Below are positions 1 to 40,393 of a stretch of DNA of 40,393 bases, piece by piece. The DNA is taken from the NCBI RefSeq assembly GCF_001618175.1, contig NZ_LPXN01000106.1, forward strand, positions 1-40,393, given 5' to 3'. Position 1 is the first letter of the stretch. Each line of letters opens with the position of its first letter. This DNA is from Oceanibaculum pacificum. GTDB taxonomy: Bacteria; Pseudomonadota; Alphaproteobacteria; Oceanibaculales; Oceanibaculaceae. Position numbers and translations under genes: made by a program. Under the pieces are notes generated by a model. That model worked only from the letters and a program-made list of their open reading frames with translations, had not been told where the DNA came from and ran no database searches.

Positions 1-22
1 GCGCAGCGCCGTCTCGAAGGAC
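1..22 (-). repeat. Partial palindromic intergenic repeat (CCTTCGAGAC family), cut by window edge
   Basis: Read on the minus strand, these bases begin with CCTTCGAGACGGC, which matches the start of the element that closes the window near 40351. The centre of such elements is a variable palindrome and the far half lies outside the window. The rest of the segment up to the SRP RNA gene shows nothing I recognise as coding. Confidence 0.45.
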
Positions 23-57
23 ACGGAGGGAAAGACGGGGAAGATCGGGGGAAATAA

Positions 58-156
58 GGAGACTGGCAGCGACCCGAAGCGAAACTCGTTACGGCTGCTT
101 CCTTCCGGATCTGACCGGGTTGGCGAGGACTCCGTCCGCGCCAGCCTCCCGGCCCC
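58..156 (-). ncRNA. ffs: Signal recognition particle RNA, small bacterial type (4.5S RNA)
   Basis: This is the RNA scaffold of the signal recognition particle, which binds Ffh and targets nascent membrane proteins to the FtsY receptor. The minus strand carries the universally conserved domain IV apical loop, GGTCAGATCCGGAAGGAAGC, at about 116-97. The flanking arms pair: GGGAGGCTGGC at about 150-140 with GCCAGTCTCC at about 67-58. This gives the usual single long hairpin of roughly 100 nt. The exact ends are inferred from this pairing. No strong T-tract follows the 3' end. The gene diverges from nudC. Confidence 0.93.
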
Positions 157-262
157 TATATCGCGCAGCGGGCCGTCCAGCGCAAGGCCCTCTGGCGTCG
201 CAAGGCGATTGAGCTATGCTCCTTGGCATAAGAACAATCGCGACACGCCCGGGAAACCCCTC

Positions 263-1177
263 ATGCCGAAAATGAATTTCTACGCCTATGGCGGGCTCGA
301 CCGCGCGGCGGCGCTGCGCCAGCAGGAGGAATGGCTGGAGCGCAGCCTGATGGAGCCGGAAACCCGGCTGGTGCCGATCTGGCGCAGCCGCAATCTGGTG
401 GCCGAGGGCGAGGAGCCGAAGGCCGTGCTGCTGGAGCCGGGCGCCGCGCGCGGGCTGATCGACGGCAAGCGGCACACCGCGCTGCTCGGCATCCAGGACG
501 GCGTGACCTATGTCGCCGTCGATGTCTCCGATCTGGAGGAGGCGGACGCCCAGCAGCAATTCGCCCCCCTGGGGGCCTTCGCCGACCTCCGCAGCGTCGG
601 GCCGTTGCTGGCGCGCCGGGAAGGCTCTCTGCTGGCTTATGCGCGCGGGCTGATGTACTGGCAGCTCCGCCACCGCTTCTGCGGACTGTGCGGATCGCCG
701 ACCCTGGCGAAGAAGGCTGGCCATGTGCTGAAATGCAGCAATCCCGACTGCGCCACCGAGCATTTCCCGCGCACCGACCCGGCGGTCATCATGCTGGTGG
801 AGGATGGCGAGCGCGCCCTGCTGGGCCGCGCCCCGCGCTTCGCCGACGGCATGTACTCCACCCTGGCTGGCTTCGTCGAGCCGGGCGAAAGCCTGGAGGA
901 GGCCGTGGCCCGCGAGGTGGAGGAGGAGACCGGGGTGAAGGTCTCGGACGTGCGCTACCACTCCTCCCAGCCCTGGCCGTTCCCGTCCTCGATCATGCTG
1001 GGCTTCTATGCGCGGGCGGAGAGCACCGCCATTACCGTCGACCCTGAGGAATTGGTCGACGCCGCCTGGTTCACCCGCGCCGAGATGCGCGATTTCGAGA
1101 ATGTCGGCAAACGCCTGCCGCGCCCCGATTCCATCGCCCGCCGCCTGATCGAGGATTGGATCGACGGGACGGCGTGA
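263..1177 (+). CDS. nudC: NAD(H) diphosphatase NudC (Nudix hydrolase with zinc ribbon)
   Basis: It hydrolyses NADH/NAD+ to NMN(H) and AMP, and in studied relatives removes NAD caps from RNA. The 304-residue protein has a zinc ribbon with C140, C143, C158 and C163. A complete Nudix box spans about residues 203-225 (GFVEPGES start, REVEEETG core). The NudC-specific motif SQPWPFPSS follows at 235-243. An in-frame TTG at 209 would add 18 residues but runs into the divergent ffs promoter region, so I prefer ATG 263; ATG 272 is also possible. No strong Shine-Dalgarno sequence is seen. The gene stands alone between ffs and a palindromic repeat, so it is probably monocistronic. Confidence 0.95.
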   Translation: MPKMNFYAYGGLDRAAALRQQEEWLERSLMEPETRLVPIWRSRNLVAEGEEPKAVLLEPGAARGLIDGKRHTALLGIQDGVTYVAVDVSDLEEADAQQQFAPLGAFADLRSVGPLLARREGSLLAYARGLMYWQLRHRFCGLCGSPTLAKKAGHVLKCSNPDCATEHFPRTDPAVIMLVEDGERALLGRAPRFADGMYSTLAGFVEPGESLEEAVAREVEEETGVKVSDVRYHSSQPWPFPSSIMLGFYARAESTAITVDPEELVDAAWFTRAEMRDFENVGKRLPRPDSIARRLIEDWIDGTA

Positions 1178-1197
1178 GGGTGAGCGCCTTCCCTTAA

Positions 1198-1230
1198 TGT
1201 CATGCCCGGGCTTGACCCGGGCATCCAGGG
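1198..1230. repeat. Palindromic intergenic repeat (GTCATGCCCGGG family)
   Basis: The sequence has the form GTCATGCCCGGG-CTTG-ACCCGGGCATCC, a short hairpin with CCCGGG arms. It lies between the convergent nudC and pheA genes. Related copies occur at 21298-21546. Elements of this form are common between genes in alphaproteobacterial genomes. It may double as a weak bidirectional terminator. Confidence 0.75.
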
Positions 1231-1279
1231 CAGCCTGCCAGGCCGGTGCGGCTGGATTGGAAAAATATCCCTTAAAGCC

Positions 1280-2149
1280 TCAAGCCCCGTTCTGCTTGGC
1301 GATCACGCGGTAGGGGTGCGCGGGATAGGTGCCGAGGATTTTCACCGCGCCCTGGGGGCAGAAGAATTTCAGCTCGTCGAGGGCGAGCTGCATCAGGTGA
1401 TCCTCGGGGTGGCCTTCGGCGTCGACGTAGAATTGCGCCGCCTCGAAGGAGCCGCCGACCATGTAGCTTTCCAGCTTGGTCAGATTGATGCCGTTGGTGG
1501 CGAAACCGCCCAGCGCCTTGTACAGCGCGGCCGGCACGCTGCGCACGGCGAACACGATGGTGGTGACCATCGTGCCGGAATCGGCGAGCGGCACGATGCC
1601 GTCGCGCGCCATGATCAGGAAGCGCGTGGTGTTGTGCTCGGCATCCTCGACATTGCGGCGCAGGATGTCGAGATCGTAAATCTCCGCGGCCAGCGGGGAG
1701 GCCAGCGCGCCGCATTCCGGGTCGCCCAAATCGGCCAGCTCGGCGGCGGCCCCGGCGGTATCGGTGCTGGCGACGGCTTGCAGCTTCAACTCGCGGATCA
1801 GCTTGCGGCATTGCGCCAGCGCCATGGAATGGCTGCGCACCCGTTTCAGGCTTTCGATCCTGGTGCCCTTGGGGGCCAGCAGCGCCAGCTCAATGCGCTG
1901 GAAATGCTCGCCGATGATGTGCAGGCCGGATTCCGGCAGCAGATGGTGAATATCCGCCACCCGGCCGGCGACCGAATTCTCCACCGGCACCATCGCCAAC
2001 GCGGCGTCGCCCTGCTTCACCGCGTCCAGCATCTCCTCGAAGCTGGGGCAGGGCAGCACCGTCATCTCCGGCTTCGCGGCCTTGCAGGCCATGTGGGAGA
2101 AAGCGCCGAGGACGCCCTGGAAGGCGATGGTGTTTTTCGGGTCGGACAT
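1280..2149 (-). CDS. pheA: Prephenate dehydratase
   Basis: It converts prephenate to phenylpyruvate in phenylalanine biosynthesis. This is a stand-alone 289-residue dehydratase without a chorismate mutase domain. The catalytic domain fills roughly residues 1-190, with the signature TTRF at 174-177. A C-terminal ACT domain follows, the usual site of phenylalanine feedback. The canonical ACT motif ESRP reads ESYM here (LTKLESYMVGG), a form I associate with alphaproteobacterial members. The open frame extends upstream, but that part is a shadow of kdsB. ATG 2149 fits the family start (MSDPKNTIAFQG) and lies 7 bp after the kdsB stop, so the two genes are probably co-transcribed. Confidence 0.96.
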   Translation of the reverse strand: MSDPKNTIAFQGVLGAFSHMACKAAKPEMTVLPCPSFEEMLDAVKQGDAALAMVPVENSVAGRVADIHHLLPESGLHIIGEHFQRIELALLAPKGTRIESLKRVRSHSMALAQCRKLIRELKLQAVASTDTAGAAAELADLGDPECGALASPLAAEIYDLDILRRNVEDAEHNTTRFLIMARDGIVPLADSGTMVTTIVFAVRSVPAALYKALGGFATNGINLTKLESYMVGGSFEAAQFYVDAEGHPEDHLMQLALDELKFFCPQGAVKILGTYPAHPYRVIAKQNGA

Positions 2150-2156
2150 GGGGGCT

Positions 2157-2903
2157 CTATTCACTGGAGGGGGCAAGGATGCGCCGCGCCCGTTCGAGGT
2201 CGGCCGGAGTATCGACGCCGAGCGGAACCGTGTCAACGCGAGCCACGGCGATGCGCATGCCGGCCTCCAGCGCGCGCAACTGCTCCAGCTTCTCGCGCTG
2301 CTCCAGCGGGCTCGGCGGCAGGGCGACAAAACGCTCAAGCGCCGAGCGGCGATAAGCGTAGAGGCCGATATGGTGGAACAGTTCGCCCTCGCCCCAGGGC
2401 GCCGTGGCGCGGGTGAAATAGAGCGCGCGGCCGACGGCGCCATCGTCGTTCCAGGCGACCACCGGCTTCACCACCTGGCTGGCCGTGCGCTCCTCCTCGA
2501 TGCGGATGGGAGCGGCCAGCGTGCCGATATCGACCGAGGGATCGGCCAGCAGGTCGAACGCCGCCGTCACGATGGCCGGGTCGAGCGTCGGCAGATCGCC
2601 CTGCACATTCACGATCACGTCGAACGCGCCGCCGGGGTCGATGCGGCCCAGCGCCTCCCAGATCCGGTCGGACCCGCTGGGGTGGTCCGGATCGGTCAGC
2701 ACCGCCTTGCCGCCCGCCGCCTCCACCGCCGCGACCACCGCCGGCTCCGACGCCGCGACATAGACCGGGCCGATGCCGGCATCCATCGCCCGGCGCCAGA
2801 CATGGGCGATCATCGGGGCGCCGTGAATATCCGCCAGCGGCTTGCCGGGCAGGCGGGTGGAGGCCATGCGGGCCGGGATCAGAACGACAGGGCTGGCGGG
2901 CAT
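2157..2903 (-). CDS. kdsB: 3-deoxy-manno-octulosonate cytidylyltransferase (CMP-KDO synthetase)
   Basis: It activates KDO with CTP to CMP-KDO, the donor for lipopolysaccharide inner-core assembly, so the cell is expected to make LPS. The 248-residue protein starts [20 protein letters not shown], with the family's IPAR.[10 protein letters not shown] nucleotide-binding motif near residues 9-21. The conserved MIAHV and VNVQGDLP segments follow. Two starts are possible, ATG 2918 and ATG 2903. I chose 2903 because GAGGA lies just upstream and the protein then begins where the family does. It is the first gene of a probable kdsB-pheA operon. Confidence 0.95.
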
Positions 2904-3005
2904 GATTCCTCGATCCATGAGCAGGCAGCGACACGAATTGCGACAGAATGCCGCATAAATTTCACCGGCTTAGCGACGGTTTTGCGTCCCATCCTCGGCA
3001 AAAGA

Positions 3006-3015
3006 CGATATATCG
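3006..3015. promoter_or_regulatory. CGATATATCG palindrome in the kdsB/cycM divergent region
   Basis: A perfect 10-bp palindrome lies in the 240-bp gap between divergent kdsB and cycM. It overlaps a possible -10 element for cycM (TTGCGT at 2982-2987 as -35, loose spacing). A run of seven T residues follows at 3064-3070, after a weak GCCGC/GCGGC stem. The assignment as operator or promoter is inference. Confidence 0.3.
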
Positions 3016-3143
3016 GACACCGAATTGCCGAAAGCTCGCCGCCTTGGCGCGACGGGCAGCGGCTTTTTTTGGACAGGACCGGCGGAAACCACTAATCTCC
3101 GCCGCCTGAGAAAAGCAATACGGGACTTGCACGAGGGCTCCCC

Positions 3144-3683
3144 ATGTCGACGTTCGAGTTGAACAAGATCGCAGCAGGCATCCTTCTGGGCGCCCTTCTG
3201 TTCATGGTTACCGGGACCGTGGGCCATATGCTGGTGTCGCCGAAGCAGCTGCAGGAAAACGCCTATAAGGTGGATGTTCCCGAAGAGGAGACCGCGACCG
3301 CCGCGGCGCCGCAGGAAGTGAAGTGGCCGGAGCCGATCGCCCCGCTGCTCGCCTCCGCCGACGCCAAGGCCGGCGAAGGCCTGGTCAAGCGCTGCGCCGC
3401 CTGCCACAGCTTCGACAAGGGCGGCCCGAACAAGGTGGGCCCGAACCTGTACAGCATCGTGAATGCCAGCAAGGCGCATCTGGACGGCTTCGCCTACTCG
3501 CCGGCGCTGGCCGAGGCCGAGGGCGACTGGAATTACGAGAGCCTGTCCAAGTTCATCTACAGCCCGAAGGATTACGTGCCGGGCACCAAGATGAACTTCG
3601 CCGGCCTGAAGAAGGACGAGGACCGGGCGAATCTGATCGCCTATCTGCGCAGCCTCGCCGACAGCCCCGCGCCGCTGCCGTAA
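3144..3683 (+). CDS. cycM: Membrane-anchored c-type cytochrome (CycM / cytochrome c552 family)
   Basis: It is an electron carrier held at the periplasmic face of the membrane; relatives pass electrons from the bc1 complex to terminal oxidases. The 179-residue protein has an uncleaved N-terminal membrane segment (about residues 9-30), a flexible acidic and alanine-rich linker (about 45-60) and a class I cytochrome c domain. Heme attaches at CAACH (C84, C87, H88), and M150 in PGTKMNFAG is the expected sixth ligand. A GAGGGC sequence precedes ATG 3144. The phosphatase gene follows 14 bp downstream, so co-transcription is likely. It matches the CycM-type cytochromes widespread in alphaproteobacteria. 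Confidence 0.93.
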   Translation: MSTFELNKIAAGILLGALLFMVTGTVGHMLVSPKQLQENAYKVDVPEEETATAAAPQEVKWPEPIAPLLASADAKAGEGLVKRCAACHSFDKGGPNKVGPNLYSIVNASKAHLDGFAYSPALAEAEGDWNYESLSKFIYSPKDYVPGTKMNFAGLKKDEDRANLIAYLRSLADSPAPLP

Positions 3684-3697
3684 TCGCCGCCATTCCG

Positions 3698-4483
3698 GTG
3701 AGCGAGACCTGCCCTGCCGAACTGATCCGCTTCGCCGGCCTGCTGGCCGACGAGGCGGGAACGGTGGCCCAGCGCTATTTCCGCAGCGGCGTTCTGGCCG
3801 AGGACAAGGCCGACGAAAGCCCGGTCACGATCGCCGACCGCACCGCGGAAGCGGTGATGCGCGAGCGGATCGAGAAGGAATTCCCCGAACACGGCATCAT
3901 AGGCGAGGAGCACGGCACCGTGCGCCGTGACGCCGACTGGGTCTGGGTGCTCGACCCGATCGACGGCACCAAGGCCTTCATCACCGGCAAGCCGCTGTTC
4001 GGCACGCTGATCGGGCTGCTGCACAAGAACCGGCCGATCCTGGGCGTCATCAACCAGCCGATCATCCATGACCGCTGGATCGGCGCGGCCGGCCACCCGA
4101 CGACGCTGAACGACATCCCCGCCCGCACCCGCCGGGTCGATGGCGGACTGGCCCAGGCGATCCTGCAGACCACCTCGCCCGACATGTTCAAGGGCGACAA
4201 ATACGGCCAGTTCAACCGCGTGGTCGGGGCGACCAAATTCACCCATTGGGGCGGCGACTGCTATGGCTTCGGCCTGCTGGCGGCAGGCTTCATCGACCTC
4301 GCCATCGAATCCTCGCTCCAGCTCTATGATTGGGTCGCCCTGGCCCCGGTGATCGAGAATGCCGGCGGCATCATCACCGATTGGCAGGGCCGGCCGCTGG
4401 AAGTGCGCGAAGGCAGCTTCGACGTCATCGCCTGCGGCGACCGCGCCCTGCTCGACCCTGTCGTCGCGCTGCTGAACGGCTGA
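3698..4483 (+). CDS. hisN: Histidinol-phosphatase, inositol-monophosphatase fold (HisN type)
   Basis: This Mg-dependent phosphatase of the IMPase superfamily probably dephosphorylates histidinol phosphate in histidine synthesis. In 261 residues it has the metal-binding GEEHG at 69-73, DPIDGT at 86-91 and a late YDWVALAPVIENAGG block equivalent to the family's WD-x-A...AGG motif. The stretch after DPIDGT (KAFITGKPLFGTLIGL) is typical of the HisN subgroup. GTG 3698 is chosen because upstream sequence belongs to cycM in another frame; no strong Shine-Dalgarno is present. A plain inositol-1-monophosphatase or 3'(2'),5'-bisphosphate nucleotidase role cannot be excluded. Confidence 0.85.
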   Translation: MSETCPAELIRFAGLLADEAGTVAQRYFRSGVLAEDKADESPVTIADRTAEAVMRERIEKEFPEHGIIGEEHGTVRRDADWVWVLDPIDGTKAFITGKPLFGTLIGLLHKNRPILGVINQPIIHDRWIGAAGHPTTLNDIPARTRRVDGGLAQAILQTTSPDMFKGDKYGQFNRVVGATKFTHWGGDCYGFGLLAAGFIDLAIESSLQLYDWVALAPVIENAGGIITDWQGRPLEVREGSFDVIACGDRALLDPVVALLNG

Positions 4484-4506
4484 CGTCCCTCCCTTTGCCG
4501 CCGCAT

Positions 4507-4540
4507 CCCTTCGAGACCTCTCGACGAAAGGGGCGGCTGT
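4507..4540. repeat. Possible remnant of the CCCTTCGAGAC repeat
   Basis: The core TCCCTTCGAGAC matches the repeat at 40351, but the second half is not recognisable. CCCTTCG and the later CGAAAGGG could still pair as a weak hairpin after hisN. The remaining 4541-4683 gap holds an AT-rich stretch (CCATTATATCG near 4619-4629) that may be the yejA promoter. Confidence 0.3.
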
Positions 4541-4683
4541 CGCCACCCTTTCCGTTTCGTTAAATCCGGTTAATTCGGCGAGTTAGTACGAAGCGGCTCC
4601 TTTATCCCCGCCGATCTGCCATTATATCGCCCTGAGGCTGAGCTAGTCGGAACGGAACAACGACAAGGGAGCGTCGGGAACGC

Positions 4684-6510
4684 ATGCGGATCTTCGCCAT
4701 CCTCCTCTCCGCCCTGGCTTGTGGAATGCCACTGGCCAGCCAGGCCCAGACAGAAACCAGCCACGCGCTGGTGCTTCACGGCGAACCGAAATACGGGCTC
4801 GACTTCAAGCATTTCGATTATGTGAACCCGGACGCGCCGAAGGGCGGCCAGGTCACCATGGCGACCATCGGCACCTATGACAGCCTGAATCCCTTCATCC
4901 TGCGCGGCGTGCCCGCCGCCGGCCTGGCGCTGACCTTCGACACGCTGCTGACCGGCAGCAGCGACGAGGCCTTCGCCGAATATGGCCTGCTGGCCGAGAG
5001 CATCGAGCTGCCGGCGGACCGCAAATGGGTCGCCTTCACCCTGCGCCCGGAAGCCCGCTTCCATGACGGCAAGCCGGTCACCGCCGCCGATGTGGTCTGG
5101 ACCTTCGAGACGCTGAAGGCCAAGGGCGCGCCCTTCTACCGCGCCTATTATGCGGATGTGCTGAAAGCCGAGGCGCTGGGCGAGCGGCAGGTCAAATTCA
5201 CCTTCGGCGAGGCGGTGAATATGGAGCTGCCGCTGATCATCGGGCAGATGCCGGTGCTGCCGAAGCATTATTTCGAGGGCAAGGAATTCGATCGCGGCGC
5301 GCTGGAGCCCATCACCGGCAGCGGCCCCTACAAGGTGGCGAGCGTCGAGGCCGGCCGCGCCATCACCTATGAGCGGGTGGCGGATTATTGGGGCAAGGAT
5401 CTTGGCGTGAACAAGGGCCGCAATAATTTCGGCACCCTCCGCTTCGATTATTACCGCGACGCCGCCGTGGTGATCGAGGCGCTGAAGGCCGGGGCCTACG
5501 ATTTCCGCCAGGAGAACAGCGCCAAGGATTGGGCGACCGCCTATGACTTCCCCGCCCTGCAACAAGGCATGGTGGTGAAGGAGGAAATCGCGCATCAGCT
5601 GCCAACCGGCATGCAGGGTTTCGTGATGAACACCCGGCGGCCGATCTTCCGCGACCCCCGGGTGCGCCAGGCGCTGATCTACGCCTTCGATTTCGAATGG
5701 TCGAACAAGGCGCTGTTCTATGGCGCCTACAAGCGCACCGAGAGCTATTTCTCCAATTCCGAGCTGGCTTCGCGCGGCCTGCCGCAGGGCGAGGAGCTGA
5801 AGATACTGGAACGCTATCGCGGCAAGATTCCCGATCAGGTCTTCACGGCTGAATACAAGGCCCCGACCACCGACGGGTCCGGCAACAACCGCGAGAATCT
5901 GCGCAAGGCGCTGGAGTTGCTGCAGGCCGCCGGCTGGAGCGTGAAGGGCGGCCGCTTGGTGAATTCTGAAGGCCAGCCGCTGGAATTTGAAATCCTGCTC
6001 GACAGCCCGACCTTCGAGCGGATCGCCCTGCCCTACGCCAAGGGGCTGGAGCGGCTGGGCATCCGCGCCAGCGTGCGCACGGTGGACACCGCGCAATACC
6101 AGAATCGGGTGAATGATTACGATTACGACATGATCGTCGGCCTGTGGCCGCAATCCCTGTCGCCGGGCAATGAGCAGCGCGATTTCTGGGGCTCCGACAA
6201 GGGCAAGGAGCCGGGCAGCCGCAATTATGCCGGCATCGACGATCCCGTGGTCGACGAGATGATCGACCTGCTGATCCAGGCCCCCGACCGCGACAGCCTG
6301 ATCGCCCGCACCCGCGCGCTCGACCGGGTTCTGCTGTGGAGCCATTACGTGGTGCCGCACTGGCATTTGCAGGCTTTCCGGACGGTCTATTGGAACAAGT
6401 TCAGCCATCCGGAGATAACGCCGAAATACGCGCTGGGCTTCATCGACACCTGGTGGGTCGATCCGGCCAAGGCGGAGCAGGTGAACGCCTTCCGCCGTCG
6501 CGGCAACTGA
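4684..6510 (+). CDS. yejA: Periplasmic oligopeptide-binding protein, YejA-like
   Basis: This is the solute-binding protein of an ABC importer; in E. coli YejABEF takes up peptides and the peptide-nucleotide antibiotic microcin C. The 608-residue protein begins with a Sec signal peptide (hydrophobic residues 4-18, probable cleavage after SQA at 19-21). The mature start contains [12 protein letters not shown] and [12 protein letters not shown], hallmarks of YejA within the family 5 solute-binding proteins. It heads a compact yejABEF operon, with the permease gene 25 bp downstream. The upstream Shine-Dalgarno is modest (GGGA). The true substrate in this organism is not known from sequence. Confidence 0.94.
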
Positions 6511-6535
6511 CCCAGCCGGCCAGGATAGCCCCCGC

Positions 6536-7645
6536 ATGCTCGCTTACATCGTCCGCCGCCTGCTGCTGATCCTGCCGACGCTGTTCGGCATCATGGTGAT
6601 CAATTTCGCCATCGTGCAGGCCGCGCCCGGCGGGCCGGTCGAGCGGATGATCGCCGAAATCAGGGGCACGGCCGTCGACGCCACGGCGCGCATCACCGGC
6701 GGCCAGAGCGAGCAGGTCCAGGCCGGCCGTAGTTTCGATGCGGCCGGCGGCGACGTGACCAGCCGTTATCGCGGCGCGCGCGGCCTGCCGCCGGAGCTGA
6801 TCCTGGATCTGGAAAAGCAGTTCGGCTTCGACAAGCCGCCGCTGGAACGCTTCGCCCAGATGATCGGCAACTACATCATGTTCGATTTCGGCGAGAGCTT
6901 CTTCCGCAACCAGCGCGTGGTCGACCTGGTGCTGGACAAGATGCCGGTCTCGATCTCGCTGGGGCTGTGGACCACCCTGCTGGTCTATCTGATCTCCATC
7001 CCGCTCGGCATACGCAAGGCGGTGCGCGACGGCAGCGCCTTCGATATCTGGACCTCCGGCGTGGTCATTGTCGGCTACGCCATACCGGGCTTCCTGTTCG
7101 CCATCCTGCTGGTGGTGCTGTTCGCCGGCGGCAGCTTTCTCGACTGGTTCCCGCTGCGCGGCCTGACCAGCAGCAACTGGGCGGATATGAGCTGGCCGGA
7201 CCGCATCGTCGATTATTTCTGGCATCTGGCCCTGCCGATCAGCGCCATGGTCATCGGCGGCTTCGCCAGCCTGACCATGCTGACCAAGAATTCCTTCCTG
7301 GAGGAGATCAACAAGCAGTACGTCATGACCGCCCGCGCCAAGGGGCTGACCGAGAATCGCGTGCTGTACGGCCATGTGTTCCGCAACGCCATGCTGATCG
7401 TCGTGGCCGGCTTTCCCAGCGCCTTCATCGGCGTGCTGTTCACCGGGGCGCTGCTGATCGAGGTGATCTTCTCGCTGGACGGGCTGGGGCTGCTGGGCTT
7501 CGAGGCGGCGATCAACCGCGATTATCCGATCATGTTCGGCACGCTGTATTTCTTCACCCTGCTGGGGCTGCTTCTGAACCTGCTGGGCGACCTGATGTAT
7601 GTCGTCATCGACCCGCGCATCGATTTTGAGAGCCGGGAGGTCTGA
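6536..7645 (+). CDS. yejB: ABC transporter permease, YejB-like
   Basis: It is an inner-membrane permease subunit of the YejABEF importer. In 369 residues there is one N-terminal membrane helix, a periplasmic segment of about 100 residues and then a cluster of about five further helices, as in DppB-type permeases. The cytoplasmic EAA loop that contacts the ATPase reads around [15 protein letters not shown]. The periplasmic part (about residues 35-100) is longer than in Dpp/Opp permeases, as expected for YejB. It is followed by yejE after 3 bp. Confidence 0.94.
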
Positions 7646-7648
7646 CCG

Positions 7649-8734
7649 GTGACGGATACCGCCTTCGCGGCCGACCCCGAGACGCCGGCCCAGGACCGCT
7701 TTCTGGGCATCGCCATCACGCCGCTGACCCGCCGCCGGCTGGAGAATTTCCGCGCCAACAAGCGCGGATTCTGGTCGCTGTGGATTTTCCTGGTGCTGTT
7801 CGTGCTGTCGCTGTTCGCCGAGCTGATCGCCAACGATAAGCCGATCCTGGTCTATTACGATGGCGGCCTGTACGCGCCGGTGGCCAAGGCCTATCCGGAA
7901 ACCGTCTTTGGCGGCTTCTTCCCGACCGAGGCGGATTATACCGACCCCGCCGTGCAGGAACTGATCCTGGACAAGGGCTGGATGATCTGGCCGCTGATCC
8001 CCTACAGCTACAACACGGTCTCCAGCGACCTGACCGGCCCGGCCCCCTCGCCGCCTGACGGCAACCACTGGCTGGGCACCGACGACCAGGCCCGCGACGT
8101 GCTGGCGCGGCTGATCTACGGCTTCCGCCTGTCGATCCTGTTCGGCCTGACGCTGACCTTCTTCAGCTCGATCATCGGCGTGGCGGCCGGCGCCGTGCAG
8201 GGCTATTTCGGCGGCTGGCTCGACCTGCTGGCGCAGCGCTTCATCGAGATATGGTCCGGCCTGCCGGTGCTCTATCTGCTGATCATCCTGGCCAGCGTGG
8301 TGGAGCCGAATTTCTGGTGGCTGCTGCTGCTGATGCTGTGCTTCTCCTGGATGGCGCTGGTCGGCGTGGTGCGCGCGGAATTCCTGCGCGCCCGCAATTT
8401 CGACTATGTCCGCGCCGCCCGCGCGCTCGGCGTCTCCTCGACAATCATCATGGTCCGCCATGTGCTGCCGAACGCCATGGTGGCGACGCTGACCTTCATG
8501 CCCTTCATCCTGAACTCCTCAATCACCACGCTGACCTCGCTGGATTTCCTGGGCTTCGGCCTGCCGCCCGGCTCCGCCTCGCTGGGCGAGCTGCTGGCCC
8601 AAGGCAAGGCCAACCTGCAGGCGCCCTGGCTCGGCATCACCGGCTTTCTGGTGCTCGCCGTGATGCTCAGCCTGCTGATCTTTGTCGGCGAGGCGGTGCG
8701 CGACGCCTTCGACCCGCGAAAGACGCTGCGATGA
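7649..8734 (+). CDS. yejE: ABC transporter permease, YejE-like
   Basis: This is the second permease subunit, paired with YejB. The 361-residue protein has a cytoplasmic N-terminus with LTRRRLENFRANKRGFWSLW, typical of YejE, one membrane helix, a periplasmic stretch and a C-terminal bundle of about five helices. The EAA loop is visible as YVRAARALGVSSTIIMVRHV. The start is GTG 7649, preceded by GGGAGG inside the yejB 3' end. Its stop overlaps the yejF start as ATGA at 8731-8734, so translation is probably coupled. Confidence 0.94.
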   Translation: MTDTAFAADPETPAQDRFLGIAITPLTRRRLENFRANKRGFWSLWIFLVLFVLSLFAELIANDKPILVYYDGGLYAPVAKAYPETVFGGFFPTEADYTDPAVQELILDKGWMIWPLIPYSYNTVSSDLTGPAPSPPDGNHWLGTDDQARDVLARLIYGFRLSILFGLTLTFFSSIIGVAAGAVQGYFGGWLDLLAQRFIEIWSGLPVLYLLIILASVVEPNFWWLLLLMLCFSWMALVGVVRAEFLRARNFDYVRAARALGVSSTIIMVRHVLPNAMVATLTFMPFILNSSITTLTSLDFLGFGLPPGSASLGELLAQGKANLQAPWLGITGFLVLAVMLSLLIFVGEAVRDAFDPRKTLR

Positions 8735-10359
8735 CCGCTCCCCTGCTCGCGGTCGAGAATCTGTCGGTGCGCTTCACCGCCCGCAACCGGGTGGTGGAGG
8801 CGGTGAAGCATGTCTCCTTCACCGTCGCCAAGGGCGAGACGGTGGCGCTGGTCGGCGAATCGGGGTCCGGCAAGTCGGTCTCGGCGCTGTCGATCCTCCA
8901 GCTTCTCCCCTACCCGGCGGCGCAGCACCCCAGCGGATCGATCCGCTATCGCGACATGGAGATGATGGGCCAGGACCAGCGCGCCCTGCGCAAGGTGCGC
9001 GGCAACGAAATCTCGATGATCTTCCAGGAGCCGATGACCAGCCTGAATCCGCTGCATATCGTGGAGCGGCAGATCGGCGAAATCCTGGCCGTCCATCGCG
9101 GCCTGGGCAAGGAGGCGGCGCGCGCGCGGACCATCGAGTTGCTGGAGCAGGTCGGCCTCGACAATGTGGAGCAGCGGCTGGGCAGCTACCCGCACCAGCT
9201 TTCCGGCGGGCAGCGCCAGCGCGTGATGATCGCCATGGCGCTGGCCTGCCGACCGAAGCTGCTGATCGCCGACGAGCCGACCACCGCCCTCGACGTCACC
9301 ATCCAGGCGCAAATCCTGCTGAAGCTGCGCGAGCTGAAGCGCGACACGGGCATGTCGATGCTGTTCATCACGCACGATCTGGGCATCGTGCGCAAGATGG
9401 CCGACCGGGTCTATGTGATGACCCAGGGCGAGGTTGTGGAGCATGGTCCGGTCGCTGAGATTTTCGCCAACCCGCAGCATCCCTACACCCAGCGCCTGCT
9501 GGCCGCCGAGCCGAAGGGCAGGCCCGCCCCGGTGCCGGCCGCGGCGTCGGAGATGCTGGCCGGCGAGGGGGTGAAGGTCTGGTTTCCGGTCAAGCGCGGT
9601 GTGCTGCGCCGCACCGTCGGCCATGTGAAGGCGGTGGACGGCGTGGATCTGGCGATCCGCGAGGGCGAGACGGTGGGCGTGGTCGGCGAGAGCGGCTCCG
9701 GCAAGACCACGCTGGGGCTGGCCCTGCTGCGGCTGGAGCGCGCCGAGGGCGTCATCCGCTTCGACGGCGCTGAAATATCCGCGCTGAGCACCGGCCAGCT
9801 GCGCCCGCTGCGCCGGGAAATGCAGATCGTCTTCCAGGACCCCTTCTCCTCGCTCAGCCCGCGCCTGTCGGTGGCGGATATCGTCGGCGAGGGGCTGGCG
9901 GTGCATCGGCTGGCGCAAACCAAGGCCGAGCGCGACCGGATGATCGATGCGGTGCTGGAGGAGGTCGGCATCGACCCCGCCATGCGCTTTCGCTACCCGC
10001 ACGAATTTTCCGGCGGGCAGCGCCAGCGCGTCGCCATCGCCCGCGCCATGGTGCTGAAGCCGCGCCTGGTGGTGCTGGACGAGCCGACCAGCGCGCTGGA
10101 TATGAGCGTGCAGGCGCAGATCGTCGAGCTGCTGCGCGACCTGCAGGCCCGGCACGGCCTGGCTTACATGTTCATCAGCCACGATCTGAAAGTGGTGCGC
10201 GCGCTGGCCCATCAGGTCATCGTGCTGCGCCAGGGCAAGGTGGTCGAGCAAGGCCCGGCCGATGCGATTTTCGACCGGCCCGCCGACCCCTACACGAAAG
10301 CGCTGATGAAGGCGGCCTTCGATCTGGAAGCGGTGGAGGATGGCGTGGTAAAGACCTGA
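8731..10359 (+). CDS. yejF: Dual ABC transporter ATPase, YejF-like
   Basis: It powers the YejABEF importer. The 542-residue protein carries two nucleotide-binding domains in one chain. The first has Walker A GESGSGKS at 42-49 and signature LSGGQRQRV near 157. The second has Walker A GESGSGKT from about 319 and its own FSGGQRQRV signature and DEPTSALD Walker B. The open frame continues upstream through yejE, but that is shadow sequence; ATG 8731 overlaps the yejE stop and begins the domain properly ([11 protein letters not shown]). It closes the four-gene operon. Confidence 0.95.
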
Positions 10360-10400
10360 CAGCAGGTCTTACAACTATCCGCCGTCAATAAGGGGTTTCC

Positions 10401-11330
10401 ATGGCCGTTCTGTTCAAATCCAATTCGGATTCCGCCGCCCGCTGGGCGCAGGAGATCAGAAAGCTGGTGCCGGACGTCGATTTCCGCATCTGGCCGGATT
10501 ATGGCGATCCCGCCGACATCAAGTTCGCGCTGGTCTGGGGCATGCCGATCGGGGAGTTTCATAAATTCCCCAATCTGCGCTGCATCGCCTCGCTGGGGGC
10601 CGGCGTCGACCATATCTTCCGCGACCCCGACCTGCCCGAGGGCGTGGCGATCACCCGCCTGGTCGATCCCTGGATGGCCGAGGCGATGAGCGAGTATGTG
10701 CTGTTGCAGGTGCTGCGCTTCCACCGCCAGGGCGATACCTATGCCCGGTTCCAGGCCGAGAAGCATTGGGAGACCCTGCCCTTCCCGGATACTGCGCAGC
10801 GCCGGGTCGGCATTCTGGGTCTGGGCGTGCTGGGCGAGGATGCGGCGGTGAAGCTGGCCCGCCACGGCTTCCCCACCGCCGGCTGGAGCCGCCGGGCGAA
10901 GCAGATCGACGGCGTCGAATGCTTCCACGGGGCCGAGGGGCTGAAACCGTTCCTGAACCGTACCGATATCCTGTGCTGCCTGCTGCCGCTGACGCCGGAA
11001 ACCGAGGACATCATCGACGCCAAGCTGCTGACCGAGCTGCCGAAGGGCGCCTACATCGTGAATTCGGCGCGCGGCCGCCATGTCGTCGACGAGGATCTGA
11101 TCGCCGCAATGGATGCCGGCCATATCGCCGGCGCGGCGCTCGACGTGTTCCGACAGGAGCCGCTGCCGGCCGAGCATCCCTACTGGACCCACCCGAAGGT
11201 GCTGCTGACCCCGCATGCCGCGGCCCTGACCAACCCGCGCACGGCGGGCCAGCAGGTGGCGGAGAATATCCGCCGCGTGCTCGCAGGCGAAGCGCCGCTG
11301 CATCAGGTCGACCGCGCCGCCGGCTATTGA
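10401..11330 (+). CDS. ghrA: Glyoxylate/hydroxypyruvate reductase A-like D-2-hydroxyacid dehydrogenase
   Basis: It probably reduces glyoxylate and hydroxypyruvate with NAD(P)H in the cytosol. The 309-residue protein shows the Rossmann motif ILGLGVLGEDAA near residues 136-147, the NSARGRHVVDE segment with the conserved arginine, and the TPHAAALT segment near the C-terminus, where GhrA members place the catalytic histidine. AAGGGG precedes ATG 10401. It sits 41 bp after yejF on the same strand and may be read through from that operon, though no functional link is evident. Other 2-hydroxyacid dehydrogenase substrates remain possible. Confidence 0.9.
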   Translation: MAVLFKSNSDSAARWAQEIRKLVPDVDFRIWPDYGDPADIKFALVWGMPIGEFHKFPNLRCIASLGAGVDHIFRDPDLPEGVAITRLVDPWMAEAMSEYVLLQVLRFHRQGDTYARFQAEKHWETLPFPDTAQRRVGILGLGVLGEDAAVKLARHGFPTAGWSRRAKQIDGVECFHGAEGLKPFLNRTDILCCLLPLTPETEDIIDAKLLTELPKGAYIVNSARGRHVVDEDLIAAMDAGHIAGAALDVFRQEPLPAEHPYWTHPKVLLTPHAAALTNPRTAGQQVAENIRRVLAGEAPLHQVDRAAGY

Positions 11331-11340
11331 GGAAGGCGGC

Positions 11341-12246
11341 CTACGGGCTGGGGTGCAAATCCATATGGTTGCGATGGGAGGCGGCCGCCGTCTCCTTCGC
11401 CACCCGGTTCAGCCGGCGGGCGGCGTTGAATTCCGCCCCCACGATCAGCGCCGCGGCCGAGAGATAGAAGAACAGCAGCGTGATGACGATGCCGCCCAGG
11501 CTACCATAGACCACGGTGAACCGCCCGAAGCTGCGCAGATACCAGGAAAAGACCACCAGGATCGCCAGCCAGGTCACGCCACTTAGAATCGCTCCCGGAA
11601 CGACATCGCGAAAGTGCTGGCGCACATTCGGCAGCCAGCGATAGAGCAGCGCGATCCCGATCCAGACGATCAGGATCGACAGGGCGATCTGCACCGCGTT
11701 CACGATCCACACCGTCGCCGCCGCGATGCCCAGCCAGCGCGCCAGCGGCTCCCACAGAAGCGGCAGGAAGACGAAGGACGTCATCACGAACAGCACCGCG
11801 ACCGAGGAGATCAGCACGATCGCCGTGCCCTGCAACCGGCGCATCAGGAAATGCCGGTTGGTCTCCACATCGTAGGCGGCGTTCAGCGCGTCGCGCAGCG
11901 CCTCGACGCCGGAGCTGGCGGCCCACAGGGTCATCAGCATGGAGAAGGTCAGCACCCCGCCCTCGCCGGTGGTCAGTACCTGCTGGATCGCCGGGCGAAG
12001 CGTGTCGGCAACCTCCGGCGGCACGCTCTGCAACGCGAAATCGACGAAATCGCGCGCCGTCTGGGTTTCGCCCAGCGTCGCCGCCACCGCGGTCAGGAAA
12101 ATCAGGAACGGAAACAGCGCGAACAGGCTGCTGAAGGAGATCGCCCCCGCCCGCGTCATCCCCTCATGCTGGACGAAGCGGATCGCCGTGGTGGCGATCA
12201 GATTGTAGCAGCCGCCGACGATGCCCCAGAGCTTGCCGGAGGCCAT
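11341..12246 (-). CDS. YihY/BrkB family inner-membrane protein
   Basis: This 301-residue polytopic membrane protein belongs to a widespread family (formerly mis-called ribonuclease BN) whose biochemical role is not settled. About six membrane segments are visible. The family's early block GAISFSSLFALFPFLIFL lies near residues 32-49, and the late VYGSLGGIVITLLFFYLSA block near 245-263. The C-terminus is a short charged tail. The frame runs further upstream as a proline/arginine-rich shadow of the preceding gene, so ATG 12246 is taken as the start. It begins one base after the MarR-like gene's stop, so the pair forms an operon. Confidence 0.9.
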   Translation of the reverse strand: MASGKLWGIVGGCYNLIATTAIRFVQHEGMTRAGAISFSSLFALFPFLIFLTAVAATLGETQTARDFVDFALQSVPPEVADTLRPAIQQVLTTGEGGVLTFSMLMTLWAASSGVEALRDALNAAYDVETNRHFLMRRLQGTAIVLISSVAVLFVMTSFVFLPLLWEPLARWLGIAAATVWIVNAVQIALSILIVWIGIALLYRWLPNVRQHFRDVVPGAILSGVTWLAILVVFSWYLRSFGRFTVVYGSLGGIVITLLFFYLSAAALIVGAEFNAARRLNRVAKETAAASHRNHMDLHPSP

Positions 12247-12247
12247 C

Positions 12248-12673
12248 CTACGCGACCGCCTGCGGCGTGGCGCCGGGGGCCTGGCCGGGGGTCGGCTGCG
12301 GCGTGTTTTGCGCCCCGGCGGCATCGATGACCAACACCGCGAAATCCGACAGGAAGACCGACCCCTTCACCGTGCGCTGCACCAGAACGCTGCGCCGGTC
12401 GGCATCGTCCACCTTGCGTTTCAGCATGCCCAGCTCGCCCAGCCGGTCGAGCGCGCGGGTGATCGCCGGCTTGGAGATGTTGAGCGTCTGGGCCAATCCG
12501 CGCACCGTGTGCGGCGGCGGCGTCAGATACACCGTGAGCAACACCGCCATCTGCCGGGCCGACAGATCGGGCGCATCGGCCCGCACGCCGTTCACCAGCG
12601 CAATCCGCCACAGATCGAGTGCCTGGTTCTGAGTCAGCATCGCCATTGCCAAGACCGCCAGCATGCTTTGCAT
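12248..12673 (-). CDS. MarR-family winged-helix transcriptional regulator
   Basis: This is a probable DNA-binding repressor of 141 residues. The central region reads as a MarR winged helix: LSARQMAVLLTVYL, then TVRGLAQTLNISKPAITRAL as the helix-turn-helix, then a wing with DDADRRSVLVQRT (the family's D-x-R-x-hydrophobic pattern). The C-terminal end is proline/alanine-rich and probably disordered. ATG 12673 is preceded by GGAG at good spacing; a TTG at 12697 is less likely. A perfect 6-bp-arm inverted repeat at 12705-12719 lies just upstream, suggesting autoregulation of this gene and the BrkB-like gene behind it. The ligand is unknown. Confidence 0.87.
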   Translation of the reverse strand: MQSMLAVLAMAMLTQNQALDLWRIALVNGVRADAPDLSARQMAVLLTVYLTPPPHTVRGLAQTLNISKPAITRALDRLGELGMLKRKVDDADRRSVLVQRTVKGSVFLSDFAVLVIDAAGAQNTPQPTPGQAPGATPQAVA

Positions 12674-12704
12674 GGAAACTCCGTAACGCAGCGGCAACCG
12701 CAGC

Positions 12705-12719
12705 TCGTTACGATAACGA
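12705..12719. promoter_or_regulatory. Inverted repeat TCGTTA-CGA-TAACGA, candidate MarR operator
   Basis: Two perfect 6-bp arms flank a 3-bp centre, 32 bp upstream of the chosen start of the MarR-like gene. Size and position fit a MarR-dimer operator. Binding is inferred, not shown. Confidence 0.5.
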
Positions 12720-12816
12720 ACTGAATGGTACAGCCGATGAGTGGTTCCGCAAAGAATAATCCGACGAACGCGCGGTTTTGTTCCCAGGCAAATGAACGGG
12801 AGGCCGCCTTAAGCCC

Positions 12817-14202
12817 TCAAGCGTACTGGCCCTTCAGATAGGCGAACACCGCGCGGATCGCCTGCGCCTCGCCGCCCTCGGGCCGGCCGGGGCGGTCGCT
12901 GGGGTTCCAGGAATAGACGTCGAAATGCGCCCATCGGGTCGTGTCGGAAACGAAATTCTGCAGGAACAGCGCCGCCGTGACGGACCCGGCGAAACCGCCG
13001 CTGCCGGTCGATGAGGTGTCGGCGATCTTCGCCTTCAGCATGCGCTTATAGGGCTGGTAGAGCGGCAGCCGCCAGCAGGGATCGCCCTCCGCCTCGCCGG
13101 CCGCCAGAATATCGGCGGCAAGCCGGTCGTCATTGCTGAACAGCGCCGGCAGGTCGGGGCCCAGCGCCACGCGGGCCGCCCCGGTGAGGGTGGCGAAATC
13201 CAGCAGCAGCTCCGGCTTCTCGGAATCCGCCTCGACCAGCGCGTCGGCCAGGATCAGCCGGCCTTCGGCGTCGGTGTTGCCGACCTCGACGGTCAGCCCG
13301 TTGCGCATGCGGATGATATCCATCGGATGGAAGGCATTGCCGGAGACGGCGTTCTCCACCGCCGGGATCAGCACGCGCAGCCGCACTTTCAGCCCGGCCT
13401 CCATGATCATCCGCGCCAGGCCCAGCGTCTGGGCCGCGCCGCCCATATCCTTCTTCATCAGCAGCATGCCGCCGGAGGGCTTCAAATCCAGCCCGCCAGT
13501 ATCGAAGCACACGCCCTTGCCGACCAGCGTGACCTTGGGATGCTTCTTGTCGCCCCAGGTGAAGTCGATCAGGCGCGGGGCCTGGGCCGCCGCCCGGCCG
13601 ACGGTATGGATGCCGGGATAATTCTGCTTCAGCAGATCGTCGCCGACGATCACTTTGGCCTTGCTCTTGGCCGCCTTGGCAAGGCCGGCCGCGGCATCGG
13701 CCAGCTCGGCCGGGCCCAGATCGCCGGCCGGGGTGTTGATCAGATCGCGGACCATGGCGATGGCGGCGGCCATGCTCTCCACCTCCGCCTTATCCGCGCC
13801 GGCGGGCCAGACCAGCGTGGGCCGGACGCGCTCATCCTTGCGGTAGCGGGTGAAGCGGTAGCAACCCAGCGCCCAGCCCAGCGCCACGCGATTGGCCTCC
13901 GACGGCGTGAACGCCGCCTCCAGCCGGTAACGCCCGGCCGGCAGCCGGTCCGGCAGGCCGGCGACGGACCATACGCCCCAATCCGCCTCCACGCCGATCA
14001 GCACTTGCGGGGCCGCGTCGTCTTTCCCATCTGTCGGCAGGAAGCAAATTTCCCCGGCCTCGCCCTTGAAGCCGGTCGCCGCCACCCAGGCCCGCCGTCC
14101 GGCGGGCTGCTCCGCCAACCATTGCGTCAGGTCGCGTTGCCGTACCGGAATAAGGGTGACGGTGCCGGCATTGGCGCGGTTGGCGAAAGCGGATTGGGAC
14201 AC
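12817..14202 (-). CDS. Leucyl aminopeptidase family protein (peptidase M17)
   Basis: This cytosolic dizinc or manganese aminopeptidase removes N-terminal residues from peptides, fitting a role downstream of peptide import. The 461-residue protein has a poorly conserved N-terminal domain and a catalytic C-terminal domain. Metal-binding features include VGKGVCFDTGG, KKDMGGAA and the M17 signature NTDAEGRL starting at N309. GTG 14202 is chosen: TTTAGGAG lies 9 bp upstream, and sequence before it (to 14292) is not conserved-looking. It is a stand-alone gene divergent from the glutathione transferase. It resembles the alphaproteobacterial PepB/LAP subgroup more than classical PepA. Confidence 0.93.
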   Translation of the reverse strand: MSQSAFANRANAGTVTLIPVRQRDLTQWLAEQPAGRRAWVAATGFKGEAGEICFLPTDGKDDAAPQVLIGVEADWGVWSVAGLPDRLPAGRYRLEAAFTPSEANRVALGWALGCYRFTRYRKDERVRPTLVWPAGADKAEVESMAAAIAMVRDLINTPAGDLGPAELADAAAGLAKAAKSKAKVIVGDDLLKQNYPGIHTVGRAAAQAPRLIDFTWGDKKHPKVTLVGKGVCFDTGGLDLKPSGGMLLMKKDMGGAAQTLGLARMIMEAGLKVRLRVLIPAVENAVSGNAFHPMDIIRMRNGLTVEVGNTDAEGRLILADALVEADSEKPELLLDFATLTGAARVALGPDLPALFSNDDRLAADILAAGEAEGDPCWRLPLYQPYKRMLKAKIADTSSTGSGGFAGSVTAALFLQNFVSDTTRWAHFDVYSWNPSDRPGRPEGGEAQAIRAVFAYLKGQYA

Positions 14203-14375
14203 GGCGGCGGCTCCTAAAGGGCAGCGGGGACAGTGATATCGGCCGAAGGATGGCCCGGTTTGCCGGGCCTGCAAAGCCCGTTTCACGCGCAAGGTTGCGC
14301 CAACGGGCGGATGCGGGCAGGTTTGCGGGGCTCTGCCGAAGCTGAGGCCGACAGGTTTAGTGGGGGAGATAAAAA

Positions 14376-15050
14376 ATGAGCGTTTCAGACGAAGCCGACA
14401 GCGCCATCACGCTCGTCATCGGCAACAAGAATTATTCCTCCTGGTCGCTGCGCGCCTGGCTGGCGCTGAAGATGACCGGCGAGGATTTCACCGAGGAGCT
14501 GATCCCGCTCGGTCAGGGCAATTCGCGCGAGCAGATTCTGCGTCACGCGCCGTCCGGCCAGGTGCCGGTGCTGAAACAGGGCGGCCTGGTGATCTGGGAC
14601 AGCCTGGCGATCTGCGAATATCTGGCCGAAACCTATCCCGACGCCACCTTGTGGCCGGCCGACCCGGCGGCCCGAGCAGTCGCCCGCGCGGTCTCCGCCG
14701 AGATGCATAGCGGGTTTGCCAAGCTGCGCCAGAACATGCCGATGGATGCGCGCGAGAGCCTGCCGGGCAAGGGCATGGCGACGGGCGTGCAGGATGATAT
14801 CAACCGCATCACCGCGATCTGGCGCGATTGCCGCCGGCGTTTCGGCGGCGACAACGGCTTCCTGTTCGGCCACTTCACCATTGCCGATGCGATGTTCGCG
14901 CCCGTCGTGCTGCGCTTCAACACCTACAAGCCGGAGATCGGCGACGACGCGCTGGCCTATTGCGCCACGATCCTCAGCCTGCCCGAGGTCGAGGCCTGGG
15001 TCGCCGCCGCCAGCAAGGAACCCTGGATAATCGAGCAGGAAGTGGCGTAG
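14376..15050 (+). CDS. Glutathione S-transferase family protein
   Basis: This cytosolic protein of 224 residues probably conjugates or reduces substrates with glutathione. The N-terminal thioredoxin-like domain contains GNKNYSSWSLRAWLALK (residues about 16-32), where a Ser rather than Tyr or Cys is the likely catalytic residue. GQVPVL supplies the conserved cis-proline and WDSLAICEYLAE the glutathione-contacting Ser. The C-terminal helical domain has the N-capping segment FTIADAMFAPV. A GGGGGAG Shine-Dalgarno precedes ATG 14376. The substrate is unknown. The gene is convergent with the TAXI-type binding protein. Confidence 0.92.
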   Translation: MSVSDEADSAITLVIGNKNYSSWSLRAWLALKMTGEDFTEELIPLGQGNSREQILRHAPSGQVPVLKQGGLVIWDSLAICEYLAETYPDATLWPADPAARAVARAVSAEMHSGFAKLRQNMPMDARESLPGKGMATGVQDDINRITAIWRDCRRRFGGDNGFLFGHFTIADAMFAPVVLRFNTYKPEIGDDALAYCATILSLPEVEAWVAAASKEPWIIEQEVA

Positions 15051-15051
15051 C

Positions 15052-15077
15052 GCCCGCCCCGGAAATCTCCGGGCGGG
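15052..15077. terminator. Bidirectional hairpin between convergent genes
   Basis: CCCGCCCCGGA at 15053-15063 pairs with TCCGGGCGGG at 15068-15077, with a 4-nt loop and one bulged C. It fills the whole gap between the GST stop and the stop of the TAXI-type gene. No T-tract follows on either strand, so termination strength is uncertain. Confidence 0.6.
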
Positions 15078-15078
15078 A

Positions 15079-16194
15079 TCAGTTCGTCTTGCCCGCCGCC
15101 GGCAGGCGGGCGGGCTGCTTGCCGACTTCCTCGTAATAACGCATCGCGCCGGGATGCAGCGGGATGGCAACCCCGTCCAGCGCCGTTTCCAGCTGGATCT
15201 GCCGGGCCAGCGGGTGGCCGCGCTCCAGCGCCGGGCGGGCGGCTTCGTGCCACAGCGCCCGGGTCATCTGATAGACCAGCTCCTCCTCCACTTCGGAGGA
15301 AACCACCCACAGCGCGCCGACCGTCAGGGTCGGGGTTTCCGGCAGGCCATCATAGGTATCAGCCGGGATGGCGCCCGCCGTGAAGAATGGATAGGCGGCC
15401 GTCACCTTCTCCGCCGGCGCGCCTTCGATCGGGATCAACCGCACCGGCTGGCGGCGGGCCAGCTCCGTGATCGCCGCCGTGGGCGGGCCGGCGATGAAGA
15501 ACAGCGCGTCGATCTCGCCGGCCGCCAGCTTGTCGATGGAAGGGCCGGGCTGCGCATAGACCGGTTTGATCGCCTTCTCGCCAAGACCATAGGCCTTCAG
15601 CAATATCTGCGCATCGACCATGGTGCCGGAGCCCTTGTCGCCCAGCGACACGCTGCGACCCTTCAAATCCTTCACCGTTTTCATCGGGGCGTCGGCGCGC
15701 ACGACAAGATGGATCGCCTCGCGATACAGCGCCGCGATGGCGCGCAGTTTGCCGCCCTCCTTCTTACCCTTAAAGGAATCGCTGCCGTGAAAGGCGGAAT
15801 AGGCGATGTCGGCCTGCACCAGGGCGGATTCGATCTCGCCACGGCCGATGGCCTCTATGTTCTCGACCGAGCCGCTGGTGGTCTTCGCCGCCGCAATCAG
15901 GCCGGGCACGCCGCAGCTGCCGCCCCGGTCGCAGGGCCGCGAGCCTTGCGGGTTGCTGATGATCGAGGCGATCATCGTGCCGATCGGAAAATAAGTGCCG
16001 CTGGTGGAGCCGGTGGCGATGCGCAGGAACTTCACGCCCGACCCTTGGGCGAGCTGCTGGGCCGACGCCGCGCTGGCGACGGACCCGGCGATCAGCGCCA
16101 TCGCACCGGCCAGCCAGGCGCGCCGCATCCAGGCCCATCGGCGCCGCGTCGCGCGGGTGCCGGAATCCTGAATCGTCGCTCTGTGCCGCTGCAT
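15079..16194 (-). CDS. TAXI-family TRAP transporter solute-binding protein (orphan)
   Basis: This is a periplasmic ligand-binding protein of 371 residues. The N-terminus is basic (RATRRRWAWMRRAW) followed by a hydrophobic stretch ending ASAASAQQ, an export signal; the twin arginines raise a possible Tat route but the motif is imperfect. The TAXI signature region LRIATGSTSGTYFPIGTMIA follows near residues 57-76, then GRSVSLGDKGSGTMVDAQ. ATG 16194 is preceded by GGAG at 9 bp; a TTG at 16209 would add five residues. No TRAP permease gene (DctM- or DctQ-like) lies anywhere in this window, so its membrane partner must be elsewhere or absent. Confidence 0.9.
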   Translation of the reverse strand: MQRHRATIQDSGTRATRRRWAWMRRAWLAGAMALIAGSVASAASAQQLAQGSGVKFLRIATGSTSGTYFPIGTMIASIISNPQGSRPCDRGGSCGVPGLIAAAKTTSGSVENIEAIGRGEIESALVQADIAYSAFHGSDSFKGKKEGGKLRAIAALYREAIHLVVRADAPMKTVKDLKGRSVSLGDKGSGTMVDAQILLKAYGLGEKAIKPVYAQPGPSIDKLAAGEIDALFFIAGPPTAAITELARRQPVRLIPIEGAPAEKVTAAYPFFTAGAIPADTYDGLPETPTLTVGALWVVSSEVEEELVYQMTRALWHEAARPALERGHPLARQIQLETALDGVAIPLHPGAMRYYEEVGKQPARLPAAGKTN

Positions 16195-16415
16195 GGCGGG
16201 CGTCTCCAATAGCTCGCCCCATTCCGGCCCGAAGACCGCTCGAAAACCGCCGCCCCCTGTCTCTCCGTTAAGCTATGGCGGTTGCCCAGGAGAGCAAGGA
16301 TAGAGCGGCGTCCGGTAAGAAACCCTTAAGATGAAGCCTCATAATGACGGAACGCCGGAACCGCGCGGCCGTTGCGATCCGCGGCAAACTGTCGCGGCCC
16401 GCCACCGCCTGACCG

Positions 16416-17738
16416 CTAGGCCAGATCGCGGCCGATGCGCGGATAATAGGCCGCCAGCGTCGCCCCGCGCGCCACCATGAACAGCATGAAGGCGCTCCAC
16501 AGGCCGGCATTGCCCCAATGCGGGATCAAAAGCTCCCCCGCCGCGACGCACAGCGCCAGGCAGAGGATCATCGCGTTGCGCACCTCCACCGTCCGCGTCG
16601 CGCCCAGGAAGACGCCGTCATAGGTGTAGCCCCAGACCGAGACCAGGGGCGAGGCGATCGCCCAGGGCAGCAGCGCATAGGCGGTGGCCCGCACCGCCTC
16701 GATGCCGGTCAGCAGGCGGATCAGCGCTGGGCCGCCGGCGACCCAGAACAAGGAGAACAGCACGGCGAAGATCAGCGCCCACAGGAAGGAGGCGCGCACC
16801 GCCGCGCGCAGCACCCGGCGGTCGCGCTGGCCGACGGCGCGGCCAACCAGCACCTCGGCGGCATGGGCGAAGCCGTCCAGCGCATAGGCCATGATCGACT
16901 GGAATTGCAACAGGACCGCATTGGCGGCCAGCGTGACGTCGCCCATCGCCGCCCCCTTGGCGGTGACATAGCCGAAGGCGGTGAGCAGGCACAGCGTGCG
17001 GATGAAAATGTCGCGGTTCACCACGATCATCTTGCGCAGCGCGGCGGCGTCCAGGATGCGCGCCCGGCGGAAATCGCCGCCCATCTCCGCCAGCAGCCGC
17101 CGGGCGATCAACAGCCCCAGCGCCAGGCCGGCATATTCGGCGATCACGCTGGCGACGGCCACGCCCTCCACCCCCCAGCCCCAGCCCAGGACGAACAGCA
17201 GGTCGAGCGCGAGGTTGACCAGGTTCATCGCCAGCTGCATCAGCAGCGTGACCTTGGCCTTCTGCAAGGCCAGGAACCAGCCGATCAGCGCGAATTTCGC
17301 CAGCGCCGCCGGGGCCGACCAGATGCGGATCAGGAAATAATCCCCCGCCTCGGCGGCGACCGCCGGACTGCCGCCGATGGCCCAGAGCGCGAATTCCAGG
17401 ATCGGCTTTTGCAGCAGGATGGCGATCAGCCCCAGCGCGCCGGCCATCAGCATGGCGCGGGCCAGGGTGGAGCGCACCTCCTCCAGATCGCCCGCCCCCG
17501 CCGCCTGGGCGGCGAGGCCGGTGGTGCCCATGCGCAGGAAGCCGAAGCTCCAGAACAGGTAATTGAAGATCAGCGCGCCGACCGCGACCGCGCCGATATG
17601 ATGCGGCTCCGGCAGATGGCCGACCACGGCGGTATCCACCACGCCGATCAGCGGCACCGTGATGTTGGACAGGATGATCGGCCCGGCCAGCAGCCAGACG
17701 CGGCGGTTCCACTCGGAGGAGATTGGCGGGGCGGGCAT
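16416..17738 (-). CDS. MATE family efflux transporter, DinF type
   Basis: This multidrug and toxic-compound extrusion pump, coupled to Na+ or H+, has 440 residues and about twelve membrane helices. The first helix region reads VWLLAGPIILSNITVPL, followed by GVVDTAVVGHL, characteristic of the DinF branch. The open frame extends to 17816 but ATG 17738 (MPAPPISSEWNRRVW) matches the family start. The gene diverges from trkH with a 138-bp gap between them. The natural substrate cannot be told from sequence. Confidence 0.92.
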   Translation of the reverse strand: MPAPPISSEWNRRVWLLAGPIILSNITVPLIGVVDTAVVGHLPEPHHIGAVAVGALIFNYLFWSFGFLRMGTTGLAAQAAGAGDLEEVRSTLARAMLMAGALGLIAILLQKPILEFALWAIGGSPAVAAEAGDYFLIRIWSAPAALAKFALIGWFLALQKAKVTLLMQLAMNLVNLALDLLFVLGWGWGVEGVAVASVIAEYAGLALGLLIARRLLAEMGGDFRRARILDAAALRKMIVVNRDIFIRTLCLLTAFGYVTAKGAAMGDVTLAANAVLLQFQSIMAYALDGFAHAAEVLVGRAVGQRDRRVLRAAVRASFLWALIFAVLFSLFWVAGGPALIRLLTGIEAVRATAYALLPWAIASPLVSVWGYTYDGVFLGATRTVEVRNAMILCLALCVAAGELLIPHWGNAGLWSAFMLFMVARGATLAAYYPRIGRDLA

Positions 17739-17876
17739 GATCCGGTGCTGGCGACGGGCTTGGCTTGCGGGAGACGGACAGTAGCGCCGGAATCCCGGGA
17801 CCGGAAGAGCACGCATCGCGCTTGCAACCTGGACGCTTATGACTAATGGTGGGCTGGCTTTGATCGCAACAGCGGA

Positions 17877-19346
17877 ATGCCGCTCTTGTCTCCCGCGCTC
17901 GATCTTCGTCCCATCCTGTTTGTCCTGGGCTGGCTGCTCACCGTTCTCGGCGGGGCCATGCTGGTGCCGCTATTCGTTGACCTGGCGCTCGGCCATCCCG
18001 ATTGGACCAGCTTCCTCGCCTCGGCGATCATCACCGGCTTCACCGGCTTCAGCCTGGTGCTGACGATGCGCGGCCGCACGCTGGTGCTGCGCCGGCAGCA
18101 GACATTCCTTTTGACCACCTCGGCCTGGGTATCGACCGGCGTGTTCGGCTGCCTGCCCTTCATGCTGTCGGAATTCGAGCTGGATTTCGCCGGCGCCTTT
18201 TTCGAGACCATCTCCGGCCTCACCACCACCGGCTCTACCGTGATGGCCGGGCTGGACACCGCGCCGCCGGGCATCCTGCTATGGCGCTCGATCCTGCAAT
18301 GGCTGGGCGGCATCGGCATTATCGGCATGAGCCTGGTGATCTTCCCGTTCCTGCGCATCGGCGGCATGCAGCTCTTCAAGACCGAATCCTCCGACACGAC
18401 GGAGAAGATCCTGCCCTCGGTCGGCCGGCTGGGCGTGGCCATCAGCCTGGTCTATCTGGGGCTGACAATCCTATGCACCCTGGCCTACTGGGCCGCCGGC
18501 ATGACCGGCTTCGAAGCCGTGCTGCATTCCATGACCACATTGTCGACCGGCGGCTATTCCAACCATGACAGTTCCTTCGCCTATTTCGAGGAAGGGGCGA
18601 TCCATTGGGTCGGCATCATCTTCATGACCGCCGGCAGCCTGCCCTTCGCGCTGTTCATCGGCGCGCTGCTGGGCCGGCCGATGATGCTGTTCGGCGATCG
18701 CCAGGTGAAGATGTTCCTGGCCTTCCTCGCCCTGGCCAGCCTGGCGGTGACCGCCTCGCTGATGATCACCGAAGTGGATCTGGATTTCGGCGAGGCGCTG
18801 ACGCTGGCGACCTTCAACGTGGTCTCCATCGTCAGCACCACCGGCTACGCCTCGGCCGATTATTCGCTGTGGGGCGGCTTCGTCGTGGTGTTCGTCTTCC
18901 TGCTGATGGTGGTCGGCGGCTGCACCGGCTCCACCACCGGCGGCATCAAGATGTTCCGGCTGGATATCGCCTGGAAGCTCTATGGCGGCTATATCCGCAA
19001 TTTGCTGATGCCGCATGCGGTGAATGTGCCGCATTATAATGGCCGCCCGGTCACGGACGAGCTGGGCCGGGCGGTGCTGCTCTACATCTTCCTCTACCTG
19101 GCCACCTGCACGGCCCTCAGCCTGGCGCTGGCAATGCTTGGCATGCCGGCGCTGGAGGCCGCCAGCTCGGCTTTTTCCGCGGTCGGCAATGTGGGCCCCG
19201 GCCTGGGCCCCATCGTTGGCCCGGTGGGCAATTTCGCCGACATCCCCGATACCGCGAAATGGCTGATGAGCTTCGGCATGCTGCTGGGGCGGCTGGAATT
19301 CTTCACCGTGCTGGTGCTGCTCAGCCCGAATTTCTGGAAGGCCTGA
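17877..19346 (+). CDS. trkH: Trk-type potassium uptake protein TrkH
   Basis: It is the membrane-embedded channel subunit for K+ uptake, normally gated by the cytosolic NAD-binding TrkA. The 489-residue protein shows four pore-loop repeats; the clearest are TTTGSTVM after TISGL, STGGYSN and the GCTGSTTGGIKMFR block near residue 343. The start is ATG 17877 with a weak upstream Shine-Dalgarno. No trkA gene is in the window, so the regulatory partner must lie elsewhere. The following SLC13 gene carries RCK_C (TrkA-C) domains but is a separate transporter. Confidence 0.95.
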   Translation: MPLLSPALDLRPILFVLGWLLTVLGGAMLVPLFVDLALGHPDWTSFLASAIITGFTGFSLVLTMRGRTLVLRRQQTFLLTTSAWVSTGVFGCLPFMLSEFELDFAGAFFETISGLTTTGSTVMAGLDTAPPGILLWRSILQWLGGIGIIGMSLVIFPFLRIGGMQLFKTESSDTTEKILPSVGRLGVAISLVYLGLTILCTLAYWAAGMTGFEAVLHSMTTLSTGGYSNHDSSFAYFEEGAIHWVGIIFMTAGSLPFALFIGALLGRPMMLFGDRQVKMFLAFLALASLAVTASLMITEVDLDFGEALTLATFNVVSIVSTTGYASADYSLWGGFVVVFVFLLMVVGGCTGSTTGGIKMFRLDIAWKLYGGYIRNLLMPHAVNVPHYNGRPVTDELGRAVLLYIFLYLATCTALSLALAMLGMPALEAASSAFSAVGNVGPGLGPIVGPVGNFADIPDTAKWLMSFGMLLGRLEFFTVLVLLSPNFWKA

Positions 19347-19427
19347 CGGAAACATAACCGGCGGGAACGGCGTTATTGATTTCAGAGCGCCTTTCCGCTC
19401 CTCCCCACATTCCTAGCGAGCGCCCGC

Positions 19428-21257
19428 ATGCCCACCGATGTCGTGCTGATTTTCGTGCTGCTTGTCGTCGTCATGGCCCTGTTCATCTGGGACCGCTGGC
19501 GCTACGACCTTGTCGCCTTCGGGGCGCTGCTCGCCGCCACCGCCCTGGGGCTGGTGCCGGCGAACGAGGCTTTCCTGGGCTTCGGCCATCCCGCGACGGT
19601 CACGGTGGCCGCGGTGCTGATCATCAGCCGCGGCCTGTCCAACACCGGCGTGGTCGATATGATCGCCGCCGCCATCCAGCCGATGACCAAGCGTACGGTC
19701 ACCCATGTCGGCGCGTTTTCCGGCACGGCGGCGCTGCTCTCCACGGTGATGAACAATGTCGGCGCGTTGGCGCTGATGATGCCGGCAGCCATCCAGTCGG
19801 CGCTGAACGCCAAGCGGTCGCCGGCCGCGATCCTGATGCCGATGTCCTTCGCCGCCATTCTGGGCGGGCTGGTCACGCTGATCGGCACGCCGCCCAACAT
19901 CATCGTCGCCACCTTCCGCGCCGAGGCCATGGGCGAGCCGTTCGGCATGTTCGACTTCACGCCGGTCGGCGGCCTTGTCGCCCTGATCGGCGTGGTCTTC
20001 ATCGCCACGGTCGGTTGGCGGCTGATTCCCAAGGAGCGGCGCAGCGCGGCCTCCTCGCTCGACATTTTTGATATCGAAAATTACGTAACCGAAATGAATG
20101 TCACGGAAAGCTCGCCGATCAGCGGCAAGAGCTTTCAGGAGCTGGAAGAGGCGCTTGAGGATATCGACGCGGTAGTGATCGGCCTGGCCCGTGGCAGCCG
20201 CTTCATCCTGGCCGGTCGGCGCGACGAAAGGCTGTTGCCGAACGATGTGCTGTTGATCGAGGCCTCGCCCGAGGCTATCGGCCAGGCGGCGGAGATTCTC
20301 GATCTCGCCTTGCCCGGCGCGCCGCTGAAAGAAGATGAGGAAGAAAAGGCGCGCGACGAGGAAGAGGAGACGCCCAACACCCGCGCCCGGTTGAATGCCA
20401 GCAACAATACGCTGGTCGAGGCGGTGGTGGCGCAGAATTCCGCCATCGAGGGCTATACGCCCGCCTCCACCCGGATGCGCCGCCGCTATGGCGTCAATCT
20501 GCTGGCGGTTTCGCGCCAGGGCAAACCCTATCGCGGGCGGCTGCGCTCCTTCCGCTTCCAAGTCGGCGACGTGCTGCTGCTGCAGGGCGACACCGACCGG
20601 CTGCCGGACATCATCCAGGAGCTGGGCTGCCTGCCGTTGGCCCCGCGCAAGCTGATGGGCGCCAGCCGGCGGCTCGCCTGGGCGACCATCGCCATCTTCG
20701 GCGCCGCCATCGTCGCCTCCAGCTTCAATCTGATGGACCTGACCGTATCGCTGGGCATCGCCGCCATCCTGCTGGTGACGCTGGGCAGCGTGCGGCCGCT
20801 GGAAATATACGAGAGCGTCGACTGGCCGGTGATCGTGCTGCTGGGCGCGATGATCCCGGTCGGCACCGCGCTCCAGACCACCGGGGCGACCGAAGTGCTG
20901 GCGCAAGGCATCGTCGACCTTACCTTCGGCGCGCCGCCCATCGTCGTTCTGGCCCTGCTGATGGTGGTGACGATGACGCTGAGTGACATCATGAACAACG
21001 CCGCCACCGCCCTGGTGATGGCGCCCATCGGCGTCGGTATCGCCAAGGTGCTGCAGGTCAGCCCCGACCCGTTCCTGATGACCGTCGCCATCGCCGCCTC
21101 CTGCGCCTTCCTCACGCCCATCGGCCACCAGAACAACGCCCTGATCATGGGCCCCGGCGGCTATAAATTCGGCGATTACTGGCGGTTGGGGCTGCCGCTG
21201 GAAGTGCTGATCCTGGTCGTCTCCCTGCCCGCCATCCTGTTCTTCTGGCCGCTTTAA
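19428..21257 (+). CDS. SLC13 family permease with two internal RCK_C (TrkA-C) domains
   Basis: This polytopic transporter of the divalent-anion/Na+ symporter and ArsB-like superfamily has 609 residues. Membrane segments fill about 1-205 and 410-609. Between them lie two cytosolic RCK_C-type regulatory domains (about residues 220-300 and 325-405), joined by a very acidic linker (DEEEEKARDEEEE near 302-315). Family motifs include MNNVGALALMMP with LIGTPPNIIVA in the first half and IMNNAATALVMAP with TPIGHQNNALI in the second. The ligand may be a dicarboxylate, sulfate or another anion. It lies 81 bp after trkH on the same strand. Confidence 0.92.
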   Translation: MPTDVVLIFVLLVVVMALFIWDRWRYDLVAFGALLAATALGLVPANEAFLGFGHPATVTVAAVLIISRGLSNTGVVDMIAAAIQPMTKRTVTHVGAFSGTAALLSTVMNNVGALALMMPAAIQSALNAKRSPAAILMPMSFAAILGGLVTLIGTPPNIIVATFRAEAMGEPFGMFDFTPVGGLVALIGVVFIATVGWRLIPKERRSAASSLDIFDIENYVTEMNVTESSPISGKSFQELEEALEDIDAVVIGLARGSRFILAGRRDERLLPNDVLLIEASPEAIGQAAEILDLALPGAPLKEDEEEKARDEEEETPNTRARLNASNNTLVEAVVAQNSAIEGYTPASTRMRRRYGVNLLAVSRQGKPYRGRLRSFRFQVGDVLLLQGDTDRLPDIIQELGCLPLAPRKLMGASRRLAWATIAIFGAAIVASSFNLMDLTVSLGIAAILLVTLGSVRPLEIYESVDWPVIVLLGAMIPVGTALQTTGATEVLAQGIVDLTFGAPPIVVLALLMVVTMTLSDIMNNAATALVMAPIGVGIAKVLQVSPDPFLMTVAIAASCAFLTPIGHQNNALIMGPGGYKFGDYWRLGLPLEVLILVVSLPAILFFWPL

Positions 21258-21268
21258 TGCGGGAGGGG

Positions 21269-21290
21269 AAAAGGGGGCCGGCCTTTTCTT
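21269..21290 (+). terminator. Probable terminator after the SLC13 gene
   Basis: AAAAGG at 21269-21274 pairs with CCTTTT at 21282-21287 around a GC-rich loop, followed by CTT. It lies 11 bp after the stop codon at 21257. Confidence 0.5.
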
Positions 21291-21297
21291 CCTATCC

Positions 21298-21396
21298 GTC
21301 ATTCCTGGGCTTGTCCCCGGGAATCCAGGGTTCAGCCTACGCGACCGACATCCAGTAAGCGGAAGCATGGACCCCCGGCACAAGGCCGGGGGTGAG
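21298..21396. repeat. Composite palindromic repeat, first unit
   Basis: The left half (21298-21330) reads GTCATTCCTGGG-CTTG-TCCCCGGGAATCC. The right half (21367-21396) is inverted: TGGACCCCCGGCACAAGGCC, then GGGGGTGA. The two hairpins face each other like bacterial interspersed mosaic elements. Confidence 0.7.
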
Positions 21397-21467
21397 GGTC
21401 GGAATAGGAGGCAATAAAGAGAATCGTCTGGTCGCCTGCCCTATACAGCCGGCGCCGCTTTCTCTTT

Positions 21468-21546
21468 CGTCATGGTCGGATTTGATCCGACCATCCAGCG
21501 AACGGCGCGGCCTGGTTTGGCCCCCGGGTCAAGCCCGGGGGTGACG
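21468..21546. repeat. Composite palindromic repeat, second unit
   Basis: The left half (21468-21500) reads CGTCATGGTCGGA-TTTG-ATCCGACCATCC; the right half (21511-21546) is inverted, with CCCCCGGGTCAAGCCCGGGG then GTGACG. The stem sequence of the left half differs from its neighbours while still pairing perfectly, so the fold is kept. It sits just downstream of lpdA and may protect or terminate that transcript. Confidence 0.7.
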
Positions 21547-21574
21547 AAAGAAAGCAGGAACCCTTAGGCGAGCC

Positions 21575-22981
21575 TCAGATATGGATCGGCCTGCCATGGA
21601 CGGCCAGCGCGGCTTCCTTGACGGCCTCATTCAGGGTCGGATGGCCGTGGCAGGTCATGGCGATGTCCTCGGCGGAGGCACCGAAGGCCATGGCGGTTGC
21701 CACCTCATGGATCAGCGTGCCGGCCTCGGCGCCCAGGATATGGCAGCCCAGTACCCGGTCGGTCTTGGCGTCGGCCAGGATCTTCACCAGCCCGTCGGTC
21801 ATGTTGATCGCGCGCGCACGGCCATTGGCGGTGAACGGGAACTTGCCGACCTTGTACGCGACCTTGGCTTCCTTCAGCTCCTCCTCGGTCTTGCCGATGG
21901 AGGCGACTTCCGGCCAGGTATAGACGATGCCCGGCACCAGATTGTAATCCACATGCGCGGCCTCGCCGGCCATGATCTCGACGGCGGCGATGCCGTCCTC
22001 CTCTGCCTTATGGGCCAGCATCGGGCCGGGGATCGCGTCGCCGATGGCGTAGATGCCGTTCACGCTGGTCTGGTAGTCCTCATCGACCTGGATGAAGCCG
22101 CGCTTGTCCAGCGCCACGCCCAGCGCCTCAAGGCCGAGGCCCTGCGTGTAGGGCCGGCGGCCGATGGCGACCAGCACCACATCGGCCTTCAGCTCTTCCT
22201 TCTTGCCGCCGGCAGCCGGCTCGACGGTCAGGGTGACGCCGGACTTCGCCGTCTTGGCGCCGGTCACCTTGCTGCCGAGCATGAATTTGAAGCCCTGCTT
22301 GGTCAGCACGCGCTGGAACTGCTTGCCGATATCCTGATCCATGGTGGGAACGATGCGGTCAAGGAATTCGACAACCGTCACCTCGGACCCGAGGCGGCGC
22401 CAGACCGAGCCCATCTCCAGCCCGATCACGCCGCCGCCGATGACCACCAGATGCTTCGGCACGGAGGACAGCTCCAGCGCGCCGGTCGAGGTGACGATCT
22501 GCTTCTCGTCGATCTCCACACCCGGCAGCGGGGTCGATTCCGAGCCGGTGGCGATCAGGATCTTGCCGGCCTTCAGCGTGTGCTTCTTGCCATCCTCGCC
22601 GGTCACCAGCACCTCGCCAGCCTTCGGGATGGACCCGGTGCCGACGACCTGTTCGATCTTGTTCTTCTTGAACAGAAAGGCGACGCCGTTGACGTTGGCG
22701 GCGACGACGCCATCCTTATGCGCCATCATCTGCTTCATGTTCAGCTTCGGCTTGCCGACATCGACGCCGAAGGCGGCCAGCCCGGATTCCGCCTCGTGGA
22801 ATTTCTCGGACGCCGCAAGCAGGGCCTTGGACGGGATGCAGCCGATGTTCAGGCAGGTGCCGCCCAGCGTGGCGCGCTTTTCGACGCACGCGACCTTCAT
22901 GCCGAGCTGCGCGGCGCGGATCGCCGCCACATAGCCGCCGGGGCCGCTGCCGATCACCACGAGGTCGAAGCTGTCAGCCAT
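21575..22981 (-). CDS. lpdA: Dihydrolipoyl dehydrogenase (E3)
   Basis: This FAD enzyme reoxidises dihydrolipoyl groups of the 2-oxoglutarate dehydrogenase complex with NAD+. The 468-residue protein has the FAD motif GSGPGG at 11-16, the redox disulfide C43/C48 in GGTCLNIGCIPSK, an NAD-binding GGGVIGLEMGS segment and the C-terminal catalytic pair H447 and E452 in HGHPTLNE. It is the last gene of the mdh-sucCDAB-lpdA block, 29 bp after sucB, so it is most likely dedicated to that complex. Sharing with pyruvate dehydrogenase or glycine cleavage is possible. Confidence 0.97.
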   Translation of the reverse strand: MADSFDLVVIGSGPGGYVAAIRAAQLGMKVACVEKRATLGGTCLNIGCIPSKALLAASEKFHEAESGLAAFGVDVGKPKLNMKQMMAHKDGVVAANVNGVAFLFKKNKIEQVVGTGSIPKAGEVLVTGEDGKKHTLKAGKILIATGSESTPLPGVEIDEKQIVTSTGALELSSVPKHLVVIGGGVIGLEMGSVWRRLGSEVTVVEFLDRIVPTMDQDIGKQFQRVLTKQGFKFMLGSKVTGAKTAKSGVTLTVEPAAGGKKEELKADVVLVAIGRRPYTQGLGLEALGVALDKRGFIQVDEDYQTSVNGIYAIGDAIPGPMLAHKAEEDGIAAVEIMAGEAAHVDYNLVPGIVYTWPEVASIGKTEEELKEAKVAYKVGKFPFTANGRARAINMTDGLVKILADAKTDRVLGCHILGAEAGTLIHEVATAMAFGASAEDIAMTCHGHPTLNEAVKEAALAVHGRPIHI

Positions 22982-23010
22982 GATGGTTCCTTAAGGTTTC
23001 CGTAAGCCGA

Positions 23011-24294
23011 TTACATGTCCAGCAGCAGGCGCTGCGGGTCTTCCACGGCATCCTTCAGGCGGACCAGGAAGGTAACCGCCTCGCGGCCGTCGATGATGCG
23101 ATGGTCGTAGCTGAGCGCCACATACATCATCGGCCGGATCTCGACCTTGTCACCGATCGCCATCGGGCGCGGCTGGATCTTGTGCATGCCCAGAATGCCG
23201 GATTGCGGCGGGTTGATGATCGGCGTGGACATCAGCGAGCCATAGACACCGCCATTGGAGATGGTGAAGGTGCCGCCCGACATGTCTTCCATCGACAGCT
23301 TGCCGTCGCGCGCCTTCAAGCCCAGCGCGTTGATGCCCTTTTCCACACCGGCAAAGGACAGGTGATCGGCGTCGCGCAGCACCGGCACCACCAGACCCTG
23401 CGGCGTGCCGACGGCGACACCGATGTCGTAGTAGTTCTTGTAGATGACGTCGTCGCCATCGATCTCGGCATTCACCGCCGGCAGTTCCTTCAGCGCGGCG
23501 ATGGCGGCCTTCACGAAGAACGACATGAAGCCCAGCTTCACGCCGTGCTTCTTCTCGAACTCGTCCTTGAACTGGTTGCGCAGCGCCATGACGTTGGTCA
23601 TGTCGATTTCGTTGAAGGTGGTGAGGATCGCCGCGGTGTTCTGCGCCTCCTTCAGGCGCTGGGCGATGCGCTGGCGCAGGCGGGACATGCGCACCCGCTC
23701 CTCCCCCTCGCGGTCGGCGCGCGGGGCCTTCGGCGCGGACGGAGCGGCGGAACCGGCCGCCGGGGCCGCACCATAGCTCGCCTTCGCCGTGCCGGCCTCA
23801 ATGGCCTTCTGCACGTCTTCCTTCACCAGACGGCCATCCTTGCCGGAGGCCTGAATCTTGCGCGGATCGAGATTATTCTCGTCGATCAGCTTCTTCACCG
23901 CCGGGGACAGCACCTTGTCATAGCTGGCGGAAGCAGAGGCAGCGGCCGGAGCGGGCGCCGCAGCCGGCTTCGGCGCCTCGGCCTTGGCGGGTTCGGCCTT
24001 GGGTTCTTCCTTCTTCGGCTCCTCGGCCTTGGCGGCCGGCTTGGCGGCGGCGCTGGCCTTCTCGTCGATGGTGCCGAGCAGCGCGCCGACCTCGACATTC
24101 GCACCTTCCTGGGCGCTGATGTCGGCCAGAACGCCGGCGGCGGGGGAATTCACCTCCAGCGTCACCTTGTCGGTCTCCAGCTCGACCAGCGGCTCATCGA
24201 CCGCGATCGGATCGCCGACCTTCTTCATCCACTTGGCGACGGTCGCCTCGCTGACGGATTCGCCCAGTGCCGGGACCTTGATTTCGGTTGCCAT
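23011..24294 (-). CDS. sucB: Dihydrolipoyllysine-residue succinyltransferase (E2 of 2-oxoglutarate dehydrogenase)
   Basis: It transfers the succinyl group from lipoamide to CoA and forms the core of the complex. The 427-residue protein has one lipoyl domain (lipoyl lysine K43 in [11 protein letters not shown]), an alanine/proline/lysine-rich linker, a peripheral-subunit-binding domain ([19 protein letters not shown]) and a catalytic acetyltransferase-fold domain with H398 and D402 in SYDHRIIDG. It lies 83 bp after sucA, a gap that contains a perfect 10-bp hairpin. Also called odhB. Confidence 0.97.
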
Positions 24295-24314
24295 GCCATC
24301 TCCGCTTGGTTTTG

Positions 24315-24343
24315 ACCGGCCGCTCCCCCGAGAAGCGGCCGGT
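24315..24343. promoter_or_regulatory. Perfect hairpin between sucA and sucB
   Basis: ACCGGCCGCT at 24315-24324 pairs perfectly with AGCGGCCGGT at 24334-24343, leaving a 9-nt loop. No T-tract follows in the direction of transcription, so it is more likely an RNA-stability or processing element, or a REP-like remnant, than a terminator. Confidence 0.5.
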
Positions 24344-24377
24344 TGCCTATCTACAGCGCCATCCCGCGCCGCTATCG

Positions 24378-27254
24378 CTATGCGCTTTTGCCGGTCAGGG
24401 CTTCCTCGACCAGCTTCGCCTGTTCCGCATTATGCCGCTTCAGCAGGCCGGTGGCGGTCGCCGCTGCCGCCGGGCGGCCGACATAGGTCGGGCGCGTCTG
24501 CTTGGCGCCCACCTCGGTCAGCACCGCCTCGATCCTGCGGTCGACGAAGGTCCAGGCGCCCATATTCTCGGGCTCTTCCTGGCACCAGATCATCTCGGCC
24601 TTCGGGAAGCGCTTCAGCTCCGCCGCCAGCGCCTTGTGCGGGAACGGGTAGAGCTGCTCCAGGCGCAGGAAGAACACGTTCTTCAGGTCGCGCTTCGCGC
24701 GCTCCTCATACAGATCGTAATAGACCTTGCCGGAGCACATGACGACGCGCTTCACATCCTTGTCGTCGCACAGGACATCATTGTCGTACAGCACCCGGTG
24801 GAAGGTGGTGCCCTCCGCCATGTCGGCCAGCCTGGAGACCGCCAGCTTGTGCCGCAGCAGCGATTTCGGCGTCATGATGACCAGCGGCTTGCGGAACTTG
24901 CGATGCAGCTGGCGACGCAGCACATGGAAATAATTCGCCGGGGTGGTGCAGTTCACCACCTGCATATTGTCTTCCGCGCATTGCTGCAGGTAGCGCTCCA
25001 GCCGGGCGGAGGAATGCTCCGGCCCCTGGCCTTCATAGCCGTGCGGCAACAGCATCACCAGGCCCGACATGCGCAGCCATTTATTCTCGCCGGAGCTGAT
25101 GAACTGGTCGATCACGACCTGCGCGCCGTTGGTGAAGTCGCCGAACTGCGCTTCCCACAACACCAGGGCGCGCGGCTCCGACAGGGTGTAGCCATATTCG
25201 AAGCCCAGCACCGACATTTCCGCCAGCGGGCTGTCGATCACCTCGAACTGCGCCTGATTCTCCGACAGGTTGGCGAGCGGGACATAGCGCTCCTCCGTGG
25301 TCTGGTCGATGACCACGGCGTGGCGGTGCGAGAAGGTGCCGCGGCCGCTATCCTGGCCGGACAGACGCACCGGATAGCCCTCGGTCAGCAGCGTTCCGAA
25401 GGCCAGCGCCTCGCCGGTCGCCCAGTCGAGATTCTCCCCCGTCTCCAGGCGCTTCTTGCGATCCTCCAGCTGGCGCACCAGCTTGCGGTTCACATCCAGC
25501 CCCTCGGGCATATCGCACAGCTTCAGGCCGATCTCGCGCAGCTTTTCCAGCGGCACGGCCGTCTCGCCGCGGCGGTCGTCGCCCGAGGCGGTCTCCATGC
25601 CGCTCCAGGCCCCTTCCAGCCAGTCGGCCTTGTTCGGCTTGTAGCTGTTGGCCACCTGGAATTCCTCTTCCAGATGGGCCATGAAGTCCTTCTCGACCTG
25701 GTCGGCTTCTTCCTGGGTCAGCAGCTTTTCCTCGACCAGGCGCTGGGCGTAGAGCTTGCGCACCGAGGGATGTTGGCCGATGGCCTGATACATGAGCGGC
25801 TGGGTGTAGGCCGGCTCGTCGCCTTCATTATGGCCGAAGCGGCGATAGCAGAAGATGTCGATGACCACATCGACGCCGAATTCCTGGCGGTATTCCGTGG
25901 CCACGCGGGTGGCATGCACCACCGCTTCGGCATCGTCGCCATTCACATGGAAGATCGGCGCCTCGACCATCTTCGCCACGTCGCTTGGATAGGGCGAGGA
26001 GCGCGAATAGGCCGGGCTGGTGGTGAAGCCGATCTGGTTGTTGATGATCAGATGGATCGTGCCGCCGGTGCGATAGCCCTTCAGCTCCGACATGCCGAAG
26101 CATTCGGCCACGATGCCCTGGCCGGCGAAGGCGGCGTCGCCATGGATCAGCAGGCCCAGTACCTTGCGGCGCTCGGTATCCTTCAGCTGCGTCTGCTTGG
26201 CGCGCACCTTGCCCAGCACCACGGCATCGACGACTTCCAGATGCGACGGGTTGGCGGTCAGCGACAGATGCACCACCTTGCCGTCGAACTCGCGGTCGGT
26301 CGAGGTGCCGAGATGATATTTCACGTCGCCCGAACCCTGCACGTCGGCCGGGTTCGCCGGGTTGCCCTGAAATTCGGAGAAGACGGCGCGGAACGGCTTG
26401 CCCATGAAATTGGTCAGCACGTTCAGCCGGCCGCGATGGGCCATGCCGATGACGATCTCCTGCACGCCGAGCTGGCCGCCGCGCTTGACGATCTGCTCCA
26501 GCGCCGGAATCGCCGCCTCACCGCCATCCAGGCCGAAGCGCTTGGTGCCGGTATATTTCACATGCAGAAAGCGCTCGAAGGATTCGGCCGCCGTCAGCCG
26601 CTCCAGGATCGCCTTCTTGCCGTTCTCGGTGAAGTCGGTCTGGTTGCGGATACCCTCGATGCGCTCCTGCAGCCAGGCCTTGCGGGCCGGGTTGGAGACA
26701 TGGGTGTATTCCACGCCGATGCTGCCGCAATAGGTGTCGCGCAGGATCGACATGATCTCGCGCAGCGTCGCCTTTTCCCGGCCCAGCACATTGTTCAGGA
26801 AGATTGGGCGGTCCCAATCGGCCTCGGTGAAACCGAAATGCGCGGGATCCAGCTCGGGATGGTTGAAGCGACTGCCAGCAAGCCCCAGCGGGTCCAGGCT
26901 GGCCAGTAGATGGCCGCGCGCCCGGTAGGCCCGGATGATCATCAGCGCGCGGATCGAATCGACCGCCGCCGCCTTCGCCTGCTCCACGCTCATCGTGTCG
27001 CCGGCCTTGCCGTTCGTCTTGCCCGGCTTCGCGGCCGCCGCCTCGGGATCGGGCACGCCGATCACCTTGGTGCGGGACCGCGCCCAGCTCGGCCCGTCCA
27101 GCGCCACGCCGTTGGCCTCGCCCAGCTCGCCGAAGACGGCTTGCCAGCTCGGATCGACAGAGCCCGGATTTTCCAGATATTTCGCGTACAGCTCGGCAAT
27201 GAACGGGGCGTTTGCCCCGCTCAGCGCCGATTCGAGATCGATATTGCTTGCCAT
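24378..27254 (-). CDS. sucA: 2-oxoglutarate dehydrogenase E1 component
   Basis: This thiamine-diphosphate enzyme decarboxylates 2-oxoglutarate and passes the succinyl unit to lipoyl E2. At 958 residues it is of usual length. It starts with the short E2-binding N-terminus ([19 protein letters not shown]). It then carries [31 protein letters not shown], the ThDP-binding region [14 protein letters not shown] with NNQIGFTT, and the C-terminal pyrimidine-binding half including [16 protein letters not shown]. It follows sucD after 49 bp in the same operon. Confidence 0.98.
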
Positions 27255-27303
27255 TGGCTTGCGCGACGCGTCCGCCGCGCTCCCTTCACTGTCGCTATTG
27301 CTG

Positions 27304-28179
<876 letters not shown>

Positions 28180-29376
28180 TTACTGGGCCTCCTTCACGGC
28201 CTTGACGACCTTTTCGGCTGCATCCGCCAGATTGTCGGCGGAAATGATCGGCAGACCCGATTCCGAGAGAATCTTCTTGCCGAGTTCGACATTCGTGCCT
28301 TCCAGGCGAACCACCAGAGGCACATGCAGGCTGACCTCGCGGGCGGCGGCGACAACGCCCTCCGCGATCACGTCGCAGCGCATGATGCCGCCGAAGATAT
28401 TCACCAGGATGCCTTCGACATTGGGGTCGGACAGGATGATCTTGAAGGCCGTGGTGACGCGCTCTTTCGTCGCGCCGCCGCCGACATCCAGGAAATTCGC
28501 CGGCTCCCCGCCATACAGCTTGATAATGTCCATCGTCGCCATGGCGAGGCCGGCACCGTTCACCATGCAGCCGATGGCCCCGTCGAGCTTCACATAGTTG
28601 AGGCCGTGCTTGGTGGCCTCCAGCTCCATCGGGTTTTCCTCGTCCTCGTCGCGCAGCTCCTCAATGTCGGGATGGCGATAGAGGGCGTTGTCGTCGAAAT
28701 TCACCTTGGCGTCGAGCGCGATGACCTGCCCGTCGCCGGTCACGACCAGCGGGTTGATTTCCACGATCGAGCAGTCGAGCTGGGTGAAGGCCTTGTACAT
28801 CGCCAGCATGAACTTCACCGCCGCATTGACCTGCTTGCCTTCCAGGCCGAGGCCGAAGGCGATCTTGCGGGCGTGGAAGGCCTGCATGCCCGTCGCCGGG
28901 TCGATGGCGACCTTCAGGATTTTCTCCGGATGCGCCTCGGCCACTTCCTCGATCTCCATGCCGCCCTCGGTCGAGGCCATCACGGTGAGGCGGCTGGTGG
29001 CCCGGTCGATCAGCATACCGAGATAGAGCTCGCGCTTGATGTCGCAGCCTTCCTCGATATAGACGCGCTTCACTTCCTTGCCGGCCGGGCCGGTCTGCTT
29101 GGTGATCAGCACCTTGCCCAGCATCGCCTTGGCGTTCTCGGCCACATCCTCGACCGACTTCACGACGCGCACGCCGCCCTTGCCGTTCGGATCGTCCTTG
29201 AAGCGCCCCGCGCCGCGGCCGCCGGCATGGATCTGGGATTTCACGACATAGACCGGCCCGCCCAGATCCTTCGCGATCTTGCTCGCCTCTTCCGCCGTGT
29301 AGGCCACGCCGCCCTTCGGCACCGCCACCCCGTATTTCGCCATCAGCTGCTTGGCTTGGTATTCATGGATATTCAT
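28180..29376 (-). CDS. sucC: Succinate-CoA ligase (ADP-forming), beta subunit
   Basis: This is the nucleotide-binding partner of SucD. The 398-residue protein starts [17 protein letters not shown], has the ATP-grasp segment [15 protein letters not shown] and ends with the CoA-ligase domain containing [15 protein letters not shown] and [15 protein letters not shown]. It is preceded by a 139-bp gap after mdh which contains a perfect 9-bp inverted repeat. The gene order mdh-sucC-sucD-sucA-sucB is typical of alphaproteobacteria. Confidence 0.98.
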
Positions 29377-29444
29377 GCGATCCGCCTTCCCGGCTTGTCG
29401 ATACGCCGCAGACCCCCGTGATCGGGCCCGGTTGACTGAGGTGA

Positions 29445-29479
29445 ATGGCCGTCGGCAGAAGCCCCTCCCGGACGGCCAT
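29445..29479. promoter_or_regulatory. Inverted repeat between mdh and sucC
   Basis: ATGGCCGTC at 29445-29453 pairs perfectly with GACGGCCAT at 29471-29479 across a 17-nt loop. It lies about 70 bp before the sucC start. There is no T-tract, so it could be an mRNA processing or partial-termination element that uncouples mdh from sucCDAB. Confidence 0.4.
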
Positions 29480-29515
29480 CATCGCGCAGGTACTCTAGCA
29501 CCCGGATATGTAGGT

Positions 29516-30613
<1,098 letters not shown>

Positions 30614-30703
30614 TCAACCTGCCGCGCCGCAATGAAAAGTGTCGGGTTACTAGCGCGATTCCTTCGCAGGGGCAAGGGAAAGCGGCATTTCAAACTAGCC
30701 GTG

Positions 30704-31885
30704 CTATTGCGCCGCCGAGGCGGCGTCGGCCGGATTTGGCTCTTCCGCCACGGCGCCGCGCCCGAGATGACGCGCGGCGATATAGTCGGCCGACTGCATC
30801 TCCATCAGCCGGCTGACCGTGCGCTGGAATTCGAAGGCGCCCTCGCCTTCCCGGTACAGCGCCTCGGGCGGCGCCTCGGCCGAGCAGACCAGGTTGGTCT
30901 TGCGCTCATACAGCGCATCGACCAGGTGGATGAAGCGACGCGCCTCGTTGCGGTTCTCCTTGCCCAGGCGCGGGATGCCCTCGACGATTACCGTATGATA
31001 GCGGTCGGCGATGGCGAGGTAATCGCCCGCCCCCAGCGGCTTCTGGCAAAGGTCGGCGAAGCTGAACCAGGCCACGCCCCGCGCCGCTTTCGGCACCGGA
31101 ACGTTTCGCCCCAGCACGGTGACGGATTGGGGCTCGCCCGGATCGTCATCGGTCAGCTGTGCGAAGGTCTCGGCCAGCGCGGCCGCCGCCGCGCCATCCA
31201 GCGGCGCGTGGTAGACCGGCCGGCCGCGCAGCCGGTCGAGGCGGTAATCGGTGCCGCCGCTGACCGACAGCACGTCCAGCTTCTGCTTGATCAGGTCGAT
31301 GAAGGGCAGGAAGCGGTCGCGCTGCAACCCGTTCTTGTACAGATCGTCCGGCGGTTTGTTTGAGGTCGCCACGACCACCACGCCCAGCGCGAACAGCGCC
31401 TCGAACAGCCGGCCCAGGATCATCGCGTCGGCGATGTCGTTCACGTCGAACTCGTCGAAGCAGAGCAGCCAGGCGTCAGCGGCGATCTCCCGGGCGGTCG
31501 GCGGGATCGGGTCGCCGCCCTCCTGCTTCGCCTTCTGGCGCAGCCGGTGCAGGCGGCCATGCACCTCGGCCATGAATTCGTGGAAATGCACCCGGCGCTT
31601 CTTCTCCACCGGCGCGGTGGCGAAGAACAGATCCATCGCCATGGATTTGCCGCGCCCGACCGGGCCGTAGAAATAGATGCCCTGCGGCGGCGGATCGATA
31701 TCCTTGTGCCGCTTGCCGAAGCCGAATCGCGCGAACCAGCCCTCCGGTTCCGTCGAAGGCCGGTAATGCACCAGCGCATGATGCAGGCTCTGCAGCTTCT
31801 CCACCGCCAGCGCCTGATGCTGGTCTGGCCGCAGCGCGCCCGTGGCCAGCTTTTCCCGGTAGATATGCAGCGGTCCGTCGGACAT
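30704..31885 (-). CDS. zapE: Cell division protein ZapE (AFG1-like ATPase)
   Basis: This P-loop ATPase of the AFG1/LACE1 family destabilises FtsZ assembly in E. coli; eukaryotic relatives act in mitochondrial protein quality control. The 393-residue protein has Walker A GPVGRGKS at 74-81, Walker B LLCFDEF around residues 140-146, the sensor-like [15 protein letters not shown] and the family block [11 protein letters not shown] near the end. It directly precedes mdh, a neighbourhood seen in many alphaproteobacteria. The functional reason for that linkage is unknown. Confidence 0.94.
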
Positions 31886-31955
31886 CGCTCGCTTCTTCAG
31901 AGTGTCGAATGCGCAGGGTTTAACGGAAAGCGGCGAGGGATACCATAGGCACGCC

Positions 31956-32702
31956 CTACAGCCGCCCGCCCGTGATCTGGATGCTGGTGCCGGTCACGTA
32001 GGACGCAGCGGGCGACAGCAGCCAGAGGATCGCCTCCGCCACCTCCTCGGCGGTGCCGACGCGGCCCATGGGGACGCCGGGAAGCAGGCGGTTCATGCGG
32101 TTCATGTCGCCGGTGGAATCGTGGATGTCGGTGGCGATCAGGCCGGGCGAGACGGCGTTCACCCGGATGCCGTCGCCGCCGACCTCCTTGGCCAGGCCGA
32201 TGGTCAGCGTCTCAATGGCCCCCTTGGTCGCGGCGTAGGGGATCAGCTCCCCGGTGCCGCCCAGGCGCGCGGCGGCAGAGGACAGGTTCACGATGCCGCC
32301 GCCCTGCCCGCCATGGCGGGTGGACATTCGCTTCACCGCCTCGCGCGCGACCAGCAGCGCGCCGGTGACGTTCAGATCGACCACGGCGCGGATGGTCTCC
32401 AGCGTGGTGTCCTCCAGCCGGCTGCCGGTGCCGGTGATGCCGGCATTGTTCACCACGCCGCCGATCGGCCCCAGCGCCTTCTGCGCCTCGGCGAACAGGC
32501 GGATCACATCCGCCTCCACCGCCATGTCGCCCTGGATCAGCGCCGCCTTGCGACCGGCGGCGGCGATATCGGCGGCGACCGCGCCGGCCGCCGCCGCGTT
32601 GCCCTTGTAGTTCACCACGACGTCCCAGCCGCGCTGGGCCGCCATGCGGCAGGTGGCGGCGCCGATTCCCCGGCTGCCGCCCGTCACCACCAGAACGCCC
32701 AT
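31956..32702 (-). CDS. SDR family NAD(P)-dependent oxidoreductase
   Basis: This classical short-chain dehydrogenase has 248 residues. The cofactor motif is [11 protein letters not shown] starting at 7, followed by NNAG, and the catalytic residues are S141 or S142, Y156 and K160 (YAATK). The arginine-free N-terminus and loss of an acidic residue after beta-2 (NYKGN) suggest NADPH, which is an inference. A very strong Shine-Dalgarno (GGGGAGGGG) precedes ATG 32702. The substrate is unknown. It resembles FabG-like or glucose-dehydrogenase-like members often annotated only as SDR. Confidence 0.92.
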
Positions 32703-32730
32703 TAGCCCCTCCCCTTTATTCTGCTTGTCG

Positions 32731-33480
32731 TTACGGCTTGGTCTTTTCGTTTTTCGATACGTCCTGGGGGGCCACCGCGCCCAGCACCACGGTGGCGGTC
32801 ACCACCATGCGCCGGCTGACCGAGAAGCCCTCGCCCCCGCCGGCATCCATCGCCGGGGCGGCGGCACTCGCCATTTCGCTTTTCATCATCATCTGCGGGC
32901 GCGGCATGGGCTGGTTGCCGGTCTGGAAATCGATCATGCGCAGCCGATAGCCTCGCTCCGGGAAGCTTTTGTTCAGCCGGTCCAGCTCCGCCTTCGCCTG
33001 TTCGTAGATTTCCGCGCGCAGGGTGGATTCGACCGCCTTGGTCTCCGCCAGGGTCGGCGTGAAATCGATGCCGGCGACGCGAATGCTCAGGCCCGGCTTG
33101 CTGGCCTGCTTGGCCTTGTCATGCACCCCGCCCAGCTTCGCCTCCGGCACCCGCGCCTCGGCCATCACCTGCCAGCGCTCCAGCCCGGCCGGATCGAGCT
33201 GCCGGTTGAAGCGGGTGGTGCGCCACTCGACGCCGTCGACCAGCCCGGTCAGCGCGCCGTTCACCTGGTCGCGCGCATCGCCCACCTCACCGCCCTGCAG
33301 CGCCATGTCGATGGCGACGGTGAGCTTCGCGGTCTTGGTCTCGACCCAATCCTCTACCTCCAGGCGCAGCATCACCTCATCGTCGGCGGGACCGGTGCGC
33401 TCAATCGTCTGGGCCGAGGCCAGCACCGGCGTCGCGGCCAGGAAAACGGCTGTCAGGCCGGAAAGCAGCAAGCGTCGCAT
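32731..33480 (-). CDS. Exported protein, probably SIMPL-domain (DUF541-like)
   Basis: This is a secreted or periplasmic protein of 249 residues with a clear Sec signal (MRRLLLSGLTAVFLAATPVL, cleavage probably after ASA). The body has alternating strand-like segments, an EAR repeat area and a helical AEIYEQAKAELDRLNKSF segment as in SIMPL-domain proteins (relatives of YggE and OMP28). No enzyme motif is visible. A methionine-rich patch (PRPQMMMKSEM) lies near the C-terminus. ATG 33480 is preceded by GGGAG; the open frame beyond it is non-coding extension. The family assignment is tentative. Confidence 0.75.
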   Translation of the reverse strand: MRRLLLSGLTAVFLAATPVLASAQTIERTGPADDEVMLRLEVEDWVETKTAKLTVAIDMALQGGEVGDARDQVNGALTGLVDGVEWRTTRFNRQLDPAGLERWQVMAEARVPEAKLGGVHDKAKQASKPGLSIRVAGIDFTPTLAETKAVESTLRAEIYEQAKAELDRLNKSFPERGYRLRMIDFQTGNQPMPRPQMMMKSEMASAAAPAMDAGGGEGFSVSRRMVVTATVVLGAVAPQDVSKNEKTKP

Positions 33481-33548
33481 GGGGATACTCCCGTTTATTG
33501 TTCCTGTTCTGCCTCTTACGCCCCGGCGATGGCAAGAGTGAGACGCCA

Positions 33549-34388
33549 TTACGGCAGCGCCGTCACAGGCAATAAATCGTCCGGCCGGCAAATCGCCTCC
33601 AGCGTCGGGATCAGCGCCAACTCCGCGCTGCCCGCGGCCTCTGTTGCGGCCAAGGCGGCGACCATGCCGCTGGCCGCCAGCGCCAGGGCCCGGCCAGGAT
33701 CGTTGGCCCCATTCAACCGGTGGCCCAGGAACAGCGCGCTGAACAGATCGCCAGTGCCGTAGATCGGCCGGTCGACCAGCGGCGCGCGCACGCCCAGCGC
33801 GGCCTCGCGGGTCACCGCCAGCGTGGCGACCTCCGGCCCCAGACGCAGGCCGGTGACGATGACCAGCTTCGGCCCTCTTGCCAGCAGGTCGCGGGCGGCG
33901 GCCACCGCCTCCGCCTCGTCGCCGACGGACCGGCCGGCCAGCAGCGACAGCTCGAAGGCGTTCGGCGTCACGATATCGGCCAGCGGCAGCAGGCTCTTTT
34001 CCATCGCCTCCGGCACGCCGTCGCGCACATAGACCCGCCCGGCATCGCCCATCACCGGGTCAAGCAGATAGAGCGCGTGGCGATTCGCCTGCTTCACCGC
34101 CTGCACGGCGGCGACCACGGCGGCGGCGGTCGCCGCCTCGCCCAGATAGCCGGACAGCACGGCATGGCATTCCTCGAACGCTCCCAGCCCGGCCAGGCCG
34201 CGCAGCAGCTCCGCGATTTCGGACGCCGGGCGCACGGCGCCGGTGAAGGCGCCATGGCCGGGATGGTTGGAAAAGCACACCGTATCGACGCGCCAGACCG
34301 CATGGCCCAGCCGGTTCAACGCCGGTTGGGCGGCGGAATTGCCGACATGGCCATAGGCGACGGCGGATTGGATGGACAGCACATTCAT
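33549..34388 (-). CDS. pdxY: Pyridoxal kinase PdxY
   Basis: It phosphorylates pyridoxal in the B6 salvage pathway. The 279-residue ribokinase-fold protein begins MNVLSIQSAVAYGHVGNSAA, the PdxY/PdxK signature, followed by VCFSNHPGHG, VLSGYLG, LLDPVMGD and the anion-hole/base motif GTGDLFSAL. An in-frame ATG at 34448 has a better Shine-Dalgarno (GGAG, 7 bp) and would add 20 residues of low-complexity sequence. I keep 34388 on family grounds, but the upstream start is a real alternative. The gene is divergent from the CoA-ester lyase across a region with a long inverted repeat. Confidence 0.92.
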   Translation of the reverse strand: MNVLSIQSAVAYGHVGNSAAQPALNRLGHAVWRVDTVCFSNHPGHGAFTGAVRPASEIAELLRGLAGLGAFEECHAVLSGYLGEAATAAAVVAAVQAVKQANRHALYLLDPVMGDAGRVYVRDGVPEAMEKSLLPLADIVTPNAFELSLLAGRSVGDEAEAVAAARDLLARGPKLVIVTGLRLGPEVATLAVTREAALGVRAPLVDRPIYGTGDLFSALFLGHRLNGANDPGRALALAASGMVAALAATEAAGSAELALIPTLEAICRPDDLLPVTALP

Positions 34389-34432
34389 GGGCGGGCGGCA
34401 TCGGTTGCGGAAGGGGCGAGGCGAGCTTGCCA

Positions 34433-34463
34433 CGCCGGAGGCGATCATGAATAGTCTCCGGCG
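34433..34463. promoter_or_regulatory. Inverted repeat CGCCGGAG-N15-CTCCGGCG between divergent genes
   Basis: Two perfect 8-bp arms (34433-34440 and 34456-34463) flank 15 bp that contain GATCATGAATAG. It sits in the shared upstream region of pdxY and the CoA-ester lyase gene, where a dimeric regulator could act on both. It could equally form a hairpin in the leader of the lyase mRNA. The right arm also supplies the apparent Shine-Dalgarno of the alternative pdxY start. Confidence 0.4.
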
Positions 34464-34489
34464 CTTAACGAGAAGAAGGAGTTAGCCGC

Positions 34490-35374
34490 ATGGCCGCCAC
34501 CATCCGCCCGCGCCGCAGCGTGCTCTACATGCCCGGCTCCAACGCCCGCGCGCTGGACAAGGCGCGCGGCCTGCCCGCCGACGGGCTGGTGTTCGATCTG
34601 GAGGACGCCGTGGCCCCGGACGCCAAGGCCGAGGCCCGCGGGCTGATCCGCGCGGCGATCGCGCAGGGCGGCTATGGCAAGCGCGAGCTGATCGTGCGGG
34701 TGAACGGGCTGGGCACGCCCTGGGGCTACCCGGACCTCGCCGAGATGGCCACCGCCGGCGCGCACGCCATCCTGCTGCCGAAGGTGGAGAGCGCCGATAC
34801 CGTGCGCCAGGCCGAGGCCATCCTGGCCGCCAGCGGCGCGCCGGCCGACCTGGCCATATGGTGCATGATGGAAACCCCGCTGGCGATGCTGGACGCAAAG
34901 GACATTGCCCGCGCCACGCCGCGCCTGGGCGGCTTCGTCATGGGCACCTCGGACCTGGCCAAGGATCTGGGCGCGCTGCACACGCCCGACCGGCTGCCCT
35001 TCGTCACCAGCCTGGGGCTATGCCTGCTGGCGGCGCGCGCCTATGGGCTGGCCATCCTCGACGGCGTTTATCTCGATTTGACCGACGAGGAGGGCTTCGC
35101 GGCCGCCTGCCGGCAGGGCCGCGAGATGGGCTTCGACGGCAAGACGCTGATCCACCCCAAAACCATCGCGGCCGCCAACCAGGTCTTCGCCCCCAGCGCG
35201 GACGAAATCGCCTGGTCGCGCAAGATCATCGCCGCCCATGCCGAAGCCGAACGCCAGGGCAAGGGGGTGCTGCTGGTCGATGGCAAGCTGATCGAGAACC
35301 TGCACGTCGTCAGCGCCCAGCGCCTGGTCGCCCAGGCCGACGCCATCGCCGCCCTGGAGGCGGAGGCGGGATGA
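34490..35374 (+). CDS. HpcH/HpaI aldolase family CoA-ester lyase (CitE-like)
   Basis: This TIM-barrel lyase of 294 residues acts on malyl-CoA, methylmalyl-CoA, citramalyl-CoA or similar 3-hydroxyacyl-CoA esters. It starts with RRSVLYMPGSN (CoA-binding N-terminus), then VFDLEDAV at 34-41, an ILLPKVES strand, CMMETPLAML with the metal-binding glutamate, and GFDGKTLIHPKTI near the C-terminus, all diagnostic of the family. AAGGAG lies 9 bp before ATG 34490. No citD/citF genes accompany it, so it is not a classical citrate lyase subunit. Which thioester it uses cannot be decided here. Confidence 0.9.
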   Translation: MAATIRPRRSVLYMPGSNARALDKARGLPADGLVFDLEDAVAPDAKAEARGLIRAAIAQGGYGKRELIVRVNGLGTPWGYPDLAEMATAGAHAILLPKVESADTVRQAEAILAASGAPADLAIWCMMETPLAMLDAKDIARATPRLGGFVMGTSDLAKDLGALHTPDRLPFVTSLGLCLLAARAYGLAILDGVYLDLTDEEGFAAACRQGREMGFDGKTLIHPKTIAAANQVFAPSADEIAWSRKIIAAHAEAERQGKGVLLVDGKLIENLHVVSAQRLVAQADAIAALEAEAG

Positions 35375-35386
35375 CGACCGAAGAGC

Positions 35387-35896
35387 TTAGCGGCACGCCC
35401 CGATGGAGCCTGCCGCGCATTCGTGCTTTCCGTCGATCCAGGTCGCCCCGCTGAGATCGGCGCGGTAGAAATCGGCGTCGCGGATTTCGGCGCCGGTGAA
35501 GTCGGCATTGACCAAGATGGCGTTGTGGAAGCGCGCGCGGGCCAGATTCGCCTCGCGCAGCGACGCGCCGGTCAAATCGGCACGGGAGAAATCGGCATAG
35601 GTGAAACGGGACCGATCCAGTGTCGCGCCCGTCATCTTGGTTTCCAGGAATAAGGCCCGCAAGCCTTCGACCTCGGCGAGATTGGCGCCGGACAGATCGC
35701 TGCGGTTGATGCTGGCCTGGCGCAGGGTCGCTCCCGTCAGATCGACATTCGCGAGTTCCTGCCGGTTGACGTTGCAGCTTCGCCAATCGACGCCGGGCGC
35801 CGGCGGATCACCACAGCCCGCCAGGGCGGACTCGGGGACCGGCAACGCAAAACCGGCGGCGAGGGTTATGAGAAGCAAGCATCGCTTTATAGGCAT
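35387..35896 (-). CDS. Pentapeptide-repeat protein, probable lipoprotein
   Basis: This exported protein of 169 residues has a right-handed quadrilateral beta-helix. The start MPIKRCLLLITLAAGFALPV leads to the lipobox-like LAGC at residues 25-28, so lipid anchoring of Cys28 is likely. From about residue 45 the sequence runs as A(D/N)LxX pentapeptide repeats (DLTGA, DLSGA, NLAEV, DFSRA, DLTGA, NLARA, DFTGA, DFYRA, DLSGA), roughly twenty in all. Two ATGs lie at 35896 and 35899 and another at 35932; none has a clear Shine-Dalgarno, and 35896 gives the cleanest signal peptide. It converges with the CoA-ester lyase, 12 bp apart. No function can be assigned. Confidence 0.82.
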   Translation of the reverse strand: MPIKRCLLLITLAAGFALPVPESALAGCGDPPAPGVDWRSCNVNRQELANVDLTGATLRQASINRSDLSGANLAEVEGLRALFLETKMTGATLDRSRFTYADFSRADLTGASLREANLARARFHNAILVNADFTGAEIRDADFYRADLSGATWIDGKHECAAGSIGACR

Positions 35897-36019
35897 CATG
35901 GCCCAGCGAATGTAGCGCCTGATCCCCGACATGCAATGCGCAGGGGAACAAAACCGTCATTTCCTGGCGGTCACGGCGCCTGCATCCACCAGATGTAGTT
36001 GTGCGAGGCCGGCGCTTTT

Positions 36020-36090
36020 GATAAAAAGAAGAGGCGTCGAGGATGCAGGCAGTAATGCCCGGCCCGGGAAGGCAAATCCTCGACGCCTCT
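36020..36090 (-). terminator. Strong intrinsic terminator or sRNA 3' end
   Basis: AGAGGCGTCGAGGAT at 36030-36044 is perfectly complementary to ATCCTCGACGCCTCT at 36076-36090 (15 bp). The 31-nt interior contains a smaller GGCA-GTAA-TGCC hairpin and a CCCGGCCCGGG palindrome. On the minus strand the stem is followed at once by TCTTTTTATC, a good U-tract; on the plus strand only CTTTG follows. No coding gene on the minus strand ends here, so it may end a small RNA or act as a leader attenuator of the pentapeptide gene. Confidence 0.7.
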
Positions 36091-36464
36091 CTTTGTCGGA
36101 GTCCGGGCAGACCGGAGACCCCGCAGCCTCACAAGCAGCATCGACGCGCGGCCCGAAGGCCGAGGCCCAACGGCCCCACCCCTTATCCGCGATCCCGGCG
36201 ACAGTCTTGGCACGGACCCGCCGGACGGATAGTGGCTCGCCACCCTCCCCGGTCCCCGCATCCGCCGATGCCGCTCCGGCAGCGCCCGAAGGCAATTCCG
36301 AAACGACCCGACTTCCAGCCGGGACGAGAAAGGCCGAAAAGACGGCGGCTTCCGAGGAAGCCCGCCCCGCTGCATCCGCGTCGCCAGCCCGGAACAGGTC
36401 CGACCGGCGAGCGGCGCGGCGGTGTCTTTCGCCGAGCGCTTATGCGCTGAATAAGATGCTGTGG

Positions 36465-36560
36465 GATTTTTCTTTCGCCAACAACAGAAAAAATGCATGA
36501 TCTCGCATGTTTTTACTGGCATTTTTATAATTCTATTTCATTCACTTACCGTTCACCGTT
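36465..36560. other. AT-rich tract
   Basis: Runs of T and A (GGGATTTTTCTTTC, GAAAAAATGCAT, GTTTTTACTGGCATTTTTATAATTC) stand out against the GC-rich surroundings. The tract could be a promoter region firing leftwards, a DNA-bending site or an unwinding element; it contains the repeated word GCATG at 36494 and 36504. Confidence 0.6.
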
Positions 36561-36676
36561 TCATCCCCAGCCGCCCGCGCCGATATCTCATCCCAAACCA
36601 CCGGAATGATTGGGAAAATTACGCGCCTGGCCGAGTTATCCCAACCTGTGGATAAAGCCCCGCCAATTCATCCCCG
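36561..36676. promoter_or_regulatory. Cluster of DnaA-box-like 9-mers
   Basis: One perfect box, TTATCCACA, lies on the minus strand at 36647-36655. Degenerate plus-strand relatives are TCATCCCCA (36561-36569), TCATCCCAA (36588-36596), TTATCCCAA (36636-36644) and TCATCCCCG (36668-36676), each with two or three mismatches. TTATCC and GGATAA around 36636-36655 also form an inverted repeat. Function as a DnaA-binding region is inference. Confidence 0.35.
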
Positions 36677-36760
36677 GAACGGCCCTTGCATCGCCTGGAC
36701 CGGCCCGCACAGCGCCGATCGGCCCGGTCGCATGGCTTGGTTGCGACGCGGCATGGCGCG

Positions 36761-36789
36761 TTGACTTGATGCCGGGCGCGGTCTAAATC
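36761..36789 (+). promoter_or_regulatory. Predicted sigma-70-like promoter of sdhCDAB
   Basis: TTGACT at 36761-36766 and TAAATC at 36784-36789 are separated by 17 bp, about 55 bp before the sdhC start. The -35 box is good; the -10 box is weak. Confidence 0.45.
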
Positions 36790-36845
36790 AGACGCGACGC
36801 TTACACGGCGATTTCATTCCATCGCATCACAGCGAAGGGGGCACC

Positions 36846-37244
36846 ATGCAGACCGGCGGTAAGGCGGCACGTCCGCTGTCACCCCACTTGCAGATTTATC
36901 GGCCGCAGATCACCTCGATCCTGTCGATCCTGCATCGTATCACGGGCATTGCGCTGTCGGTCGGCACGCTGATGTTGACCTGGTGGCTGCTGGCCGCCGC
37001 GGCCGGCCCGGATTATTTCGCGACCGCGCACGGCTTCATCACCTCCTGGTTCGGCTGGCTGCTGCTGTTCGGCTGGTCGGTGGCGCTGTTCTACCATCTG
37101 GCGAACGGCATCCGGCATCTCGCCTGGGATGCCGGCTGGGGGTTCGAGATTCCGCAGGTCTACACCACCGGCTACGCCGTGCTGGCGGCGACCGCGATCC
37201 TGACGGCGATCGCCTGGATCGCCGGCCTGACGATGGGGGGCTGA
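36846..37244 (+). CDS. sdhC: Succinate dehydrogenase cytochrome b556 subunit
   Basis: This membrane anchor of complex II carries part of the heme b and ubiquinone sites. The 132-residue protein has three membrane helices. It opens with RPLSPHLQIYRPQITSIL and contains SILHRITG (S27, R31, quinone-site residues in E. coli numbering). The heme-ligand histidine is most likely H84 in FYHLANGIRH. GAAGGGG precedes ATG 36846. It is the first gene of sdhCDAB, with 3 bp to sdhD. Confidence 0.95.
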   Translation: MQTGGKAARPLSPHLQIYRPQITSILSILHRITGIALSVGTLMLTWWLLAAAAGPDYFATAHGFITSWFGWLLLFGWSVALFYHLANGIRHLAWDAGWGFEIPQVYTTGYAVLAATAILTAIAWIAGLTMGG

Positions 37245-37247
37245 GGC

Positions 37248-37628
37248 ATGAGCATGCAATCCAATCTCGGCCGCGTGCGCGGCATGGGTTCCGCCAAGGA
37301 AGGCGTGAGCCATTGGTGGATGCAGCGGCTGACCGCCATCGCCCTGGTGCCGCTGCTGCTGTGGTTCGTCATCTCGATCATCGCCCATGCCGGCGCGGGC
37401 CATGCGGCGGTCGTCGCCTGGATGGGCCAGCCGGTCCCGGCGATCCTGGCCGTGTTGCTTGTCGCCGCCGGCTATTATCACGCTCAACTCGGCATGCAGG
37501 TGGTCATCGAGGATTACGTGCATAACGAGGGCGTGAAATTCGCGATCCTCATCGGCTTGAAGTTGCTCACCGTGTTGCTAGGTGTCGCTTCCGTGTTCGC
37601 CATCCTGAAGCTGGCTTTCGGAGCTTAA
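37248..37628 (+). CDS. sdhD: Succinate dehydrogenase hydrophobic membrane anchor subunit
   Basis: This second membrane anchor of complex II has 126 residues and three helices. The N-terminus LGRVRGMGSAKEGVSHWWMQ is typical of alphaproteobacterial SdhD. The conserved YYHAQLGMQVVIEDYVH segment supplies the histidine and the Asp-Tyr pair near the quinone site. It lies between sdhC and sdhA with 3-bp gaps on both sides, so translation of the operon is tightly linked. Confidence 0.94.
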   Translation: MSMQSNLGRVRGMGSAKEGVSHWWMQRLTAIALVPLLLWFVISIIAHAGAGHAAVVAWMGQPVPAILAVLLVAAGYYHAQLGMQVVIEDYVHNEGVKFAILIGLKLLTVLLGVASVFAILKLAFGA

Positions 37629-37631
37629 CCC

Positions 37632-39428
37632 ATGCAGTCCTACAAGATTGTCGACCATGCCTATGACGTCGTCGTGGTAGGCGCCGGCGGGGCCGGCCTC
37701 CGCGCCACCATGGGCGCCACCATGGCGGGCCTCAAGACCGCCTGCGTGACCAAGGTGTTCCCCACCCGCAGCCACACCGTGGCGGCGCAGGGCGGCATAG
37801 GCGCCGCGCTGAACAATATGAATGACGGCGATAACTGGCAGTTCCACATGTACGACACCGTCAAGGGGTCGGACTGGCTGGGCGACCAGGACGCGATCGA
37901 ATATATGTGCCGCAACGCGATCCCGGCGATCATCGAGCTGGAGCATTTCGGCATGCCCTTCAGCCGCACCGAGGAGGGCAAGATCTATCAGCGCCCGTTC
38001 GGCGGCCACACCACCAACTACGGCGAGGGCATGGCCAAGCGCGCCTGCGCGGCGGCCGACCGCACAGGCCACGCGCTGCTGCACACGCTGTACCAGCAGT
38101 GCCTGAAGCACCGCGCCGAATTCTTCATCGAATATTTCGCGCTCGATCTGATTATCGACGAGGAAGGCGAGTGCCGCGGCGTCATGGCGCTGTGCCTGGA
38201 GGATGGCACGATCCATCGCTTCCGCGCGCATCAGGTGGTGCTGGCGACCGGCGGCTATGGCCGGGCCTATTTCTCCTGCACCTCGGCGCATACCTGCACC
38301 GGCGATGGCGGGGCGATGGTGCTGCGCGCAGGCCTGCCCCTGCAGGATATGGAGTTCGTGCAGTTCCACCCGACCGGCATCTACGGCGCCGGCTGCCTGA
38401 TCACCGAGGGCGCGCGTGGCGAGGGTGGATACCTCACCAATTCCGAGGGCGAGCGCTTCATGGAGCGCTATGCCCCGAACGCCAAGGACCTGGCCAGCCG
38501 CGACGTGGTGAGCCGGGCCATGACCATCGAGATCAACGAGGGGCGCGGCGTGGGTCCGAACAAGGACCATATCCACCTGCATCTGGAGCATCTGGACCCG
38601 GCGGTGCTGAATATGCGCCTGCCCGGCATCTCCGAGACCGCCAAGGTGTTCGCCGGCGTCGAGGTGACGAAGGAGCCGATCCCCGTTGTGCCGACCGTGC
38701 ACTACAATATGGGCGGCATCCCGACCAATTATCACGGCGAAGTCTTCCGCCCGACCAAGGACGATCCGGACGCGGTCATCCCCGGCCTGATGGCCGCCGG
38801 CGAAGCGGCCTGCGTGTCGGTGCACGGCGCCAATCGCCTGGGCACCAACTCGCTGCTCGACCTGGTGGTGTTCGGTCGCGCCTGCGCCAATCGCTGCGGC
38901 GAGACGCTGAAAGCCAACACCCCGCACAAACCGCTGCCCGACAGCGCCGGCGAGAAGGCCATCGCCCGCCTGGATGCGGTGCGCCACAACAAGGGTGACA
39001 CCAAGACCGGCGAGCTGCGGCTGAAGATGCAGCACGTCATGCAGCGTCACGCCGCCGTCTTCCGCGACCAGAACATCCTGGAGACCGGCGTGAAGAATAT
39101 TCACGAGGTCGCCAAGGGGCTGGTCGATCTGACGGTGAACGACAAATCGCTGATCTGGAACACCGATCTGGTCGAGACGCTGGAGCTGCACAACCTCATG
39201 GGCCAGGCCGTCGTCACGCTGGAATCCGGCGAGGCGCGCAAGGAAAGCCGCGGCGCGCACGCCCGCGACGATTTCACCGAGCGCGACGATGTGAACTGGA
39301 TGAAGCACACCGTCTCCTGGTGCGATGTGGATAACGACTTCAAGGTGGAGCTGGGCTATCGCCCGGTGCATCTGAACACCATGTCGAACGAGATCAAGAC
39401 GATCCCGCCAAAGGCCCGCGTCTACTAA
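37632..39428 (+). CDS. sdhA: Succinate dehydrogenase flavoprotein subunit
   Basis: It oxidises succinate to fumarate at a covalently bound FAD. The 598-residue protein has the FAD motif GAGGAG at 17-22, the flavinylated H48 in [22 protein letters not shown], the active-site HPTG and TEGARGEGG regions and the C-terminal HTV...RPVH segment. It matches the family in length and is complete. Electrons pass to SdhB, whose gene follows 53 bp downstream. Confidence 0.98.
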
Positions 39429-39481
39429 GCCCGGACCAGCCATCTCTCCGATTGAGAGCCAAGCCCAGGACGAGGAACCAC

Positions 39482-40261
39482 ATGGCTCAGTTCACGCTGC
39501 CCGCCAATTCGAAGATCACCGAAGGCAAGACCTACAAGGCGCCGGAAGGTGCGAAGCGGATCAAGAAGTTCAAGATCTACCGCTACGATCCCGATAGCGG
39601 CCAGACCCCGCGTCTCGATACCTACGAGATCGATCTCGACGATTGCGCGCCGATGATTCTGGACGCGCTGATCAAGATCAAGAACGAGGTCGACACCACG
39701 CTGACCTTCCGGCGGTCCTGCCGCGAGGGCATCTGCGGCTCCTGCTCGATGAATGTCGACGGCACCAACACGCTGGCCTGCCTGAAGCCGATCGAGGAGA
39801 TCGAGGGCGACGTGAAGATCTATCCGTTGCCGCATATGCCGGTGATCAAGGATCTGGTGCCCGACCTGTCGACGCCCTACGCCCAGCTTGCCTCCATCGA
39901 GCCCTGGCTGCAGGCCGACTCGCCGCCGCCGCCGGACAAAGAGCGCAAGCAGAGCCCGGAGGAGCGCGAGAAGCTCGACGGGCTGTGGGAATGCGTGCTG
40001 TGCTTCTGCTGCACTACCTCCTGCCCGAGTTACTGGTGGAACGGCGACCGCTATCTCGGCCCGGCCGTGCTGCTGCAGGCCTATCGCTGGATCGCCGATA
40101 GCCGCGACGAGAAGACCGGCGAACGCCTGGACGCGCTGGAGGACCCGTTCCGCCTCTATCGCTGCCACACCATCATGAACTGCACCAAGACCTGCCCGAA
40201 GCATCTGAACCCGGCGAAAGCCATCGCCGAGATCAAGAAGATGATGGTCATGCGCCGCTGA
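39482..40261 (+). CDS. sdhB: Succinate dehydrogenase iron-sulfur subunit
   Basis: It carries electrons from the flavin to ubiquinone through three iron-sulfur clusters. In 259 residues the [2Fe-2S] ligands are C80, C85, C88 and C100 (CREGICGSC). The [4Fe-4S] and [3Fe-4S] clusters use C171, C174, C177, C181 and C228, C234, C238 ([12 protein letters not shown] and [12 protein letters not shown]). The frame opens at 39452, but ATG 39482 has GAGGA just upstream and matches the family start. It is the last gene of the operon. Confidence 0.98.
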
Positions 40262-40285
40262 CGCGGTCACGCAGAACTGAAAAGC

Positions 40286-40317
40286 AAGGGCCGTCCCGCT
40301 GGGGCGGCCCTTTTTCT
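40286..40317 (+). terminator. Rho-independent terminator of sdhCDAB
   Basis: GGGCCGTCCC pairs with GGGGCGGCCC (one mismatch) around a GCT loop, followed by TTTTTCTTT. It starts about 25 bp after the sdhB stop. Confidence 0.9.
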
Positions 40318-40350
40318 TTGGCAGCGAGTGATGGTTCTTTCGGCCGCCCT

Positions 40351-40393
40351 ACCCTTCGAGACGCCTGCTCATGCAGGCTCCTCAGGGCGAGGG
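40351..40393. repeat. Palindromic intergenic repeat (CCCTTCGAGAC...CTCAGGG family)
   Basis: The element reads ACCCTTCGAGAC-GCCTGC-TCAT-GCAGGC-TCCTCAGGGCGAGGG. The inner GCCTGC/GCAGGC arms form a hairpin and the outer CCCT/AGGG arms are roughly complementary. It is cut by the window end. A partial relative lies at 1-22. Confidence 0.65.

Follow-up and report, generated by a model that had tools for sequence, protein, structure and literature searches.

Which transcript is served by a perfect terminator stem at which no gene appears to end? Such a stem lies on the minus strand of a 40,393-nucleotide stretch of the Oceanibaculum pacificum genome (hereafter the window). An earlier note, made from the letters alone, had proposed that it ends a structured RNA, which could be an independent small RNA or a leader with an attenuator. 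The stem was described exactly: all 15 of 15 positions pair between arms at 36030-36044 and 36076-36090, which lie 31 nt apart, and TCTTTTT follows on the minus strand. Nor was any minus-strand gene found to end there, as had been claimed. Seven inverted repeats measure 13 bp or more and have their arms within 60 bases of each other; this one alone is fully complementary. Of 200 first-order Markov copies of the window, 4 contained a perfect stem of 15 bp with such spacing, a figure that refers to the stem alone, before a T-run or conservation in three other species is required.

The best reading, which we consider quite probable, is that the minus strand of the region encodes a structured non-coding RNA that is specific to this lineage and transcribed on its own, with a length of up to about 430-530 nt in four species. 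Its support here consists of conservation, position, a strand preference, some paired changes and the lack of a coding pattern, and we infer its transcription, 5' end, loop pairing and targets.

The locus and its conservation within the genus

The window's copy of the locus (W; contig C106 of an incomplete 3.89-Mb genome in 181 contigs, also referred to as G000) was compared with those of three other genus genomes (G001, G002 and G003), which were the closest relatives drawn, the remainder being no closer than class. The pentapeptide gene, the RNA region and sdhC follow one another in the same order in all four genomes, and the region stands free between genes with its own intrinsic terminator, which is a trait of intergenic trans-acting sRNAs. 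The features of the locus are as follows.

35387..35899, minus strand: pentapeptide-repeat lipoprotein gene, neighbour outside the RNA (Pfam PF00805, E 1.4e-24)
35909..35936, minus strand: TTGCAT-16-TACATT, a promoter-like element of the pentapeptide gene that lies downstream of the terminator and has counterparts in the other three genomes
36018..36100, minus strand: T domain, i.e. terminator stem, two hairpins within its loop, then CTTTTT (arms, 60/85 invariant columns, model R1)
36020..36451, minus strand: proposed non-coding RNA gene (synteny and sequence kept in 4/4 genus genomes; non-coding indels)
36023..36028, minus strand: CTTTTT tail of the predicted intrinsic terminator, identical in 4/4 genomes
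36062..36073, minus strand: invariant GCCUUCCCGGGC hairpin with a C-rich loop, within the T domain, identical in 4/4 genomes
36174..36240, minus strand: P domain, i.e. two helices, outer and inner, with an invariant loop on top (alignment A3, hand pair count, models R2 and R3)
36206..36216, minus strand: invariant P loop UCCGUGCCAAG (alignment of the four genus genomes)
36452..36560, minus strand: AT-rich tract (GC 0.35), expected site of the RNA promoter (composition; strong promoter-like match in G001 only)
36846..37244, plus strand: sdhC, divergent neighbour and possible target (Pfam PF01127, E 3.6e-35; pairing tests)

The 36020 side of the proposed gene is set by the U-tract, whereas the 36451 bound is the first hairpin picked by eye, and the 5' end may lie about 90 nt further upstream. 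The minus-strand gene downstream codes for a pentapeptide-repeat protein, in agreement with the earlier note, and a LAGC lipobox was read from its sequence by eye; the start codon at 35899 is our choice, the longest ORF starting at 35932.

Identity over the whole intergenic region was 0.60 between W and G002 and 0.64 between G003 and G001, and about 0.46 in both cross comparisons made (W with G003, G002 with G001). The 5' GC-rich part shifts in length by tens of bases between species, and further 5' conserved blocks occur within each species pair.

Covariance models scored 90-105 bits (R1) and 66-82 bits (R2) on their source genomes. Each had strong matches in 4 of 385 class genomes, a draw from a larger group under stricter filters, and these were the four genomes of this genus from which the models had been built, with a single place per genus genome in the R1 search. 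Weak matches to R1 and R2 in 9 and 19 further class genomes, respectively (E 0.003-0.1), are read as chance. When GTDB 220 was scanned with the loop pattern, at one genome per species and in a collection that may lack records close to the window's genome, six stretches came up. One of them was taken as real, namely JAHJHR010000012.1, which we take to be the G002 contig, its R1 score being identical. A stretch from an Ilumatobacteraceae MAG (L066) that scored 24.6 bits with R1 (E 3.4e-5) was rejected, since by eye it has neither such a stem nor a T-run; its score is biased because the stretch was picked for holding the loop.

A search against Rfam 15 (4227 families), whether limited by the gathering cut-off or extended to E 10, yielded no family in the region, only matches at chance level, and the loci of the three relatives gave nothing near the cut-off. 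The covariance-model search proposed in the earlier note was thus negative in W and in the three relatives. CC0196 matched W weakly (E 0.93) but none of the relatives, and was discarded. At the gathering cut-off the only match in the whole window was the bacterial small SRP RNA (RF00169, positions 57-147, minus strand, 54.3 bits).

Two predicted structured domains and their strand

In the four-genome alignment of the T domain, 60 of the 85 columns are invariant, GCCUUCCCGGGC and CTTTTT included. The C-rich GCCUUCCCGGGC forms a 12-nt invariant hairpin inside the 31-nt terminator loop. The stem has 14 of 20 pairs that never vary, one U-A pair that is replaced by C-G in G001 and one G-C pair that becomes G-U. 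Its covariation score was equalled by 124 of 500 shuffles, so that the alignment by itself is poor evidence. The match of the domain between G002 and G001, 81% over 70 bases, falls within the spread of the terminator control described below.

The P domain lies about 75 nt upstream of the terminator domain, and its UCCGUGCCAAG loop is invariant while the stems are altered on both sides. Counted by hand, in an alignment that we adjusted and in which one loop gap was placed manually, all four sequences are paired at 11 of 14 positions. Paired changes include A-U to G-C at 11-66 and C-G or U-G to G-C at 18-45; position 9-68 is A-U or C-G, with W unpaired. The copy in W is without two of the seven outer pairs. 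Apart from the sequences it was built from, a model of W and G002 alone (R3) matched the syntenic G003 hairpin best (16.2 bits, E 0.014 in 13 kb, filters off). The G001 hairpin scored 14.0 bits, no better than a chance match in the same search (13.9 bits); with default filters and E 0.001 neither the G003 nor the G001 hairpin was reported. On the joint alignment A4, the fold that RNAalifold picked for the P region was a different one. The comparison of related genomes for compensatory changes, which had been suggested earlier, thus yielded some paired changes in the T stem and the P domain among four sequences, and covariation is weak because only four sequences exist.

The GC content is 0.706 at 36091-36451, 0.349 at 36452-36560 and 0.66 across the window. 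Both the AT-rich tract upstream on the minus strand and the GC-rich character of the roughly 370 bp between it and the terminator were correctly noted before. That this stretch holds many small hairpins throughout is weakly supported. The folding-energy z-score of the window's copy was -4.65 for the minus strand and -2.93 for the plus strand; without the terminator, the minus-strand z-scores were -1.95 in W, -1.11 in G002, -2.18 in G003 and +0.04 in G001. Much of the folding signal therefore stems from the terminator, and the part upstream of it folds little better than shuffles. A terminator-like hairpin at 36347-36362 (minus strand), followed by GCCGTCTTTT, lies within the proposed RNA; such hairpins occur in about the number expected by chance.

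The region as a whole had a lower z-score on the minus than on the plus strand in all four species, in G003 only slightly. The P domain has four G-U cells if read on the minus strand versus two on the plus strand, and the U-run is kept on the minus strand in the four genomes.

Transcription would start in or just after the AT-rich tract, which is the only plausible promoter region for the RNA. In G001 this tract contains a strong promoter-like match, TTGATA-17-TACAAT, that is absent from the other three genomes, and no conserved promoter for the RNA was found. A strict promoter scan of 35850-36900 was empty, and says little since it missed even the promoter-like sequences of the pentapeptide gene and sdhC. 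The transcript would then cross the fast-evolving GC-rich part and the hairpin domain with the invariant UCCGUGCCAAG loop and end at the sequence-conserved intrinsic terminator, whose loop holds the C-rich GCCUUCCCGGGC hairpin; the 3' U-tract may serve as an Hfq site. Both loops are conserved in sequence, one of them on drifting stems, which points to recognition of another molecule by the loops, probably by pairing with mRNAs close to the start of translation. Loops that stay invariant while their stems drift are described for Rhizobiales sRNAs (PMC3927594), which makes pairing between loop and mRNA the most likely mode of action.

Alternative readings of the region

A narrower form of the preferred reading, with overlapping odds, is that the functional RNA comprises only the 3' part: the T domain, on its own or together with the P domain, about 80-230 nt in all. 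Such an RNA would arise by processing or from an internal promoter that escaped detection, and the GC-rich 5' part would be passive. This would account for the concentration of conservation in the T and P domains and for a 5' part that folds little better than shuffles and shifts in length by tens of bases. However, no AT-rich promoter was seen by eye within the GC-rich stretch, and the blocks conserved further 5' within each species pair also speak against it. We regard this form as possible, on balance doubtful.

An ordinary intrinsic terminator, possibly bidirectional, could insulate the divergent genes and stop spurious minus-strand transcription with no functional RNA involved. The terminator does provide much of the folding signal, and some genes' terminators are strongly conserved in this genus. 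As a control we collected 74 terminator-like hairpins in 22 stretches of G002, of which 14 had orthologous flanks in G001; the matched part of the hairpin ranged from 0.22 to 0.92. Three of the control hairpins were checked by gene context: two lie in ORFs, while the third follows a porin-like gene (G002 L107 16530-16575) and is conserved, with 37 of 43 bases the same in G001, so that another terminator in these genomes is as conserved as the one studied here. For another hairpin, close to the locus, the match did not extend past 14 bases. Since control terminators can be conserved, conservation of terminator sequence alone is not decisive. Against a plain terminator stand the invariant 12-nt hairpin in the 31-nt loop, the separate P domain with its invariant loop and changing stems, and the fact that no minus-strand gene was found to end there, and we consider it unlikely.

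The terminator might instead belong to an attenuated leader and decide whether transcription enters the pentapeptide lipoprotein gene 120 bp downstream, which lies on the same strand and directly downstream in all four genomes. This gene has a promoter-like element of its own, which argues against such a leader. The -35 counterparts are TTGCAT in W, TTGTCT in G002, TTGCAA in G003 and TTGCAT in G001, each 16 bases before a TACATT that lies 8-9 bases before the start codon in all four genomes. If this pair acts as a promoter, as its sequence suggests, the pentapeptide mRNA is likely to be nearly leaderless. Moreover, no antiterminator pairing with the 5' arm common to the four genomes was seen by eye. 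Attenuation thus appears very unlikely, and of the two options left open in the earlier note the independent RNA fits better than the leader. A conserved structured minus-strand RNA, which both options share, is supported by the synteny in all four genomes, some paired changes, the conserved U-tract and the lack of a coding pattern.

The AT-rich tract and a DnaA box led us to consider a chromosomal origin or another DNA-level element. A palindrome TTATCC-N8-GGATAA at 36636-36655, read in the alignment of all four genus genomes, contains an exact DnaA box, TTATCCACA (36647-36655). In many alphaproteobacteria oriC is located near hemE. In G001, the GC skew, sampled in 19-kb stretches, changes sign between 160 and 200 kb and hemE is at 189 kb, but the locus is at 314 kb. 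The skew of G002 turns positive at about the position of hemE (534 kb), with the locus at 624 kb. The distance of hemE and the skew change from the locus is thus 125 kb in G001 and about 90 kb in G002. With a single exact DnaA box in the window's copy, and neither a skew switch nor a cluster of DnaA boxes at the locus, an origin is largely refuted and a DNA-level element of this kind is highly improbable.

The palindrome lies about 100 bp upstream of a promoter-like sequence of sdhC (36758-36790, TTGACT to TAAAT, read by eye), which is a 33-bp block kept in G001, G003 and G002. The palindrome may be a site for DnaA or another regulator common to sdhC and the RNA.

A protein-coding region missed by annotation is scarcely credible. 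Both strands have ORFs of 112-189 aa through the region, but 15 of 17 indels in two pairwise comparisons (8 of 10 and 7 of 7) are not multiples of three, and substitutions have no clear codon-position bias. Conserved small ORFs were not found; the best pair reaches 0.39 of the self-score and spans the terminator. The codon pattern through the stem in relatives that the earlier note had named as counter-evidence was sought and not seen.

Possible pairing partners and relation to known RNAs

Exact complements of the P loop occurred at 15 places and those of the T loop at 8 places in the four genomes, the four loci themselves counted. They included two orthologous pairs, both for the P loop and neither common to the four species. 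One lies inside a gene of G003 and G001 only, which we take to be rfbD from its N-terminus, and the other is on the wrong strand of a signal-peptide gene in G000 and G002. No target common to all four species was found.

The gene for SdhC, divergent from the proposed RNA, is the one lead to a target. In G001 and G003, positions +11 to +20 of the sdhC coding sequence can pair with the T loop and positions +21 to +28 with the P loop; the two sites abut, and their order suits an antiparallel duplex. In W the same two adjacent sites were chosen, but the T helix has a mismatch and the P helix is shorter, and in G002 the P site alone was chosen. With a two-site score that was selected after the match had been seen, and with crudely called ORFs as gene starts in G001, sdhC beats all 258 G001 gene starts, and the G003 gene scores the same. 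In G002, however, 24 of 342 gene starts did as well as sdhC, and in the window 5 of 31. For the T loop alone, 0 of 258 gene starts were as good as sdhC of G001 and G003, and 57 of 342 as good as that of G002 and W; the corresponding figures for the P loop alone were 15 of 258 and 73 of 342. With the loops in the opposite order only 2 of 258 gene starts were as good, i.e. sdhC also ranks high, and 3 of 60 sets of permuted loops still placed G001 sdhC in the best 1%.

Conservation in codons 2-10 of sdhC is unremarkable, with 6 of 8 identical compared to 59 of 104 overall. A previous duplex test did not separate W and G002 from shuffled mRNA, since 143-153 of 200 shuffles were as low. In G001 and G003 the shuffles that were as low numbered 3 and 27 of 200, respectively, for the T loop and 47 and 48 of 200 for the P loop, whose best duplex was at another site.

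A stronger hypothesis, which we hold to be improbable as a whole, is a new RNA family confined to a single isolated alphaproteobacterial lineage and arranged back to back with sdhC, in which both invariant loops bind adjacent stretches of the sdhC mRNA. The loops would cover about +11 to +28 (codons 4-9) in antiparallel order. If true, this pairing would tie the synthesis of succinate dehydrogenase to whatever controls the promoter of the RNA, and the RNA would be an alphaproteobacterial TCA-cycle riboregulator whose gene adjoins that of its target. On the preferred reading, the candidate would be a structured RNA outside the Rfam families from a lineage with no relatives between genus and class in the draw, and the two exact loop motifs and the neighbouring operon provide handles for testing its role.

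The candidate is familiar as a kind of RNA, and as a family it is absent from Rfam 15. RNase P, tmRNA and 6S RNA are structured RNAs of comparable size but are located elsewhere: RNase P and alpha tmRNA were identified at other places in all four genus genomes and 6S RNA, sought in the window's genome only, on its contig C142. This agrees with the earlier failure to see landmarks of the three at this locus.

The candidate also resembles the trans-encoded sRNAs of Rhizobiales, in which loops are kept while stems change and some of which have a Rho-independent 3' end (PMC3927594). These alphaproteobacterial sRNAs include the families RFMSmelC023, RFMSmelC291 and RFMSmelA075/A099, some of them with CCUCCUCCC anti-Shine-Dalgarno loops, and the likeness lies in invariant loops on variable stems, in some of them a terminator, and a C-rich loop (PMC3927594). 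Several loops with the anti-Shine-Dalgarno CCUCCUCCC were not found in the candidate, in which the conserved hairpin reads GCCUUCCCGGGC, once. It differs further in its other loop motif (UCCGUGCCAAG), in having one place per genus genome and no Rfam match, and probably in its greater length.

RyhB is an sRNA that represses sdh, and both NrrF and RyhB act on sdh from distant loci. For NrrF, too, sdh repression is described (PMC5586341). No such RNA was found in the titles and the beginnings of abstracts of open-access literature on sdh and alphaproteobacterial sRNAs. The candidate resembles NrrF and RyhB in the possible control of succinate dehydrogenase, with an sdhC pairing that stands out in two of the four species only, and differs from them in that its gene adjoins sdhC.
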